64,000 nt of DNA from Acidimicrobiaceae bacterium (GTDB lineage: Bacteria; Actinomycetota; Acidimicrobiia; Acidimicrobiales; RAAP-2): positions 154,340 to 218,339 of the forward strand of contig PKWY01000027.1 of the NCBI GenBank assembly GCA_003132205.1, in the 5' to 3' direction. The stretch's first letter is position 1. The number at the start of each line of letters is the position of its first letter. The notes under the pieces were generated by a model, which ran no database searches, was not told where the DNA came from, and was given only the letters and a program-made list of their open reading frames with translations. Positions 1 to 64,000 of this stretch are shown here, one piece after another. The translations under genes were made by a program, and so were the position numbers.

Positions 1-1
1 T

Positions 2-616
2 TCAGGGATTTGGGAGCCTTCCGGCGGCCACATCTACTGGAAGGGCGACGAGATCCACGTTCACACGCCGCGAAACGCCACCGATCTCGGCATCGCCACG
101 GTGTACCAGGACCTGGCCCTCTGCGACAATCTCGACATCGTCCAGAACATGTATCTAGGGCGTGAGGAGACCAAGTTCGCGATGCTTGATGAGATCAAGA
201 TGGAGTTGGCCACCAATCAGCTTCTAAGGGACCTCTCGGTGTCCACCGTGAAGTCGGTGCGCCAACTAGTCGCATCGCTGTCGGGTGGTCAACGCCAAGC
301 CATCGCGGTTGCGCGTGCAGTCATGCGCGAATCGCAGTTGGTGATCATGGACGAACCCACTGCCGCGCTCGGCGTGTCCCAGACCGCCCAGGTTCTCCAG
401 TTGATCCGCACGCTTTCATCGCGCGGGATGGCGGTGCTCGTCATTTCGCACAACCTGAACGATGTGTTCACTGTCGCTGACCGTATTGCCGTCATGCACC
501 TGGGAGCGCTGTGCAGCGAAGGTCCGGCTTCGAACTACGACACCGCGAGTGCGGTAGAACTCATCACGACCGGCCACTCCAGTCGTGTGCCATCCACGCT
601 TACTCCAAGCTCATAA
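2..616 (+). CDS. Sugar ABC transporter ATP-binding protein, 5'-truncated
   Basis: The reading frame is open from base 2, so the N-terminus with the Walker A loop lies outside the window. The visible part has the Q-loop region (TVYQDLALCDNL), the ABC signature SLSGGQRQAIAVARA, Walker B LVIMDEPTAAL and the H-loop histidine in VLVISHNL. The spacing and the D-loop TAAL fit the single-domain sugar importers of the FrcA/XylG type. It would hydrolyse ATP on the cytoplasmic face and drive the permease encoded 18 bases downstream. The substrate cannot be read from the sequence, and the periplasmic binding protein is not in the window. Confidence 0.9.
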   Translation, partial: SGIWEPSGGHIYWKGDEIHVHTPRNATDLGIATVYQDLALCDNLDIVQNMYLGREETKFAMLDEIKMELATNQLLRDLSVSTVKSVRQLVASLSGGQRQAIAVARAVMRESQLVIMDEPTAALGVSQTAQVLQLIRTLSSRGMAVLVISHNLNDVFTVADRIAVMHLGALCSEGPASNYDTASAVELITTGHSSRVPSTLTPSS

Positions 617-634
617 TCGAAAGGTAGTCGGATC

Positions 635-1888
635 TTGTCTGCCCCTCACCAAGAAGACCCCACGCTGCATGTGTCGGAAGACCTTTCGATTCCCGGTCCG
701 AATTCGATTGGATTACTGGTCAAGCGCATGCGACAAGGCGACAGCGGGATGCTGCCGGTCCTCGTCGGGCTTCTCCTACTGGTCATCTATTTCCAGATAA
801 GGAATGCCGCGTTCCTTTCTTCCGGGAACCTCGTGAATCTCTTCGTGCAGGCGACCATCTTCATCCTCCTCGGAATGGCCGAGATCTGGCTCCTGCTGCT
901 CGGAGAGATCGACCTTTCGATTGGGATTACTTCGGTGCTCGGTGGAGCTGTCACGGTGATCCTCGTCGATCCCCAGTTCAACGTGTCCTGGTTCCTAGCC
1001 CTGCCCGCTGGGGTGCTCGTCGTCACCGCCATCGGTGCGCTCTACGGACTGATTGTGGTCAGACTTAAAGTCCCCTCGTTCATCGTCACTCTGGCCGGTT
1101 TCCTGGCCTTCCAAGGCGTGCTCATCTACCTGGTGGATGCCCAGGGTACCGGTGGCACAATCCCGGTCCACGAGAAGGTGCTGTACAACCTCGTCTATGG
1201 CTACCTGACTCCGTTGTGGACTTGGATATTGATTGTCGCCGGTGTCGCGTTCCTGGGTTACCGGATGATCAGGATGGACGTGAGCCGTCGATCGAGTGGG
1301 CTCGCTACCGACCCCTTATCGTTCGTCATTGGGAAGGTTGCGCTGCTTTTGGCGGCGGGCATCATCCTCGCGATGGTGTTTAACGCCAACCGAGGCACCT
1401 TCGTTCCGCTGAGCGGCATGCCCTTCGCCATTCCAGTTGACTTGGGTGTCTTGTCGTTCGGGACACTCATTCTCACCAAGACAAAGGCGGGACGTTACAT
1501 CTACGCAATCGGCGGAAATACCGAAGCCGCTCGTCGCGCTGGCGTGAGGGTGGAGCGCTACCGCCTTCTCGCGTTCTGTCTGGCTGGCCTCACGGGTGGA
1601 GTCGGCGGGCTCTTGTACGTGTCGAACCTCAACGGGGTCAATGACGGACCGCCAAGCACCCTGACTCTCTACGCGATTGCGGCGGCCGTTATCGGCGGCA
1701 CCAGCCTCTTCGGTGGTCGCGGCAAGATGATCCACGCCGTCGTCGGCGGAATCATCATCGCCACCATCTACAACGGGATGGCGCTACTCAGCATGAGTGC
1801 CTCGACCCAGTACATCGTGACCGGCGTGGTACTTCTCGCTGCGGTCACCGTGGACGCGATAGCGCGCCGGCGTAGCGCGACCAGTTGA
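635..1888 (+). CDS. Sugar ABC transporter permease (BPD_transp_2 / XylH-FrcC type)
   Basis: A hydrophobic protein of about 417 residues with around ten membrane segments and the family motif GEIDLSIG near residue 95, typical of ribose, xylose and fructose importer permeases. A second landmark is the AIGGNTEAARRAGV stretch near residue 300, the cytoplasmic loop that contacts the ATPase. The start is taken as TTG at 635 because an AAAGG sequence lies about ten bases upstream and no better start precedes the first membrane span. It follows the ATPase gene directly and would form the channel with it. The substrate is unknown; the SDR dehydrogenase downstream hints at a sugar or polyol catabolic unit (inference). 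Confidence 0.88.
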   Translation: MSAPHQEDPTLHVSEDLSIPGPNSIGLLVKRMRQGDSGMLPVLVGLLLLVIYFQIRNAAFLSSGNLVNLFVQATIFILLGMAEIWLLLLGEIDLSIGITSVLGGAVTVILVDPQFNVSWFLALPAGVLVVTAIGALYGLIVVRLKVPSFIVTLAGFLAFQGVLIYLVDAQGTGGTIPVHEKVLYNLVYGYLTPLWTWILIVAGVAFLGYRMIRMDVSRRSSGLATDPLSFVIGKVALLLAAGIILAMVFNANRGTFVPLSGMPFAIPVDLGVLSFGTLILTKTKAGRYIYAIGGNTEAARRAGVRVERYRLLAFCLAGLTGGVGGLLYVSNLNGVNDGPPSTLTLYAIAAAVIGGTSLFGGRGKMIHAVVGGIIIATIYNGMALLSMSASTQYIVTGVVLLAAVTVDAIARRRSATS

Positions 1889-1916
1889 TCCGGGTCGCGG
1901 CAAAAGGAACCAGGAC

Positions 1917-2687
1917 TTGACCACGGAAGCGAGCCTTGAGGGTCGAGTGGCCCTGGTGACCGGCGCCAGTCGCGGAATCGGCTTGGCCATTGCCCAGGGC
2001 GTCGTCGAGCGTGGAGGTCGCGTCGTCATCTCCTCTCGGAGCGAGTCGAATCTCGCGGAGGCGCTCTCGACATTCAGCGACGCCCGTTCGGTGCACGCGG
2101 TTGTTGCGCACGTTGGATCACGCCAAGACGCTGACCGGCTCGTCACCGAGACCATTGAGAGGTTTGGACGCCTTGACATCTTGGTGAACAACGCTGCGAC
2201 CAATCCGTATTTCGGACCGTTGGTCGACATAGATGACGCAAGAATGCAGAAGACCTACGAGGTCAATCAGGCGTCGATCGTTACCCACACCGCCGCGGCC
2301 TGGCACCAGTGGATGGGTGAGCACGGTGGCGTGGTGCTCAACATCGCTTCGGTCGGCGGGCTGGGACCCGAGCCGGGGCTCGGATGGTACAACGTCACTA
2401 AAGCCGCGGTCATCCATCTGACCAAGCAGTTCGCCTGGGAGCTCGCTCCCAAGGTGCGCGTCAACGCCATCGCGCCGGGAGTCGTTCGAACGGACCTGGC
2501 CCGCGGCCTCTGGGAAAAGAACGAGGACCTCCTCACCGGGCACATCCCGATGAGGCGACTCGGCGAGCCCGATGACGTCGCAGAGATGGCGTTGATGCTC
2601 GTGAGTGATTCGTCTTCGTGGATAACGGGCCAGACGATCGTCATCGACGGCGGCACCACCAACCAGCCATCAGGTGGCGTCGGCTAG
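1917..2687 (+). CDS. SDR-family NAD(P)-dependent oxidoreductase
   Basis: A classical short-chain dehydrogenase of 256 residues. It has the N-terminal cofactor loop TGASRGIG, the NNAA motif, the catalytic serine (NIASVGG region), the YNVTK active-site Tyr/Lys pair, and a C-terminal SWITGQTIVIDGG typical of FabG-like and sugar dehydrogenases. The start is TTG with an AAAAGGA ribosome site upstream. It lies 28 bases after the permease and is probably co-transcribed, so oxidation of the imported sugar or polyol is a reasonable guess, but the substrate cannot be determined. Its stop overlaps the convergent menE stop by 4 bases. Confidence 0.85.
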   Translation: MTTEASLEGRVALVTGASRGIGLAIAQGVVERGGRVVISSRSESNLAEALSTFSDARSVHAVVAHVGSRQDADRLVTETIERFGRLDILVNNAATNPYFGPLVDIDDARMQKTYEVNQASIVTHTAAAWHQWMGEHGGVVLNIASVGGLGPEPGLGWYNVTKAAVIHLTKQFAWELAPKVRVNAIAPGVVRTDLARGLWEKNEDLLTGHIPMRRLGEPDDVAEMALMLVSDSSSWITGQTIVIDGGTTNQPSGGVG

Positions 2688-3793
2688 AGAAGCCCCGCCA
2701 GTTCGCTTCGGCGAATCTTCCCGTTGGCGGTGCGCGGGATCCGCTCGACGAAGATGATTGTCTTGGGCTTGGCCCATGGACCAATTCGCTCACTGGCGAC
2801 GTCGTGTATCTCCTGGGTGACGTCACGGTGTTCGCTCACGACCAGCGCGACAACGCGCTCGCCCCATTCGGAGTCCGGTTGGCCCAGCACGGCTACATCG
2901 TTCACTTGATCGAGCGACATGAGCAGCGCTTCGAGGTCCTCGGGCCAGAGTTTCTCGCCTCCCGTGTTGATTACGTAGTCGAGGCGCCCTCGCACGGAGA
3001 CCATTCCGTCAACGACGTCACCGGCGTCACCGGTGGGAAACCAGTCATCCTTGCCATCAGGTCCGGCGATCGATGGCCGCGGCGAGGTCCGGTACGAGCG
3101 AAAGAGCGTCGGGCTTCGAACAATGATCTGTCCCTCGACGCTCGCCACCTCGACTCCCGGAAGCGCGATGCGGTCGTAGACGACGCCGGATCCGGTCTCG
3201 GTCATTCCCCAGGTGGTTATGACGTTGTCGGGCAGTGCGGCGGGCGGGCGCGCCCCTCCCAGCAAGACCTTTTCGAAGCCGCTCAGGTCGTAGCGGGCCA
3301 GCTGCGCTCGAACGACTGACACGTGGGTTGCGCCGCGCCGCGCCCCAAACGAGAGGTCGTCGGGCGCGCCCCAAACGAGAGTGGCATCATCGAAGATCGT
3401 CCTTAGGAGCACCGCGAGTCCGCCAATGTGATTGGCCGGAAGGCACGGGTACCAGACGGGGTCGTGATCGCCTCGCAGCGTCGCTTGGGTGAGTACGGCG
3501 CTCGCTTGAAGTGCATCCCACGTCAGCTCCGCGGCCTTCGCGGTGCCGCTCGAACCCGACGTCAACATGACCAGGCCGATCTCGTCATCGACTTGCCGGC
3601 CGTAGTTGCGCGAGTGGCGTCCGCTCGGGTCCAGTACAGCGGTGGCCCCGAGAAGATCGAGCTCCTCTTCGCGCCGCCTCGGCGAAACTCGTTGATCGAG
3701 CACGCAGAAGGCGACCCGATCTTCCACGCACTGCCGCAGGGACGCTTCCAACTCCGGGCCGAGGGGAAGGTCGAGAGCCAGCAACGAATTCAC
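2684..3793 (-). CDS. menE: o-succinylbenzoate-CoA ligase
   Basis: An adenylate-forming enzyme of 369 residues. Seen are the phosphate loop LTSGSSGTAKA, the adenine motif TWGMTETGSG, PTGDAG, the hinge GRLDYVINTGGEK and the catalytic-lysine end PRTANGKIRR. It lacks much of the usual N-terminal lobe, which is common for short actinobacterial MenE. The reaction is ATP-dependent activation of o-succinylbenzoate to its CoA ester, the substrate for MenB, encoded about 2 kb away. It starts with GTG and has a -10-like TAGTGT six bases upstream, so its transcript may be leaderless. The context (menB, menA, menH, menD) favours MenE over another acyl-CoA ligase. Confidence 0.85.
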   Translation of the reverse strand: MNSLLALDLPLGPELEASLRQCVEDRVAFCVLDQRVSPRRREEELDLLGATAVLDPSGRHSRNYGRQVDDEIGLVMLTSGSSGTAKAAELTWDALQASAVLTQATLRGDHDPVWYPCLPANHIGGLAVLLRTIFDDATLVWGAPDDLSFGARRGATHVSVVRAQLARYDLSGFEKVLLGGARPPAALPDNVITTWGMTETGSGVVYDRIALPGVEVASVEGQIIVRSPTLFRSYRTSPRPSIAGPDGKDDWFPTGDAGDVVDGMVSVRGRLDYVINTGGEKLWPEDLEALLMSLDQVNDVAVLGQPDSEWGERVVALVVSEHRDVTQEIHDVASERIGPWAKPKTIIFVERIPRTANGKIRRSELAGLL

Positions 3794-3799
3794 CCTGTG

Positions 3800-3805
3800 A
3801 CACTA
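3800..3805 (-). promoter_or_regulatory. Putative leaderless -10 box of menE (TAGTGT)
   Basis: On the minus strand TAGTGT is separated by exactly six bases from the GTG start of menE, placing transcription start at or next to the start codon. The same TANNNT-N6-start geometry recurs at about a dozen gene starts in this window. Confidence 0.45.
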
Positions 3806-3849
3806 CGCCGCGTCGAAGTAGGTTTGCTGGAGGAAAGCGTGGGTGGACA

Positions 3850-4245
3850 GTGGCGTCGCTTCGGCACGAGATTCGAATTTCAGCTCCGGTGGATGTTGTG
3901 TGGGGGGTCATCACCCGTCCTGAATCGATACCTCAATGGTTCCCCGGAATCGATTCGTGCACGGTTGACGGTAACCATCGCGTCATCACGACCAAAGCTG
4001 GTCTCGAGATGCCCGAGGAGATCCTGACCAATGATCCCCTGCTTCGCAGGTTCGCCTACCGCATAACCGCACCCTTGTACAAGTTCCACTTGGGGGTCAT
4101 TGACGTCATTGCGATCGGCGTCAACGACTCGCTCTGCGTGTACTCAACGACCGCCGAACCCGACGTGCTGGCGCTGATCATCGCCGGAGGCACCAAGGAC
4201 GCCCTGGTGGAAATCAAGCGCATAGGCGAGGAACTGGCGAGGTAA
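3850..4245 (+). CDS. SRPBCC-family protein (polyketide cyclase/START-like fold)
   Basis: A protein of 131 residues starting with GTG behind a GGAGGAAAG ribosome site. The opening RHEIRISAPVDVVWGVITRPESIPQWFPG is the usual first strand and helices of SRPBCC proteins (A-x-x-V-W at the family position), followed by alternating short strands and a long C-terminal helix (KDALVEIKRIGEELAR). Such proteins bind hydrophobic ligands in a deep cavity; no specific ligand can be assigned. It lies 3 bases before the sulfatase gene, so the two are probably co-transcribed, and it is divergent from menE. Confidence 0.7.
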   Translation: MASLRHEIRISAPVDVVWGVITRPESIPQWFPGIDSCTVDGNHRVITTKAGLEMPEEILTNDPLLRRFAYRITAPLYKFHLGVIDVIAIGVNDSLCVYSTTAEPDVLALIIAGGTKDALVEIKRIGEELAR

Positions 4246-4248
4246 TCC

Positions 4249-5823
4249 ATGGGACGAAAGATCCTTTTCATAACAACTGATCAGCAGCGGTACGACACCC
4301 TCGGCGTGAACGGAGGCATCCTCGCTCGCACCCCGGTGCTCGACGGTCTCGCCGGCGAAGGCATCCGTTACGAGCGTTGCCAGCCGACGTCGGTCGTCTG
4401 CATGCCCTCGCGAGCATCGATGCTGACCGGGCAGTTCCCCACCACGCACGGGGCATGGATGAACGGGGTCGCGCTCGCGGTCGACGCTCCGTCGGTAGCG
4501 GAGAATCTGCACGATGCCGGCTACGCGACGGCGCTCATTGGCAAGGCGCACTTCGAGCCCATGATGGATCCCTTTGGGCGTTTCGCCGAGAACTCGCTCG
4601 CCAGCCTCGGAATCCCCTCGATCGAGCAGGACTGGTTCGACGGCCGGCGCGGTGTTCACCGCGGGTTCGACTACCTGGAGTTCGCGACCCACGGCGTCAT
4701 GGGCCCTTTGCACTACGCGAAGTGGATCAACGCCAATCATCCAGGGGCTGCGGCGGGTTTCTACCCGGTGCTCGATGCGGAACTCAACGTGAACGCGGCG
4801 GGTGGCGGCGACACCGGGGCGCCCCAGGTGAAGGTCAACGGCGTGCACCGCGACTGGTACCACACCGACTGGGTGGCGCAGCGAACGATCTCGTGGCTCA
4901 AGCGCCAGGACGACGACCGGGACTGGTTCTGTTGGATGAGTTTCCCCGACCCTCATCACCCGTGGGATCCGCCGAAGTCAGAGATTGGTCGCGTGCCCTG
5001 GAGGGAGGTTCCGTTACCGGCGAACTATCCAGAAAAGCCGAACGAACGCGAGGCGCTGATCGACGCCAAGGCCCGGCACTGGCGTGCGTGGTACGACGGG
5101 ACACTCGTGTCGAACTATGAAGCGCCCGCGAAGTGGGTTCCCGCCACGCTTACCGCGGACCAGGTGCGAGAGGTGAACGCGCTCAACGCGGTCGAGGTCG
5201 AGCTGATTGACGAGGCGATCGGCAAGGTCATGAAGGCCATCGAGGCAAAGGGATGGGTCGATGACGTCGACGTCATTTTCACGACCGACCACGGAGAGTT
5301 TCAAGGTGATTTCGGCTTCTTGTTCAAGGGCCCGTACCACGTCGATGCCTTGATGCGGCTGCCCCTCATCTGGCGTCCGGCGCGCTCCACCAAACCCCGT
5401 GCGAGCGTGGTGACGGCACCCGTCAGCCTGGTGTCGCTGGCGGCGACGTTTCTGGCGGTGGCCGGCCAGCCCGCGCCAGTGTGGGTCGAAGGCGCCTCGT
5501 TGCCGGTCGATGACGATGATGCCCACGCCCGCTCGTTCGAATCGACGGTCACCGAGTGGGATTCGGCCCTGTTCGGAGTCGATGTGCACGTTCGATCGGT
5601 CGTGACTCGCGGTCACCTCTACAGCGAGTACCAGCCCGGGACGCTTCATGACGGGAGCGAGGGCGAGCTTTACGACCTGGCGGACGACCCGCAGCAACGC
5701 GTGAATCGCTTCAACGACCCGGCGTTCGCCAGCGTCCGCGAGGACCTGCACGAGCGCCTTGTTGAGCACGAGGATCGCCCGGGTGAACGGGCCGAGCCCG
5801 GCGTGGTGATGGCCCCCGTCTGA
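4249..5823 (+). CDS. Sulfatase-family hydrolase with formylglycine motif
   Basis: A protein of 524 residues of the alkaline phosphatase/sulfatase superfamily. The N-terminus LFITTDQQRYDTLG carries metal-binding Asp11, and residues 51-55 read C-M-P-S-R, the C-x-P-S-R signature whose Cys is oxidised to formylglycine in type I sulfatases. A second metal site is visible as TTDHGEFQGDFG. No signal peptide is seen, so the enzyme is probably cytoplasmic. It would hydrolyse a sulfate (or phosphonate) ester of unknown identity and needs a formylglycine-generating enzyme not found here. It is coupled to the SRPBCC gene and sits between menE and menB, although sulfatases have no known role in menaquinone synthesis. 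Confidence 0.85.
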   Translation: MGRKILFITTDQQRYDTLGVNGGILARTPVLDGLAGEGIRYERCQPTSVVCMPSRASMLTGQFPTTHGAWMNGVALAVDAPSVAENLHDAGYATALIGKAHFEPMMDPFGRFAENSLASLGIPSIEQDWFDGRRGVHRGFDYLEFATHGVMGPLHYAKWINANHPGAAAGFYPVLDAELNVNAAGGGDTGAPQVKVNGVHRDWYHTDWVAQRTISWLKRQDDDRDWFCWMSFPDPHHPWDPPKSEIGRVPWREVPLPANYPEKPNEREALIDAKARHWRAWYDGTLVSNYEAPAKWVPATLTADQVREVNALNAVEVELIDEAIGKVMKAIEAKGWVDDVDVIFTTDHGEFQGDFGFLFKGPYHVDALMRLPLIWRPARSTKPRASVVTAPVSLVSLAATFLAVAGQPAPVWVEGASLPVDDDDAHARSFESTVTEWDSALFGVDVHVRSVVTRGHLYSEYQPGTLHDGSEGELYDLADDPQQRVNRFNDPAFASVREDLHERLVEHEDRPGERAEPGVVMAPV

Positions 5824-5831
5824 ACGAGCGG

Positions 5832-5837
5832 TAGCGT
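5832..5837 (+). promoter_or_regulatory. Putative -10 box of menB (TAGCGT)
   Basis: TAGCGT lies seven bases before the ATG of menB, close to the leaderless spacing seen at other genes in this window. menB starts only 21 bases after the sulfatase stop, so read-through transcription is also possible. Confidence 0.3.
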
Positions 5838-5844
5838 GGTCGGC

Positions 5845-6738
5845 ATGTCCGACACCGTTATTCAAGGTTCACCGATTGACCCCGTCGAGGAGTTCCGCTC
5901 GTGGCCGCTGCCCGCGTGGGAGCAGCAGGGCGAGTACGGCGACATCATCTACGAGGTGGGCGAGGGGATCGCGCGAATCACCATCAATCGACCCGAACGC
6001 CGCAACGCGTTTCGACCCCAGACACTGTTTGAACTGTCGGACGCCTTCGAGCGCGCGCGCGACGACATCTCAGTCGGCACCATCATCCTGACCGGCGCGG
6101 GGCCCGACGCCTTCTGCTCGGGGGGCGACCAGAAGATCCGGGGCGACGACGGCTACATCGGCGATGACGAGGTCGCGCGCCAGGGAGTCGGACGCCTCAA
6201 TGTGCTCGATCTCCAGATTCAAATTCGGCGGCTACCCAAGCCCGTCATCGCTCAGATCGCGGGCTACGCCATTGGCGGCGGGCACATATTGCACCTCGTG
6301 TGCGATCTCTCCCTCGCGGCGGACAATGCCCGCTTCGGCCAGACTGGACCCCGCGTTGGCTCATTCGACGGGGGCTACGGTTCGTCACTGCTCGCGCGCA
6401 GCATTGGCCTGAAGCGCGCGAAGGAAGTCTGGTTCCTCTGCCGCCAGTACGACGCGCAGCAGGCGCTCGACTGGGGCCTCGTCAACACGGTGGTGCCGCT
6501 TGCGCAGCTGGAGAGCGAGACCGTGGCGTGGTGCCGTCAGATGCTGACGCTCTCGCCGCTCGCGCTTCGAATGTTGAAGGCCGGATTCAACGCCGCCGAA
6601 GACGGCCTCGCCGGAGTCCAGCAACTCGCCGGAGACGCCACGATGCTGTTCTACATGTCAGAAGAAGGCCAAGAAGGTCGCAACGCATTCGTCGAGCACC
6701 GAAAGCCGGATTTTTCGAAGTTCCCGAAGCGTCCATGA
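5845..6738 (+). CDS. menB: 1,4-dihydroxy-2-naphthoyl-CoA synthase
   Basis: A crotonase-fold protein of 297 residues with the near-diagnostic MenB block [20 protein letters not shown] followed by [17 protein letters not shown], the naphthoate synthase active site. The oxyanion-hole region [14 protein letters not shown] also matches MenB. It ring-closes o-succinylbenzoyl-CoA to 1,4-dihydroxy-2-naphthoyl-CoA in the cytoplasm. ATG at 5845 is chosen over an in-frame GTG three codons earlier because of the family's usual start and the -10-like box upstream. The stop overlaps the menA start in ATGA. Confidence 0.95.
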
Positions 6739-7604
6739 CCGGGGCTCCCGGGCCCCTTCGTCGATGGGTGCTGGCGGCTCGTCCCCGCACGCTCCCGGCC
6801 GCGCTGGTGCCGGTCCTGGTCGGCGCCTCGCTGGTGCGTCCCGCGCCCATTGAATGGCTGAACTCGGCGTTGTGCGTGTTGGTGGCCCTCGCGCTGCAGA
6901 TCGGCACCAACTACGCCAACGACTACTCGGACGGGGTTCGCGGGACGGACGCGGTTCGCGTGGGCCCGTTTCGACTGACCGCTTCATCGCTCGTTGAGCC
7001 ATCACGGGTGAAGTACGCAGCGTGGGCCTTGTTCGCGTTCGCCGCCGTGGTCGGTCTGCTGTTGGCGTCGAGGACGTCGTGGTGGCTATTGCTCGTCGGA
7101 CTCACCGCCATCCTCGCGGGCTGGTTCTACACCGGCGGCCCGATTCCCTACGGTTACTACGGCTTCGGCGAGCTGTTCGTCCTGACCTATTTCGGCTTCG
7201 TCGCCACGGTCGGCACGAGCTACGTGCAGCACCTGAGATTTCCCGGTTCCTCCTGGTGGTTCGGCCTGGCCACCGGCTCCATGGCGTGCGCATTGCTCGA
7301 AGCCAACAACCTGCGCGATGTTGAGGGCGATCAGTTGTCTGGCAAGAAGACGCTCGCCGCCCGGCTCGGGCGCACGCGCGCGTCGTGGCTCTACGCGATC
7401 TCCGTCGCGGGGGTCGTCATCGGGGTGGTCATGGGCGGCGAAGGACTCGTTGGCGCCGTCGCCATCGCCCTCTACATCCCCGCTCTGAGGATGGCCTTTT
7501 CACCTCGAAACGGGCGGGAGTTGCTGGCCCTCCTCCAAGCCACGGCGAGGACCCAACTGGTGCTCGGTGGACTGCTTGGCGCGACCTTCTTCGTCACCCG
7601 TTGA
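6735..7604 (+). CDS. menA: 1,4-dihydroxy-2-naphthoate polyprenyltransferase
   Basis: A UbiA-superfamily membrane protein of 289 residues with about eight to nine spans. The two Asp-rich Mg-prenyl-diphosphate motifs are visible as [14 protein letters not shown] (about residues 59-72) and [18 protein letters not shown] (about 195). It attaches the polyprenyl tail to 1,4-dihydroxy-2-naphthoate to give demethylmenaquinone. ATG at 6735 overlaps the menB stop. The last 11 bases overlap the end of the convergent menH gene. Confidence 0.93.
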
Positions 7605-8343
7605 GGAACTCCCGCACGGCTTGTGCGGTGCGCTGAGGCTGCTCAAGCTGGGCGGCGTGCCCGGCTCCTCCAATGAGCAGCCAGGCGCCGTTCTTGACGC
7701 CGCTCGCGATCGCCTCGGCTTCAAGGGAGAACTTGGCGTCGTTCGCTCCCGCCAATGCCAGCGTGGGCACTTCGATCTCGTGGAGTCTTGTCCCGAGCCA
7801 CTCTTGGGTCCCCGTGCCCGACGTGCGCAGTGAATTAGCGAGACCGTGGGGATCGGAGCTTCTGGCGGCCCGTTCGAAGTCATCGTTCGCGAGTGCTGTA
7901 AACATCGGTTGGCTCAGCCACTCATCGAGGAATCGGCGTGCGCCGATTTCCTCGATCCGCTGGGCCAAGTCGTCATCGCGCCGCTTGCGGGCTGCGCGCT
8001 CGTCGAGGTCTTCTATCCCGCGAGAAGCGCCCAGCAACACCAGGCGGGAGATTCGATCGGGATGTCGAAGGGCGAGGTGAAGGGCCACCCGCGCCCCAAA
8101 GGAGTAGCCCCCGAGAGCGACGGGCTCGTCGGGAAGCGTCTTTGCGAGCAGATCGGCCGTTTCATTGAGCGTGGCGCTGATTGCCGCCGCCGAACCGTGG
8201 CCCGGCAGGTCCAGCGTCAGCAGTTCGTTGGTTCCTGCCAGAATGGAACGGAACTGGTGTGCCGACGACCTCGTTTGAGTGAATCCGTGCAGCCAAACGA
8301 GGGCTGATCCCGACCCTTGTCGATCGTAACTGAGGAGTGGCAT
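7594..8343 (-). CDS. menH: Alpha/beta hydrolase, probable SHCHC synthase
   Basis: A protein of 249 residues with the alpha/beta hydrolase nucleophile elbow GGYSFGA, the oxyanion region WLHGFTQTRSS, an acidic residue in LALAGANDAKF and the catalytic histidine in GGAGHAAQLEQP. These are the MenH-type landmarks, and the position between menA and menD supports 2-succinyl-6-hydroxy-2,4-cyclohexadiene-1-carboxylate synthase. The start MPLLSYDRQG is used; an upstream extension would be Arg-rich and run into menD. The start codon touches the start of the divergent menD gene, so each promoter must lie inside the other gene. Another alpha/beta hydrolase role cannot be excluded. Confidence 0.8.
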   Translation of the reverse strand: MPLLSYDRQGSGSALVWLHGFTQTRSSAHQFRSILAGTNELLTLDLPGHGSAAAISATLNETADLLAKTLPDEPVALGGYSFGARVALHLALRHPDRISRLVLLGASRGIEDLDERAARKRRDDDLAQRIEEIGARRFLDEWLSQPMFTALANDDFERAARSSDPHGLANSLRTSGTGTQEWLGTRLHEIEVPTLALAGANDAKFSLEAEAIASGVKNGAWLLIGGAGHAAQLEQPQRTAQAVREFLNG

Positions 8344-10013
8344 TGCAACAGAGCGTACCGAGCGCGGCCGACGTCCAGGCGACGTTCGTGGCCACCGTCG
8401 TTGACGAGTGGTGCCGCAGTGGGCTTCGTGACGTCGTTGTCTGTCCCGGATCACGCTCCACGCCCCTCGCACTGGCGTTCGCCGACCGGGGCGAACTAGC
8501 GATCCACGTGAGGATCGACGAACGAAGCGCCGGGTTCTTCGCCCTTGGCCGCTCGCTTGCGACGAGGCGACCGGTCGCGATCCTCGTCACCAGCGGCACG
8601 GCCGCCGCCGAGTTGCACTCCGCCGTCGCCGAGGCGGACCTCGCCAATGTGGCGCTGCTCGTCCTCACCGCGGATCGCCCGCCCGAGCTCCACGGCGTCG
8701 GAGCGCCGCAGACGATCGTGCAACGCAACCTCTACGGCCCGATGGTGCGCCGCTTTGAGGAGCCGGGCGTCGCGCGACTCGAAGCGTCCTCCTCGTGGCG
8801 GGCCCTCGCCAACCGGCTCTGGTCCGACGCGGCCGGGACTTCGGGCGCCCCTGGACCGGTGCACTTGAACGCCGCGTTCATCGAGCCCCTCATCGGAACC
8901 GTCTTGGACCTGCCAAGCGGTCGAGAGGGTGGGGCCGCGTGGCGCATCTTCGCCAAGCCCCACGTCAGCGCGCCTCGGCTGGACGTGAACGGCCAGCGGG
9001 TGCTCGCCGTCGTGGGCCGAGGTGTTGGTGCCGACGTCATCGCCCAGTGTCGAGAACTGGATTGGGTGGTACTTGGCGACGCCACGGCGCAGGGTTCACT
9101 CGCGTATTTCGATCCGCTCCTTCGTGACGAATCCTTCGTTGATGGGGCGAAGCCGGACGTGATCGTGCGCCTGGGAGGGCTTCCCGCGTCGAAGGTCCTG
9201 CAGGAGCGGATGCGCCTCTGGAAGGCGCGAACGGTGGGCTTGCTCGGGGCCGGTCCGGTGAACGACCCGGACGGGTTGATCAGCGAGTTCGCTGCGGGAC
9301 TTCCGAGCGGCGACGCGGCCCTCCTTCGAGCCGATCCCGGCTACGCCCGCCATTGGCACGCCGCGTCGGAGTCGGTGGGCGAGTACTTGCGGGCCAAGGA
9401 GTCCGACGACGACGCGCTCGATGAACCGGCGGTCGCCCGGATTGTCGTGGAACTGAGCGGCGACTTCGAAGTTCCGCTCGTCGTGGGTTCTTCCATGCCC
9501 GTTCGCGACGTCGAATGGTGGTCGGCGTCGCGGCGCGCTGACACATTCGCCAACCGCGGCGTGAACGGAATCGACGGCGTGGTGTCAACCATTCTTGGTG
9601 TGAGCGTCGCCAGAAGGGGAATCGGCCTGATCGGCGACGTGACCCTGCTGCACGACGTGTCGGGCCTGGTGGACGGCTTGGGCGACGCCGGAGGCACGTG
9701 CGTGCTGGTCGTGACCGACAACCAGGGCGGCGGAATCTTCTCCTTCCTGCCCCAAGCCACGTCGCTCAGCGAGGACCGCTTCGAGCAGCTCTTTGGAACC
9801 CCGCGCTACCACGACGTGGAAGCGATCGCCAGAGCGTTCGGACATTTCAGCACGACGGTTCACTCGCGACTCGAACTGCAGCGCGCCGTCACACACGGGC
9901 TCAGCGTCGAAGGGGTCACCGTGGTCGTAGCGCGCGTACCGAACCGGAGGGAGAACGTGGCGATCCATGATTCGCTCAACCAGGTGATACAGAATCGTCG
10001 AGGTCGTTCGTGA
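8343..10013 (+). CDS. menD: SEPHCHC synthase (menaquinone biosynthesis, ThDP-dependent)
   Basis: A ThDP-dependent enzyme of about 556 residues that joins isochorismate and 2-oxoglutarate. Seen are VCPGSRSTPLALAFADRG at the N-terminus, GSSMPVRDVEWWS and RGVNGIDGVVSTILG in the middle, and the ThDP/Mg region LIGDVTLLHDVSGL with VVTDNQGGGIFSFLP. Two starts are possible: GTG 8337 and TTG 8343. TTG is preferred because GAGGAG ends five bases before it, whereas GTG 8337 overlaps that ribosome site. The stop overlaps the ccdA start in GTGA. Confidence 0.93.
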   Translation: MQQSVPSAADVQATFVATVVDEWCRSGLRDVVVCPGSRSTPLALAFADRGELAIHVRIDERSAGFFALGRSLATRRPVAILVTSGTAAAELHSAVAEADLANVALLVLTADRPPELHGVGAPQTIVQRNLYGPMVRRFEEPGVARLEASSSWRALANRLWSDAAGTSGAPGPVHLNAAFIEPLIGTVLDLPSGREGGAAWRIFAKPHVSAPRLDVNGQRVLAVVGRGVGADVIAQCRELDWVVLGDATAQGSLAYFDPLLRDESFVDGAKPDVIVRLGGLPASKVLQERMRLWKARTVGLLGAGPVNDPDGLISEFAAGLPSGDAALLRADPGYARHWHAASESVGEYLRAKESDDDALDEPAVARIVVELSGDFEVPLVVGSSMPVRDVEWWSASRRADTFANRGVNGIDGVVSTILGVSVARRGIGLIGDVTLLHDVSGLVDGLGDAGGTCVLVVTDNQGGGIFSFLPQATSLSEDRFEQLFGTPRYHDVEAIARAFGHFSTTVHSRLELQRAVTHGLSVEGVTVVVARVPNRRENVAIHDSLNQVIQNRRGRS

Positions 10014-10753
10014 CGGTCGCGACGCTCCCGGCGTCCCTGCTGGCGGCGTTCCCCTTGGCATTCGCCGCGGGTCTCGTCTCATTCGTCTCGCCGTGCGTCC
10101 TGCCGCTGCTCCCGGGGTACGTTGCGTTCCTGAGCGGAGCGTCGGGGCGCGTCGAGGGCCAGACTGCAAGGGGACGGGCGTTGGTGGGCTCCATCGCGTT
10201 CGTGCTCGGCTTCGCCCTCGTGTTCGTCAGTTTCGGAGCCCTCTTCGGCGAGTTCGGCGCTCACCTGCGCACGCACGAGCGCCCGCTCGACATCGTGTTC
10301 GGCGTCCTTACGATTCTCCTCGGGATGTTCTTCGCGGGGCTGTGGCCGTCTTCATGGCTCCAGCGCGATCGTCGCATACACCGCCTGCCCCGAGTGTCGG
10401 TCATCGGCGCCGGGCTGCTCGGCATCACCTTCGGACTGGGCTGGACGCCGTGCATTGGACCGACGCTCGGATCGATTCTCGGTCTCGCGGCGTCTTCGTC
10501 GGGGGCCACGGCGCTTCGCGGGTCGACGCTGGCCTTCGTGTACTGCCTCGGGCTCGGGGTTCCCTTCGTCGTCGCCGCCCTCGCCACCGAGTGGATGGCC
10601 ACTGCCTCGACGTGGCTTCGTCGCCACAGCAAGACGCTGGGACTCATCGGCGGAGTCCTGCTCATGCTCATCGGAATCGCCGAGATAACCGGCGCGTGGA
10701 ACGCCCTGGTGCTGTGGCTCCAGGTTCATTTGCCGTCGTACGCACTCTTGTAG
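10010..10753 (+). CDS. ccdA: CcdA-type thiol-disulfide transport protein
   Basis: A membrane protein of 247 residues with six predicted spans of the CcdA/DsbD family. The two reactive cysteines are in SFVSPCVLPLLPGY (first span) and GWTPCIGPTLG (fourth span). It moves reducing power from cytoplasmic thioredoxin to periplasmic thiols, usually for cytochrome c maturation. The other System II proteins (ResB, CcsB) are not in the window. The GTG start overlaps the menD stop, so it probably shares that transcript. Confidence 0.9.
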   Translation: MTVATLPASLLAAFPLAFAAGLVSFVSPCVLPLLPGYVAFLSGASGRVEGQTARGRALVGSIAFVLGFALVFVSFGALFGEFGAHLRTHERPLDIVFGVLTILLGMFFAGLWPSSWLQRDRRIHRLPRVSVIGAGLLGITFGLGWTPCIGPTLGSILGLAASSSGATALRGSTLAFVYCLGLGVPFVVAALATEWMATASTWLRRHSKTLGLIGGVLLMLIGIAEITGAWNALVLWLQVHLPSYALL

Positions 10754-10767
10754 ATGGAGGGTTCTCG

Positions 10768-10773
10768 TAGACT
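10768..10773 (+). promoter_or_regulatory. Putative leaderless -10 box of tyrS (TAGACT)
   Basis: TAGACT is followed by six bases and then the ATG of tyrS, the recurring leaderless geometry of this window. No T-box or other leader is possible with this spacing. Confidence 0.45.
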
Positions 10774-10779
10774 TCGCCT

Positions 10780-12063
10780 ATGAATCTTCGCGAAGACTGG
10801 CAGTTTCGTGGGCTGGTCCACCAAACCACCGACGAGAACATCCTTGACCGACTGAGTGCGGGCGGGGTCACGGCCTACATCGGATTCGACCCGACGGCGC
10901 CGTCGCTGCATCTGGGAAGCCTGCTGCAACTCTGCAATCTTCGCCGGCTCCAATTGGCGGGGAACCGCCCCATCGCCCTCGCCGGCGGGGGCACCGGGCT
11001 CATCGGTGACCCGAGCTTCAAGGCGGTCGAGCGACCGCTGTTGACGAGCGAGCAGTTGGCCGCGAACGTCGAAGGCATCAGGGAGCAGTTGAGTCGTTTT
11101 CTCGACTTCACCTCCGACGCCGGCAGTTCGCGGGCGTTGCTGCTCAACAATGCCGACTGGCTCACCACCATTCCCCTCACCGACTTCTTGCGTGACGTGG
11201 GCAAGCATTTCACGGTGAACCAGATGGTCGCGAAGGAATCGGTGAAGAGCCGACTTGACCGCGATGATGTCGGGCTCTCCTTCACCGAGTTCTCGTACAT
11301 GCTCCTGCAGGCGTACGACTTCCTGCGCCTGAATCTGGACAACGACTGCACCCTGCAGCTCGGAGGTTCCGACCAGTGGGGAAACATCACGATGGGAACC
11401 GAACTGGTGCGTAAGGTCACGGGGCACCCGGCGCACGGGCTGACGTCGCCCCTGCTGCTACGCGCGGATGGACAGAAATTCGGCAAATCGGAAGGCGGCA
11501 ACGACAGGGTCTGGCTCGACGCTTCGCTGACCTCGCCGTTCGCCTTCCATCAGTTCCTCTTGAACGCCGACGACGCCATGTCGCCCGCGTTGCTTCGCTT
11601 CTTCACGTTCCTCGATCATGAGACAATCCTCGAACTCGACGAGGCCACGCGCGCGAAACCGCAGGAGCGACGGGCCCAGCGGGCATTGGCGAACGCGGTG
11701 GTGACCCTGGTGCACGGCGAAGAAGCCGCACGAAAGGCCGAAAGGGCCGGCGAAGCGCTCTTCAGCGAAGACATTGCTGGCCTGGACGAGTCGACGCTTC
11801 TCCAGGTGGTGGCTGACGCTCCGTCATCGACGTGGTCGCGCAATGAGCTGCTCGAGGGAGTCGAGCCGGCTGACCTTCTGGTTCGATGCGAGCTTGCGAA
11901 ATCAAAGGGTGAGGCTCGGCGTTTTCTCGAGCAGGGTGGCGTCTACGTCAACAATGTCCGTGTGGATGGATCAACGCGGATCGACGCCTCTCGCGCATTG
12001 CACGATCGCTACCTCGTCGTTCGACGAGGACGTCGTGAGCTGCACCTCATGGTCATCGCGTGA
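10780..12063 (+). CDS. tyrS: Tyrosine-tRNA ligase
   Basis: A class I aminoacyl-tRNA synthetase of 427 residues. It has the HIGH-like PTAPSLHLGSLLQL, the tyrosine and ATP pocket ALAGGGTGLIGDPS, the KMSKS-like KFGKSEGGN, and a C-terminal S4 RNA-binding domain (from about residue 365, with VNNVRVDGSTRID). The length and the S4 tail are those of bacterial TyrRS. It charges tRNA-Tyr in the cytoplasm. The stop overlaps the GTG start of the following lipoprotein gene. Confidence 0.96.
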   Translation: MNLREDWQFRGLVHQTTDENILDRLSAGGVTAYIGFDPTAPSLHLGSLLQLCNLRRLQLAGNRPIALAGGGTGLIGDPSFKAVERPLLTSEQLAANVEGIREQLSRFLDFTSDAGSSRALLLNNADWLTTIPLTDFLRDVGKHFTVNQMVAKESVKSRLDRDDVGLSFTEFSYMLLQAYDFLRLNLDNDCTLQLGGSDQWGNITMGTELVRKVTGHPAHGLTSPLLLRADGQKFGKSEGGNDRVWLDASLTSPFAFHQFLLNADDAMSPALLRFFTFLDHETILELDEATRAKPQERRAQRALANAVVTLVHGEEAARKAERAGEALFSEDIAGLDESTLLQVVADAPSSTWSRNELLEGVEPADLLVRCELAKSKGEARRFLEQGGVYVNNVRVDGSTRIDASRALHDRYLVVRRGRRELHLMVIA

Positions 12064-12497
12064 TTCGTCGGCTGACGGCGTTGCTCTTGGCGGGCCTCAT
12101 CTTGAGCGCGTGCGGCGCCGAGAGTTCGGTGACGGCGATGCGCACCTGGGTCACTCAGAGTAGCTTTCGAAGCTCACTGGTCGTTCTTTCGAGCGACGCC
12201 CACAATTCGGCGAAGGCGTTGGAGATCGCCTCGATGAGCAGCGCTAACCTTCACACGGTCTGCGCGGTGCTGCTGGTTGACACCGAGTCGGCCAATGCGT
12301 CGCTGCCGACGCCGGACGGTCAGTCCACGACGCTCTTGTCGAGCGCCTACACCAACCTGGGTGCGGCGGCCAATGAGTGCTACAACGCCGCCGCAAGCCC
12401 CGCGAAGCGCGCGCAGGCCCTTTTCTCCATGTCAAAGGGACTCGCCGCCCTCTCTGAAGCCGCGGCGCGGATCGACGTCGCCGCGGCGACGAAGTAA
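12060..12497 (+). CDS. Small putative lipoprotein of unknown function
   Basis: A protein of 145 residues starting MIRRLTALLLAGLILSACGA: a short charged N-region, a hydrophobic core and the lipobox LSAC, so cleavage and lipidation at Cys18 is expected. The rest is Ala/Ser-rich, probably helical, with a C-terminal AALSEAAARIDVAAATK helix. No domain was recognised. Translation is coupled to tyrS through a GTGA overlap, which does not itself explain a function. Confidence 0.7.
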   Translation: MIRRLTALLLAGLILSACGAESSVTAMRTWVTQSSFRSSLVVLSSDAHNSAKALEIASMSSANLHTVCAVLLVDTESANASLPTPDGQSTTLLSSAYTNLGAAANECYNAAASPAKRAQALFSMSKGLAALSEAAARIDVAAATK

Positions 12498-12506
12498 GAC
12501 CGGACT

Positions 12507-12734
12507 CTATCCGTCGTCTCGAGGCCGAAGGTCTATCTCGAGTCTCAAGATGCCGTTCTCCAGTGTCGCCGTGGCGTCACCCAGCATGGCGTAGTCCTGG
12601 AAGTCGATCTTGGCCGCCTCGAGGAAGAGCTGGCGTTCCGGGCCCTCGACGGGGGGTAGTCCTCGGCGCTTGACGGCCTCGGCCCTTTCTTGGAATCTCA
12701 GGATCATCTCGTTGGGATTAAAGGGTTCGCTCAC
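12507..12734 (-). CDS. Conserved hypothetical protein, 75 aa
   Basis: A small soluble protein that opens MSEPFNPNEMILRFQERAEAV and ends acidic and Arg-rich (LRLEIDLRPRDDG). It appears to be a helix followed by a small beta unit. No family was recognised. Support for a real gene is the -10-like TAACAT exactly six bases before its GTG start and its convergent fit between the lipoprotein and the next divergent gene. Confidence 0.6.
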   Translation of the reverse strand: MSEPFNPNEMILRFQERAEAVKRRGLPPVEGPERQLFLEAAKIDFQDYAMLGDATATLENGILRLEIDLRPRDDG

Positions 12735-12740
12735 GACTGA

Positions 12741-12746
12741 ATGTTA
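12741..12746 (-). promoter_or_regulatory. Putative leaderless -10 box (TAACAT) of the 75-aa gene
   Basis: On the minus strand TAACAT is separated by six bases from the GTG start at 12734, matching the TANNNT-N6-start pattern. Confidence 0.4.
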
Positions 12747-12850
12747 GAGGGGCGTGAGTCGATGCTCAAGTTGGTATCATGGCTACTCGGCTCAGTTCTA
12801 CTGAACCGCGGTCGCCGCCAGTTATGGCCTGCGACCAGTGAGGAGTTGAC

Positions 12851-13063
12851 GTGAAAAAGGGCCGCCATCGTCGGTTTGTTGAAGCTCGCGAACTCAAGCG
12901 CAATACCGGACCCCGCGCGACCACGTGCGATGAGTGCGGTGCGGCGCCCGAGGACGTGCACGCAGAGTGGTGCCTCGCCGAAGAGGACCGCTACGACGAG
13001 ATTCTTGGTTCTCTGCCTCGCACGTCATTCAACGAAGAAGACCCGCTCGCCGCAGAGAGTTAA
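12851..13063 (+). CDS. Small putative zinc-binding protein, 70 aa
   Basis: A protein of 70 residues that is basic at the N-terminus (MKKGRHRRFVEARELKRN) and contains CDECGAAPEDVHAEWC, a C-x2-C...C arrangement with a nearby His that could hold zinc. The second half is acidic. The GTG start has AGGAG at good distance. It has a leader of some 60 bases after a possible -10 TATCAT at 12775-12780. The stop shares four bases with the convergent Cys-rich gene. Function unknown. Confidence 0.6.
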   Translation: MKKGRHRRFVEARELKRNTGPRATTCDECGAAPEDVHAEWCLAEEDRYDEILGSLPRTSFNEEDPLAAES

Positions 13064-13800
13064 GCCTTGCGTCGAAGTACCGGGTGGGGCAGCAATGTCC
13101 CCTTGGGTTGGGTCGCCCGCTTGTCCATGTAGGCGAGCAGTTGGCCGTAGACGACCTTTCCCACCATGGCGGTGAGTTCCTCCGCCATGGAATCGACGAC
13201 ACGATTCTTCCCGACGAAGGCCCGCGCGTCTTCGGTGCACCACCAGTGAAACTCGTCGCCACCGGCGCCCCAGTCGCTGCGGTTCCATTGGGCGATTCGG
13301 GTGATGACGTGGCCACTCTCTTGAACCTCGTCGTCACGGCGCAACGGCAACTGCCAGCAGACCTCGGGCTTCAAGGGGATATAGCTCTCGTTGTTGTCAA
13401 TAGACATCACGTGCAGCGCGCAGCCGGGCCCGCGGTGAAAGTCGGGACGATTGAGGAATATGCAGGCGTCCTTCACCAGCTTGGTGACGATCTCCCCGTT
13501 CCTCTTCACCCGGGTGGTGCCCTCTTTGCCCTTGGCCCTGAACTGCCACTGGTCATCGGTCAGGTGCTTGGCCGCCTTCTCGACTCGCTGTCGATCCTTC
13601 TCGTCGGTGAAGTGCGCCCCGTAACTGCAGCAGCCTTGCACTAATTCGGGCGTGGGACCGGTGAGGACGCCCTGGCAACCGTCACCGAAGATGCACGTCC
13701 AGTTGCTTTCGAGGAACGTGACGTCGAACATCCATGTTCGCTGGTCTTTGTCGTCCTCGAAACTCACCCATTCATGGGCGTCGCGTGGTATTGAAGTCAC
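13060..13800 (-). CDS. Conserved cysteine-rich protein, possibly metal-binding
   Basis: A soluble protein of 246 residues with nine cysteines: WTCIFGDGCQG, a CC pair in VQGCCSYGAHF, DACIFLN, GPGCALHV, EVCWQLP and WWCTEDA. The clustering resembles zinc/iron-chelating YkgJ/DUF3109-like proteins, but I cannot confirm the family. It starts with GTG and has a -10-like TAGGTT six bases upstream, divergent from the nfuA-like gene. A link to Fe-S or metal handling is only suggested by that neighbour. Confidence 0.65.
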   Translation of the reverse strand: MTSIPRDAHEWVSFEDDKDQRTWMFDVTFLESNWTCIFGDGCQGVLTGPTPELVQGCCSYGAHFTDEKDRQRVEKAAKHLTDDQWQFRAKGKEGTTRVKRNGEIVTKLVKDACIFLNRPDFHRGPGCALHVMSIDNNESYIPLKPEVCWQLPLRRDDEVQESGHVITRIAQWNRSDWGAGGDEFHWWCTEDARAFVGKNRVVDSMAEELTAMVGKVVYGQLLAYMDKRATQPKGTLLPHPVLRRKA

Positions 13801-13806
13801 AGATAG

Positions 13807-13812
13807 AACCTA
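13807..13812 (-). promoter_or_regulatory. Putative leaderless -10 box (TAGGTT) of the Cys-rich gene
   Basis: On the minus strand TAGGTT lies six bases before the GTG at 13800. With the opposite TAGACT at 13843 it forms a compact divergent promoter pair in 54 bases. Confidence 0.4.
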
Positions 13813-13842
13813 GTTCGCGTGATCGATCTTGCGAGTCACCTC

Positions 13843-13848
13843 TAGACT
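13843..13848 (+). promoter_or_regulatory. Putative leaderless -10 box (TAGACT) of the nfuA-like gene
   Basis: TAGACT followed by six bases and the ATG at 13855; identical in sequence and spacing to the box before tyrS. Confidence 0.45.
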
Positions 13849-13854
13849 TGTGCC

Positions 13855-14508
13855 ATGACTACCGTCGAAACTTCTGACATCCTGACCCTCACCGACGAGG
13901 CCCGCAACGTTGTGCTCGATGCGCTGGGCAACGAAGACAACGGCGAAGGGCTGGCGCTCTGGGTGGAGGTCACGGGAACCCGTGGCGCGGGCTACGCCTA
14001 CGATCTCTACTTCTCAGATCGAGCCGACGCTCCGCAGGATTCGGCCATTGGCGTTGATGGCGAGGTGACGATCGTCATACCGGCGAACAGCATCGATCGA
14101 CTTCGCGGCAGTCGTCTGGAGTTCGCGAGCGATGGTGGCGGCGGACTCGTGCTCGTGAATCCGAACATACCGACCCCCGAGGAAGTGAACCCCGGTGTCC
14201 CCGCGGACATCCTGGCGCTCGGCATCGAAGGACCGATGGCGTTGTTCGCCGTCAGCGTGCTCGAGGAGCAGGTGAACCCTTCGATCGCCTCGCACGGCGG
14301 ACACTGCGACCTCGTGGCGCTCGACGAGGAGCAGAAGGTCGCCTACGTCAAGATGTCCGGTGGCTGCCAAGGATGCGCGATGAGCCGCCTGACACTGACC
14401 CAGGGAATCGAAGCGACGCTCCGCGACGCGATCCCGGAACTGACGGGCGTCATCGATGTCACCGACCACGCCTCGGGCGTGAATCCTTTCTACGCCAACG
14501 AACAGTAG
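13855..14508 (+). CDS. nfuA: NfuA-like iron-sulfur cluster carrier protein
   Basis: A protein of 217 residues in two parts. Residues 1-100 resemble a degenerate A-type (HesB/IscA) scaffold without its cysteines (ending RLEFASDGGGGLVLVNPN). The C-terminal NifU domain has the [4Fe-4S]-binding pair in KMSGGCQGCAMSRLTL, preceded by a conserved INPSIASHGG-type stretch. This is the NfuA arrangement: it accepts a [4Fe-4S] cluster and passes it to apo-proteins in the cytoplasm. The gene is monocistronic by appearance, 28 bases before aroC. The symbol is by analogy to the E. coli protein. Confidence 0.85.
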   Translation: MTTVETSDILTLTDEARNVVLDALGNEDNGEGLALWVEVTGTRGAGYAYDLYFSDRADAPQDSAIGVDGEVTIVIPANSIDRLRGSRLEFASDGGGGLVLVNPNIPTPEEVNPGVPADILALGIEGPMALFAVSVLEEQVNPSIASHGGHCDLVALDEEQKVAYVKMSGGCQGCAMSRLTLTQGIEATLRDAIPELTGVIDVTDHASGVNPFYANEQ

Positions 14509-14524
14509 GCCTCAGCGCGCGCCC

Positions 14525-14530
14525 TAGAAT
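14525..14530 (+). promoter_or_regulatory. Putative leaderless -10 box of aroC (TAGAAT)
   Basis: TAGAAT, five of six matches to TATAAT, followed by six bases and the ATG of aroC. It would drive the aroC-K-B-Q operon without a 5' leader. Confidence 0.5.
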
Positions 14531-14536
14531 TGGGAG

Positions 14537-15727
14537 ATGTTGCGCTTCCTCACTGCTGGCGAGAGCCACGGACCGTCACTGACCGTCATCGTGGAGGGTC
14601 TGCCGGCGGGGCTGCCAATAACGGCGGAACAGATCGGCGATGAACTCGCTCGACGGCGCCTCGGCTACGGCCGCGGACCCCGGATGCGTTTCGAGCGCGA
14701 CGAGTTGCGCTTGACCGGCGGGATACGTCACGGTCGAACCCTCGGCTCGCCGGTCGCCATCGAGATTCTCAACTCCGAGTGGCCCAAGTGGGAGCAGGAA
14801 ATGTCCGCCGCCCCGGGAACGCCGAGCGACAAGCTCACCAAACCCCGGCCCGGCCACGCCGACCTGGCGGGCATGCAGAAGTACGGCTTTGATGACGCCC
14901 GTGATGTCCTCGAGCGGGCGAGTGCGCGCGAAACGGCGGCCCGCGTCGTCGCGGGCGCTCTCGCGAAGGCCCTTCTCGCCACCATTGGCGTTGAGGTGCT
15001 CAGCCACGTCGTGCGCATCGGACAAGTGGCGTCGCCGGGCGATCATCGCCCGTTGCCGGGCGAGCTCGCCATCGTCGACGAGAACGAGGTTCGATGTTTC
15101 GACGCCGACACCGCAGAGGCCATGATCGGCGAGATCAAGGCCGCCGCGAAAGAGGGCGACTCGCTCGGCGGCATCGTCGAAGTCATCGCCTACGGCCTGC
15201 CCGTCGGACTCGGTTCGTACGTGCACTGGGACCGCAAGCTTGACGGCCTGATCGCCGGGGCGCTGATGAGCATCCAGGCCGTAAAGGCCGTGGAGATCGG
15301 CGACGGCATGCGACAGGCCTCCCAGCGCGGAAGCGTGGCCCATGACGCCATAGCGGTGGACGAAACCTTCAAGAGCGGTGGCGGCTACGTGCGACGCAGC
15401 GACCACGCGGGCGGACTCGAGGGCGGGATGACGTCCGGAGCTCCGGTCATCGCCAAGGTGGCGATGAAGCCCCTCGCGACCCTCAATCGACCCGTCCTTG
15501 AAACGGTGGACGTGGCGACGGGCGAGTCGGCGGTCTCATTCAAGGAGCGCACCGACGTCACCGCGGTTCCCGCGCTCGGCGTGGTCACCGAGGCGATGAT
15601 GGCGCTGGTGCTGGCGAACGAGGCCCTGCGCAAATTCGGCGGAGACTCGGTCGATGAGTTCGTCCGCAATCATGGCGCCTACGTGGCCAATCTGGGTTCG
15701 ACGGCTTCGGCCTCTCGCCCCGAGTAG
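14537..15727 (+). CDS. aroC: Chorismate synthase
   Basis: A protein of 396 residues, full length. It has the N-terminal signature TAGESHGPSLTVIVEGLPAG, KPRPGHADLAGMQKYG, the arginine-rich ASARETAARVVAGA helix, and RRSDHAGGLEGGMTSGAPV near residue 295. It makes chorismate from EPSP using reduced FMN. Chorismate also feeds the menaquinone pathway encoded upstream. It is the first gene of the shikimate operon and is followed after 2 bases by aroK. Confidence 0.97.
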   Translation: MLRFLTAGESHGPSLTVIVEGLPAGLPITAEQIGDELARRRLGYGRGPRMRFERDELRLTGGIRHGRTLGSPVAIEILNSEWPKWEQEMSAAPGTPSDKLTKPRPGHADLAGMQKYGFDDARDVLERASARETAARVVAGALAKALLATIGVEVLSHVVRIGQVASPGDHRPLPGELAIVDENEVRCFDADTAEAMIGEIKAAAKEGDSLGGIVEVIAYGLPVGLGSYVHWDRKLDGLIAGALMSIQAVKAVEIGDGMRQASQRGSVAHDAIAVDETFKSGGGYVRRSDHAGGLEGGMTSGAPVIAKVAMKPLATLNRPVLETVDVATGESAVSFKERTDVTAVPALGVVTEAMMALVLANEALRKFGGDSVDEFVRNHGAYVANLGSTASASRPE

Positions 15728-15729
15728 CA

Positions 15730-16230
15730 GTGGCGCTTCTCGTCCTCGTTGGCCTTCCCGGAACCGGCAAGACCACCGTGGGCAGGGAGATCGCGAGCAA
15801 CTGGAACCGCGGATTTATCGACACCGACGACCTGCTCGCCGCGTCCGTTGGCTGCACGGCCGCCGAGTACCTGCGAAGCGCCGGCGAGGAAGCGTTTCGA
15901 GCGGCCGAACTTCGCGCCCTCGAGGAGGCGCTCGCAGAGGACGCGATCGTGGCGACCGGCGGAGGCATCGTGACCACCCGATCGGCCCGTGAAGTTCTGG
16001 CCGGGGAGCGGACCTTCTGGCTGGACTGCAGTGATGACGAGATTCTCGAACGGGTGGGTGACGGCGATCGTCCGCTGCTCGGCGACGATCCCCGCGGCGC
16101 CCTCGTCCGTCTTCGCCAGCAACGCGAGCAGTGGTACCGAGAGGTATCACGGGTTTGCGTCGACGCGTCGGGGACACTTGACGACGTGGTTGAGCGGGTG
16201 CTGAGCGAGGCGCAAAGGGTGGGGCAGTGA
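15730..16230 (+). CDS. aroK: Shikimate kinase
   Basis: A P-loop kinase of 166 residues: Walker A GLPGTGKTTVG at residues 7-17, the shikimate-binding DTDDLLAASVGCTAAEY region, and GGGIVTT, the shikimate-binding Gly-rich motif. It phosphorylates shikimate with ATP. GTG start; the end overlaps aroB in GTGA. Confidence 0.94.
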   Translation: MALLVLVGLPGTGKTTVGREIASNWNRGFIDTDDLLAASVGCTAAEYLRSAGEEAFRAAELRALEEALAEDAIVATGGGIVTTRSAREVLAGERTFWLDCSDDEILERVGDGDRPLLGDDPRGALVRLRQQREQWYREVSRVCVDASGTLDDVVERVLSEAQRVGQ

Positions 16231-17276
16231 ACATCACAGTCGATCTCCAGAGCCGCTCGTACGAGGTGGTGCTGCAGGAAGGGGCGCGCCACCTGGTCGA
16301 CGGCTTCATCCGCGAGCACTGTCCGAACGCGAAGTCGAAGGTCATCATTACCTCGGCTTCGCTGCGCTCCGAGCTGTGGTTCGACTTCGCGTCCGAGCTC
16401 GGGGCGCAGGTGATTGAGGTGCCCGAGGGCGAATCAGCCAAGACGTTCGCGACGCTCGAGTACCTGTGCGAACGGATGGCGGCGTTGGAGCTTTCCCGCA
16501 GCGATGTGGTGATCGCCGTCGGCGGGGGAGCGGTGACCGATCTCGCGGGCTTCGCCGCCGCGGTCTATCTGCGGGGCATTGCCGTCGTGCAGATGCCCAC
16601 GACGTTGGTCGGCCAGGTGGACGCCGCCATCGGAGGCAAGACCGCAATCAACCTAAAGGCCGGAAAGAATCTAGTGGGTGCGTTCCACCAGCCCCTCGCG
16701 GTTTTCTGCGACTTCGAGACGCTGGAGACGCTGCCCGAGCGCGAGCGACTGAGCGGCCTCGGCGAGATAGCCAAGTGCTGGCTGCTCGAGGGCCGACCCG
16801 CGAACGAACTCGATGACGCTTCGTTGGGCGATCTGGTCTCGATGTCGGTGAAATTGAAGGCTTCCATTATCGCGGCCGATGAGTTCGAGAGCGGCAAGCG
16901 CGCCCTATTGAACTACGGACACACATTGGGACACGCGCTCGAGATCCTGGCCCTCGCCCGTGATCCCGACGAACTTCGTCACGGCGAGGCGGTCGCCATT
17001 GGACTGGCCTTTGCGGTGCGGTTGGCGCACGCACTCGGCAGGGTCGACGCCGACCAGATCATCAATCACGACGAAGTCCTTCGTATCCTCGGGCTGCACT
17101 ATGGGGTTCCCGCGAATCTCGCGACCTCGGACATCGTCCAGGCAATGGGTCATGACAAGAAGGCGCATCACGACTTAACGTTCGTGCTCGAGGGCCCGAA
17201 CGGCTTCGAGGTGGTTCGTGGCGTCGAGCCCGGGATCGTCGCCCAAGTACTAGAAAGTTTCCGAGGTGAACAGTGA
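16227..17276 (+). CDS. aroB: 3-dehydroquinate synthase
   Basis: A protein of 349 residues with the NAD-binding AVGGGAVTDLAGFAAAVYLR, the conserved PTTLVGQVDAAIGGKTAIN and NLVGAFHQP blocks, and the zinc-ligand histidines in NYGHTLGHALE and HGEAVAIG. It converts DAHP to 3-dehydroquinate. Both ends overlap neighbours by four bases, so the operon is translationally coupled. Confidence 0.96.
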   Translation: MNITVDLQSRSYEVVLQEGARHLVDGFIREHCPNAKSKVIITSASLRSELWFDFASELGAQVIEVPEGESAKTFATLEYLCERMAALELSRSDVVIAVGGGAVTDLAGFAAAVYLRGIAVVQMPTTLVGQVDAAIGGKTAINLKAGKNLVGAFHQPLAVFCDFETLETLPERERLSGLGEIAKCWLLEGRPANELDDASLGDLVSMSVKLKASIIAADEFESGKRALLNYGHTLGHALEILALARDPDELRHGEAVAIGLAFAVRLAHALGRVDADQIINHDEVLRILGLHYGVPANLATSDIVQAMGHDKKAHHDLTFVLEGPNGFEVVRGVEPGIVAQVLESFRGEQ

Positions 17277-17716
17277 GCAAAGAGATTCTGTTGTTGTCAG
17301 GTCCCAATCTGGACGAACTGGGGACGCGGAGCCCTGAGATATACGGCTCGACGACCCTGGCCGAGCACGTCGAACGTTTCACCGCACGCGCCGAGAAGGA
17401 CGGGTTCAGCGTTCGCCACGTGCAGTCGAACTTCGAAGGCGAACTCATTGAAGCGGTGCATGCCGCTCGAGGTACTTCGGTCGCAATCGTCATAAACGCC
17501 GGGGCCCTGACGCATTCGTCGTGGGCGTTGGCGGACGCCTTGGCCATGTTCAATGGTGTCAAGGTCGAGGTTCATCTTTCGAATCCGGCCGCGAGGGAGC
17601 CTTTTCGTCACGTGAGCACCTTGGCCGGTGTCGTGAATGGCTCGATCGCCGGCTTCGGCGCGACCAGTTACGAGCTCGCCCTTGACGCGGTGCGGCGGCT
17701 CCTGGAACTCGCCTAG
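17273..17716 (+). CDS. aroQ: 3-dehydroquinate dehydratase, type II
   Basis: A protein of 147 residues with the type II signature LLSGPNLDELGTRSPEIYG (catalytic Arg and Tyr in that loop), INAGALTHSSWALADAL with its histidine, and EVHLSNPAAREPFRH. It dehydrates 3-dehydroquinate to dehydroshikimate. It is the last of the aro genes; the usual actinobacterial neighbour pepP is missing between it and efp. Confidence 0.93.
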   Translation: MSKEILLLSGPNLDELGTRSPEIYGSTTLAEHVERFTARAEKDGFSVRHVQSNFEGELIEAVHAARGTSVAIVINAGALTHSSWALADALAMFNGVKVEVHLSNPAAREPFRHVSTLAGVVNGSIAGFGATSYELALDAVRRLLELA

Positions 17717-17738
17717 TTCCTGGTCCCATCGGGACTGC

Positions 17739-17744
17739 CTAGAA
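17739..17744 (+). promoter_or_regulatory. Putative -10 box upstream of efp (TAGAAT)
   Basis: TAGAAT lies about 36 bases before the efp ATG, giving a short leader of roughly 30 bases that contains an AAAGG. The same hexamer is placed before aroC and before the DMT transporter. Confidence 0.35.
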
Positions 17745-17780
17745 TGGGCAACGCTACTTTCGCGAAAGGTCCCGAGCCTC

Positions 17781-18344
17781 ATGGCCGCAATTTCAACCTC
17801 TGACATCAAGAACGGCATCACCCTGAAGATCGACGACGGCCTCTTCCAAGTCATTGAGTTCCAGCACGTGAAGCCCGGCAAGGGTGGGGCGTTCGTTCGT
17901 ACCAAGTTGCGCAACGCCCGCTCGGGCGCCGTCATCGAGCGGACCTACCGCGCTGACGAGCGCCTTGAGCAGGCCATCATTGACAAGCGCGACACGCAGT
18001 ACCTCTACCGCGACGGCGACGACTACATCTTCATGGACCAGTCCACGTACGACCAGGTGCCGGTCTCGTCGAAGAACCTCGGCGACGCCGTCAATTTCCT
18101 GAGAGAGACCGGTAAGGCGATGCTCATCCTGCACGATGATGAAATCATCGGCGTTGAGCTTCCGGCCTCGGTCGAGCTCACCATCACCGAGACCGAACCG
18201 GGAATCCAGGGCGACCGCGTGTCGGGTGCGCGCAAGCCCGCAACCCTGGAAACCGGTTTCGTCGTGCAAGTGCCATTGTTCGTGGGCCCGGGAGAAACCA
18301 TCAAGGTCGATACCCGTACCGGCGAATACATGACTCGGGCTTAG
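17781..18344 (+). CDS. efp: Elongation factor P
   Basis: A protein of 187 residues with the three-domain EF-P pattern: N-terminal KOW-like FQVIEFQHVKPGKGGAFVRT with the modifiable-lysine loop at KPGKGG, then the OB domains ending DRVSGARKPATLETGFVVQV and IKVDTRTGEYMTRA. It relieves ribosome stalling at polyproline stretches. No EpmAB-type modification gene is seen. One base separates its stop from nusB. Confidence 0.96.
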   Translation: MAAISTSDIKNGITLKIDDGLFQVIEFQHVKPGKGGAFVRTKLRNARSGAVIERTYRADERLEQAIIDKRDTQYLYRDGDDYIFMDQSTYDQVPVSSKNLGDAVNFLRETGKAMLILHDDEIIGVELPASVELTITETEPGIQGDRVSGARKPATLETGFVVQVPLFVGPGETIKVDTRTGEYMTRA

Positions 18345-18345
18345 A

Positions 18346-18747
18346 GTGAGCGAGCTTGGAGCCAAGCGTCACCAGGCGCGCGAGCGCGCGCTCGAGATCT
18401 TTTATGAGGCGAGCATCAAGGCTCGGCCAATCGCGGAGGTGCTCAACGAACTGAACGTTCGACCCGACCCCTACACCGTCGAGATCTTGATGTCCGCCCA
18501 CTTGAATCAAGAGCGGGCTAACTCGCTCATCTCGCAGTTCGCAATTGACTGGCCACTGGAGCGGATTGCAATGGTCGACCGATTGGTGATGACTCTGGCA
18601 ATCGGGGAGATGCTGATGGACGATGCTCCGCCGATGGCCGTTATCTTGGACGAAGCAGTGGAACTCGCGAAGGTCTACTCAACCGACAGTTCGCCGTCAT
18701 TCGTCAACGGCGTGTTATCTTCGATTTCTGAGAATATTCTCAATTAA
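18346..18747 (+). CDS. nusB: Transcription antitermination factor NusB
   Basis: An all-helical protein of 133 residues with the NusB pattern KRHQARERALEIFYEASI at the N-terminus and the C-terminal ILDEAVELAKVYSTDSSPSFVNGVLSSI, the family's best-conserved block. It joins NusE (S10) in rRNA antitermination. The GTG start lies one base after efp; efp-nusB is a standard bacterial pair. Confidence 0.94.
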   Translation: MSELGAKRHQARERALEIFYEASIKARPIAEVLNELNVRPDPYTVEILMSAHLNQERANSLISQFAIDWPLERIAMVDRLVMTLAIGEMLMDDAPPMAVILDEAVELAKVYSTDSSPSFVNGVLSSISENILN

Positions 18748-18764
18748 CCGCAGGAGCGATCACC

Positions 18765-20501
18765 GTGCCAATGGGCAACCCTTCGCCAATTGACCTGACG
18801 AATCCGCTCGTCGTGGCACTCTTTCGCCACAGTGTCTACGTCGCGGCGGTGCTGTGGATCATCGCGATTGGTCTGGCCATACTGCTCGGCGCGGTCGTTC
18901 TTCGCAAAGTCAGCACCTTCAACCTTTCGGTAGCGGGGCTCAATGAGCCGCGTAATCGCAGTCTTCTTCGGATGGCCTTTGGCGCGATCTGGCTGGTCGA
19001 CGGAATCCTTCAGTTCCAGGTTTCGATGCCGCTCGGTCTCGCGAACAACGTCGTGGCGCCGATGGCGAGCGGGACCCCCCACTGGCTCCACCTCTTGATG
19101 AACGATGGTATCGGTGTCTGGAACAACCATCCGATCGCGCTCGCCGTTGGCACCGCGTGGATTCAGGTGGGCCTCGGGATCTTGCTGCTCGTATCGAATT
19201 CGACCATTGGACGCTTCGCTGGGGGTGTCTCGGCCGCGTGGGCGGCAATGATTTGGCTTCTCGGCAACGGGGCTGGCGGCATATTCCAGTCCTCAAGCTC
19301 GATTCTCTTTGGATGGCCCGGAGCCACGCTCTTGTATATCGTGGCGGGCGTGTGGCTGGCGATGTCGCCGGGGTCATTTCCCGAGAAGTTTTCCCGGTAC
19401 ACGTTACGGGGTCTGAGCGTGATGATCGGAGTCGCCGCTGCCCTGCAATTCCTTCCTTCACGGGGGTTCTGGCACGGGGGCAACAGCAATGCGTTGACCG
19501 CCATGACCCAGTCCATGACTGAGATCCCCCAGCCTCACCTGCTCGCATCGATTGCGCGTCACGGGGGAGACATTGCTGGTTCGATGGGTGGGGGATTCAA
19601 CATCGTCATCATCCTGTGGTTGCTCGCTAGTGCTGTGGGACTCTGGATGGCGAGCAGTCGTGGTTGGCGCTGGCCAGTGTGGACGTTCGTCGTTGGGTGC
19701 TTGGCTTTTTGGATCGTGGCGCAGGACGCAGCGATCTTCGGCGGGCTCGCGACTGACCTCAACTCACTGATACCCATGGCCGCCCTCACTTGGGCATCCG
19801 GACCACAGCATGTCGGGAGGGGACCACTCGCGAGGCGTCTTCCGAGGGAGATGCGCTCGAGCTCCGGGTCGGTCCTGGCTTCGTTCGCCTCCGCGATGGT
19901 GATCTTCTCGATCTTCTCCATGGGCCTAGCTTCGGTGTCGTCGGCGGAGAGCACGTTCTTCACGGCGCGCAACGGCTCGGCGATCGAGGCGGACACGGTC
20001 GCGCCTACGTTCACCCTGACCGACCAGTCCGGAGAGAGTTACACCCTTGGTGAACACCCGGGTCGCTTCACGCTTCTTACATTCCTCGATCCCACGTGCT
20101 GGACGGACTGCCCGCTGCTCGGCGAACAACTTGCCAGGGTTCGCCAGGAACTCGGACCAAGCGCCAAGGTGGACATTGTCGCGGTTGCCGCGGATCCCTA
20201 CCACGAGACTCAGGCCGACGACAACCGCTTCATTGCCGTTCATCACCTGGGCGACATCCGGAATTTCTACTTCGTGACTGGAAAGTTGGCGGAGACTAAG
20301 GCAGTCTGGAACTCGTACGGCATCACTGTCGAAATGAAGCCAACTGACAAGATGAGTATCCACTCCGACTACATGTTCATCATCGACTCCCACGGTCGAC
20401 TGAAGTGGATCATTCCTGACGACCCAGCCAACTCGTGGGCCATCGAGAACTCTTCGGAGTCAGAGTTGTTGACCCTCTTGCACAAGTCGGGATTGGTCTG
20501 A
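18765..20501 (+). CDS. Multispan membrane protein fused to a Sco1/SenC-like domain
   Basis: A protein of 578 residues in two parts. Residues 1 to about 390 carry some eight to ten hydrophobic spans with a DoxX-like feel and no recognised enzyme motif. After a linking span (about 365-390) comes an extracytoplasmic thioredoxin-fold domain: TFTLTDQSGESYTLGEHPGR, the copper-type C-x3-C motif in DPTCWTDCPLLG, and the distal histidine in SIHSDYMFIIDSHG. This is the Sco copper-chaperone layout that loads CuA of oxidase subunit II. It is followed by ctaG and the oxidase genes, so CuA assembly is the likely role. The fusion is unusual, because Sco proteins normally have one anchor span. Confidence 0.8.
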   Translation: MPMGNPSPIDLTNPLVVALFRHSVYVAAVLWIIAIGLAILLGAVVLRKVSTFNLSVAGLNEPRNRSLLRMAFGAIWLVDGILQFQVSMPLGLANNVVAPMASGTPHWLHLLMNDGIGVWNNHPIALAVGTAWIQVGLGILLLVSNSTIGRFAGGVSAAWAAMIWLLGNGAGGIFQSSSSILFGWPGATLLYIVAGVWLAMSPGSFPEKFSRYTLRGLSVMIGVAAALQFLPSRGFWHGGNSNALTAMTQSMTEIPQPHLLASIARHGGDIAGSMGGGFNIVIILWLLASAVGLWMASSRGWRWPVWTFVVGCLAFWIVAQDAAIFGGLATDLNSLIPMAALTWASGPQHVGRGPLARRLPREMRSSSGSVLASFASAMVIFSIFSMGLASVSSAESTFFTARNGSAIEADTVAPTFTLTDQSGESYTLGEHPGRFTLLTFLDPTCWTDCPLLGEQLARVRQELGPSAKVDIVAVAADPYHETQADDNRFIAVHHLGDIRNFYFVTGKLAETKAVWNSYGITVEMKPTDKMSIHSDYMFIIDSHGRLKWIIPDDPANSWAIENSSESELLTLLHKSGLV

Positions 20502-20503
20502 CC

Positions 20504-21364
20504 GTGGCCCCGCTAGGTGTCGTCGCTGTTCTCGGTGCGATGCTGGCGACGGTGGCCTACGTTCGCAGAGGGGCTCGTTCGAGGCGCGTGACGCTCCAGT
20601 ACGTGCTGGCCCTAACGTCATGGGCGCTGCTGTGGTTCGCCACGGCGTCGTCGTTCGCCAAGGACGGCATGACGAATCTGCCGGATCACATGATTGGCCA
20701 CGTCATCGTGATGTTCCTCGTACCAATGGGCCTCATCGGGTCGGCGTCGGGCCGGTCCGGCTGGTGGGTGCTTGGAACAACGCAACGTCGCCAGGTTCTT
20801 CGCTGGTGGTACGTAGGACGCCAATGGCGAACCCCTAAGTGGCTGGCGAGCCCGATCCTCGCGGCGGTGCTGCTCAACGCGGTGATGGTTGCGGCCCACG
20901 TCCCCAGGGTCTTCGATTCGGTGATGGAGCACACCTGGGCCATGGACTGGCTGATGGAGCCGGCGTTCCTGCTTTCCGGACTCTTTTTCTTCCATTACCT
21001 CATTCCGGCACCGCCTCGAGGGATCCGCATTCGCCTCAGGTTGCAGCTCTTCATGGTGCTCGTCACGATGCTCGAGATGCTCATCATGGCTATGGCGATG
21101 TCGATCTTTACTAAAGCCGCGTGGTATTCGGTGATGTTGCGCGGCTCGGGCGCCATGACGGGAATGAACATGTCGGGACCGGCGATCACGGTCGCCCAGG
21201 CATTCCACCAGCAGCAGTTGGCCGCGGCGATCTTGTGGGTGTGCGGCGATTTCTGGGCGGTACCGTGCCTCGTGCTGATTACGCGAAGGCTGGTGATGCG
21301 AGACGGGTCGCTCTTCGCCGCCCTCGATCGTCAGTCGGCGCGGATGTCGGGTTTGTCAGTCTGA
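20504..21364 (+). CDS. ctaG: CtaG-type cytochrome c oxidase assembly protein
   Basis: A membrane protein of 286 residues with about seven spans of the Caa3_CtaG family. It has the histidine pair in DHMIGHVIVMFLVPMGLIG, and further conserved His in HVPRVFDSVMEHTW and FHYLIPAPPRGIR. It is believed to help build the copper centres of heme-copper oxidases. The GTG start lies 2 bases after the Sco-fusion stop. The 3' end overlaps the convergent small membrane protein by 34 bases. Confidence 0.85.
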   Translation: MAPLGVVAVLGAMLATVAYVRRGARSRRVTLQYVLALTSWALLWFATASSFAKDGMTNLPDHMIGHVIVMFLVPMGLIGSASGRSGWWVLGTTQRRQVLRWWYVGRQWRTPKWLASPILAAVLLNAVMVAAHVPRVFDSVMEHTWAMDWLMEPAFLLSGLFFFHYLIPAPPRGIRIRLRLQLFMVLVTMLEMLIMAMAMSIFTKAAWYSVMLRGSGAMTGMNMSGPAITVAQAFHQQQLAAAILWVCGDFWAVPCLVLITRRLVMRDGSLFAALDRQSARMSGLSV

Positions 21365-21657
21365 GCTGGCTCATGGACCGACTTGAGGTAGTCGTTCCAG
21401 GCCTTCAACTCCGGGTCATCTTCCTCAGTACTCTTAGCCACTGGCCGAACATCCAGTCCTTTTTCCTCCCGCAGCATCTTTCGCCACATGTACACCGCGT
21501 AGCCGCCAAGGAGCGGCCACTCCACGACGTAGGCCCACGACAACGTGTTGCCGCTCAGCGCGCGGCTGGTTTCGAAGATGAACGCGGGGATGCAGATCAG
21601 CTCTGCGAGGAACAAGCCAAGGTGGATTCTGAACGTATTCTTAGCAATTGGCGCCAC
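21331..21657 (-). CDS. Small membrane protein of unknown function, 108 aa
   Basis: A protein of 108 residues with two hydrophobic stretches (about 10-30 and 38-58, including SWAYVVEWPLLGGYAVYMW) and an acidic cytoplasmic tail (STEEDDPELKAWNDYL). The GTG start has a TAAAGT hexamer seven bases upstream. It sits inside the oxidase assembly block but on the other strand, so a respiratory role is only a guess. No family recognised. Confidence 0.6.
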   Translation of the reverse strand: MAPIAKNTFRIHLGLFLAELICIPAFIFETSRALSGNTLSWAYVVEWPLLGGYAVYMWRKMLREEKGLDVRPVAKSTEEDDPELKAWNDYLKSVHEPAQTDKPDIRAD

Positions 21658-21713
21658 CTCAGCGACTTTAACCGTATTTAGTTTCTTTATTCCGCTACTT
21701 TCGTCTACGTGAA

Positions 21714-21753
21714 CTCACGCGAATTATTTCGTGAGAGTTTCGTAAGAGTTTCG
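21714..21753. promoter_or_regulatory. Inverted repeat plus tandem repeat upstream of the oxidase operon
   Basis: CTCACG at 21714-21719 is mirrored by CGTGAG at 21730-21735 across ten bases, and AGAGTTTCG occurs twice in tandem (21734-21742 and 21745-21753, period 11). The block lies in the AT-richer 116-base gap just before the cupredoxin-like gene. It looks like an operator for the cta genes; the regulator is unknown. Confidence 0.35.
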
Positions 21754-21773
21754 AAAAGATCAAAGGAGAGCGA

Positions 21774-22448
21774 ATGAATCGGTCGAAGTCACTCGGCGTA
21801 GCCTTGGCTTCGGTGCTCCTTGGTGGCGGTGTGTTGGCCCTGGCAGGGTTTGCCCTGGCCAGCGCGACTCCTCACCAGGCGGCATTGAACTGTGTTCCAA
21901 GCCAGTCCGCACCAAATACCTGCAACCTGAATCTCAGCACGTTCCCTGACTCCATGGCTGGCGAGCAGGGGAAGGATGGTGGCGTTCATCCTGACTGGGT
22001 CTCCTACTCAAACGACAACTTGGTGGTACCCGCTAACACGACGGTAAACGTCACGATCGACCAGTACGACTCGGGTGGGTCACTGAACAACGCCTTTTTC
22101 GACCAGGTGATGGGCACCGTAGGTGGAACCGCCACTATTGACGGCAAGACGGTGTCGAGCGTCGACCCCACGAACGTCGGTCACACGTTCACGCTGCGTG
22201 GCATTCCCGGAAGCAGCAAGACCATGTTCGTGTCTGTTCCGCTCCCTGCGGACTCGAATACACAAGCAGTGAACATCGGCCAAGGCCAGTACACGAAGCC
22301 CGTCGTCGTTCAATTCTCGTTCAAGACCGGCGCCAAGGGCGTCTACGAATGGAACTGTGAGTTCCCATGCGGAAGCACCCGTGAAGGCCAGTTCGGTGAA
22401 GCAATGTCGGCGTACGGCTACATGTCCGGCACCCTGACGGTCAACTAA
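21774..22448 (+). CDS. Exported cupredoxin-like protein with CuA-like C-x3-C motif
   Basis: A protein of 224 residues with a signal sequence or anchor at residues 8-30 (VALASVLLGGGVLALAGFAL). The body is beta-rich: VPANTTVNVTIDQYDSGG, then VGHTFTLRGIPG with the first possible copper histidine, and near the end YEWNCEFPCGSTREGQF and EAMSAYGYM. This resembles the CuA loop of oxidase subunit II (C-x3-C with downstream Met), but the histidine expected four residues after the second Cys is Arg. It has a strong AAAGGAGAG ribosome site and lies 8 bases before ctaC. It may be an electron carrier or copper protein of the oxidase; this is inference. Confidence 0.65.
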   Translation: MNRSKSLGVALASVLLGGGVLALAGFALASATPHQAALNCVPSQSAPNTCNLNLSTFPDSMAGEQGKDGGVHPDWVSYSNDNLVVPANTTVNVTIDQYDSGGSLNNAFFDQVMGTVGGTATIDGKTVSSVDPTNVGHTFTLRGIPGSSKTMFVSVPLPADSNTQAVNIGQGQYTKPVVVQFSFKTGAKGVYEWNCEFPCGSTREGQFGEAMSAYGYMSGTLTVN

Positions 22449-22456
22449 GGAGAATC

Positions 22457-23191
22457 GTGTCTACCTCTACTAACAAGAAGTCCCTGAAGGGGATGCTCTG
22501 GACTTGGGCGGCGCTCACGGTTGTGGGCGTGATTATTGGCCTCTACGCGCCGGCGTGGATCATGCCCAAATCGATGAGCAACAACATGCACCTGACGATC
22601 CTCACGATGGTCGTCTTCACCGTCGCCGCGGCGCCAGTGGCGGCGGGCGTATACGCCTCGGCGCTCTTCGCACTGGCCCGCTGGACGCACAAGGGTGACG
22701 ATGTTCCCTCCGCGGGTCCGGCGGTTCGCGAGAACGCGATGGTCGTCACCACGTGGTTGGTCGTTTCCACGATCCTGACGGTGTTCCTCCTCATTTGGGG
22801 CTTGGGAGCTTTGGCGGTTGACAATGGCTCCACCGGGAAGAATCCACTGGTGGTGGACGTAACCGGTCAGCAGTGGGTCTGGTCATTCTCGTACCCGGGC
22901 ACGCACGTCTCGTCTCCTGACCTCTATCTCCCGCTCAACCGCGAGGTTGAGTTCCGAGTCACTGCACTCGACGTCACCCACGGCTTCTGGATCGCCAACA
23001 TGGGTGTCCAGGTCGACGCCAACGTCGGCACGATTACAACCATTCACACGACTCCGGACAAGTTGGGTGTCTTCGATATTCGATGCACCCAGTTCTGCGG
23101 TTTGAACCACGCATTCATGGTCACCGTGGGACACGTCGTAACTGCACAACAATTCACGAGTTGGCTCGCTTCACAGCCACAGCGAGCCTAG
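22457..23191 (+). CDS. ctaC: Cytochrome c oxidase subunit II
   Basis: A protein of 244 residues with three N-terminal spans and a cupredoxin domain. The CuA ligands are complete: DVTHGFWI supplies the first His, and DIRCTQFCGLNHAFM supplies two Cys, the bridging carbonyl residue, the second His and the Met. The aromatic electron-entry patch GQQWVWSFSYPG is present. It accepts electrons from a cytochrome c or quinol-side carrier and passes them to subunit I. GTG start with AAGGAG upstream; 9 bases before ctaD. Three spans instead of two is a little unusual. Confidence 0.93.
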   Translation: MSTSTNKKSLKGMLWTWAALTVVGVIIGLYAPAWIMPKSMSNNMHLTILTMVVFTVAAAPVAAGVYASALFALARWTHKGDDVPSAGPAVRENAMVVTTWLVVSTILTVFLLIWGLGALAVDNGSTGKNPLVVDVTGQQWVWSFSYPGTHVSSPDLYLPLNREVEFRVTALDVTHGFWIANMGVQVDANVGTITTIHTTPDKLGVFDIRCTQFCGLNHAFMVTVGHVVTAQQFTSWLASQPQRA

Positions 23192-23200
23192 GAGGTCAGC

Positions 23201-25066
23201 ATGACAACAACATTGGAACAGGCCAAGACCGCAGCGATACCTCAGGGTGGCGGGTTGCATCGTCGTTTGAACATGGCCACCGCGATGATCGGTGGAATCG
23301 TATTCGCGTGGCTCTTTTGGTACCTCGCGCACCACTTCCTTGACGCGACGAGCCGAACCTACAGCGACCAAGTGGCTGCCTCGTTGACCATCGGTTGGAT
23401 TGTTGGCTTCTGGCTGGGGATTGGTGCATTCGTTGCGCCGCTGCGATGGCTGATCGGTCGCGACAACACCCGCGCTGACGACCTCTACCTGGCCGGACAA
23501 GGCCAGGGAACGTCGCGCTACTGGAAGTTCACCACCGACCACAAAGTGGTCGGTGTCCAGTACATCATTATGACGATGGTGCTCTTGGGCGCTGGTGGGA
23601 TCTTGGCCATGGCTATCCGCACTGAACTGATCGTGCCGGGCAACCATTTTGTGAACCAGCAGGTGTACAACGGCTTCATCGCGGTGCACGGCATGTTGAT
23701 GATTCTGGCGCTCATCGTCATGGTTGCTGGACCGTGGGGCAACTTTGTGATGCCGATCATGTGCGGAGCGCGCGACATGGCGTTTCCACGTTTGAACGCA
23801 CTTAGCCTCTGGACCCTCGTAGGCGCAGCCGGTCTTCTTCTCACGACGTTGGCCGTCGGCAGCCTGACGATGGGATGGGTGGTGTTGGCGCCGATCGCGG
23901 ACCAGGCGGGAGTCGGAATGGACTTCTTCGCCATGGCGATCATCGTTTTCACGGTGTCGACCACGGTGGCGGGTGTCAACACGATCTGTACGATTCTCAC
24001 GATGCGCACGAAGGGAATGACCCTTGCGCGTCTGCCCATCTTCGTGTGGGGTGTGATGATCGCGGCTGCACTCGGGATCTACGCCTTCCCCTTCTTCTCA
24101 TTGGTTGAGGCGCAGACACTGATGGACCGTACTTTCAGCACGAGCTTCTTCGTTGCGAATGCCGGAGGCACCGGCTGGCTTCAGGCGAACCTCTTCTGGC
24201 TGATGGGACACCCTGAGGTGTACGTGATTCTGCTGCCCGCGGTGGGCGCACTCTTCGAGATCGCTGCAGTCATGTCGAGGAAGCCAGTCTTCAGTTACCG
24301 AACCGCTGTCGCCGGCATGACCGGTCTTGCTGGACTCAGCATCTTGGTGTGGGCCCACCATATGTTCACCACGGGCTGGGCACCGACACTCGGGGGCCCT
24401 TTCATGCTCACCACGGAACTCATCTCGATTCCGACGGGCCTGTTCTTCCTGGTACTCATTGGCACCCTCTGGCGCGGAAACATATGGATGAAGCTTCCGA
24501 CAATATGGATGTTTGGCTTCATCGCGAACTTCATCATCGCTGGCGTGACGGGTATCTACCTCTCGGACATCCCACTCGATGACCAGTTGCACGGCACGAT
24601 GTTCGTGACAGCCCACTTCCACTACGTGTTCGTTGGCTCGGTGCTCTTCGGCGCGGTCTCGGCTTTGGCCTTCTGGTACCCGAAGGTTACGGGTCGGTTC
24701 CTCAACGAATTCATGGGTCGTATCTCGTTCTGGCTGACCTTCATAGGGGTCCAGGTGACGTTCCTCGCAATGTTCGCCTCGGGACTCCGGGGCATGCCTC
24801 GTCGCTACTCCTCGTATGCCTTCATCTTCGAGCACACGAACTTCATGACCACCATCGGGGCATACACGATCATGGCTGGCATGCTCGTCTTGCTGGGTGC
24901 GGTGATCACCTCGTGGAACAAGGGTGAGCCCGCGGGACCAAACCCGTGGCACGCCAACTCGCTCGAGTGGATGGTTCCAACGCCGCCACCCCTGGAGAAC
25001 TTCGAAGTACTGCCGGTAATCACTGAAGACCCCTACAACTACGGAGAGGAACTGGTGCGTTCATGA
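23201..25066 (+). CDS. ctaD: Cytochrome c oxidase subunit I
   Basis: A heme-copper oxidase subunit I of 621 residues. The low-spin heme ligand is in AVHGMLMI, CuB and the His-Tyr crosslink in GHPEVYVILLPA, the other CuB histidines in WAHHMFTTG, and the two heme ligands in TAHFHYVFVG. The ARDMAFPRLN loop holds the D-channel Asp. An extra N-terminal region (about 1-105) has two more spans ahead of the core, and the usual GWT-x-YPPL segment reads MGWVVLAPIAD, so it is a divergent A-type enzyme. It reduces O2 to water and pumps protons. The end overlaps ctaE in ATGA. Confidence 0.94.
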   Translation: MTTTLEQAKTAAIPQGGGLHRRLNMATAMIGGIVFAWLFWYLAHHFLDATSRTYSDQVAASLTIGWIVGFWLGIGAFVAPLRWLIGRDNTRADDLYLAGQGQGTSRYWKFTTDHKVVGVQYIIMTMVLLGAGGILAMAIRTELIVPGNHFVNQQVYNGFIAVHGMLMILALIVMVAGPWGNFVMPIMCGARDMAFPRLNALSLWTLVGAAGLLLTTLAVGSLTMGWVVLAPIADQAGVGMDFFAMAIIVFTVSTTVAGVNTICTILTMRTKGMTLARLPIFVWGVMIAAALGIYAFPFFSLVEAQTLMDRTFSTSFFVANAGGTGWLQANLFWLMGHPEVYVILLPAVGALFEIAAVMSRKPVFSYRTAVAGMTGLAGLSILVWAHHMFTTGWAPTLGGPFMLTTELISIPTGLFFLVLIGTLWRGNIWMKLPTIWMFGFIANFIIAGVTGIYLSDIPLDDQLHGTMFVTAHFHYVFVGSVLFGAVSALAFWYPKVTGRFLNEFMGRISFWLTFIGVQVTFLAMFASGLRGMPRRYSSYAFIFEHTNFMTTIGAYTIMAGMLVLLGAVITSWNKGEPAGPNPWHANSLEWMVPTPPPLENFEVLPVITEDPYNYGEELVRS

Positions 25067-25809
25067 GTATCGACACCCACTCAGAGCTCGATGCTCACGG
25101 AGCGCACGACGGAGGGCATCACGAGCCGCCCGAGGTAGTCGACGGACGTCAACGCATGGGCATTTGGCTCTTCATTGGCGGTGACATGATCGGACTCGCC
25201 GCGCTGCTGTTTACCTATCTGTACCTGCGCGGTGTGGATAGCGGTGGCCACTGGATGAGCATGTGGGGTTATACCGGCCACCCATATTCGTACTACTACA
25301 ACATCCTGGACGTGAAGGGTGGTTCGATACCTAATCCGAAGTTGATTCACGTTGGGACGTTGTCCGCCGGGCTGAACTGGTTGGTGACGATCTTGACGGT
25401 GGTCAGCGCGGGAATCGTCTGGGCGGCGGAACGTGGACTTCGCGCCACGAAGAATGCGAAGTCCTATTCGTCGATGGCGGCTGTTGCCACCGCGGTGACG
25501 CTCGTTGCGGTTGTCTTCACGGTCATCCAACTCCGCCACATCCCGCCGATCTTCTCCGCGCACGAAGACAGCCTGACGATGGCCTACACCGCGTACGACT
25601 CGACCATGATGGCCATTGTCGGATCGACCCTGATCCACTTGATCATCCTGGCCTTTCTGGGGCTGGGATTGACGATTCGTTCGGCACGGGGCGCAATCAA
25701 TGGAACCAAGTGGTACCAGGCTCGCCTGGTTCGCTTCTTCTGGGTTTGGGTGGCCGTCGCCAGCGTGATTATCTCCGCGGTAACGACTACAATTAACACA
25801 ATTCATTAA
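25063..25809 (+). CDS. ctaE: Cytochrome c oxidase subunit III
   Basis: A membrane protein of 248 residues with a His/Asp-rich N-terminal tail (HSELDAHGAHDGGHHE), the subunit III opening MGIWLFIGGDMIGLAALLFTYLYLRG, and about five spans. Position after subunits II and I confirms the call. It stabilises subunit I and proton uptake. The His-rich tail could bind metal, but this is speculation. It is the last gene of the oxidase operon. Confidence 0.88.
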   Translation: MSIDTHSELDAHGAHDGGHHEPPEVVDGRQRMGIWLFIGGDMIGLAALLFTYLYLRGVDSGGHWMSMWGYTGHPYSYYYNILDVKGGSIPNPKLIHVGTLSAGLNWLVTILTVVSAGIVWAAERGLRATKNAKSYSSMAAVATAVTLVAVVFTVIQLRHIPPIFSAHEDSLTMAYTAYDSTMMAIVGSTLIHLIILAFLGLGLTIRSARGAINGTKWYQARLVRFFWVWVAVASVIISAVTTTINTIH

Positions 25810-25820
25810 CACCAACAGCT

Positions 25821-25853
25821 CTTCGGGGTACCTCGTGATGGGGTGCCCCGAAG
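25821..25853 (+). terminator. Strong hairpin between ctaE and pyrR
   Basis: A 12-pair stem: CTTCGGGGTACC (25821-25832) against GGTGCCCCGAAG (25842-25853), nine-base loop, one G-U pair. It lies 12 bases after the ctaE stop and just before the PyrR-type hairpin. It most likely ends the oxidase transcript, but no U-run follows, so it could instead be an attenuator element of the pyr leader. Confidence 0.45.
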
Positions 25854-25855
25854 GT

Positions 25856-25892
25856 CTGTCGTGAAGCGGGTCCCGTGAGGCCTGTACGACAG
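25856..25892 (+). promoter_or_regulatory. Probable PyrR-binding RNA hairpin over the pyrR ribosome site
   Basis: The lower stem CTGTCGT (25856-25862) pairs with ACGACAG (25886-25892). A purine-rich bulge GAAG (25863-25866) faces a single U. The upper stem closes on hexaloop CCGUGA (25873-25878). The top, GGUCCCGUGAGGCC at 25869-25882, fits the PyrR-site consensus ARUCCNGNGAGGYU at 12 of 14 positions, and the two misfits form a compensating G-C pair in place of A-U. The lower stem takes in the first two bases of the AGGAG Shine-Dalgarno (25891-25895). Binding of PyrR with UMP should block translation of pyrR and the coupled pyr genes. Confidence 0.75.
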
Positions 25893-25899
25893 GAGACAT

Positions 25900-26469
25900 A
25901 TGAGCAGTAACGACGAACGCCAGACGCGACAGAGCGGTCTGGCGTTTTCTTCAACTAACCAGCTGTTGACGCACGACGACGTCGCGCGCGCCCTGAAGCG
26001 TATGGCGCACGAGATCGTCGAGCGCAATCACTCCGCTGAGAAGGTGTCCATCATCGGGCTCCAGACTGGTGGAGAGCCCTTCGCCAAGAAGTTGGCTGAA
26101 CTGCTCCGCGAGATTTCGGGCTTGAAGGTCCCTTTTGGACTGCTCGACGTCTCCTTCTACCGTGACGACCTCTCGCGCAATCCCGTGCCAAGGTCCGCCG
26201 CCACCACGATCGACCACGACCTGACCGATCGTGCCGTGGTGCTCGTCGACGACGTGCTGTTCACCGGGAGGACCATTCGGGCCGCTCTCAACGCCCTCTC
26301 GGACTGGGGCCGGCCCAGGTCAGTCCAACTCGCGGTGATGATTGACCGAGGTCACCGTGAACTTCCGATTCGTCCCGATTATGTGGGAAAGAACCTGCCG
26401 ACGTCGCTGGATGAGGCGATCACGGCGAATCTGGATGGCGTGTGGATCAGCAAGAGGGAGCCATCGTGA
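25900..26469 (+). CDS. pyrR: PyrR pyrimidine operon regulator / uracil phosphoribosyltransferase
   Basis: A phosphoribosyltransferase-fold protein of 189 residues: the PRPP loop VVLVDDVLFTGRTIRAAL, GLQTGGEPFAKKLAE, and the basic RNA-facing segment VMIDRGHRELPIRPDYVGKNLP are all PyrR-specific. The N-terminal 15 or so residues are an extra tail. It senses UMP/PRPP and binds the hairpin immediately upstream of its own ribosome site, so autoregulation is expected. The stop overlaps the pyrB GTG. Confidence 0.95.
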   Translation: MSSNDERQTRQSGLAFSSTNQLLTHDDVARALKRMAHEIVERNHSAEKVSIIGLQTGGEPFAKKLAELLREISGLKVPFGLLDVSFYRDDLSRNPVPRSAATTIDHDLTDRAVVLVDDVLFTGRTIRAALNALSDWGRPRSVQLAVMIDRGHRELPIRPDYVGKNLPTSLDEAITANLDGVWISKREPS

Positions 26470-27452
26470 TCGGGACGATCAGGGGACAGAATCTCTTGTC
26501 GCTTGACAACGTCTCGCGCGAGGCGATTGTGGAAGTTCTCGATACCGCGGAGTCCTTCGTCGAGGTCAACCGACGCTCCATCAAGAAAGTCCCCGCCCTC
26601 AAGGGGCGCGTTGTTGCTTCGCTCTTCTTCGAGGAGTCGACGAGGACGCGCCTGAGTTTCGAGACCGCCGCGAAGAGGCTCAGCGCCGATGTGCTCTCTC
26701 TCGCGGTGGCTTCGAGCAGCGTGAAGAAGGGCGAGTCGCTGCGCGACACGATCGCGACGATTGATGCTCTCGGCATCGATGCGGTGGTGATGCGTCATCA
26801 GTCGAGCGGAGCCGCACTTCAGGTCAGCAGATACGTTCCGCACGTGCACGTGATCAACGCGGGCGACGGGTTGCACCAGCACCCGACGCAGGGGCTCCTC
26901 GACGCCTTCACCATTCGTCAGGTGCTCGCCGAGAGAATGGGCATCTCGGGCGCGGAGTCGGGGAGCGAACTCTTCAATGGTCTTCGTATCCTGATCGTGG
27001 GTGATATCCGTCACAGCCGAGTCGCCCGAAGTGACATCGCGGCCTACGTGACGCTCGGCGCGCAGGTTCGAGTCGCGGCCCCCGGAACCTTGCTGCCCGC
27101 CGACATCGAGAACTGGCCGGTGACGGTCGTGGACAGTTTTGACGAAGCACTCGAATGGGCTGACGTCGTGGGCCTTCTGCGCTTGCAGCGTGAGCGCGGC
27201 AGCGGCTCGTTCGTGCCGTCCCTCGGGGAGTTCACGCAAACCTTCGGCCTAACTGTCGAAAGGGCGAAGAGACTGCGCCCCTCGACGATCATCATGCACC
27301 CGGGACCAATGAACCGCGGCGTCGAGATCGACTCGCGCGTCGCCGACTTGCCCGCAGCGGTCATCGAACGCCAGGTAGCCAACGGCGTTCCAATTCGCAT
27401 GGCGGTGCTGTACCTGACCGTCGCTGGATCCAAAGAGGAAGTGGTCTCGTGA
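26466..27452 (+). CDS. pyrB: Aspartate carbamoyltransferase catalytic subunit
   Basis: A protein of 328 residues with the carbamoyl-phosphate motif FFEESTRTRLSFE, the HPTQGLLDAFTI block, and a PMNRGVEIDSR aspartate-binding loop. It joins carbamoyl phosphate and aspartate. The GTG at 26466 overlapping the pyrR stop is preferred to an in-frame ATG inside pyrR. No regulatory pyrI follows; pyrC does, as in other actinobacteria. Confidence 0.96.
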   Translation: MIGTIRGQNLLSLDNVSREAIVEVLDTAESFVEVNRRSIKKVPALKGRVVASLFFEESTRTRLSFETAAKRLSADVLSLAVASSSVKKGESLRDTIATIDALGIDAVVMRHQSSGAALQVSRYVPHVHVINAGDGLHQHPTQGLLDAFTIRQVLAERMGISGAESGSELFNGLRILIVGDIRHSRVARSDIAAYVTLGAQVRVAAPGTLLPADIENWPVTVVDSFDEALEWADVVGLLRLQRERGSGSFVPSLGEFTQTFGLTVERAKRLRPSTIIMHPGPMNRGVEIDSRVADLPAAVIERQVANGVPIRMAVLYLTVAGSKEEVVS

Positions 27453-28762
27453 GTTCGATCGTTCTGCGAGGTGGTCTCGTTGTTGGTGAATCGTCAGCTG
27501 AGGTGGGCGACGTGCTGATCGTCGACGGACGGATCGCGGCCGTCGGCGTCGTCGCTGACGCCCCGGGTGACGCCGTCGAAGTCGACGCCTCGGGCTGCTG
27601 GGTCGGACCGGGCCTCGTCGATCTGCACACGCATCTGCGTGAGCCTGGCCGTGAGGAGGCCGAGACAATTGAAAGCGGCGCCGCGGCGGGTGCTCTCGGG
27701 GGATTCACGGCCCTCGTGGCGATGCCCAATACTGAGCCCGCACTTGACAACGTGGCCCTGGTGTCCTACGTGCTTGACCGGGGCGCACGGACACCGCTCG
27801 ATATAGCGGTCGCCGGGGCCATCACCCAGGGTCGGCGCGGCGAGATGCTCGCGCCCCTCGCGGAGATGGCCGAGCTCGGCGTTCGGCTCTTCACTGATGA
27901 CGGCATCGGCGTGCAGGATCCTTCGCTGATGCGTCGGGCCCTCACCTACGCCAAGCCCTTGGGCGTCCGCTTGGCCCAGCACTGCGAGGATGAACTGCTT
28001 GCGGGCGGCGGATCGATGAACGAGGGGGCCGTGAGCAGCCGGCTTGGCCTGGTCGGTCGTCCCGCTCTCGCCGAGGAACTGATGGTTCTTCGCGACATCG
28101 AGCTCGTGCGGCTCACCGGGGGAGCGGTGCACTTCTTGCACCTCTCGACCAAGCGGTCGCTCGACGTGGTGGTCAGCGCGCGCAACGAAGGTCTTCCGGT
28201 CACCTTCGAGGTCGCGCCGCACCATTTCACGCTCGATGAGACGGCGTGCGAACAGTTCGACCCTTTGTTCAAGGTGCACCCGCCGCTTCGTCCGCGACGC
28301 GACGTGGAGGCCCTGCGTAAAGCAATGCGCTCGGGTCTGGTCGACGCGGTGGCGACCGATCACGCTCCGCACGCCCCGGAGCTCAAGGATCTGCCGTTTG
28401 ACGAGGCGCCCGCGGGGATGCTCGGGTTGGAGCACGTGGCGTCGCTCACCTTTGAGGCGCTCGGGTCCGAGGACGCGAGTCCTCTCCGATTCTTTGCGCT
28501 CTTGAGTCGCGGGCCCGCCCGGATAGCGCAGCTTCGCAATTCGGACGTCCGGATCCGTCACAGTGGACACGGCGGCGTGCTGGCGGCGGGCGAAGACGCC
28601 AATCTGGTGGTCTTTGATACCGAGACGCGGTGGACCGCGCGCAGCAGCGAACTGCACAGCCGAGCGACCAACTCCCCCTACGATGGCCGGGAACTGGCCG
28701 GCAAAGTCCGCGCCACGATCGCGAAGGGTCGACTCGTGGTGAACGAAGGGGTGCTGGCATGA
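27449..28762 (+). CDS. pyrC: Dihydroorotase
   Basis: An amidohydrolase of 437 residues, type I. The metal histidines are in DLHTHLREPGREEAETI, others in HFLHLSTKRS and the catalytic ATDHAPHAP. It closes carbamoyl-aspartate to dihydroorotate. GTG start overlapping pyrB and ATGA overlap with carA show tight translational coupling. Confidence 0.95.
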   Translation: MSSIVLRGGLVVGESSAEVGDVLIVDGRIAAVGVVADAPGDAVEVDASGCWVGPGLVDLHTHLREPGREEAETIESGAAAGALGGFTALVAMPNTEPALDNVALVSYVLDRGARTPLDIAVAGAITQGRRGEMLAPLAEMAELGVRLFTDDGIGVQDPSLMRRALTYAKPLGVRLAQHCEDELLAGGGSMNEGAVSSRLGLVGRPALAEELMVLRDIELVRLTGGAVHFLHLSTKRSLDVVVSARNEGLPVTFEVAPHHFTLDETACEQFDPLFKVHPPLRPRRDVEALRKAMRSGLVDAVATDHAPHAPELKDLPFDEAPAGMLGLEHVASLTFEALGSEDASPLRFFALLSRGPARIAQLRNSDVRIRHSGHGGVLAAGEDANLVVFDTETRWTARSSELHSRATNSPYDGRELAGKVRATIAKGRLVVNEGVLA

Positions 28763-29850
28763 CGCGCACTCCCTCAGTGCTGGTGCTCGCCGACGGGACG
28801 ACCTTCGAGGGCTACGCCGCCGGTCACCTGCCCGAAGAAGGGTTCACCACCGGTGAATTCGTGTTCAACACCGCGCTGAGCGGATACCAGGAGGTGATTA
28901 CCGACCCGAGCTACGCCGGTCAGGTCATCGCCTTCACCTATCCGCACATCGGGAACTACGGCGTGACGCCGCTCGACGACGAGGCGCTGCACCCGTGGTG
29001 CCACGGACTCGTCGTGCGCGACCTGTCGCCGGTTGCTTCGAACTGGCGCTCGGTCGGTCCGCTCGAAGGTTTCCTCCGCCAGCACCGGGTCCCCGCGATC
29101 GTCGGCGTCGACACCCGTCGGCTCACCCGCCACCTGCGGGCGCACGGGGCACTGCCCGGAGCCTTCGGGCACGCCAGCCCCGACGTCGTGCGCGACGCCG
29201 CGTCTCGAGCGCGGGGCACCGACGGCACCGACCTGGTGTCCAAGGTTTCGACGAGGAAGTCCTACACCGGCGGCGAGGGTGACCTGCACGTGGTGGCCTT
29301 CGACTACGGCATCAAGACCACTATGGTCGAACAGCTCGGCAGCCGGTTCCGGTTGACCGTCGTTCCTTCCTCCACCTCGGCGCAGGAAGTCCGTGACCTT
29401 CGTCCCGACGGCGTGTTCCTCTCCAACGGGCCGGGTGACCCCGCGGCGCTCGCGGACAACGTGGCGGTGGTCGGCGAGCTCGTCGGCACCGTGCCGATCT
29501 TCGGCATCTGCCTGGGCCATCAACTGCTTTCAACCGCGCTCGGGGGATCCACCTACAAACTGCCCTTCGGCCATCACGGCAGCAACCACCCCGTCCAGGA
29601 CCTCGCCACCGGCCGTATCGAGATCACGGCCCAGAACCACAACTACGCCGTTACGCCCGACTCGCTCGTTCGCGGAGTCGTGAGCCACGTGAATCTGAAT
29701 GACGGAGTAATCGAAGGGGTGTCATCGAAGGCCGACCGCTGCTTCTCGGTGCAGTACCACCCCGAGGCGGGCCCCGGCCCCCACGACGCGCGCTACCTGT
29801 TCGACCGCTTCGAATCGCTGCTTCGAAGCGGCACCCTGGAGAGTATTTGA
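28759..29850 (+). CDS. carA: Carbamoyl-phosphate synthase small subunit
   Basis: A protein of 363 residues. The N-terminal CPSase domain has [21 protein letters not shown]. The C-terminal class I glutaminase has the nucleophile Cys in [16 protein letters not shown] and the His-Glu pair in [11 protein letters not shown]. It supplies ammonia from glutamine to CarB. The start ATG overlaps the pyrC stop, and the stop overlaps the carB ATG. Confidence 0.95.
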
Positions 29851-32800
29851 TGCCCCGTCGCAGCGACATCCACTCGATCATGGTCATCGGATCGGGGCCG
29901 ATCGTGATCGGTCAGGCGTGCGAGTTCGACTACTCGGGCACCCAGGCCTGCCAGGTGCTGCGCAGCCGACGGCTACAAGGTGATCCTCGTCAACTCCAAT
30001 CCCGCGACGATCATGACCGATCCCGCCACGGCGGACGTCACCTACGTCGAGCCACTCGACGCCGATGTCCTCACCGACATCCTGGAGCGCGAGCGCCCCG
30101 ACGCGCTGCTGCCGACCTTGGGCGGCCAGACGGCGCTCAACCTGACGATGGAGCTCGTCCGGCGCGGCGTGACGGACCGGCTCGGTGTGGAGGTGATCGG
30201 CGCTCGACCCGAAGCGATCTCCACCGCCGAGGACCGCGAGCTCTTCAAGGCCGCGATGGCGGACATTGGGCTGGCGGTGCCCGAGTCGGGATTCGCCCGC
30301 GACGTGGACGAGGCCGTTCGAATCGCCGCTCGCATTGGCTGGCCGATCATCATCCGTCCGAGCTTCATCCTCGGCGGCGCCGGCACCGGCATCGCGGACA
30401 ACGAGGCTGACTTTCGCCGGCTCGCCGGCGAGGGAATCGCGGCGTCACCCATCGGCGAGATCCTCGTCGAGAAGTCGATCGCCGGATGGAAAGAGTACGA
30501 GCTGGAGGTCATGCGCGACGTCGCGGACAACTGCGTCGTCATATGCAGCATCGAGAACTTCGATCCCATGGGCGTGCACACTGGCGACTCGATCACCGTG
30601 GCCCCGGCGCAGACCCTTTCCGACGTCGAGTACCAGGAGATGCGCGACGACGCGTTCGCCGTGCTTCGCCGGGTGGGCGTCGAGACCGGAGGATCGAACG
30701 TGCAGTTCGCGGTGAACCCCGACACGGGCGAGCGACTCGTCATCGAGATGAACCCCCGCGTGAGCCGCTCGAGCGCACTGGCATCGAAGGCGACGGGGTT
30801 CCCCATCGCCAAGATCGCCGCCCGTCTGGCCGTGGGCTACACGCTGAACGAGATTGAGAACGACATCACCCGTGTCACGCCGGCCAGTTTCGAGCCGGTC
30901 ATTGACTACGTCGTGACGAAGATCCCCCGCTGGGCCTTCGAGAAGTTGCCGGGCGCCACTCCCGAACTCGGGACCCGCATGCAGTCGGTGGGCGAGGTGA
31001 TGGCCATCGGACGAAACTTCGCCGAGTCGTTGCAGAAGGCGATCCGCTCGCTCGAACAGGGGCGTCTCGGATTCGCGCTGGGCAGTGACTCCGAGTTCCT
31101 GACCCTGGATCTCGAGACGCTCTGGCACCGTTGCGAGGTGGCCACCCCCGAGCGGCTCTTCGCACTGCACGAGGTGATGTGGCGTGGAGCGGGCATCGAC
31201 GAGGTCGTCGAGCGTACCCGGATCGATCGTTGGTTCATCCATCAACTGGCCGAGATAATCGAGCGCGAGCGAGAGTTGCATCACGGTCTGGATCTGTCCT
31301 CGCTCGACCGTCGAGGTTGGCTGCGCTACAAGCAATGGGGATTTTCTGACCCCCAGATCGCCAACCTGACGGGCCGCACGACGAGCGACGTCGCGCGGCT
31401 TCGTCGCGAGGCCGGGGTGCACACCGTCTTCAAGACGGTCGACACGTGCGCGGCCGAGTTCGAAGCGGCGACGCCGTACCACTACAGCACGTATGAGGAC
31501 ACGACCGAGGTCGAGCTTTCACCGCGCGACCGGGTCATCATCCTCGGATCGGGTCCCAACCGGATCGGCCAAGGTATCGAGTTCGACTACTGCTGCGTCC
31601 ACGCGTCGATGGCGTTGCGCGATATGGGTTTCGAAACGGTGATGGTGAACTGCAACCCCGAGACCGTATCGACCGACTACTCGACGTCGGACCGGCTCTA
31701 CTTCGAGCCGCTCACCCCCGAAGACCTCGCTGAGGTCATCCTCGCCGAGCAGGCGGCCTGTACCGACGGCGCGCGCATCGTCGGGGTGGTCGTATCGCTC
31801 GGTGGGCAGACGCCGCTCAAGCTGTCGCACTCGATCGACAGTTCCTTGGTGCTCGGCACGCCGGTCGCGTCGATCGACGCCGCTGAGGACCGCGAGCAGT
31901 GGTCGTCGATCTGCTCCTCGCTCGGACTTCGCCAACCGCCGGGCGACGTCGCGCTCACGTTGAAGCAAGCCAAGGCCATCGTGAAGAAGATCGGCTACCC
32001 GGTACTCGTTCGGCCCAGCTACGTGCTGGGTGGCCGTGCGATGGAGATCGTCTACGACGACACGGCGCTCGAAAGGGTGATGAACGACCTCACGAGCTCG
32101 CACGGTTCGCTCGCCCGGGAGGGAGGGGCCTCCCAGAGCCGCCCCATCCTCCTCGACAGCTTCCTCGAAGACGCCATCGAGGTTGACGTCGACGCGGTGC
32201 GCGACGCCACGGGCGACATCTTCATCGCCGGCATCATGGAGCACGTCGAAGAGGCCGGCGTGCACTCGGGGGACTCGGCGTGCGCCCTGCCTCCCCAGTC
32301 GCTCAGCCGCCGCGTGCTCGACACCCTCGACGACCACACCCGCAAGATCGCCGACGCACTTGGCGTCGTCGGGCTGATCAACGTGCAGTACGCGGTGAAG
32401 GACGAAGAGGTGTTCGTGCTCGAGGCGAACCCCCGCGCCAGCCGCACGGTTCCTTTCGTCGCGAAGGCGACCGGCGTGCAACTGGCTCAAGTGGCCGTGC
32501 GCGTCATGATGGGCCATTCGCTCGGCGAGCTTCGCGCCCAGGACATCGTTCCCGCCACGACCCCCCAGCCCATCTACGTCAGCGTGAAGGAAGCGGTCCT
32601 ACCCTTCAGTCGTTTCCCGGGTGTCGACACCGTGCTCGGGCCCGAGATGCGCTCGACGGGCGAGGTCATGGGCATCGGCGAGAGTTTCGGCATCGCGTTC
32701 GCGAAAGCCCAACTCGCCGCGGGAACGCGACTTCCCGACACCGGCCAGGTCTTCATGTCCCTCGCCGACCGTGACAAGGTGAACGGGCTCAATCTCGCCC

Positions 32801-33144
32801 GCCAGCTCGTTGAGCTCGGTTTCACCATCGCCGCCACCGTCGGCACCGCGGGCTATCTCCGCGCCCATGACGTTCCGGTCGAGACGCTGGTCGGCAAGAT
32901 CGGACTCGCCGACATGGGGGCCGACGCCGTCTCGATGATTCGGTCGGGTGAAGTGCAGCTCGTCGTGAACACCCCGTCGGGAGGAGGGGCCCGCGCTGAC
33001 GGAGCCTCGATTCGAACTACGTGCGTCGTGCACGCGGTGCCGTGCCTGACGACGCTGAGCGCCGGGTTCGCCGCGGCGAAGGGGATTGCCGACACCCGCT
33101 CGCAAGGTTGGCGCGTGCACTCTCTCCAAGAGCTCCACGGGTGA
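29850..33144 (+). CDS. carB: Carbamoyl-phosphate synthase large subunit, apparent 1-base frameshift
   Basis: The N-terminus ([20 protein letters not shown], then [18 protein letters not shown]) is in one frame and the rest (from about [15 protein letters not shown]) in another. One extra C in CAGCCGAC at 29966-29967 accounts for the shift: without it the codons read [10 protein letters not shown], as expected. Downstream all parts are intact: first ATP-grasp half, oligomerisation domain, second half ([19 protein letters not shown]), and the C-terminal MGS regulatory domain, about 1,098 residues in all. Because CarB is needed for both pyrimidines and arginine, a sequencing or assembly error is likelier than a pseudogene. 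Confidence 0.88.
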
Positions 33145-34052
33145 GCGTCGACCTCAGCGCCAAGGTGGGCGAGGTGAGCTTGCGCTCGCTCGTGCTCACC
33201 GCAGCGGGCACCGCCGGCCATGGCGACGAGCTCGCGGGCTACGGGGACCTCGGTGAGCTCGGCGCGGTCGTGACGAAGTCTCTCGCGGCCTTCGCCTGGG
33301 AGGGTAACCCGCCACCACGGATCGCCGCATCGGGCGAGCACATGTTGAACGCGGTGGGCCTCTCGGGACCGGGGGTCGAGGCGTGGCGCGCTGGCTACCT
33401 GCCGGCGTTGCGGGCGCGCGGCGCGACGGTCGTTGGTTCGATCTGGGGCCGCACCGCCGCGGAGTTCGCCGAGGCCGCCGAAGCGATGCGCGGGGCCGAC
33501 GTCGTCGCTCTCGAAGTGAACGCGAGCTGTCCCAACCTCGAAGGCCGCTCGGCCATCTTCGCGCACTCCGTCGACGCGACCAGAGCGGTCGTCGAGGCGT
33601 CACGACGCGCCGATCTTCCGCTTTGGATCAAGTTGAGTCCGAACACCCCCGACCTCGTCGCCATCGCCGGAGCCGCCCTCGAAGCGGGGGCCGCCGCGCT
33701 GGTGCTCGTGAACACCGTGCTCGGCATGACGATCGACATCGAGCGGCGCCGTCCTTCGCTCGGCAACGGTGGCGGGGGAGTCAGCGGGCCGGGCATCCTT
33801 CCCATCGCCCTTCGCGCCGTCTACGAATGCCGTGAGGCGTTCCCGTCGGCGCCCATCGTGGGCGTCGGCGGCATCCAACGCGGCGAGGATGCGATAGCCA
33901 TGGTCATGGCCGGGGCCAACGCGATTGAAGTCGGGACCGCGACCTTCGCCAACCCCCGAGCCCCGTGGATCATCCAACGTGGCGTCGAGAAGTGGCTGCG
34001 CCGCCACGGCGTTAGCGCCATTAGTGAATTGATAGGAGTAGCCCATGGCTGA
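33141..34052 (+). CDS. pyrD: Dihydroorotate dehydrogenase, class 1B-like
   Basis: An FMN TIM-barrel protein of 303 residues. The catalytic loop [12 protein letters not shown] has Cys as base, which marks class 1; membrane-bound class 2 has Ser. [20 protein letters not shown] and [12 protein letters not shown] form the FMN site. It oxidises dihydroorotate to orotate. Class 1B enzymes normally pair with PyrK, which is not in this operon. GTG start at 33141 overlaps the carB stop. Confidence 0.92.
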
Positions 34053-34881
34053 TTCATTCGGCGAGCGACTGCAAGAGCGCATACGGGCTCTCGGGCCACT
34101 GTGCGTTGGCATCGATCCGAGCCGCCAGTTGCTCGAGTCGTGGGGGAGAACGGATTCGGTCGAAGGGCTGGAGTTCTTCTCGCTCGCGGTCCTGGAGGCG
34201 GTGACCGACACCGCCGCGGTCATCAAGCCCCAGGTCGCGTTCTTCGAGCGTTTCGGCTCGGCGGGGTTCCGGGTGCTCGAGCGTTTGATCGCGGATGCGC
34301 GTGACGCGCACGTGATGGTCATCGGTGACGCGAAGCGCGCTGACATCGGATCGACCAACGAAGGTTACGCCGAAGCGTGGCTGCACGACCGCTCCCCACT
34401 GTGCTGCGACGCCGTGACGGTGAATCCGTACCTGGGTTTCGCCGCCCTCGAGCCGCTGCTGAGTGCGGCGTCGGCGACCGGTCGGGGCGTCTTCGTGCTC
34501 TCGGCGACCTCGAACAGTGACGAACGGGCGATCCAGAGTGCTCGTACGAGTGAGAACGAGAGCGTCGAAGAGATGGTGCTGCGCACGGTCGCGGGCTTCA
34601 ACAAGCGCGACGACGGCCTGGGATCAGTGGGCATCGTGCTCGGCGCGACGCGCGACAAGCCCCGCTTTAACCTCGCCTCCTTGGGCGGTCCCTACCTCGT
34701 TCCGGGGGTCGGAATGCAGGGCGCAACCCCCGAAAACGTCGCTCGAATCTTCGATCGCTGCCCCCCGGGGACGGTGCTGGTGAGCGTGAGCAGGGCCATT
34801 CTCCAGGCCGGTCCTGAAAGGGCTGGGCTGCGCGACGCCGCCCAGCGCTGGCGCGACGATCTGAGCGGGGCACTTCTCTAG
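34045..34881 (+). CDS. pyrF: Orotidine 5'-phosphate decarboxylase, type 2
   Basis: A protein of 278 residues with the catalytic Lys-Asp array VIGDAKRADIGSTNEGYAEA, CVGIDPSRQLLESWG at the start and the phosphate-binding FLVPGVGMQGATPENV-like region near the end. Its size and DAKRADIGSTN motif are of the longer type 2 family found in actinobacteria. It makes UMP, the ligand of PyrR. The start overlaps the pyrD end by 8 bases; it is the last pyr gene. Confidence 0.95.
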   Translation: MADSFGERLQERIRALGPLCVGIDPSRQLLESWGRTDSVEGLEFFSLAVLEAVTDTAAVIKPQVAFFERFGSAGFRVLERLIADARDAHVMVIGDAKRADIGSTNEGYAEAWLHDRSPLCCDAVTVNPYLGFAALEPLLSAASATGRGVFVLSATSNSDERAIQSARTSENESVEEMVLRTVAGFNKRDDGLGSVGIVLGATRDKPRFNLASLGGPYLVPGVGMQGATPENVARIFDRCPPGTVLVSVSRAILQAGPERAGLRDAAQRWRDDLSGALL

Positions 34882-34903
34882 GGCAAAGTGGCCTGGACAG
34901 GAG

Positions 34904-34909
34904 TATTCT
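34904..34909 (+). promoter_or_regulatory. Putative leaderless -10 box of mihF (TATTCT)
   Basis: TATTCT followed by six bases and the GTG of mihF. It sits in the 34-base gap after pyrF, giving the mihF-gmk-rpoZ-coaBC run its own promoter. Confidence 0.45.
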
Positions 34910-34915
34910 GGCTTT

Positions 34916-35236
34916 GTGACCCCAACTCCTCCTTCTCTCTCGCACGAACAGCGGGTTGAGGCGTCGCGCCTCGCGGTAGCGAATCGTCGGCGTCGCGCGG
35001 AAGTGAAGCGTTTGGTCAAGACCGGCGAGCTCTCGCTCGAGGAGACATTCGATCTTGCCAAGCGCGAGGAATGCGTCGCGCAGATGCGCGCGTACGACCT
35101 CATCAGCGCGCTGCCCGCCATTGGCGAGGTCAAGGCCGGTCGCATCATGAAGAACGCGTCGATTGCTCAGACGCGTCGAATCCGAGGCCTGGGACCGAAG
35201 CAACGAGCCGAACTGTTCCGCGCCCTTGTCCGATAA
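34916..35236 (+). CDS. mihF: Integration host factor, actinobacterial type
   Basis: A protein of 106 residues, highly charged, with RRRAEVKRLVKTGELSLEE and the helix-two-turn-helix DNA-binding end ALPAIGEVKAGRIMKNASIAQTRRIRGLGPKQRAELF. This is the mycobacterial/streptomycete IHF (H2TH fold), unrelated to HU-type IHF. It bends and compacts DNA. It lies before gmk as in Mycobacterium, a strong actinobacterial marker. Confidence 0.95.
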   Translation: MTPTPPSLSHEQRVEASRLAVANRRRRAEVKRLVKTGELSLEETFDLAKREECVAQMRAYDLISALPAIGEVKAGRIMKNASIAQTRRIRGLGPKQRAELFRALVR

Positions 35237-35792
35237 ACCGATTGTCGCAGTCCTCATTGGTCCGGGCGGCGTGGGCAAGGGAACACTTGCCAAACGCCTT
35301 GTGGAGTCTGATGACCACCTGTGGCTGAGCCGCAGTTGGACGACGCGCCCGCGTCGGGCGAGCGAAAAAGGCACCGAGTACGTCTTCGTCGAACGTGAGA
35401 CGTTCCAGCGCGCGATTGACGACAACCAGTTCCTCGAGTGGGCGGAGTTCCACGGCAACCTTTACGGCACGCCGCTACCCACCGCGCCGGACGACTCCGA
35501 CGTGCTGCTCGAGATCGAGGTGCAGGGGGCCGAGCAGGTTCGTCGCGAGATACCGGACGCGGTGGTGTTCTTGATCCTTCCTCCGTCGATGCGTGACCTC
35601 GAAGAGCGCCTGCGCGCGAGGGGCGATCAGGACGAGCACGTGGCCCTGCGACTCTCAAGCGCCCCTCAGGAATTGGCCAAGGGCCATGATTTGGCCTCGT
35701 ATGTGGTCATAAACGACGATATCGAGAGGGCCACCGCGGAAATCCTCTCTATACTGGAAGAACTCCGCCGGCTTCGGCGCGACCCCTCGTAA
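35226..35792 (+). CDS. gmk: Guanylate kinase
   Basis: A P-loop kinase of 188 residues: VLIGPGGVGKGTLAKRL (Walker A; Gly replaces the usual Ser of GPSGVGKGT), RSWTTRPRRASEKGTEYVFV for GMP binding, and LEWAEFHGNLYGTP. It phosphorylates GMP to GDP. The start is taken as TTG at 35226, because this gives the usual short N-terminus and overlaps mihF by 11 bases. There is no strong ribosome site, so translation is probably coupled to mihF. Confidence 0.93.
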   Translation: MSDKPIVAVLIGPGGVGKGTLAKRLVESDDHLWLSRSWTTRPRRASEKGTEYVFVERETFQRAIDDNQFLEWAEFHGNLYGTPLPTAPDDSDVLLEIEVQGAEQVRREIPDAVVFLILPPSMRDLEERLRARGDQDEHVALRLSSAPQELAKGHDLASYVVINDDIERATAEILSILEELRRLRRDPS

Positions 35793-35800
35793 AAGGACTA

Positions 35801-36160
35801 ATGCCCATGGCCGATCGCCCAACCCTCGTTGACCCGCCCATCGAGACCTTGCTGCACAAGGTCGGTGACTCGAAGTTCACCCTCGTCGCCGTCACCGCCA
35901 TTCGCGCGCGAGAGATCAACGAGTACTACAACGGACTGGGCTCGGGTCACGGCGCCTTGATCCCGCCGCAGGTGACGTCGCTCTCCAACAAGTCGCTGTC
36001 GCTCGCCATGGAAGAGCTCTACCAGGGCAAGCTTGAGTTCCACCGTCCGACTGCTGAAGAACTTGAAGCAGAGCGACTCCAGGCGCAGGCTTTGGAGCAG
36101 GCCCGCCAGGACGCCAACAGCGACCTGGACGCCTTCACCGATGCCCTCCGCGACGCCTAA
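35801..36160 (+). CDS. rpoZ: RNA polymerase omega subunit
   Basis: A protein of 119 residues with KVGDSKFTLVAVTAIRAREIN and a following NKSLSLAMEELYQGKLEF helix, the omega core that chaperones beta'. The C-terminal 35 residues form a charged, Glu/Gln-rich helix. AAAAGGA lies at good distance from the ATG. It lies between gmk and coaBC, the standard order. Its end overlaps coaBC by 20 bases. Confidence 0.92.
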   Translation: MPMADRPTLVDPPIETLLHKVGDSKFTLVAVTAIRAREINEYYNGLGSGHGALIPPQVTSLSNKSLSLAMEELYQGKLEFHRPTAEELEAERLQAQALEQARQDANSDLDAFTDALRDA

Positions 36161-37369
36161 GTCGTCGTCACCTCGCATTGTCCTAGGAGTTGCCGGCGGC
36201 ATCGCCGCCTACAAGTCCGTTGATCTGCTGCGTCGCCTTCGCGAAGCTGGTTTTCACGTAGCGCCGGTGCTCACTCCAGACGCGACCCGTTTCGTGGGAG
36301 CAGTCACGTTTTCCGCGCTCGCGAGCGAGCCGGCGCGCACGACCCTCTACGGCGACCCGACGACGCCCATTCCGCACACCTACCTCGGCCAGAGCGCGGA
36401 CCTCATCGTCGTGGCGCCCGCGACGGCTCACCTCATCGCGAGGTACGCCATGGGCCTCGCCGACGATCTACTCACCGCCACCCTGCTGGCTTCGCGCGCC
36501 CCCGTGCTGCTCTGTCCCGCGATGCACACTGAGATGTGGGAGCAGCCCTCGGTGCAGGAGAACCTCGCGACCCTTCGCCGCAGGGGGGTTCTCGTCATGG
36601 AGCCGGCGACGGGTGTCCTGGCTGGAGGTGACGTGGGAGCCGGGCGAATGCGCGAACCCGAGGAGATTCTCGATCTCGTCGAGCACATCGTTCGTGGTTA
36701 CCGTGGTCCGCTCAGCGGGAAACGAATCCTCATAACCGCCGGCGGAACCCGCGAGGCGATCGATCCGGTGCGTGTGCTTTCCAACCGTTCGTCAGGTCGC
36801 CAGGGCTACGCCCTCGCCGAGGTGGCCCACCGCCTCGGCGCCAAGGTCACGCTCATTTCGACCGTCGCGCTGCCGCTCGCCCTCGACGTCGTACGCGACG
36901 TCGAGGAGGTGGCGGTGCAGAGCGCCGCTCAGATGCACGAGGCCGTCATGTCGAGGCTCGAAGAGAACGACGCGGTCATCATGGCCGCCGCGGTATCCGA
37001 CTTCACGGTGAAGCCCTCATCGAAGAAGTTGAAGAAGGACACGGGGCTACCCGAACTCGTCTTCGAGCCGACGAGCGACATCGTGCTCGACCTCGTCGCG
37101 AATCGTTCCAAGAGTCAGGTCATCGTCGGTTTCGCCGCTGAGACGAACGACGTGAACGACAACGCGCTCGCCAAGCTTCGCAAGAAGAATGTCGATTTGC
37201 TCGTCGTGAACGACGTCGGCGCCCCGGGCGTTGGATTCGAGCACGAAACGAATGAGGTGACGCTGCTCGACCGCCGCGAATCGAGCGAGACCATCTCCTT
37301 GCGTTCGAAAGAAGCCATCTCGTACGAGATCTTGACTAGGGTGGCTTCATTGTTAACTCAAGGAGCCTC

Positions 37370-37373
<4 letters not shown>
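36141..37373 (+). CDS. coaBC: Phosphopantothenoylcysteine decarboxylase / synthetase
   Basis: A fused enzyme of 410 residues. The N-terminal flavoprotein CoaC half starts [20 protein letters not shown] and has the active-site His region [16 protein letters not shown]. The CoaB half has [31 protein letters not shown] and the CTP-site FAAETNDV plus [20 protein letters not shown]. It makes 4'-phosphopantetheine for CoA. The ATG at 36141 lies inside the end of rpoZ; the stop overlaps metK. Confidence 0.95.
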
Positions 37374-38566
<1,193 letters not shown>

Positions 38567-38568
38567 GC

Positions 38569-40281
38569 GTGACCGCCTTGCGTGCGGTTCGCGTCATCAC
38601 CGAGGTTGCCGCGGTCGACCGCCCGTTCGACTACGCGCTTACCGAGGCGACCAGCCACTGCGCGATCGGTGACCGGGTTCGAATCGACTTCAACAACCGC
38701 TCAGTGCGCGGCTGGGTCATCGACGAGGTCGAGCCCGACCGCGAGCTCAAGCCCCTCACCAAGTGGCTCGGCTACGGTCCGCCCCCGTCGTTGCTCGAAC
38801 TGCTGCGCTGGGCGAGCGTGCGGTGGTACAGCCCGCTCTCCAGGTTTCTGATCTCCTCGTCGCCCAAGCGACTCGTCACGGTTCTGCCCGACGCGCCGCC
38901 GTCGACGGCCCTGAGCGGCGTGGTCATGATGAGCGCGCTCACGCTTGGGCCCGGCGTGATCCAGAGCGCGCCGACCACCGATCCGCTGCCCTTGATCCTC
39001 GGGGCGTACGAGATCTCGCGCCATCGACCGGGGTCGCTGCTCATCCTCGTGCCGACCGAAGCGTGGGCGAGTCGCCTGCGTGGGCGTCTTGAGCAGCGAG
39101 GATGCGCGGTGGCGTCGCGAGAGGCCGAGTGGGATCGCATGCGCGCCGGCTGGCCCGTCGTCGTCGGTTCTCGCGGCACGGCGTTGGCGCCGGTACCCGT
39201 GGTCGCGGGTGCGGTGATTATCGACGCGGACGACGAGGCCTACCGCTCCGAAGCGACGCCGACGTGGGACGCGCTGAGCATGCTGCGCGAGCGCTGCCGA
39301 CGCGAGGGCGCGCCACTGTGGGCGACGTCCATGATCCCCTCGCCGGTGTTGCTCGGTGACGCAGGGTTTGCGAAAGTTCCCGACGTGGCGCAAGGATGGC
39401 CGCGGGTCCAGGTGATTGATCGGCGAAACAGTGACCCGCGCGATGGCGTCTTGTCGCGCGACGCCCTCGACGCGGCCCATCGCGCGCTCAAGGGCGATGA
39501 TGCGGTCGCAGTGGTTGTTGTCCTGCAGCGCTTGGGGACGGGCCGTCTCTTCGCCTGTCGGAAGTGCGGGGAGCTGGCACGCTGCGCCCAATGCGGGCAA
39601 GGCGAGGAGGAAGTCGATTCGCAGTTGGCGTGCCGCGACCGGCACGAGCTGCGCGCCAATTTCTGTCGGTCCTGCGGTGCCACGAACTTGAAGCGCGTGC
39701 GTGCGGGTGTCACGACGCTGGCTCGCGACGTCGCGGCCCAACTCTCCCAAGCGGTCACCGAGATCACCGCGGCGGGAGACGACGCCATGCCCCTCGCCCG
39801 CGTCGTGGTCGGCACCGAAGCCGTATGGCAACGGGTCCGCCGATGCGGCGTGGTTATCTTCGTGGACTTCGATCAGTATCTCCTGGCTCCGCGCGAATCA
39901 GCGAGGCGCAGCGCCATCACCGCGGTCGGAAAGGCCGGGCGCCTGGTCGGATCGCGGCGCGAGGGTCGCGGGGAGGTGGTGATGCAGACCCGCCGCGGCG
40001 ACGATCCGGTGGTTCGTGGCTTGGAGCATGGCGAGTTCGACGCGCTCATCGACGACGACGTCACGACCGCGAAGCTTCTGGCGCTGCCCCCTTACGGGGC
40101 CGTCGCCAACGTCTCCGGCGAGGCCGCGGCTGACTTCGTCTCGCTGCTGGGGGCCGCGCCGGTCTCAGTGCACGAGGTCGCCAACGGTTTCGTCGTTCGT
40201 GCAAGAGACGTGGACACCCTCGCGACGGCGCTTCGATCAGTGGCGCGCCCCGCCGGCAGGGTCCGCGTGGCGGTCGAGTGA
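38569..40281 (+). CDS. priA: PriA-like primosomal protein N' without helicase motifs
   Basis: A protein of 570 residues. The N-terminal DNA-binding domain starts VRVITEVAAVDRPFDYALTE and has RVRIDFNNRSVRGWVID. The zinc cluster is clear (CRKCGELARCAQCGQG and CRSCGAT). Where PriA should have Walker A it reads APTTDPLPLI, and the DEEH box reads IIDADDEAYRS, so ATPase activity is not expected. This degenerate state is known for actinobacterial PriA. It probably acts in replication restart by DNA or protein binding. GTG start 2 bases after metK. Confidence 0.88.
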   Translation: MTALRAVRVITEVAAVDRPFDYALTEATSHCAIGDRVRIDFNNRSVRGWVIDEVEPDRELKPLTKWLGYGPPPSLLELLRWASVRWYSPLSRFLISSSPKRLVTVLPDAPPSTALSGVVMMSALTLGPGVIQSAPTTDPLPLILGAYEISRHRPGSLLILVPTEAWASRLRGRLEQRGCAVASREAEWDRMRAGWPVVVGSRGTALAPVPVVAGAVIIDADDEAYRSEATPTWDALSMLRERCRREGAPLWATSMIPSPVLLGDAGFAKVPDVAQGWPRVQVIDRRNSDPRDGVLSRDALDAAHRALKGDDAVAVVVVLQRLGTGRLFACRKCGELARCAQCGQGEEEVDSQLACRDRHELRANFCRSCGATNLKRVRAGVTTLARDVAAQLSQAVTEITAAGDDAMPLARVVVGTEAVWQRVRRCGVVIFVDFDQYLLAPRESARRSAITAVGKAGRLVGSRREGRGEVVMQTRRGDDPVVRGLEHGEFDALIDDDVTTAKLLALPPYGAVANVSGEAAADFVSLLGAAPVSVHEVANGFVVRARDVDTLATALRSVARPAGRVRVAVE

Positions 40282-40405
40282 TTGTTCCCACGTCAACGTG
40301 ATTTTCGACCCATGGAAGTGACAAAAGTCCCCACCCGAACGCGAGAGTTTCTCATTCTTCTTGCTTACATTCAAATCATCGGTTGGATTTGATCAAGGAG
40401 AAGTC

Positions 40406-40621
40406 ATGTCAGGAATGTCTCTGTTTCTAGGGTTTGTGCCCTGCGTAGCGATCTATGTGTTCATCGGGTTCTTCATGGAGGGCTTCCACAAGATGGAACA
40501 AGACAAGCTCGCTCGCGAAGCCGCGGAAGATCGTACGGCGAGTGGCGCCATGGTCGGATCCGCCCAGGACTACCTCACTACGGTCGAAGTGTTGGTCGAG
40601 TTCTCTGAATCGTGGGCGTGA
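40406..40621 (+). CDS. Small single-span membrane protein, 71 aa
   Basis: A protein of 71 residues starting at an ATG behind AAGGAGAAG. A hydrophobic span (LFLGFVPCVAIYVFIGFFM) is followed by a charged helix (KMEQDKLAREAAEDRT). No family recognised. The 124-base gap before it has no other gene and must hold its promoter, so it appears to be transcribed on its own between priA and def. Confidence 0.6.
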   Translation: MSGMSLFLGFVPCVAIYVFIGFFMEGFHKMEQDKLAREAAEDRTASGAMVGSAQDYLTTVEVLVEFSESWA

Positions 40622-40681
40622 AGCTCGCAGTCTGATGGTCGCCTTGCGGCGCGGCACGCTACCGCTGAGAGAAGCGGACGG

Positions 40682-40687
40682 TAACGT
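40682..40687 (+). promoter_or_regulatory. Putative leaderless -10 box of def (TAACGT)
   Basis: TAACGT, six bases, then the GTG of def: the recurring leaderless geometry. Confidence 0.4.
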
Positions 40688-40693
40688 GGTGCA

Positions 40694-41227
40694 GTGAGCA
40701 TATTGCCAATTCGCACGTACGGCGACCCGGTCTTGAATACGGTGACGACCGAGATCGAGAACATCGACGGTCGTGTCGCGGCACTCGCCGAAACCATGAT
40801 CGAGACGATGTACGCGGCTCCGGGCGTCGGGCTTGCCGCAAACCAGATAGGCGTGCAGAAGCGCCTCTTCGTGTACGACAAGGGCGAGGGGCCCGTTGTC
40901 GTGGTCAACCCCGTCATCGTGGAATCCGAGGGGGAGTGGACCTACGAGGAGGGGTGCCTGTCGGTGCCGGGTCTCAGCTGGGAGATCACGCGGCCCAACG
41001 CAATCCATCTAATCGGATACGACCTGGACGGCAACGAGATCAGCGTCGAGACCGACGAATTCGAAGGTCGGATCTTCCAGCACGAGATGGATCACCTCGA
41101 CGGGGTGCTGATCATCGAGCGACTCGACGATGACCAGCGCAAGGAGGCGAAGAAGCTACTTCGCGAGCTCCGTCTCCAGATCGTCAAGAACGACTCTGAC
41201 GGGCTCAATCTCCTTCCTGGCGAATAG
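40694..41227 (+). CDS. def: Peptide deformylase
   Basis: A metalloprotease of 177 residues with the three family motifs: GVGLAANQIG, EEGCLSVPG (Cys metal ligand) and QHEMDHLDG (two His ligands and catalytic Glu). It removes the formyl group from nascent proteins. The fmt gene, whose product adds that group to initiator tRNA, starts right after the stop. Confidence 0.96.
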   Translation: MSILPIRTYGDPVLNTVTTEIENIDGRVAALAETMIETMYAAPGVGLAANQIGVQKRLFVYDKGEGPVVVVNPVIVESEGEWTYEEGCLSVPGLSWEITRPNAIHLIGYDLDGNEISVETDEFEGRIFQHEMDHLDGVLIIERLDDDQRKEAKKLLRELRLQIVKNDSDGLNLLPGE

Positions 41228-42100
41228 ATGCGTCTCGCGTTTCTCGGCACGCCAGAAGCGGCGCTGCCATCGCTGCGCGCTCTGGTCGGCGCGGGCCACG
41301 ACGTGGCGATAGTCATCACGCGCCCGGACCGGCGCCGTGGCCGTGGTAGCGAACTTTCGCCCAGCCCGGTGAAGGCGGAAGCCCTTTCGCTGGGCCTGAG
41401 GGTCGGGCATCGATTGGCCGATCTCGACGCCATGGATATTGAACGAGGGATCGTGGTCGCGTACGGAGCGATGATCCCGGCGGTAGTGCTCGATCGGATC
41501 CCGATGCTCAATGTTCACTTCTCGCTCTTGCCGCGCTGGCGCGGCGCGGCACCCGTGGAGCGGGCCATTCTCGCCGGTGATGAGGAGACCGGCGTAGGCA
41601 TCATGTCGTTGGAGGTCACTCTCGATACCGGCCCCCTGCACGCCGAACGGCGAACCCGGGTCGATCTGAAGACCGCGGCGCAACTCACCGAGGAGCTGGC
41701 GCGTCTCGGTGCCGAGGCCCTCGTCGAGGTGCTGGCGAGCAGGGAGCTCCTGGAACACCCGATGCCGCAGGTCGGTGAGGCGACCTACGCGGAGAAGCTC
41801 ACCAAGGAGACGTTTCATCTCGAACCCCGGATGCCGTCGGTGCTTCTGGAGCGAACGGTTCGCCTCGGGCGGGCGTTCACCTTCGTCAACGGTCGCCGCC
41901 TCAAGGTTCTCGAAGGCCATCTCAATCCGACGCGAGCGGGTCCGGGCGCGCTCACGGAAGTCGAAGGCGAGATCGCCCTCGCCGCGAACGATGGAGCGTT
42001 GGTGCTCGAGATGGTGCAACCCGAAGGCTCGCGACCAATGCCCGCCAAGGCGTGGTGGGACGGAGCGCGCCTGGACTTGGCGCAAGGCGGCTGGGCCTAA
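41228..42100 (+). CDS. fmt: Methionyl-tRNA formyltransferase
   Basis: A protein of 290 residues with AFLGTPEAALPSLRAL, the formyl-folate site LNVHFSLLPRWRGAAPVERAI, and LDTGPLHAE. The C-terminal OB-fold domain is a little short. It formylates Met-tRNA-fMet. It follows def with no gap, so the two are made together. Confidence 0.95.
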   Translation: MRLAFLGTPEAALPSLRALVGAGHDVAIVITRPDRRRGRGSELSPSPVKAEALSLGLRVGHRLADLDAMDIERGIVVAYGAMIPAVVLDRIPMLNVHFSLLPRWRGAAPVERAILAGDEETGVGIMSLEVTLDTGPLHAERRTRVDLKTAAQLTEELARLGAEALVEVLASRELLEHPMPQVGEATYAEKLTKETFHLEPRMPSVLLERTVRLGRAFTFVNGRRLKVLEGHLNPTRAGPGALTEVEGEIALAANDGALVLEMVQPEGSRPMPAKAWWDGARLDLAQGGWA

Positions 42101-42117
42101 ATCACTTTGGCAAGGCC

Positions 42118-42123
42118 TAGGCT
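42118..42123 (+). promoter_or_regulatory. Putative leaderless -10 box of rpe (TAGGCT)
   Basis: TAGGCT, six bases, then the GTG of rpe. The 29-base gap after fmt is too short for an FMN riboswitch ahead of the rpe-rib unit. Confidence 0.4.
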
Positions 42124-42129
42124 GAGTTC

Positions 42130-42819
42130 GTGACGTTAACTGATGCCGGTCCCACTGGCGCATTGCGAATAGCCCCTTCAATTCTCGCCGCCGACTTCGG
42201 CGCGCTCGCGAACTCGGTGCGAGAGATCGACTCGGAGACCGACTGGCTGCACGTCGACGTCATGGACGGGCACTTCGTGCCGAATGTCTCGATTGGTCCT
42301 CCGGTCGTCGAGTCGCTGCGTCGCTACAGTTCGCGGTTCTTCGACTGCCACCTCATGATGACCGATCCCGGTCGCTACCTCGAGGCCTTCAAGAAGGCGG
42401 GCGCCGACGGCTGCACCGTCCACGTTGAAGTGGGCGGGACGGCGTCATTGATCAACGACGCGCGGTCGCTCGGTCTGCGGGTGGGGATCGCGGCGAACCC
42501 GGACACCTCGTTTGAGCGAGTGGCACCGTTCCTCGGTGACATCGACCTGCTCTTGCTGATGACCGTGTTCCCGGGTTTTGGCGGTCAGTCGTTCATGGGT
42601 GATGTCATGACCAAGGTCACCGAGGCCCGTCGAGAGATCGACGCGAATCAACTCGACGTCGACATCGAGGTGGACGGGGGCATCGACGTCGTCACGGCGC
42701 CCGTCGCGGTGGGTGCCGGAGCGAACGTGCTTGTCGCGGGATCGGCGATTTTTGGTCGTCCCGCGCCGCTCGAAGCCGCCCACGCCCTCCGTGAATCTGC
42801 AAGGTCCGCCCAGCGATGA
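42130..42819 (+). CDS. rpe: Ribulose-phosphate 3-epimerase
   Basis: A TIM-barrel protein of 229 residues with IAPSILAADFGAL, the metal-site WLHVDVMDGHFVPNVS, HLMMTDP, MTVFPGFGGQSF and EVDGGI. It interconverts ribulose-5-phosphate and xylulose-5-phosphate. Ribulose-5-phosphate is also the substrate of the RibB half of RibBA, encoded two genes downstream, which may explain the linkage. Confidence 0.95.
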   Translation: MTLTDAGPTGALRIAPSILAADFGALANSVREIDSETDWLHVDVMDGHFVPNVSIGPPVVESLRRYSSRFFDCHLMMTDPGRYLEAFKKAGADGCTVHVEVGGTASLINDARSLGLRVGIAANPDTSFERVAPFLGDIDLLLLMTVFPGFGGQSFMGDVMTKVTEARREIDANQLDVDIEVDGGIDVVTAPVAVGAGANVLVAGSAIFGRPAPLEAAHALRESARSAQR

Positions 42820-43802
42820 AGTTCGCCCCCTCCGAAATGATGCTCATAGCAATCGCCGCGGGCGAGAAGGCACGCCTTCACGCTCCTCCCAATCCATGGG
42901 TCGGCGCCCTCGTGGTGAACGATCAAGGTGTCGTGGTCGGCGAGGGGCACACCCAGGCACCTGGGGAATCGCACGCCGAGATCGTGGCGTTGCGTCGCGC
43001 GGGGGAGAAGGCTCGGGGCGCGACGTTGGTGGTGACCCTCGAACCTTGTTGCCACGTCGGGCGGACCGGTCCTTGCGTTGATGTCATCGTCGAAGCGGGC
43101 GTGGCGCGCGTGATCATCGGGACACTCGATCCCGACTCTCGCGTATCGGGACGCGGCGTCGAGCTCTTGAAGGCTTCGGGAATCGACGTCGAGGTCGGCA
43201 TCGAAGAGGACCTGGTTCGCGCCCAACTTGCTCCCTACCTCTGGCACCGCATCACGGGGCGTCCCTTCGTCGTCCTGAAGGTGGCTTCGACCCTTGACGG
43301 AGTCGTCGCCATGTCCGATGGTACGAGCAAGTGGATCACGGGCGAGGACGCCCGTCGCGACAGCCACGTGCTTCGAGCGAACAGCCAAGCCATCTTGGTG
43401 GGGGCGGGCACGGTGAGGACCGACGACCCGGCTCTCACGGCGCGCCTCGACGACATCATCGTCGAACCGTTGCGCGTGGTGTTGGGCGAAGTCGCAGAGA
43501 CCGCGAGGGTCCGTCCGTGTCTGGAGCGAAGCGGGGACCTCGGGCTTATCCTTGACGAACTCGGAGAGCTCGACGTTCTGCAACTGCTCGTCGAAGGTGG
43601 CCCGACGACGGCCAGCGAGTTTCTGGAACAGGGTCTGGTGAATCATGTGGTCTGGTACCTGGCGCCGGCGTTCGCTGGCGCTACGGGAACGGCGGGCGCA
43701 TTGAAGGCCCTGTCTACACCGACGATCAGCGCCCTTCGCCGAGGTCGGGTCGTCGGGGTGCAACGAATCGGCGAAGATATAAGGGTGGACGTGGAGGTCT
43801 GA
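42816..43802 (+). CDS. ribD: Riboflavin biosynthesis deaminase / reductase
   Basis: A bifunctional protein of 328 residues. The N-terminal deaminase has the zinc site SHAEIVALRRAG and TLEPCCHVGRTGPC. The C-terminal reductase has VLKVASTLDGVVAMSDGTSK, WITGEDARRDSHVLR and VGAGTVRTDDP. It performs two middle steps of riboflavin synthesis. ATGA overlap with rpe. The usual next gene, ribE for riboflavin synthase, is missing. Confidence 0.95.
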   Translation: MKFAPSEMMLIAIAAGEKARLHAPPNPWVGALVVNDQGVVVGEGHTQAPGESHAEIVALRRAGEKARGATLVVTLEPCCHVGRTGPCVDVIVEAGVARVIIGTLDPDSRVSGRGVELLKASGIDVEVGIEEDLVRAQLAPYLWHRITGRPFVVLKVASTLDGVVAMSDGTSKWITGEDARRDSHVLRANSQAILVGAGTVRTDDPALTARLDDIIVEPLRVVLGEVAETARVRPCLERSGDLGLILDELGELDVLQLLVEGGPTTASEFLEQGLVNHVVWYLAPAFAGATGTAGALKALSTPTISALRRGRVVGVQRIGEDIRVDVEV

Positions 43803-45025
43803 TGGCGCTTTCAACAATCGAAGAGGCTCTTGCCCAACTGCGCAGTGGCGGCATGGTCGTGGTTGTCGACGACGAGGACCGTGAGAACGAGGGCGACCTC
43901 ATCATGGCCGCCGAGGACGTGACGCCGGAGAGCATGGCGTTCTTCTTGGAGCACACGTCGGGGGTCTTCTGCGTCCCCCTGGAAGCGAGCCGCGCGGACG
44001 AGCTGGATCTTCCGCTCATGGTGGTGGCGAACACCGAGGCGCAGCGCACCGCGTTCACGATCACCGTTGACTACCGCCACGGAACGACGACCGGAATTTC
44101 GGCGAGCGACCGGGCGGCGACGGTGCGCGCGCTCATCAACCCCGAGACCCGGGCGACCGACCTCAACCGACCCGGCCACATATTCCCGCTGCGTTACCGG
44201 CCGGGTGGCGTGTTGAAGCGGGCCGGTCACACCGAAGCGACGGTCGACCTCTGCCGACTCGCCGGAAAGTACCCGTCGGGCGTGCTCTGCGAGATAGTGA
44301 CCGCGGACAAGGCTGACATGGCGCGGCTTCCCGAGCTGGAGGCTTTCGCCGAGAGGCATCACCTGCCGATCATCACCATCGCCGACCTGATTCGCTACCG
44401 TCGCCACCACGAGAAGCTGGTCAAGCGCGTCGCCGAGGCGGCAATGCCGACCGAGCACGGCCAGTTCCAAGCCTACGTCTTTGAAAGCGTGCTGGACGGA
44501 GAGCAGCACATGGCCCTCGTCTACGGCGACATCAGCCAGGCGAAGGATGTGCTGGTTCGCGTGCACTCGGAGTGCCTGACGGGCGACGCGTTGGGATCCC
44601 TGCGCTGTGACTGCGGTCCGCAGCTGCACACCGCGCTCGCCAAGATCGCCGCCGAAGGCGCCGGGGTGGTGGTGTACCTGCGCGGCCACGAAGGCCGTGG
44701 CATCGGGCTCGGTCACAAGATCCGCGCCTATGCGCTCCAAGAGGACGGGCACGACACCGTCGACGCCAATCTGGAGCTCGGACTTCCCGTCGATTCACGA
44801 GAGTACGGTATCGGCGCGCAGATCCTCGTCGACCTCGGGGTGACGACGATGCGGCTCATGACGAACAACCCGTCGAAGTACGGCGGTCTCGAGGGCTTCG
44901 GACTCAACATCGTTGAGAGGGTGCCCCTCGAGAGCCGCCCGACCGAGTTCAACATCGACTACCTGCGAACGAAGCGCGAGCGGATGGGCCACATCCTTGG
45001 GGGTCTCGATGACGTCAACGAGTGA
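43802..45025 (+). CDS. ribBA: 3,4-DHBP synthase / GTP cyclohydrolase II
   Basis: A fused enzyme of 407 residues. The RibB half has VVVDDEDRENEGDLIMAAED, TGISASDRAATVRAL and RPGHIFPLRYRPGG. The RibA half (from about residue 205) has the zinc site VHSECLTGDALGSLRCDCGP and the GTP site YLRGHEGRGIGLGHKI. It makes both riboflavin precursors. TGATG junction with ribD; the end overlaps ribH by 17 bases. Confidence 0.96.
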   Translation: MALSTIEEALAQLRSGGMVVVVDDEDRENEGDLIMAAEDVTPESMAFFLEHTSGVFCVPLEASRADELDLPLMVVANTEAQRTAFTITVDYRHGTTTGISASDRAATVRALINPETRATDLNRPGHIFPLRYRPGGVLKRAGHTEATVDLCRLAGKYPSGVLCEIVTADKADMARLPELEAFAERHHLPIITIADLIRYRRHHEKLVKRVAEAAMPTEHGQFQAYVFESVLDGEQHMALVYGDISQAKDVLVRVHSECLTGDALGSLRCDCGPQLHTALAKIAAEGAGVVVYLRGHEGRGIGLGHKIRAYALQEDGHDTVDANLELGLPVDSREYGIGAQILVDLGVTTMRLMTNNPSKYGGLEGFGLNIVERVPLESRPTEFNIDYLRTKRERMGHILGGLDDVNE

Positions 45026-45548
45026 GACCGAGTTCGATCCGTCCGTTGGCGAGGTGATCCGCGCGCAAGTCGGCGAGTATCTGGAGGGCACCCACGACGG
45101 CCGAGGTTTACGTATCGGCATCGTCTGCGCGCGGTTCAATGGCGGCATCACCACCCGACTCTTGGGCGCGGCGATTATGGCGCTTACTGAAGCGGGCGTG
45201 GACCGGAGCGATATCTCACTCGCGTGGGTTCCTGGGGCCTTCGAGATTCCCCTTGCCGCCCAGGCATTCGCCACCGGCCCCAAGGCCGTCGGCGCGGTCA
45301 TCACGCTCGGCGCGGTGATTCGAGGCGACACGGGCCACTACGAGGTCGTCGCGGGGGAGTGCGCCCGAGGGGTCCAGGCCGTGCAGCTTCGAACGGGAGT
45401 ACCAATCGTGTTCGGCGTCCTCACCACCAATACCATCGATCAAGCGCTTGAGCGTTCGCTGCCCGACGAGACGAACAAGGGACGCGAGTCGGCGCTCACC
45501 GCGCTCGAGATGGTTTCGGTCCTGGGCCAGGGTTCGCTGGCCCGCTGA
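45009..45548 (+). CDS. ribH: 6,7-dimethyl-8-ribityllumazine synthase
   Basis: A protein of 179 residues with an extra N-terminal tail of about 35 residues, then IGIVCARFNGGITTRLLGAA, AWVPGAFEIPLAAQ, the catalytic-His loop AVIRGDTGHYEVVAGE and FGVLTTNTIDQALERS. It makes lumazine. The usual T-P-H of the active loop reads T-G-H, a small deviation. The ATG inside the end of ribBA is used because it removes a non-homologous extension. Confidence 0.92.
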   Translation: MTSTSETEFDPSVGEVIRAQVGEYLEGTHDGRGLRIGIVCARFNGGITTRLLGAAIMALTEAGVDRSDISLAWVPGAFEIPLAAQAFATGPKAVGAVITLGAVIRGDTGHYEVVAGECARGVQAVQLRTGVPIVFGVLTTNTIDQALERSLPDETNKGRESALTALEMVSVLGQGSLAR

Positions 45549-45550
45549 TC

Positions 45551-45775
45551 GTGACCTACGGCGTCATTGAGGCGTTCAATGAGCAACGTGGCGATGGATT
45601 CTTTCGCAGCGACGCCGGAGAGTTGATGTACTTCCACTGCGTGTGCGTCGCCGACGGATCACGAACAATCCCCATTGACGTTCGAGCGCAGGGTCTCCGC
45701 GCGGTCGGGCACCTGGGTCGAGACGAACTCGTCGAGGTGCAGCCCCTCAGCCAGGAGAGCACCGGAAGCGACTAG
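45551..45775 (+). CDS. Cold-shock-domain-like small protein
   Basis: A protein of 74 residues: GVIEAFNEQRGDGFFRSDAG and MYFHCVCVADG follow the cold-shock pattern (G-x-V-x-x-F-N-x3-G-x-G-F and F-x-H), with a final VGHLGRDELVEVQPL strand. The nucleic-acid aromatic positions are only partly kept, so it may be a diverged OB-fold RNA binder. The GTG start is 2 bases after ribH, so it rides on the rib transcript. It overlaps the convergent secreted-protein gene by 4 bases. Confidence 0.65.
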   Translation: MTYGVIEAFNEQRGDGFFRSDAGELMYFHCVCVADGSRTIPIDVRAQGLRAVGHLGRDELVEVQPLSQESTGSD

Positions 45776-46158
45776 TGACTCGGTGGTTTCCCGAGGTTGG
45801 TAAGCGCAATATCGCGAGCCTCGACCGCCTGGGCGAGGGCTAACTCATACGCCGCTCGAGCGGTGCTGCGACCGGCTGCGTTGGTCGCCTGGCGCTTGGC
45901 CGACTGGAAGATCGCTTGGGCGACGAACACCGCGTTCTTGAAGGTTTGGTTGATTTCCTGGCGGGCCTGCTTGTACTGGGAGAGGTCCAGGTGCTTCACC
46001 CTCTGGGGATACGTCGAGGTGGTGGTCGACGTCGAGGTGGTGGGAGCGGGTCCGGAGTTGGGCTGGGTTCCTGAGGCGTAGGCCGCGAGAGGGGCGACCA
46101 GAGCGACGCTCGCGGCAATGACCACCGCGGCCACCGCACGGGTTAGGAACTTCCTCAT
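45772..46158 (-). CDS. Secreted protein of unknown function, 128 aa
   Basis: The signal peptide MRKFLTRAVAAVVIAASVAL, then VAPLAAYASG with a likely cleavage after AYA, is followed by a Thr/Ser/Pro-rich linker (PAPTTSTSTTTSTYPQ) and a helical region rich in Ala, Gln and Arg (YKQARQEINQTFKNAVFVAQ). A ribosome site AAAGGGGAA precedes the ATG. No family recognised. It is divergent from the two-component genes, which may sense the envelope. Confidence 0.65.
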   Translation of the reverse strand: MRKFLTRAVAAVVIAASVALVAPLAAYASGTQPNSGPAPTTSTSTTTSTYPQRVKHLDLSQYKQARQEINQTFKNAVFVAQAIFQSAKRQATNAAGRSTARAAYELALAQAVEARDIALTNLGKPPSH

Positions 46159-46289
46159 CCGGATTCCCCTTTCACAGGTATGGCTCTAAGAGTACCGCGT
46201 AAGGCTGTGAAATCCCTGTGGCCCAGATCAATGTTGGCTGTGAACGCGCCCGTATCGCCATTGCCCATTGAGGCTCGCAACGAGACGGG

Positions 46290-46295
46290 TACGCT
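46290..46295 (+). promoter_or_regulatory. Putative leaderless -10 box before the two-component operon (TACGCT)
   Basis: TACGCT is six bases upstream of ATG 46302, not of the regulator's own ATG at 46316. Under the window's usual geometry, transcription would start at 46302 and give a five-codon open frame ahead of the regulator. Confidence 0.4.
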
Positions 46296-46301
46296 CGCAC
46301 C

Positions 46302-46319
46302 ATGGTGGTTGAGCGATGA
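46302..46319 (+). CDS. Possible five-codon leader peptide MVVER
   Basis: ATG GTG GTT GAG CGA TGA. Its stop overlaps the response-regulator start as ATGA, the same arrangement that couples the annotated operon genes. Such a mini-frame could deliver ribosomes to the regulator start, which lacks a Shine-Dalgarno. This is inference from position only. Confidence 0.3.
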   Translation: MVVER

Positions 46320-47002
46320 CGACGGTGCTGGTGGTTGATGACGAGCCGGGAGTACGCGACCTGCTGAGTGACGCGTTGAGGATCGCGGGTTACGAGGCCG
46401 AGACCGCCGCCAACGGCAACGAGGCTTTCGAGGTGCTCCATCGCCGCCGGGCCGACCTTTGCATCGTGGACATAAACATGCCGAATATGAACGGCTTCGA
46501 ATTCTTGAACAAGTTGCGCGAGCACGACACGACGACCCCGGTGCTGCTGCTCTCGGCGAGGGATTCGAGTGAGGACGTCGCGCAGGGACTTCGCTTCGGG
46601 GCCGATGACTACGTGCGCAAGCCTTTCAGCCTCGAAGAGTTGCTCCTGCGGGTGCAGGCCATACTGCGCCGCGTCAACCAGGACGTCGACGACGACCTCG
46701 TGTACGAGTGCGACCGGCTCACGATGAATGTCGATCGACATCTGGTCCATCTCGACGAGGAGCTGGTCGACCTCTCGGCGACGGAGTTCCGGCTCCTCGA
46801 GGTGCTGATGGAGCGGAAGAATCGCCTGGTGACGCGCGAGCAGCTCCTGCGAGAAGTGTGGAATATTGATTTCGACTCCGAGACCTCGGTACTCGACACC
46901 TACATCTCGTACCTGCGTCGAAAGATCCACAAAGTCGACTTCGCCCCCGTGAGCACCGTGCGCGGTGTTGGTTTCAAGTTGGTTGACGAAAGCCCCACGT
47001 AG
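46316..47002 (+). CDS. OmpR-family response regulator
   Basis: A protein of 228 residues: receiver domain with acidic pocket VVDDE (8-10), phospho-acceptor Asp52 in CIVDINMPNMNG, Thr/Ser switch LLLSARDS and Lys102 in RKPFSL. It is followed by a winged helix with LSATEFRLLEVLMERKNRLV and YISYLRRKIH for DNA recognition. The structure is PrrA/MtrA-like, but orthology cannot be fixed by eye. The stop overlaps the kinase GTG, so the two are co-translated. Confidence 0.92.
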   Translation: MTTVLVVDDEPGVRDLLSDALRIAGYEAETAANGNEAFEVLHRRRADLCIVDINMPNMNGFEFLNKLREHDTTTPVLLLSARDSSEDVAQGLRFGADDYVRKPFSLEELLLRVQAILRRVNQDVDDDLVYECDRLTMNVDRHLVHLDEELVDLSATEFRLLEVLMERKNRLVTREQLLREVWNIDFDSETSVLDTYISYLRRKIHKVDFAPVSTVRGVGFKLVDESPT

Positions 47003-48351
47003 TGCGACTTGCCACCCGGCTGACCATCTTGCTCATCGTCATTACCGTGGCAGTGGCTTTCAGCGTTGGCCTCTACGCGGTCAACACCAGCACCCACGCG
47101 GCGTATTTGACGTTGGACGACTCGATCAACACGGTGGTCGACAGCGGGCTCAGCGACCCCAACTCGGCGTTGAGCCGGGCCCTCAACGTCGTCCAGAACA
47201 ACGACCTGGACCTGACGCTGGACGTTGTCTATCCGTCGGGTCCCATAACCCAGATCAACCGGGGTCGGGTGCCGTTCACCGCCACGCCGACGCGGGCCGT
47301 CGTGCGCGCTTCGCTGGCCAGGGTGGTCGGCGTACCGGACCTGCCGGGCTTTCGCGTTCGCTCTCTCGATATCGGCGGCGGCGACTACCTCGTGGTGGCG
47401 GCGTCGACGCAGAGCATCGTGCGCTCGAGCCAGCAGCTCATCTTGCGTGTGGCGCTCGCCGCGCTGCTCGCCTCGCTGGCCATGGTGGTGGTCGCGCGCC
47501 TCTTCATGCGTCGCGATCTGGTGACGATGGAGGAGTTGATCGACTTCGCCTCGGACGTCGCCCAGGGCGATACCTATGAAGAGATCCCCGACCGGCGAGG
47601 CAGTCGCGACCTGCTCGAGCTTCGAGAGGCGCTCGCAACCATGGTTGAATCCCTGCACGAGAAGATCGAGGTCGAGTCGCGCCACGCCGAAACCATGCAG
47701 CTCTTCATCGGCGACGCCTCGCACGAACTTCGAACACCGCTCACGGTGATCAAGGGCTACACCGAGCTGATGAGCAGTTCCGACGTCTCGCCCGAGCAGC
47801 AGGCCCGCTCCCTCGACCGGATGCGCCGCGAGATCGCGAGGATGGAAGCGCTCGTGAGCGACCTCTTGCTGCTCGCCGAAATCCGCGAGCTGCCGCGCGA
47901 CGGCAAGGACACGATCAATCTCAGCGATGTCGTGACCGCGAGCGTCTGTGATTTTCGAGACGACTCGCCCCAGCGGCCGATCACGGAGAGCATCGAGGCC
48001 GGCGTGCTTCTCGAGGGGCGTCGGGACTTCGTTGAGCGTCTGATCACTAACGCATTAAGCAACGTCGCGCGCCACACGGCGGAGTTCGCCCCGGTGCGCA
48101 TCGCCCTCGAGCGCCGAGGCGCCGTGGTCAAGCTCACCATCGAGGACGGCGGGGAAGGACTGCTTTCGTACGGGACTCGTCCTGAGCGGTTTCGCCGCTT
48201 TGACCCGTCTCGCTCGCGCTCCTCAGGCGGTTCGGGCCTCGGCATGAGCATCATGGCCGATCTCAGCGAGGCGTTGGGCGGGTCCATGACCACGTCCAAG
48301 AGCCCACTCGGAGGGCTCCGCCTCAGCTTCAGCTTCCCGAGCGTTCGCTAG
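47002..48351 (+). CDS. Sensor histidine kinase
   Basis: A protein of 449 residues. TM1 is at about 7-28, an extracellular sensor domain at about 29-143, TM2 at about 145-168, then a HAMP-like linker. The dimerisation domain has the phospho-acceptor His241 in GDASHELRTPLTVIKGY. The ATPase domain has N-box LITNALSNVARHT, G1 IEDGGEGL, the F-box RRFDPSRSRSSGGSGLGMSI. It phosphorylates the regulator encoded upstream. The sensor domain matches nothing I recognise, so the signal is unknown. Confidence 0.92.
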   Translation: MRLATRLTILLIVITVAVAFSVGLYAVNTSTHAAYLTLDDSINTVVDSGLSDPNSALSRALNVVQNNDLDLTLDVVYPSGPITQINRGRVPFTATPTRAVVRASLARVVGVPDLPGFRVRSLDIGGGDYLVVAASTQSIVRSSQQLILRVALAALLASLAMVVVARLFMRRDLVTMEELIDFASDVAQGDTYEEIPDRRGSRDLLELREALATMVESLHEKIEVESRHAETMQLFIGDASHELRTPLTVIKGYTELMSSSDVSPEQQARSLDRMRREIARMEALVSDLLLLAEIRELPRDGKDTINLSDVVTASVCDFRDDSPQRPITESIEAGVLLEGRRDFVERLITNALSNVARHTAEFAPVRIALERRGAVVKLTIEDGGEGLLSYGTRPERFRRFDPSRSRSSGGSGLGMSIMADLSEALGGSMTTSKSPLGGLRLSFSFPSVR

Positions 48352-48644
48352 TTGCCTTGCTGAGCCTGGGTCGTGGCTCGAACGAAGACCTGCTGAACCT
48401 CGGCGAGCGCGTTTCGATAGAGGTCGACGTGTTCGCCCAAGCGCTCGCCTCCGGCGTTGATCATCGCGCTCAGGGTGTCGATCACCAGTTGGGCGCCGGT
48501 CAAATTTGGGGGTGTCTCGGCGAGATGCACGGCGGCGACTTGGAGCAGGACAAAGATGTGGTTGGCGAGGATAATCTCCACCGGCGTGTCGCGGAAGTAC
48601 GCGATCTCTTCTGATTCGACGACGCCGTCCGGTTCTTTGCTCAT
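48348..48644 (-). CDS. DUF1844-family protein
   Basis: A small helical protein of 98 residues: TPVEIILANHIFVLLQVAAV, HLAETPPNLTGAQLVIDTLS and a C-terminal helix LYRNALAEVQQVFVRATTQ match the DUF1844 pattern. The function is unknown; the family is often encoded near infC in actinobacteria, as here. The stop overlaps the convergent kinase end by 4 bases. Confidence 0.75.
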   Translation of the reverse strand: MSKEPDGVVESEEIAYFRDTPVEIILANHIFVLLQVAAVHLAETPPNLTGAQLVIDTLSAMINAGGERLGEHVDLYRNALAEVQQVFVRATTQAQQGN

Positions 48645-48669
48645 GGGACCAAATTACTGGTTGTCTCGC

Positions 48670-49364
48670 TCACCCGTTGGAGGTGGGCCCCGGCGGCGGC
48701 CCGCCGACTGGACCGGCGGCACCCGGTCCAGTCGGAGCCCCCTTGGGTGGTTTGACCCTTGTGCAGTGTGCCGCCCGAGGCGCCGAGTCCGCCTGGCGAC
48801 GTCGAGCGGCACTGGCCGCCGGGTCCAGCTCCGACTCCAGCGCCGCCGTTGTCGATGCCGCCGGCGGACATCGAATTGAACGACCGCACCGCCGCTGCGG
48901 CGAGGGCGGCGATGAGGGCCCATGCGAGGAGTCGGGGCAGTCGCGTGAGGAGCCACGCCGCGAGCAAGGCAATGAGACCCATCGCCGGCAAGTAGAAGCG
49001 GATGACGGGGACGGTGAACGCTCCAATCGCGCCCTGGCTTCCACTGATCTGGGACACCATCCAGCTGTAATTGAGATAGAGAACCCAGAGCCCAGCCAAC
49101 CAACGACGAGCACGGCCCAACGTGCGCGTCGCGCCGGGCGGCCGTCTTCTTCTCGCCATCCGTACTCGATCGATGCCTCCAGAATCGAACCGTGATCCCC
49201 GCGACGGCCACCGAGGCCAAGATCCACCTCGGCAGGGACGTGGTGAGATCGCGGGCCATGCCCTTCAGGCTCGGCCAAGAGCTCGAGAGCGAGAATCTGA
49301 TCTCGTTCGATGCGTATCCCGTCGACGTGACCTTGCCGTAGGCCCACTGGTCAAAAGCCAGCAT
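48670..49364 (-). pseudogene. Remnant of a membrane glycosyltransferase (GT39-like C-terminal part)
   Basis: Reading the minus strand, one frame gives AFDQWAYGKVTSTGYASNEI and PRWILASVAVAGITVRFW. A second frame then gives LAGLWVLYLNYSWMVSQISG with APVIRFYLP-like and LIALLAAWLLTRLPRLL spans. A third may give the Gly/Pro-rich tail ending GGPPPGPTSNG at 48670. This is the pattern of the last spans of a polytopic mannosyl- or arabinosyltransferase. The N-terminal two thirds are absent and at least one frameshift (about 49140-49200) breaks it. Together with the leader it fills the 1-kb gap between the DUF1844 gene and infC. Confidence 0.5.
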
Positions 49365-49443
49365 CGTGGCGGCAGCGAGGACTTTCCGACGCCGCTGCGA
49401 GGTTCCAGGGGGCTCGGTTTCGACCGCGTGGGGAGTGACATGA

Positions 49444-49472
49444 TTGAAGTGGCTACGAAGAAACCCTAAATA
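49444..49472 (+). promoter_or_regulatory. Possible promoter of the infC operon
   Basis: TTGAAG (49444-49449) and TAAATA (49467-49472) are 17 bases apart in a locally AT-rich patch, the only such patch upstream of infC. It would give a leader of about 200 bases. The -10 match is modest. Confidence 0.3.
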
Positions 49473-49638
49473 ACCAGGGTTTTGGCCTAATGAACATGAA
49501 AAAGATGCAGTACTACCCGATCGGGTCTTCTGCTAACGTTGTGAGGCAGTTCACAGCAAGTGAGGTTGGCATAGCCAATGTCCACCTGGCCACCAGCGTG
49601 CGCCGGGTTCCCAGGAGTTTTGCGCCCCGCTTGCCGTG

Positions 49639-49659
49639 GCGACGCCATCGAGGCGTCGC
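49639..49659 (+). promoter_or_regulatory. Leader hairpin just before the infC ribosome site
   Basis: GCGACGCC (49639-49646) and GGCGTCGC (49652-49659) form a perfect 8-pair stem with loop ATCGA, ending 7 bases before the AAGGAG of infC. No U-run follows. It may be part of a leader controlling the infC-rpmI-rplT operon, whose products are autoregulated in other bacteria. Confidence 0.4.
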
Positions 49660-49678
49660 GTAGAGCAAGGAGTGAGTT

Positions 49679-50290
49679 ATCGCAACAGTGCCTGGAGACC
49701 ACCGCGTCAATGATCGCATTCGTGTGGACACCGTTCGTTTGATTGACAATGAGGGTAATCAACGTGGCGTCGTACCGACTCGCGAAGCCTTGGCGTTGGC
49801 CCGAAGCCTCGATCTTGATCTGGTGGAGATCGCGCCTACCGCGCAGCCACCGGTTTGTCGGATCATGGACTACGGAAAGTTCAAGTTCGACGAAGCCCAA
49901 AAGGCCAAAGAGTCGCGTCGAAAGACCCAGAACGTTGGCGTGAAAGAGATGAAGTACCGCCCGAAGATCGGTCCCGGTGACTTCGACACGAAGACGCGCC
50001 TCGTCGAGAAGTTCTTGAACGAAGGTCACAAGGTGAAGATCACGATCATGTTTCGCGGACGCGAATCAGCTCATCCCGAACTGGGAAAGAAGATCCTGGA
50101 CCGGATCGTCGAGAAGTTGACTGACACGGCCAAGGTCGAGTCTGCCCCCAAGCTCGATGGTCGCAACATGATCATGGTGCTCGGACCGGAGAAGAAGGCC
50201 AAGCCCAAGAGCGCTGAGAGTTCGAAAGAAGTACCGAAGGAAGAAGTCGTACCGAGTGTTTCGGTCGAAGTTACGCAAGAGGAGGGCTGA
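49679..50290 (+). CDS. infC: Translation initiation factor IF-3 (probable ATC start)
   Basis: A protein of about 203 residues: DHRVNDRIRVDTVRLIDNEG and PPVCRIMDYGKFKFDEAQKA in the N-domain, GPGDFDTKTRLVEKFLNEGH and TIMFRGRESAHPELGKKIL in the C-domain, and a charged tail. IF-3 checks the start codon and the initiator tRNA on the 30S subunit. AAGGAG (49667-49672) is six bases before ATC 49679 but 15 before the first standard in-frame start, GTG 49688. A rare start is the basis of infC autoregulation in E. coli (AUU), so ATC is preferred here. Confidence 0.88.
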   Translation: MATVPGDHRVNDRIRVDTVRLIDNEGNQRGVVPTREALALARSLDLDLVEIAPTAQPPVCRIMDYGKFKFDEAQKAKESRRKTQNVGVKEMKYRPKIGPGDFDTKTRLVEKFLNEGHKVKITIMFRGRESAHPELGKKILDRIVEKLTDTAKVESAPKLDGRNMIMVLGPEKKAKPKSAESSKEVPKEEVVPSVSVEVTQEEG

Positions 50291-50291
50291 G

Positions 50292-50486
50292 ATGCCGAAG
50301 ATGAAGACAGACAGTGGCGCGAAGAAGCGCATCAAGGTCACGGGCAGCGGCAAGTTGCGCCGTGGCAAGGCGTTCCGTGGTCACCTCATGGAGAAGAAGT
50401 CGTCGGTGCGGGCTCGTCGCCTCGGACGCGAGACTGACATCTCGCCGGCGATCGAGAAGAAGATCAAGCGAATGATGGGCCTGTAG
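50292..50486 (+). CDS. rpmI: Ribosomal protein bL35
   Basis: A protein of 64 residues, Lys/Arg-rich: MPKMKTDSGAKKRIKVTGSG and RGKAFRGHLMEKKSSVRARR are family signatures. One base separates it from infC, and the infC end GAGGAGGGC acts as its ribosome site. Standard infC-rpmI-rplT order. Confidence 0.96.
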   Translation: MPKMKTDSGAKKRIKVTGSGKLRRGKAFRGHLMEKKSSVRARRLGRETDISPAIEKKIKRMMGL

Positions 50487-50513
50487 AGAGCGAATGAGGA
50501 GAGAGGAACTGAC

Positions 50514-50873
50514 ATGGCACGAGTAAAGAGGGCGGTCAACGCCAAGAAGCACCACAAGGCGATTTTGGAAGAAGCGAAGGGTTACTACGGTGACCGCAGC
50601 CGCACCTTCCGCGCCGCAAACCAGGCAGTCCAGCACGCGGGCGTGTACGCATTCCGCGACCGCCGCGCGCGCAAGGGCGAGATGCGCCGTCTTTGGATCC
50701 AGCGGATCAACGCCGGCACCCGCGCCCACGGCCTCAGCTACAGCCGTTTCATTGCCGGCCTGAATGCTGCCGGCATCGAAGTCGACCGTCGCATGTTGGC
50801 GGAGCTCGCCGTGAACGACAACGCCGCCTTCTCGGCCATTGTTGCTCAGGCCAATGCCGCATTGACGAAGTAG
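50514..50873 (+). CDS. rplT: Ribosomal protein bL20
   Basis: A protein of 119 residues: [59 protein letters not shown] and a final [13 protein letters not shown]. It is a 23S assembly protein and, in other bacteria, the repressor of this operon. AGGAGAG precedes the ATG. Confidence 0.97.
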
Positions 50874-50891
50874 GTCGTCCTGATCGAGGCG

Positions 50892-51710
50892 TTGGGGTCG
50901 TCACACCAGCGAGTGCGTCGGCTCCGACGCCTCATTCAGAAGCGCTCCCTGCGCTGGAGCGAAGGAGTCTGCGTCCTCGAAGGACCCGATCTCATCGACG
51001 CGGCTCTGGAAGCCGGCGTTGAATTTGAGGCGGTCTACGTCGACGCCGCGGCGTCGAGCGACTCGGTCGCTGAGACCGTTCGAAGGGCGCAGGCCTCGCG
51101 GATCCGGGTATTCAGCCTCGGCGAGGGCGTTCTCGAGAAGGTCGCCGACGCCCAGAGTCCTCAACCGATCCTCGCGTCCGTGCGGTTCCCGGTGGTCGAC
51201 GTCCACGATATTGCGGTCGAGGGACTCGTCGTGATCCTGCACGACGTTCGCGATCCGGGCAACGCCGGGACGATCATTCGATCGGCCGACGCCGGCGGGG
51301 CGACGGCAGTGGTGATCACTGGCCAGTCCGTGGACCCGTTCAACCCGAAGACCCTGCGGGCCACCGCGGGCTCGATCTTCCATCTGCCGGTTGCCGTGGC
51401 TTCGCTCGAGGATGCGCTGGACCACTTCAAACGGGGTGGGGCCCAGATCTACGCGGCCGTCGTGCGGGGTGCGGCGAGCTACCGCAGCATTGATTTCTCC
51501 AAGCCCACGGTGGTGGTGATTGGCAATGAAGCCACCGGGCTTGATGATCCGTCGATTGAGCTGTGCGACGCTTCGCTCACCATACCCATGGCGGGGCGAA
51601 GCGAGTCGTTGAACGCAGCCATCGCCGCGTCGCTCATCGTGTTTGAAGCGCTCCACCAGCGAAGTGACGCCACCCCCATATCGACACCTCGTAGCCTTGA
51701 AGAGTTATGA
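50892..51710 (+). CDS. tsnR: TrmH/SpoU-family RNA methyltransferase
   Basis: A SPOUT methyltransferase of about 272 residues. It has an N-terminal L30e-like RNA-binding part (HQRVRRLRRLIQKRSLRWSE, VCVLEGPDLIDAALEAG), then the knot motifs ILHDVRDPGNAGTIIRSADA, VVIGNEATGLDD and TIPMAGRSESLNAAIAASL. It methylates a ribose in rRNA or tRNA; the exact target is not evident. The symbol follows the usual name at this locus. TTG 50892 is the first standard start; the true start could be a few codons upstream. Confidence 0.85.
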   Translation: MGSSHQRVRRLRRLIQKRSLRWSEGVCVLEGPDLIDAALEAGVEFEAVYVDAAASSDSVAETVRRAQASRIRVFSLGEGVLEKVADAQSPQPILASVRFPVVDVHDIAVEGLVVILHDVRDPGNAGTIIRSADAGGATAVVITGQSVDPFNPKTLRATAGSIFHLPVAVASLEDALDHFKRGGAQIYAAVVRGAASYRSIDFSKPTVVVIGNEATGLDDPSIELCDASLTIPMAGRSESLNAAIAASLIVFEALHQRSDATPISTPRSLEEL

Positions 51711-52780
51711 CCACGTCTCCGCTCGCCAACCTCGCCACCCAAACCACCGAGCTTCTCGCCGCCGTCCACGCACTCTCGACGTTTGAGGCCTTGCGCGAGG
51801 CGGAGCCCTTCATCACCGGCAAGCGTTCGATTCTCTCAACCCTTCAGAAGTCTCTCGGGGGACTCGAGCCCGAAGCGCGACGTGCCGCCGGAGCCCAGCT
51901 CCAAGAGGCTCGCCGAACGGTCGAAGCGGCGTTGGAGATTCGGCGTTCGGAGCTGGCGCTCGCCGCTCGCGCCGAGCTTCTTGAGTCTGACCGGCTTGAC
52001 CTCGGTGACGTCGTCGTGAGCGCCGTTCGTTGGCCCGCATCGGTGGGCCACCCGAGCCTCGTCGCGTCGACCCAACGCGAGCTCGAAGACGTCTTCATCG
52101 CCATGGGTTTCACCGTTTCGGATGGCCCCGAGGTCGAGAGTGACTGGTACAACTTCGAAGCGCTGAATATTCCTCCGGCTCATCCGGCCCGGGGGATGTG
52201 GGACACCTTCTACGTCGAGATGGGCGAACCCGAGACGGTGGTGCTGCGCACCCACACGTCACCCACCCAGATTCATTTGATGGAGGGTGCGGTCGAGAAC
52301 GGCTCGTTGCCGATCCATTCGGTCATGCCCGGTCGCTGCTACCGACGCGACACGCCCGATGCCCGGCACCTCGCGACGTTCCACCAGATCGAAGGATTGG
52401 TCGTCGACCGCGGCATCACCTTCGCCGACCTCGCAGGCGTCATCGAAACCTTCACGCGCAAGTACTTCGGTCCGGATATCTCGTCGAGGCTACGACCGGC
52501 GTTCTTCCCGTTCACCGAGCCTTCGGCGGAGTTCGAAATCACGTGCACCATCTGTCGGGGTGAAGGATGTCGAACGTGCTCGCACACCGGCTGGATCGAA
52601 CTTGGTGGATGCGGGATGCTGGATCCGGCGGTATTCGAGGCGGTCGGCATTGATGGCGACGAGTGGAGCGGATTCGCGTTCGGCTTCGGCATAGAACGTT
52701 GCGTGCAGATGCGCCATCAAATCGCCGACATGCGAGCGTTGATTGAGAATGACGTCCGATTCCTAAGGCAGTTCTCGTGA
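51707..52780 (+). CDS. pheS: Phenylalanine-tRNA ligase alpha subunit
   Basis: A class II synthetase subunit of 357 residues: an N-terminal coiled coil, motif 1 HPSLVASTQRELEDVFIAMG, motif 2 MPGRCYRRDTPDARHLATFH, and motif 3 GFAFGFGIERCVQMRHQIADM. A Cys pair cluster, CTICRGEGCRTC, suggests a small zinc knuckle in the insertion. It charges tRNA-Phe as alpha2beta2 with PheT. It overlaps tsnR (ATGA) and pheT (GTGA). Confidence 0.97.
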   Translation: MTTSPLANLATQTTELLAAVHALSTFEALREAEPFITGKRSILSTLQKSLGGLEPEARRAAGAQLQEARRTVEAALEIRRSELALAARAELLESDRLDLGDVVVSAVRWPASVGHPSLVASTQRELEDVFIAMGFTVSDGPEVESDWYNFEALNIPPAHPARGMWDTFYVEMGEPETVVLRTHTSPTQIHLMEGAVENGSLPIHSVMPGRCYRRDTPDARHLATFHQIEGLVVDRGITFADLAGVIETFTRKYFGPDISSRLRPAFFPFTEPSAEFEITCTICRGEGCRTCSHTGWIELGGCGMLDPAVFEAVGIDGDEWSGFAFGFGIERCVQMRHQIADMRALIENDVRFLRQFS

Positions 52781-55251
52781 GGATCTCGCTCTCGTGGCTG
52801 CGCGAATTCGTGGAGTTGGACGAGTCCGCTGAGGAGCTTCGTCTCGTTCTGGATGACCTTGGACTCGTGGTCGAGGGAATCGAACACGTCGGTGAAGGCC
52901 TGGGCGACGTGATCGTCGCGCGCATCGACGAGATTCGCGCCATCGAAGGGGCTGACCGGGTCCGCCTCGTCGTGGTCGATGCCGGAAACGGACCCTTGGA
53001 GATCGTCTGCGGGGCGACCAATTTTGCGTTGGGCAATCATGTTCCGTTGGCTCCGGTGGGAGCAATCCTGCCGGGCGGCTTCGTGATCGCGGAGCGAAAG
53101 ATGCGCGGTGTGACGTCGAACGGGATGCTCTGTTCTTCGCGGGAGTTGGGTCTCAGTGACGACCATGCGGGGCTCATGATCCTCGACGATCTGATCACGC
53201 CCCGGGTCGGGCAGGGCCTGCTCGAAGCGCTCTCGCTTACGCCGGACATCGTCTTCGATATCTCGGTCGAAGGCAATCGTCCCGACGCGTGGTCGGTCGC
53301 CGGCGTCGCACGCGACCTGGCGACTCGCTTGGGTCGCCCGCTCAGCTCACCGCCGCTCGCGCAACCTGACGCTGGAGAGAGCAGCTCGCCATTCGCGTCG
53401 GCCGGGATCGACGCACCCGATCTCTGCGGGCGCCTGACCGTGTCGGTGCTTCGCGGTGTGAAGGTTGGACCGTCCCCGTCTTGGATTGCCCAGCGGCTTC
53501 AGACCGCCGGCATGCGCCCTATTTCGAACGTTGTTGACGCCTCCAACTTGGTGATGCTCGAGCTCGGGCAACCTACCCACCCCTACGACGCGTCGTCGGT
53601 GGCTGGGCGGACCCTGCGGGCGCGCCGGGCTCGAAGCGGCGAGGTCCTCACCACTCTTGACGGCGTCCAGCGCGAGCTGGCCAAGGCCGGGCGCGGACTT
53701 GGCGACACCGGAGAGGACTGCGTGATCGTCGACGGCGATGATCGCGTGCTCGGTCTCGCCGGCATCATGGGCGGTGCGTCGAGCGAGATCAACGACGCAA
53801 CGACCGACGTGCTCCTCGAGGCGGCGTTCTTCGACCCCATGACGATTGCTCGAAGCTCGAAGCGTCATTCGCTTCGAAGCGAAGCGTCCAACCGCTTCGA
53901 GCGCGGCGTCGATCCCCAGTTGGCGCTTCGCGCGGCCGCTCGCTTCGTAGAGATCCTTCGAGAGAGTGTTCCTTCCCTGCAATGGATGGCGGACCCGCTC
54001 GACGTATGGGGCGAGACGCCGCATGTCCCCACGGTGGTGCTACGTCCGAGCGACGTGGAGCGCGCTCTGGGCATCTCGCTTTCGCACGCCGAGGTCTCGA
54101 GGATTCTCGAAGGGTTGGGTTTCGCGACCCGCCTCGATCGAGATCAGATCTCGGTCGTTCCTCCGAGCGCGCGACTGGATATTCGTAGCGGCGCCGCCGG
54201 CCGTGCCGACGTGATCGAGGAGATCGCCCGCCTCTACAGTTACCGCCGGCTGCCGCGTCGAACCCCTTCCTGGCCCGAGCCCGGCGGCCTCACCGACCGC
54301 CAGAAGCTTCGTCGCCACGTGCGCGACGTCATCGTCGACCTCGGGGCCTTCGAGGCGTGGACGCCCACGCTCGGCAGCGACGCGGACTTCGACTTCGTGC
54401 ACCCGGGGACCGAGCGCGTTCGAGTCACGAACCCACTGGCTTCGGACGAGTCGGTCCTTCGAGCGACGATGATCCCTGGTCTCGCCAGGGCTTGGGGGAG
54501 GAACGTCGAGCGCGGCACGGGTGACGTCGTCCTTGGAGAGATTGGGATGGTCTTCAGCCACCCGCTGGCGACCGAGAATCCCCGCACCACCAAGGGTGGC
54601 GCCGGGGGATTGGTGGCCCTGCAGCTTCCGGTGGAGACCGAGCACCTCACCGTCGTCCTCGGTCGCGACGATGACGACGCCACGACGGCCGTTGCGTTCT
54701 GGGCGGTTCTCGCGGATCGCCTGGGTCTCGCGGACGTGGTCGTGCGAAGCGACGAGTCGGCGCCGCGGGCCTTTCATCCGACACGGTCCGCGTCGCTGGT
54801 CGACCGCGCTTCAGGCGCCACGCTCGGACACGTGGGAGAAATCGATGACCAGCTCCTAGGACAGCTGGCGCCGTCCGCGAACGCGCGCCGTCTGGGCGTG
54901 ATCGATGTCGACCTCGACGTCCTGTGCGACCCCTCGCTCGCGACGCGTGTGAGCCATCTCGCTGAGGTCCCGAGCCGGTATCCAAGCGCGGTGATTGACC
55001 TCGCCTTCGTCACCCCTTCGAGCGTTCACGCTCAAGACCTCGCCTTCGCTCTTCGATCGACGTCCGAGCTCGTCGAGGACGTTGAGCTGTTCGACGTGTA
55101 CCTGGACGCGAGCCTGCCCGCGGGCACCCGCAGCCTGGCCTTCAACATCCGCTTCAGCTCCGACGAGCGAACATTGAGCGAAGGCGAGGTCGTTGGCGCC
55201 CGCGAAGCGCTCATCGCGACGGGCGCGACCCTTGGCGCGGTGCTGCGCTAG
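52777..55251 (+). CDS. pheT: Phenylalanine-tRNA ligase beta subunit
   Basis: A protein of 824 residues with all domains: N-terminal MRISLSWLREFVELDESAEE, the tRNA-binding OB domain (VCGATNFALGNHVPLAPVG), B3/B4 editing domain (RPISNVVDASNLVMLELGQP), B5 domain (RFERGVDPQLALRAAARF), the catalytic-like core, and the C-terminal FDX-ACB anticodon domain (AEVPSRYPSAVIDLAFV). It is essential for the PheS partner encoded upstream. Confidence 0.97.
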   Translation: MRISLSWLREFVELDESAEELRLVLDDLGLVVEGIEHVGEGLGDVIVARIDEIRAIEGADRVRLVVVDAGNGPLEIVCGATNFALGNHVPLAPVGAILPGGFVIAERKMRGVTSNGMLCSSRELGLSDDHAGLMILDDLITPRVGQGLLEALSLTPDIVFDISVEGNRPDAWSVAGVARDLATRLGRPLSSPPLAQPDAGESSSPFASAGIDAPDLCGRLTVSVLRGVKVGPSPSWIAQRLQTAGMRPISNVVDASNLVMLELGQPTHPYDASSVAGRTLRARRARSGEVLTTLDGVQRELAKAGRGLGDTGEDCVIVDGDDRVLGLAGIMGGASSEINDATTDVLLEAAFFDPMTIARSSKRHSLRSEASNRFERGVDPQLALRAAARFVEILRESVPSLQWMADPLDVWGETPHVPTVVLRPSDVERALGISLSHAEVSRILEGLGFATRLDRDQISVVPPSARLDIRSGAAGRADVIEEIARLYSYRRLPRRTPSWPEPGGLTDRQKLRRHVRDVIVDLGAFEAWTPTLGSDADFDFVHPGTERVRVTNPLASDESVLRATMIPGLARAWGRNVERGTGDVVLGEIGMVFSHPLATENPRTTKGGAGGLVALQLPVETEHLTVVLGRDDDDATTAVAFWAVLADRLGLADVVVRSDESAPRAFHPTRSASLVDRASGATLGHVGEIDDQLLGQLAPSANARRLGVIDVDLDVLCDPSLATRVSHLAEVPSRYPSAVIDLAFVTPSSVHAQDLAFALRSTSELVEDVELFDVYLDASLPAGTRSLAFNIRFSSDERTLSEGEVVGAREALIATGATLGAVLR

Positions 55252-55275
55252 GGAGTTCCGGTTCAGCGTCTGGGA

Positions 55276-55281
55276 TAGTTT
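55276..55281 (+). promoter_or_regulatory. Putative leaderless -10 box (TAGTTT) of the thioesterase gene
   Basis: TAGTTT, six bases, then GTG 55288: the recurring leaderless geometry. Confidence 0.4.
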
Positions 55282-55287
55282 GAACTG

Positions 55288-55989
55288 GTGATCGAGTTCG
55301 TTCCCCTTCCCGAGCAAGGTCGCCGGTTCACGACCCTGATCCCCGTTCGATTGAGCGATACGAATCCCGCGGGCGCTTTACGGCTCGACGGAATCGCGCG
55401 CTACCTGCAGGACGTGGCGACCGACGACTGGGACGATACGGGAATTGTCTCGAGTGACACCTGGGTGGTGCGCCGCACGACCATGCGCCGCACGACCGAC
55501 GCGTGGCCGATGCTGAAGGACAACCTCTCGCTCACCACGTGGTGCGGGGGAGTAGGGGCTGCGTGGGCGGAGCGCAGAACGGACATCTCGGTGGACGGGA
55601 CCGTCCTCGTGGAGGCCGTGGCGCTGTGGGTGCCCGTTGATCATTCGGGTCATCCCGTTCGCGTGCGGCCGCTCTTCTACGAGGTCTACGGCGACGCGGT
55701 GCGCGGACGCAAGGTCTCGGGGCGCGTGACGATCACGAGCCCGCCACCCGACGCGACCAAACGGCCATGGCCGCTTCGAAGGGCGGACCTGGACATCGTG
55801 GGTCACGTCAACAATGCGGCGGTGTGGCAGGCGGTGAGCGAGGTGGTCGATGTGCCGGTTTCGATGGTGGAGGTGATCCATCACGGACCGGTGGAAGCCG
55901 GCCACGAAGTCAGCCTGGTGCGGGCCCCCGGAGCCCTGTGGCTACTCGTTGATGACGAGGTTCGCGTCGGCGCCCAGTATTGGCTCTAG
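55288..55989 (+). CDS. Acyl-ACP thioesterase-like protein (double hotdog)
   Basis: A protein of 233 residues with two hotdog repeats. The first has VRLSDTNPAGALRLDGIARY and LQDVATDDWDDTG. The second has RADLDIVGHVNNAAVWQAVS, the N-H pattern of the FatA/acyl-ACP thioesterase active site. It would release fatty acids from acyl carrier protein, or act on another acyl thioester. The last 48 bases overlap the convergent transporter gene. Confidence 0.8.
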   Translation: MIEFVPLPEQGRRFTTLIPVRLSDTNPAGALRLDGIARYLQDVATDDWDDTGIVSSDTWVVRRTTMRRTTDAWPMLKDNLSLTTWCGGVGAAWAERRTDISVDGTVLVEAVALWVPVDHSGHPVRVRPLFYEVYGDAVRGRKVSGRVTITSPPPDATKRPWPLRRADLDIVGHVNNAAVWQAVSEVVDVPVSMVEVIHHGPVEAGHEVSLVRAPGALWLLVDDEVRVGAQYWL

Positions 55990-56850
55990 GCCTTTGGTCG
56001 ACACCTTGCTGCTCGTCGCGAAGATCGAGCCGATCAGCACCAGCGGAAATCCAAGGATGATCCCGATGGTGAGCGGCTCGTTCAAGATGATGACGCCCAA
56101 GATTACGGCGAGCGCGGTGTTGACGTAGGGAACCACCGTCGCGCGGGTCGAGCCAACCTCTTTGATGAGCTCGAAGAAGGTGAGAAACGCACCGCACGTG
56201 CAGACCACCGAAAGGGCGGCGACGCAACTGACCGTCTCGCCAGAGATGTGTGACGGCCAGTGCGCGATGCTCCACGGTATCCAGCAGACGGCGACGAGAG
56301 TGGCGGCGCCGGCGACGACCGCGGTTCCAGGCACGTGGGTCAGTTTGGTGGCGAGGATGATCGGCCCGATGGTGTAACCCAGGCACACGATCATGAGGAG
56401 GCCAATCCACGTGATCGAGCCGCCGTTCAAGTCGAGGCCCACGAGCAGAGCGACCCCGAGCGCCCCGACGAGCAGCCCGGCGTAGCGGCGCGGGCTGATG
56501 TGATCCTCGGTCCGGCGGATCCTCTGAGCGAGAACCGAGAACAGGGGGACGGCGCAGATCAACAAGCTGGTGAGCGAACTGGTGAGGTGCTGCTCAGCGC
56601 TCGCCATGAAGTACCAGGGAATCCCGAACTCCACCGCGCCGAAGATCGCGATCCATTTGAAGTTCCTCACCAAATCAGGGAGTTGCTTTCGCCATGCGAC
56701 CAGAGGCAAGAGAAGGATTGCCGCGGGTCCGGTCCTGCCGAGCACTAGGACCCCGGGGTCGAGCTGGCGAACGGCGATGCGGATGAGCAGGTACGGAATG
56801 CCCCAAAACACGGCCATGCCCGTGAAAAGGAACCACCCGCGCCGCGACAT
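55942..56850 (-). CDS. DMT-superfamily (EamA) transporter
   Basis: A membrane protein of 302 residues with ten spans in two EamA repeats: FLFTGMAVFWGIPYLLIRIA opens the first, SITWIGLLMIVCLGYTIGPI the second, and ATVVPYVNTALAVILGVIIL is a conserved late span. It is a probable exporter of a small metabolite, substrate unknown. The ATG has TAGAAT six bases upstream. It is divergent from argC with 65 bases between, so both promoters share that gap. Confidence 0.88.
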   Translation of the reverse strand: MSRRGWFLFTGMAVFWGIPYLLIRIAVRQLDPGVLVLGRTGPAAILLLPLVAWRKQLPDLVRNFKWIAIFGAVEFGIPWYFMASAEQHLTSSLTSLLICAVPLFSVLAQRIRRTEDHISPRRYAGLLVGALGVALLVGLDLNGGSITWIGLLMIVCLGYTIGPIILATKLTHVPGTAVVAGAATLVAVCWIPWSIAHWPSHISGETVSCVAALSVVCTCGAFLTFFELIKEVGSTRATVVPYVNTALAVILGVIILNEPLTIGIILGFPLVLIGSIFATSSKVSTKGLEPILGADANLVINE

Positions 56851-56856
56851 GGCCCC

Positions 56857-56862
56857 ATTCTA
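56857..56862 (-). promoter_or_regulatory. Putative leaderless -10 box (TAGAAT) of the DMT transporter
   Basis: On the minus strand TAGAAT is separated by six bases from the ATG at 56850. Confidence 0.45.
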
Positions 56863-56903
56863 GCGTCGATGCTTTCTTTTGCACTTTTGTGTCTTCATGT
56901 GCA

Positions 56904-56909
56904 TAAAAT
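56904..56909 (+). promoter_or_regulatory. Putative leaderless -10 box of argC (TAAAAT)
   Basis: TAAAAT (five of six to TATAAT) is followed by six bases and the ATG of argC; TTGCAC lies 19 bases upstream of it. No Shine-Dalgarno is present. The sequence around the box (CATGTGCATAAAATGGCATC) has a loose two-fold character, which might be an ArgR site, but the match to the classical ARG box is weak. Confidence 0.5.
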
Positions 56910-56915
56910 GGCATC

Positions 56916-57932
56916 ATGCGTATCGGAATTGTTGGAGCAACCGGTTATGCCGGACTAGAGGTTCTTCGCCTCTCGGCGGCGCACCCCGATCTTGAGGTCG
57001 TGATGGCGACGGGTGAATCCAATGCCGGCAAGAAGGTCGCCGCGCTCGCGCCGGCCCTCGCTGGTCTGTATCGCGACCTCACGTTCTCAAAGACGTCGGA
57101 CGTGCTCCAAGCCGAGCTCGACGTCGCATTCCTGGCGTTGCCGCACGGGCACAGCCAAGGTCTCGTTCCCACGCTGCTCGAGCGCGGCGTGCACGTCGTC
57201 GACCTCGGTGCGGACTACCGGCTGAAGAGCGCATCTGACTACCTCGACTGGTACGGAGAGGTGCACACGTCCGAGCAGCTGCTCGCCCTCTCGGTGTACG
57301 GTCTCGTCGAACGCCACCGCGCCGAGCTCGCGGGCGCCAGGTTGATCGCCGTGCCCGGCTGTTACCCGACCGCGAGTGCTCTGGCGCTCGGGCCGTTTCT
57401 TGATCGCGACGTGGTGGCCAAGCAGGGGATCGTCGTGAACGCCCTCAGCGGGGCGTCGGGGGCCGGCCGGGCCACTAGCGACCGCCTTCACTTCTCACGA
57501 CTCTCTTCGAACGCCGAGGCGTACGGGCTGCTGAACCATCGCCACACCATCGAGATCCAGCAGGAGATCGGTGGGGAACTCCTGTTCACCCCTCACCTGG
57601 TCCCGACGAGCCGGGGCATGTTGGTGAGCGCCTACGCCCGGACGACGTCCGCGAAGTTTGCCTCGGCTGACGCCATGAAGATGCTTCGCGAAACGTACGA
57701 GGACGATCCCTTCGTCGTGGTGGTCGACGAACCACCGACGTTGAAGGACCCGGTGGGGAGCAACCTCTGCTTCGTGAGCGCTCGGGTTGATCAGCGCACC
57801 GGTTGGCTCGTGGCGATGAGCTCGCTCGACAACCTGATCAAGGGAGCGGCGGGCCAGGCAATTCAGGCGTGGAACGTCGCGTCGGGCCGCGACGAGACGC
57901 TCGGGCTGCCGCTGAGCGGCGTGACGCCGTGA
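56916..57932 (+). CDS. argC: N-acetyl-gamma-glutamyl-phosphate reductase
   Basis: A protein of 338 residues: NAD(P)-binding GIVGATGYAGLEVLRL, AFLALPHGHSQGLVP, the active-site Cys in AVPGCYPTASALALGP, and SGASGAGRATSDRLHF. It reduces acetylglutamyl phosphate to the semialdehyde. It heads the arg operon; the stop overlaps the argB GTG. Confidence 0.96.
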   Translation: MRIGIVGATGYAGLEVLRLSAAHPDLEVVMATGESNAGKKVAALAPALAGLYRDLTFSKTSDVLQAELDVAFLALPHGHSQGLVPTLLERGVHVVDLGADYRLKSASDYLDWYGEVHTSEQLLALSVYGLVERHRAELAGARLIAVPGCYPTASALALGPFLDRDVVAKQGIVVNALSGASGAGRATSDRLHFSRLSSNAEAYGLLNHRHTIEIQQEIGGELLFTPHLVPTSRGMLVSAYARTTSAKFASADAMKMLRETYEDDPFVVVVDEPPTLKDPVGSNLCFVSARVDQRTGWLVAMSSLDNLIKGAAGQAIQAWNVASGRDETLGLPLSGVTP

Positions 57933-58720
57933 AGCGCCTTGTCGTAAAGATCGGGGGGCACGCGTTGGACTCGCTCGGTCCCGACTCGGTGCTGCTGTCG
58001 GACCTCGCGATGGACATCGTGCAACTTTCGAACGCCGGAACCAAGGTGGCCTTGGTCCACGGCGGCGGGCCCCAGATCGCCGACCTGCTGAAGACCGTAG
58101 GTGTCGAGAGCAGGTTCCACGAGGGGCTTCGCATCACCGACCACGTCACCATGGGCTACGTCGCGATGGCCCTCGGGCACGTCAATTTACTGATCACCGC
58201 CGCCCTCAACAGGTCGGGACTCGCGAGCGTGGGCCTCTCGGGGGCTGACGGGAGCCTCTTCTGCTCCACGTCGCTCGGCGAGCCGTGGCTGCGCGCCGGC
58301 GCCACGCCGAGCGTGCGCACCGAGGTCGTGACGACGTTGTGGGCGAGCGGCTTCAGCCCGGTGATCAGCTCGATCGCTGTCGACGCGTCGGGCGAACTCG
58401 TGAACTGCAATGCCGATACCGCGGCGGGCGCCCTCGCGGGCGCCCTCGGGGCCGACGCGCTCGTGCTGCTGAGCGATGTCGATCAGTTGAGGGCCGACGC
58501 CGACGACCCGGCGTCCGCTCTCGAAAGGGTCACCGCCGACGAGGTGCGACAGCTCATCGCGTCGGGCGCCGCACGAGACGGCATGCGCCCGAAGATGATC
58601 GCCGCCCTCGACGCGCTCAGCGCCGGCGCGTCGCGGATCATCATGGCGAACGGGACTCGTCGCCACTCCCTACGGGACGCGCTCAGTTCGTCGGTAGCCA
58701 CGACCGAGGTGCTGGTGTGA
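57929..58720 (+). CDS. argB: Acetylglutamate kinase
   Basis: An amino-acid kinase of 263 residues: VVKIGGHALDSLGPDS, the substrate loop VALVHGGGPQIADLLKTVG, GLRITD, VNCNADTAAGALAGALGADA and a KMIAALDALSAGASRI end. It phosphorylates N-acetylglutamate. It follows argC directly: the argJ gene usually found between them is absent. GTG start at 57929; the end overlaps argF (GTGA). Confidence 0.94.
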   Translation: MKRLVVKIGGHALDSLGPDSVLLSDLAMDIVQLSNAGTKVALVHGGGPQIADLLKTVGVESRFHEGLRITDHVTMGYVAMALGHVNLLITAALNRSGLASVGLSGADGSLFCSTSLGEPWLRAGATPSVRTEVVTTLWASGFSPVISSIAVDASGELVNCNADTAAGALAGALGADALVLLSDVDQLRADADDPASALERVTADEVRQLIASGAARDGMRPKMIAALDALSAGASRIIMANGTRRHSLRDALSSSVATTEVLV

Positions 58721-59640
58721 GCAGGCACTTCATGACGGTTGAGGAGCGGTCTTCGAGCGAGCTCGCGAGGATCTACGAGTTGGCGCGCTCGCCCTTCGAT
58801 GACGAGACGCTCAAGGGCCAGGGCGTGGCGCTCATCTTTGAGCGGCCCAGCCTTCGCACGCGCGCGTCGAGTTCGTCGGCGGTGCACGAATTGGGCGGTT
58901 ACGCCACGTTCTTCAGTGACGAGGAGATCGGGCTCGAGAGCCGCGAATCGGCCGAGGACGTCGGGCGAACCCTCGCCCAGATGTACGCGATCTGCGCGAT
59001 GCGGGTGCGCAGCCACGCCGTGTTCAACCGCATGCGAATCGCGACCGGCGACCAGATGTCGCTTGTCAATCTCTTGAGCGACGTGGCCCATCCCACGCAG
59101 GCGGTGGCGGACGTGCTCACCATCGCCGAGAGGTTCACTGACGGCGACGTCGCCAAGCTCGCCGGTCTGGAGGTCGCCTACGTGGGCGACGCCACCAACG
59201 TGACTCGTTCGCTCGCCGTTGCCTTGCTGCGTCTCGGCGTGAACGTCACGGTGGGCGCTCCCGAGGGCTACCAGCTGATCGCCGGCGGCGACGAGGATCC
59301 CGGCGCGGTGACCGGCGGTGGGACACTGCGCCTCACCGACTCTCCTACGCAAGCCCTGCGCGAGGCGGACGTGGTCTACACCGACGCGTGGGTCTCGATG
59401 GGGTTCGAAGGCCAGACCGCGCGTCGCCGTGAGGACTTGGCTCCCTTCCGCGTCGACGAGTCCTTGATGAAGTTCGCCAAGCGAGATGCCGTGGTGCTGC
59501 ACTGCCTGCCGGCCCATCGTGGTGACGAGATAAGCAATGAAGTTCTCGACAGTGAGAAGTCACTCGTGTGGCGCCAAGTATTCCATCGGCGCTCGGCAAT
59601 GCTGGGCGTGCTGCGCTGGATAAAAGAGGAAGAAAAATGA
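58717..59640 (+). CDS. argF: Ornithine carbamoyltransferase
   Basis: A protein of 307 residues: carbamoyl-phosphate site FERPSLRTRAS, DVAHPTQAVADVLTI, ornithine-loop TDAWVSMGFEG and VVLHCLPAHRGDEIS with its catalytic Cys. It makes citrulline. GTG 58717 overlapping the argB stop is used; ATG 58732 is an alternative. argD, usually just upstream, is absent. The end overlaps argR. Confidence 0.94.
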   Translation: MSRHFMTVEERSSSELARIYELARSPFDDETLKGQGVALIFERPSLRTRASSSSAVHELGGYATFFSDEEIGLESRESAEDVGRTLAQMYAICAMRVRSHAVFNRMRIATGDQMSLVNLLSDVAHPTQAVADVLTIAERFTDGDVAKLAGLEVAYVGDATNVTRSLAVALLRLGVNVTVGAPEGYQLIAGGDEDPGAVTGGGTLRLTDSPTQALREADVVYTDAWVSMGFEGQTARRREDLAPFRVDESLMKFAKRDAVVLHCLPAHRGDEISNEVLDSEKSLVWRQVFHRRSAMLGVLRWIKEEEK

Positions 59641-60131
59641 CCAAGACCCAACGCCAGCATCGGATTGGCGAATTGATCGAGCGAGAGGTGATCTCGACGG
59701 CCGCCCAATTGGTGACTCGCCTGCAGTTCGAAGGCATCTCGGCGACCCAGGCGACCGTCACCCGCGATCTCCAGGAACTCGGCACCATCAAGATCCGTGA
59801 CGAGCACGGTACGCGACGCATCGTGGTGGCGACCGCGGCGAAGTCGAGCCCGGCGCCCCTTGACCACCTGCGTCGGATGATGGGCGAGTGGGTGGTCTCG
59901 GTGGAGAGCTCGGCGAACCTCGTCGTGGTGCGCACCCCGCCGGGTTGCGCCCACGTCGTCGCCTCCGCGCTCGACCGCAGCGCGTTCGACGGGGTGCTCG
60001 GCAGTGTCGCCGGAGATGACACAATCTTGGTGATAGCGAGCGAGGAACGTGGCGGGCTCTTGCTCGCGCGTGAATTCCGCGCGCTCGCGGGTCTCGATGA
60101 GTTGACATTGTCAACAGTGAAAGGCAGTTAG
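59637..60131 (+). CDS. argR: Arginine repressor
   Basis: A protein of 164 residues: winged helix-turn-helix with recognition helix QATVTRDLQELGTIKI, a linker, and a C-terminal oligomerisation/arginine-binding domain with VLGSVAGDDTILVIAS. It represses arg genes when arginine is plentiful, so this operon likely encodes its own regulator. ATG overlaps the argF stop. The C-terminus has a few residues more than usual. Confidence 0.95.
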   Translation: MTKTQRQHRIGELIEREVISTAAQLVTRLQFEGISATQATVTRDLQELGTIKIRDEHGTRRIVVATAAKSSPAPLDHLRRMMGEWVVSVESSANLVVVRTPPGCAHVVASALDRSAFDGVLGSVAGDDTILVIASEERGGLLLAREFRALAGLDELTLSTVKGS

Positions 60132-60133
60132 TG

Positions 60134-61357
60134 ATGGCAAAGCGTGTTGTTCTCGCCTACAGCGGCGGACTTGACACATCGGTGGCGGTTCGTTGGATGA
60201 TTGAAGAGTGGGGCGTGGAGGTGGTCTGCGTTCTCGTGAACGTCGGCCAGGACGCCGACAGCTCCGAGAGTTTCGACGACATCAAGGCTCGCGCCCTCGC
60301 CGCCGGTGCTCTCGACTGCGTCCTGGTGGACGCGCGAGCCGAGATGGCCGAGGAGTTCTGCGCCAGCGCGATCTTCGCCAACGCCCGCTACGAAGGGAAG
60401 TACCCGTTGGTCTCGGCGCTCTCGCGTCCCGTGATCGTGCGCCATCTCGTCGATCAGGCGCGCAAGTTCAACGCGACCGCCGTGGCGCACGGCTGCACCG
60501 GCAAGGGCAACGACCAGGTCCGCTTCGAGGTCGGCACCCACGCGCTTGCCCCGGACCTCGAGGTGCTGGCGCCCGCTCGAAACTGGGGGCTCACCCGAGC
60601 CGACTCGATTGACTACGCCGACAAGTGGAACATTCCCATCATGGCCACCAAGGACAAGATCTACTCGATCGACGAGAACCTCTGGGGCCGGGCCGTTGAG
60701 TGCGGTGCCATGGAGGATCCGTGGGCCGCGCCGCCTGAAGAGCCGATGACTCTTACGCGGGTGAGAAACAGCGAGCCGGTCGAGTTGACCATCAGCTTCT
60801 CCGAGGGACTTCCCGTCGCGATCGACGGCGTGGACATGGCACTCGCCGATCTCATCAAGGTCCTTAATGACCGCGCTGGCTCCACGGGTTTCGGGCGCCT
60901 CGACATGGTGGAGAACCGACGCGTGGGCATCAAGAGCCGGGAGGTGTACGAGTGCCCCGCCGCGCTGGCCATCATCGGCGCGCACGCCGACCTCGAGGAC
61001 CTCGTGCTCGAACGCGACGTGCACCACGAGAAGGCCCGCCTGGAGACGAGGTGGGCCGAACTGGTCTACGACGGGTTCTGGTTCTCGCCGCTCAAAGAGG
61101 CGCTCGACGCGTTCATGGCCGATACCCAGCGTCACGTCACGGGTGACGTGCGCGTGCTCTTCCAAGCTCCGGGCATGATGCGGATCACCGGACGTCGAAG
61201 CCCTAAGGCGCTCTACGACCACGGTCTTGCGACTTACGACGCCGAAGACACCTTCCAACACGCTGACTCCGAGGGATACGTGAAGATCTACGGACTCGGG
61301 GTGAAGACCTGGGCGGCCCGCCAGGGCGCGAAGAACGCGACGCCCCCAAGCTCATGA
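60134..61357 (+). CDS. argG: Argininosuccinate synthase
   Basis: A protein of 407 residues: PP-loop AYSGGLDTSVAVRWMIEE, AHGCTGKGNDQVRFEVG, SIDENLWGRAVECG and FSEGLPVAIDG. It condenses citrulline and aspartate. ATG 60134 is chosen; a GTG three bases earlier overlaps the argR stop and is also possible. The end overlaps argH. Confidence 0.96.
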   Translation: MAKRVVLAYSGGLDTSVAVRWMIEEWGVEVVCVLVNVGQDADSSESFDDIKARALAAGALDCVLVDARAEMAEEFCASAIFANARYEGKYPLVSALSRPVIVRHLVDQARKFNATAVAHGCTGKGNDQVRFEVGTHALAPDLEVLAPARNWGLTRADSIDYADKWNIPIMATKDKIYSIDENLWGRAVECGAMEDPWAAPPEEPMTLTRVRNSEPVELTISFSEGLPVAIDGVDMALADLIKVLNDRAGSTGFGRLDMVENRRVGIKSREVYECPAALAIIGAHADLEDLVLERDVHHEKARLETRWAELVYDGFWFSPLKEALDAFMADTQRHVTGDVRVLFQAPGMMRITGRRSPKALYDHGLATYDAEDTFQHADSEGYVKIYGLGVKTWAARQGAKNATPPSS

Positions 61358-62730
61358 CCCTTTGGAGCGGGAGGTTCTCGACCTCAATGGACGCAACCCT
61401 CTGGGACCTCTCCGAGAGTTACTCCTTCGACCACGTCCTCTATCACCACGACATCATGGGAACCAAGGCTCACGTGCGCGGACTGCATGCCAGCGGTCTG
61501 CTCAGTGAGGAAGAGCTCGAGCAACTCATGGTGACGCTGGATGACATTGAAGCCGAGTTCGACCGCGGCGTCTTCGTGCGCTCGGGCTCCGACGAAGACA
61601 TTCACATGGCCATCGAACGTCGCGCCACCGAACTGGCGGGTGACGTGGGGGCCAAGATCCACACGTCGAGGAGCCGTAACGACCAAGTCGCCACCACGCT
61701 GCGGCTGTTCACGCGCGACGCGCTCGTGCAGGTCGCGACGGCCACTCTTCAGTTGGTACGCGCCCTCCACGAAGTGGGAGAGAGGAATCCGGGAGCGTAC
61801 CTGCCGGGCTACACGCACCTGCAACGAGCCCAGCCGGTGCTGCTCTCGCATCACTTGAACGCCCACGCGTGGTCGTTGCTCCGTGACGTCGACCGCTTGG
61901 CGGACAACCGTGACCGGATGAACGTGTCGCCGCTCGGCGCCGGAGCGTTGGCGGGCACGTCGCTGCCGATTCAGCCCGCGTTCACGGCGGAACTGCTCGG
62001 ATTCAAGGAGCCGTTCGCGAACTCCATGGACGCCGTCAGCGATCGGGACTTCGTCGCCGAGACGCTCTTCGACATCGCCATGATCGGAATCCACTTGTCG
62101 CGCATGGGCGAGGAACTTGTCCTGTGGACGAGCGCGGAGTTCAGCTTCGCCACGCTGGGCGACGACTTCACCACCGGCTCTTCGATGCTGCCCCAGAAGA
62201 AGAACAGCGACGTCGCCGAACTGGCGAGGGGAAAGGCCGGTCGCTTGGTGGGTAACCTCACGGGACTCCTCGTGACGCTGAAGGGCCTGCCGCTTTCGTA
62301 CAACCGTGACCTGCAAGAGGACAAGGAACCGCTCTTCGATTCGTTGCGCAACGTTCTTCTCGTGCTCGCGGCGCTCGCGGGAACGTACCATTCGCTGACC
62401 TTCAACGCGACGCGCGCCGCCGAGGCGGCGGACGACCCCTTCCTCGTCGCCATCGATATCGCCGAGAAACTCGTAGAGGAGGGCGTCCCGTTTCGCCAGG
62501 CTCACGAGGAAGTTGGGAAACTGGTGGGCGAGGCGGTGAGCAGTCACGTCTCGCTGCGTGACGTGGTCGAGGCGAACGAGAGGTACGCACGATTCGTAAA
62601 TCTCTTCGAGACGGGCACTGCGCTGCAGCAGCGTCGTTCCCCTGGGGGGTCAGGGCCGATTGCGGCCCCCGAACAGGCCAGACGGCTTCACGATGCGGTC
62701 GAGCAACTGACGAGGCGACTGGAGTCCTAG
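61354..62730 (+). CDS. argH: Argininosuccinate lyase
   Basis: A fumarase/aspartase-superfamily enzyme of 458 residues: LWSGRFSTSMDATLWDLSES, IHTSRSRNDQVATTLRLF, PGYTHLQRAQPVLLSHHLNA and the signature GSSMLPQKKNSDVAEL. It releases arginine and fumarate. It is the last arg gene; the signature has Ser where Pro is usual (KKNPD). Confidence 0.96.
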   Translation: MTLWSGRFSTSMDATLWDLSESYSFDHVLYHHDIMGTKAHVRGLHASGLLSEEELEQLMVTLDDIEAEFDRGVFVRSGSDEDIHMAIERRATELAGDVGAKIHTSRSRNDQVATTLRLFTRDALVQVATATLQLVRALHEVGERNPGAYLPGYTHLQRAQPVLLSHHLNAHAWSLLRDVDRLADNRDRMNVSPLGAGALAGTSLPIQPAFTAELLGFKEPFANSMDAVSDRDFVAETLFDIAMIGIHLSRMGEELVLWTSAEFSFATLGDDFTTGSSMLPQKKNSDVAELARGKAGRLVGNLTGLLVTLKGLPLSYNRDLQEDKEPLFDSLRNVLLVLAALAGTYHSLTFNATRAAEAADDPFLVAIDIAEKLVEEGVPFRQAHEEVGKLVGEAVSSHVSLRDVVEANERYARFVNLFETGTALQQRRSPGGSGPIAAPEQARRLHDAVEQLTRRLES

Positions 62731-62810
62731 GGACGTTCAGGGTGTCACATCCGTGAGTGAGTCTGGTTGTGCCGCGATGTCGGCGGACTTCGAACCTACA
62801 GTGAGGAAGC

Positions 62811-64000
62811 ATGACTCAGCGTCTCTTAACCCCGTCAAAAATCACGGCGTGGTTGGAGTGCGCCCATTTTCTTTCCCTGAGGAACCAGGTCGACGCCGGA
62901 ACGCTGCAGATCAGTTCCACTCCTTTGGGTTCGCTCGCCGAGCTGCTGGTCGAAAAGGGATCAACGCACGAACGGAACTGTCTCCAGGATCTGGAGAATC
63001 AAGGCCGCTCGGTCTACCAGGTGCCCGGACGCAACCCCGATGAGTCCTTCGAGGGGTGGGTGGCCCGTATTGGCAACCCGATGGAGCGAGGGCACGACGT
63101 CATCTATCAAATGCCCTTCGCGCACGAAGGGATTCGGGGTATTGCTGACTTTCTCGTCCGTGTCGACGACCACGAGGAGTGTTATGCCCGTTACGAGCCG
63201 ATAGACGCCAAACTCGCTCGATCCGAAGGAAAACCTGGCCACGTCCTGCAGCTCTGCTTCTACGCGGACGCGATCGACGCGCTCACGGGACGAGCGCCGA
63301 GATCGATGCATCTCTGGCTCGGCACCGGCGTGCAGGAGTCATTGGTGGTCGAGCAGTTTCGTCCGTATTGGCGTCGGTTGCGCCGCCAACTCACCGAACT
63401 CCTGAATCAGGAGGTCTCCTTCGCCACCAAGCCCCAACCATGCGACCACTGCGACTACTGCGAGTTCAAGGAACGCTGCGAGAGCGAGTGGCGCAGCGAA
63501 GACTCCCTTGTGTACGTGGCCAATATTCGCCCACCCGAGCGTGACGCGTTGGAGAAGATCGACGTTCGAACCGTCGTCGAACTTGCTGGGCGCAGGGATC
63601 CCGTCCCGAACCTGCACGACGAGAACCTCGGGCGGTTGATCCGCCAGGCCGCGCTCCAGGTCTCCTCTCGCATGAACCCCGAGTCGGCTCCGGCCTACGA
63701 GCTGGTGGAACCGGCGGAAGATCCAGTCTTCGGGCACGGTTTCAGCCTGCTCCCACGACCCGACGACGGGGACATATTCTTCGATTTCGAGGGTCATCCA
63801 TTCTGGACGCCGCAAGACGACCTGTTCTTCCTGAGTGGCCTCTTCCTGGGCGAATCGAGCGGTGAATGGGCGTACGACGCCAGGTGGGCGCACGACCTCG
63901 AACAGCAGCGATCGATGATCAAGGAGCTCGTGGAGTTCTTCGCGAATCGACGCAAGGAATTCCCGGGCATGCACGTCTATCACTACAACCACACCGAGCG
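62811..64000 (+). CDS. TM0106-type RecB-like nuclease, 3'-truncated by the window
   Basis: An ATG with GAGGAAG just upstream opens a frame that runs to the window end (396 codons seen). It starts TPSKITAWLECAHFLSLRNQ. A PD-(D/E)XK nuclease core follows, with the likely active-site run EPIDAKLARSEGKPGHVLQL and an adjacent Cys cluster CDHCDYCEFKERC that may hold an Fe-S cluster. Next come a helix-hairpin region and the start of a second, DnaQ/RNase H-like domain (DIFFDFEGHPFW). This matches the TM0106 family (COG2251), which in actinobacteria is often fused to a C-terminal helicase. Its role is unknown, probably DNA repair or defence. Confidence 0.8.
   Translation, partial: MTQRLLTPSKITAWLECAHFLSLRNQVDAGTLQISSTPLGSLAELLVEKGSTHERNCLQDLENQGRSVYQVPGRNPDESFEGWVARIGNPMERGHDVIYQMPFAHEGIRGIADFLVRVDDHEECYARYEPIDAKLARSEGKPGHVLQLCFYADAIDALTGRAPRSMHLWLGTGVQESLVVEQFRPYWRRLRRQLTELLNQEVSFATKPQPCDHCDYCEFKERCESEWRSEDSLVYVANIRPPERDALEKIDVRTVVELAGRRDPVPNLHDENLGRLIRQAALQVSSRMNPESAPAYELVEPAEDPVFGHGFSLLPRPDDGDIFFDFEGHPFWTPQDDLFFLSGLFLGESSGEWAYDARWAHDLEQQRSMIKELVEFFANRRKEFPGMHVYHYNHTE

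Follow-up and report, generated by a model that had tools for sequence, protein, structure and literature searches.

Regulation by PyrR is a standard example of how a single RNA-binding protein can serve different regulatory outputs. In Mycobacterium smegmatis, repression by PyrR at the ribosome-binding site was reportedly shown by Fields and Switzer in 2007, and that system is said to have no terminator. For the pyr cluster of Thermus ZO5, Van de Casteele et al. (1997) reportedly described a PyrR site and a terminator with no antiterminator, and proposed a ribosome-dependent attenuation, with the terminator held open by translation. Outside PyrR systems, translation-linked premature termination with upstream ORFs has been described for riboswitches of Mycobacterium tuberculosis (PMC11260477), and a translating ribosome can, in general, prevent the formation of terminator hairpins, according to PMC5021804. 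A text search for PyrR together with Acidimicrobi-, within the open-licence literature, returned nothing on the subject. The locus described here lies in a window of 64,000 nucleotides (the whole stretch of DNA that was analysed) from an Acidimicrobiaceae bacterium, and its features are collected in Table 1.

Table 1. Features of the pyr locus, with positions counted from the first base of the window.
Feature	Position	Strand	Basis or remark
Strong hairpin just upstream of the PyrR hairpin, behind a ctaE-like gene	25818..25854	+	Fold, -28.3 kcal/mol
Putative PyrR-binding hairpin	25856..25892	+	Fold, 40-genome alignment, covariance model matches; PyrR binding predicted
Shine-Dalgarno AGGAG of pyrR	25891..25895	+	First two to three bases within the lower stem
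pyrR (189 aa); the PyrR core follows a translated N-terminal extension of ~20 codons	25900..26469	+	NF003549, 215.7 bits, cut-off 138
Intrinsic-terminator-like hairpin and U-tract, pyrR codons 7-18	25918..25952	+	Fold, synonymous recoding, covariation; termination predicted
pyrB, aspartate carbamoyltransferase, GTG start	26466..27452	+	4-base overlap with pyrR
pyrC, dihydroorotase	27449..28762	+	4-base overlap with pyrB
carA	28759..29850	+	4-base overlap with pyrC
carB, frame broken near 29960 in this assembly	29850..33144	+	1-base overlap with carA
pyrD, GTG start	33141..34052	+	4-base overlap with carB
pyrF	34045..34881	+	8-base overlap with pyrD

The PyrR hairpin at the head of the pyr operon

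The lower stem of the hairpin pairs CTGTCGT (25856-25862) with ACGACAG (25886-25892) over 7 pairs, and the upper stem pairs CGGGTC (25867-25872) with GGCCTG (25879-25884); a purine bulge, GAAG (25863-25866), lies between them, the loop is CCGTGA (25873-25878) and T25885 is unpaired. The top of the hairpin agrees with the consensus ARUCCNGNGAGGYU at 12 of 14 positions, both misfits making up one compensated G-C pair. The minimum free energy (MFE) fold (-19.9 kcal/mol, z -2.3) returns the same hairpin, and adds a U25855-G25893 pair as well as a G25866-U25885 pair that closes part of the bulge. The stem includes A25891 and G25892 of the Shine-Dalgarno (SD) sequence wholly and G25893 partly, the probabilities of the AGGAG bases being unpaired are, in order, 0.04, 0.08, 0.41, 0.94 and 0.91, and the pyrR ATG stands at 25900. 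The preliminary description had read a 37-base hairpin with a 7-pair lower stem, a GAAG bulge and an upper stem closing on CCGUGA, a consensus match with a compensating G-C pair, and a lower stem running into the start of AGGAG, all of which the sequence and the MFE fold bear out. The hairpin is thus recognised as the putative PyrR site at the pyrR ribosome-binding site, where binding of PyrR and its dependence on UMP would be expected.

The alignment that the preliminary description had proposed as a check on compensating changes comprised the own genome (an assembly of 2.9 Mb in 60 contigs, window included) and 39 same-order relatives having pyrR and its upstream DNA. The hairpin lies just 5' of pyrR in 40 of these 40 genomes; in one further relative, G022, where only a weak paralogue matches pyrR, no PyrR hairpin was found. 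Compensatory changes on both sides were found at 7 of the 13 pairs, and the loop is kept throughout the 40 genomes, its bases C, C, G, G and A and the G that follows being invariant. Paired cells make up 89.5% of the hairpin in the alignment versus 80.7% in shuffles, and its covariation reaches 0.316 versus 0.170 in shuffled alignments; none of 500 shuffles attains that value, and the slid controls do not exceed 0.111. The outermost pairs, those that cover the SD, are poorly conserved, being unpaired in 15-19 of 39 distinct sequences; because they are missing in about half of the relatives, occlusion of the SD would probably come from bound PyrR and not from SD pairing alone.

A covariance model of 45 positions, trained on the 40 aligned genomes with the window among them, gives a single real match in the own 2.9 Mb genome (E 1.5e-12 for a window that belongs to the training set; next match E 7.5) and scores of up to 64.6 bits in new genomes. 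Within the class, 104 of 198 genomes have a match; within the genus, 93 of 99 do, and within the phylum at least 73 of 396, the last count being a lower bound obtained with strict filters. Among the 122 matches examined, 112 have pyrR directly downstream and three more precede carA. Five weak matches (L083, L190, L192, L194 and L195), with low scores and no pyr gene, were taken as chance and rejected as PyrR elements.

The elements before carA are second copies in three same-order relatives (L207, 4550-4594, minus strand; L074, 1501-1545, plus strand; L161, 2759-2804, minus strand), and those of L207 and L074 have their own TANNNT box just upstream. As in other PyrR systems, then, the element is a regulator that can move among pyr genes. 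The second copy in L207 is accompanied by a leader ORF of 23 codons that recalls the pyrR N-terminus and whose stop overlaps the carA start; it looks like a copy of the pyrR leader.

Upstream of the element, a TANNNT box is found within 20 nt at 171 of 202 loci, and is missing in the genomes that have the strong hairpin at 25818-25854. In relatives this -10-like box lies at -9 to -14 from the element, with a peak 9-12 bases before it, so transcription there probably begins right at the foot of the PyrR hairpin, leaving hardly any 5' leader. In the window, the promoter may be the TACAAT at 25788, or the pyr operon may be read through from the cytochrome oxidase genes. The hairpin at 25818-25854 has no U-tract and is present in part of the window's clade only; it was rejected as a part of the switch, being absent in most relatives.

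Every gene from pyrR to pyrF overlaps its neighbour, as the preliminary description had it, by 4, 4, 4, 1, 4 and 8 bases. The carB gene lies in two frames, an N-terminal stretch and a remainder that starts from about 29960 in another frame, and intact carB frames of about 1098 codons exist in the relatives G017 and G005; the break may be an assembly error or a recent mutation. Beside the operon, an actinobacterial-type integration host factor gene (NF041260) occupies 34916-35233 and is followed by a guanylate-kinase-like ORF, recognised by eye.

A terminator-like hairpin in the first codons of pyrR

The preliminary description had seen no room for the antiterminator/terminator pair of Bacillus, a claim that does not hold for the terminator, since a terminator-like hairpin with a U-tract lies inside the gene. 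It consists of CGCCAGAC (25918-25925), the loop GCGACAGAGCG, GTCTGGCG (25937-25944) and the U-tract TTTTCTTC (25945-25952). Folded within 46 nt it has an energy of -21.8 kcal/mol (z -4.39), and 0 of 200 shuffles are as stable. The same layout recurs with a different sequence in relatives, for example as CGCCCCC-GTTC-GGGGGCG-TTTTTATT and also as CGCCGCCC-GCTCG-GGGCGGCG-TTTTTGTT. Loops of up to 13 bases were permitted in the terminator scan; a simpler scan, with loops of at most 8, missed the hairpin in the ORF.

Terminators were scored with the d'Aubenton-Carafa formula (score d; own implementation, ungapped stems; usual threshold 0), and the first 93 nt of pyrR were recoded synonymously 200 times per locus with the codon usage of that locus. 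The background was given by this recoding and by two control positions further inside each pyrR, with 40 recodings each. A score above 0 was obtained in 42 of 178 homologous loci versus 1.6 expected under synonymous recoding, and p was at most 0.05 in 75 of 178; the loci are related and their counts are not independent trials, although each recoding test is made within one sequence. At the control positions deeper in pyrR, d exceeds 0 in 0 of 178 loci and p is at most 0.05 in 10 and 7.

By lineage, d is above 0 in 5 of 35 loci of the window's clade (expected 0.14; p at most 0.05 in 16 of 35), in 27 of 46 from the rest of the order (expected 1.2) and in 10 of 43 from other orders or classes (expected 0.2). 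Among the 54 loci of the genus that lie beyond the window's clade, none has d above 0; lacking a terminator by that score, they indicate that PyrR control can do without one. The window's own terminator, at d = -4.0 with ungapped stems, falls just under the threshold of 0 and is borderline, despite a strong fold; 2 of 200 recodings score as well.

Covariation was also found in the terminator-like hairpin: among 34 clade members, 6 of its 8 pairs have compensatory changes, and the value of 0.332 compares with 0.165 in shuffles (0 of 500 as high; slid controls at most 0.119). Several of the compensatory changes alter the protein, Arg CGC/CGT in the 5' arm going with Ala GCG/Thr ACG in the 3' arm. 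As far as the sequences tell, the terminator-like hairpin in the ORF is kept beyond the needs of the protein sequence.

Proposed control by PyrR, translation and termination

The locus thus holds two hairpins, both conserved and co-varying, the first overlapping the SD and the second lying within a coding region. The reading that we consider rather probable joins them: UMP-bound PyrR would block initiation on the first ORF, and the terminator in that ORF would then stop the operon. In this model, UMP-bound PyrR would hold the hairpin closed and cover the adjoining SD, such that the 30S subunit could not initiate on pyrR. The first codons then being free of ribosomes, the hairpin at 25918-25944 would form as the polymerase passes, and the terminator with its U-tract would end transcription inside pyrR, turning the whole overlapping operon off. 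At low UMP, a ribosome would start, pass along the terminator's 5' arm and keep the terminator open, in the place of the Bacillus antiterminator. Binding of PyrR, the effect of UMP, termination and its relief by translation are here expected by analogy with PyrR biology and with transcription-translation coupling.

Repression could instead be by translation only, with PyrR covering the ribosome-binding site and the hairpin in pyrR either having no role or affecting early elongation only. This is rather unlikely for the window, and yet it agrees with the overlap between the PyrR hairpin and the SD, and with the retention of the hairpin without the terminator in the remainder of the genus and in another class of the phylum. 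In that class (29 elements) the SD is buried, being itself the 3' arm of the stem, with AAGGAG in 28, and a terminator was found after the element in 0 of 29 loci; since the hairpin is kept without a terminator elsewhere, translation control alone must be workable. What speaks against it here is that the hairpin and U-tract in the ORF are far commoner than synonymous recoding allows and co-vary, and that the leader ORFs found around the terminator in other lineages make little sense if the terminator has no function. The expectation of the preliminary description is thereby divided: the 3' arm of the PyrR hairpin does run into the pyrR SD before an overlapping operon, but control by translation alone does not fit a selected, co-varying terminator-like hairpin, and the mycobacteria-like architecture that it had invoked, with repression at the ribosome-binding site and no terminator, is seen in another class of the phylum and not here.

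The leader ORFs come from 25 late-start loci, in which over 70 nt separate the element from the pyrR start or that start could not be resolved. In nearly all of them an SD-led leader ORF begins right after the PyrR hairpin; where a terminator was detected (18 late-start loci), it lies within the leader ORF in 17 cases, and the ORF mostly ends at or overlaps the pyrR start. One example is L063, with the leader MTAVKCNSLRPAVGAFLLPGFSYEWGR containing GCCCCGCGGTAGGGGC-TTTTTT. Short leader peptides that start from the PyrR hairpin and have an intrinsic terminator inside were noted in L063, L082, L084, L163, L181-L183, L187 and others. Since either pyrR or a leader ORF spans the terminator, the feature shared among these loci is, by their predicted reading frames, translation through the terminator, be it by pyrR or by a leader peptide. 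For the Acidimicrobiia it seems somewhat probable that the attenuator was folded into pyrR, with the first codons encoding both the PyrR N-terminus and an intrinsic terminator and the first ribosome serving as antiterminator, and that lineages moved between in-gene, leader-peptide and terminator-free forms while one PyrR hairpin was kept. If so, one hairpin would have three outputs in one phylum (in-gene terminator, leader-peptide terminator and pure translational repression), related genomes would show how an attenuator changes type, and attenuator searches confined to non-coding leaders would miss some.

An attenuation of the Bacillus type, where PyrR stabilises an anti-antiterminator and the pairing of the leader with the terminator arm would be the antiterminator, is quite improbable. 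In its favour, the 5' arm of the window's leader, GUCUGUCGU, is able to form pairs with the terminator arm at 8 of 9 positions (-11.1 kcal/mol). Over 62 loci, however, the duplexes that the leader forms average -10.94 kcal/mol with the terminator arm of the same genome and -11.00 with the arms of other genomes; own-arm duplexes being no better than swapped-arm duplexes, no specific antiterminator pairing is conserved, and a classical antiterminator, which would also have to displace two stable local hairpins, was rejected on these energies. The other point in its favour comes from Rfam: in L028 (34.1 bits) and L006 (30.1 bits) the PyrR model (RF00515) gives a weak match in which its hairpin and its terminator fall at the places of the two hairpins described here, which is also an independent indication of the terminator. 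In the Rfam covariance search proposed in the preliminary description, 0 of 61 relatives reached the gathering cut-off of 54 bits, with 34.1 bits as the best score. Rfam at the gathering threshold gave no match over the whole window, and with E up to 10 only chance matches over 300 bases. The divergence of the Rfam PyrR model from this group keeps its scores under the cut-off; the element works like RF00515 but is not filed as a member of that family.

It is very improbable that the start of the first ORF is wrong, with pyrR starting past the terminator and the terminator in an untranslated leader. The PyrR core does begin only at about residue 20-23, solved PyrR structures matching the product from residue 19-26 onward. 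Against a later start, an SD-like sequence and a start codon follow right behind the hairpin at 203 of 204 distinct loci with pyrR, the window has no SD-led start behind the terminator, and the extension varies as coding sequence does: for codons 2-6, comparing 35 AERER-type sequences pair by pair gives a proportion of differences of 0.058 at codon position 1, 0.000 at position 2 and 0.577 at position 3. To judge from this coding-type variation, the N-terminal extension of pyrR is translated. If the favoured reading of a ribosome-controlled terminator in pyrR is correct, a variable N-terminal protein extension can serve the RNA rather than the protein. That the first hairpin is a GC-rich palindrome that resembles a PyrR site by chance, for which its place below the Rfam cut-off could be cited, is a virtually negligible prospect, refuted by the alignment; it is kept and co-varies before pyrR across an order and beyond.

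Comparison with described systems

With Bacillus subtilis and RF00515, the locus shares the anatomy of the binding hairpin, the ARUCCNGNGAGGYU top, a downstream terminator and PyrR as the presumptive regulator of its own operon. It differs from them in that no antiterminator was detected, the window is below the Rfam cut-off and the terminator lies inside coding sequence.

As reported for M. smegmatis, the PyrR hairpin is at the 5' end of the pyr operon by the first ribosome-binding site, no antiterminator is seen, and covering of the ribosome-binding site is proposed. Unlike the mycobacterial type, a terminator is conserved in codons 7-18 here, versus 0 of 29 in the sampled class with the buried SD, and the lower stem is CNGUCGU...ACGACNG here versus CCUUU...AAGGAGG in the mycobacterial or buried-SD type.

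The likeness to Thermus is that the terminator lies inside a translated ORF beginning at the PyrR hairpin, and the late-start loci with leader ORFs resemble Thermus in particular; in the window and in most Acidimicrobiia-type relatives, unlike Thermus, the terminator is within the pyrR coding sequence and not in a separate leader, and the decisive ribosome would be that on pyrR. The riboswitches of M. tuberculosis (PMC11260477) are similar in that a leader element controls initiation, short ORFs overlap the next start (AUGA) and termination may occur when translation stops; they differ in having a riboswitch in the place of PyrR, and in that termination there is discussed as Rho-dependent and not intrinsic. 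Read in this company, the locus would be a variant of known PyrR control, in which the new elements appear to be that the terminator forms part of the pyrR coding sequence and that a single hairpin has several outputs within one phylum.
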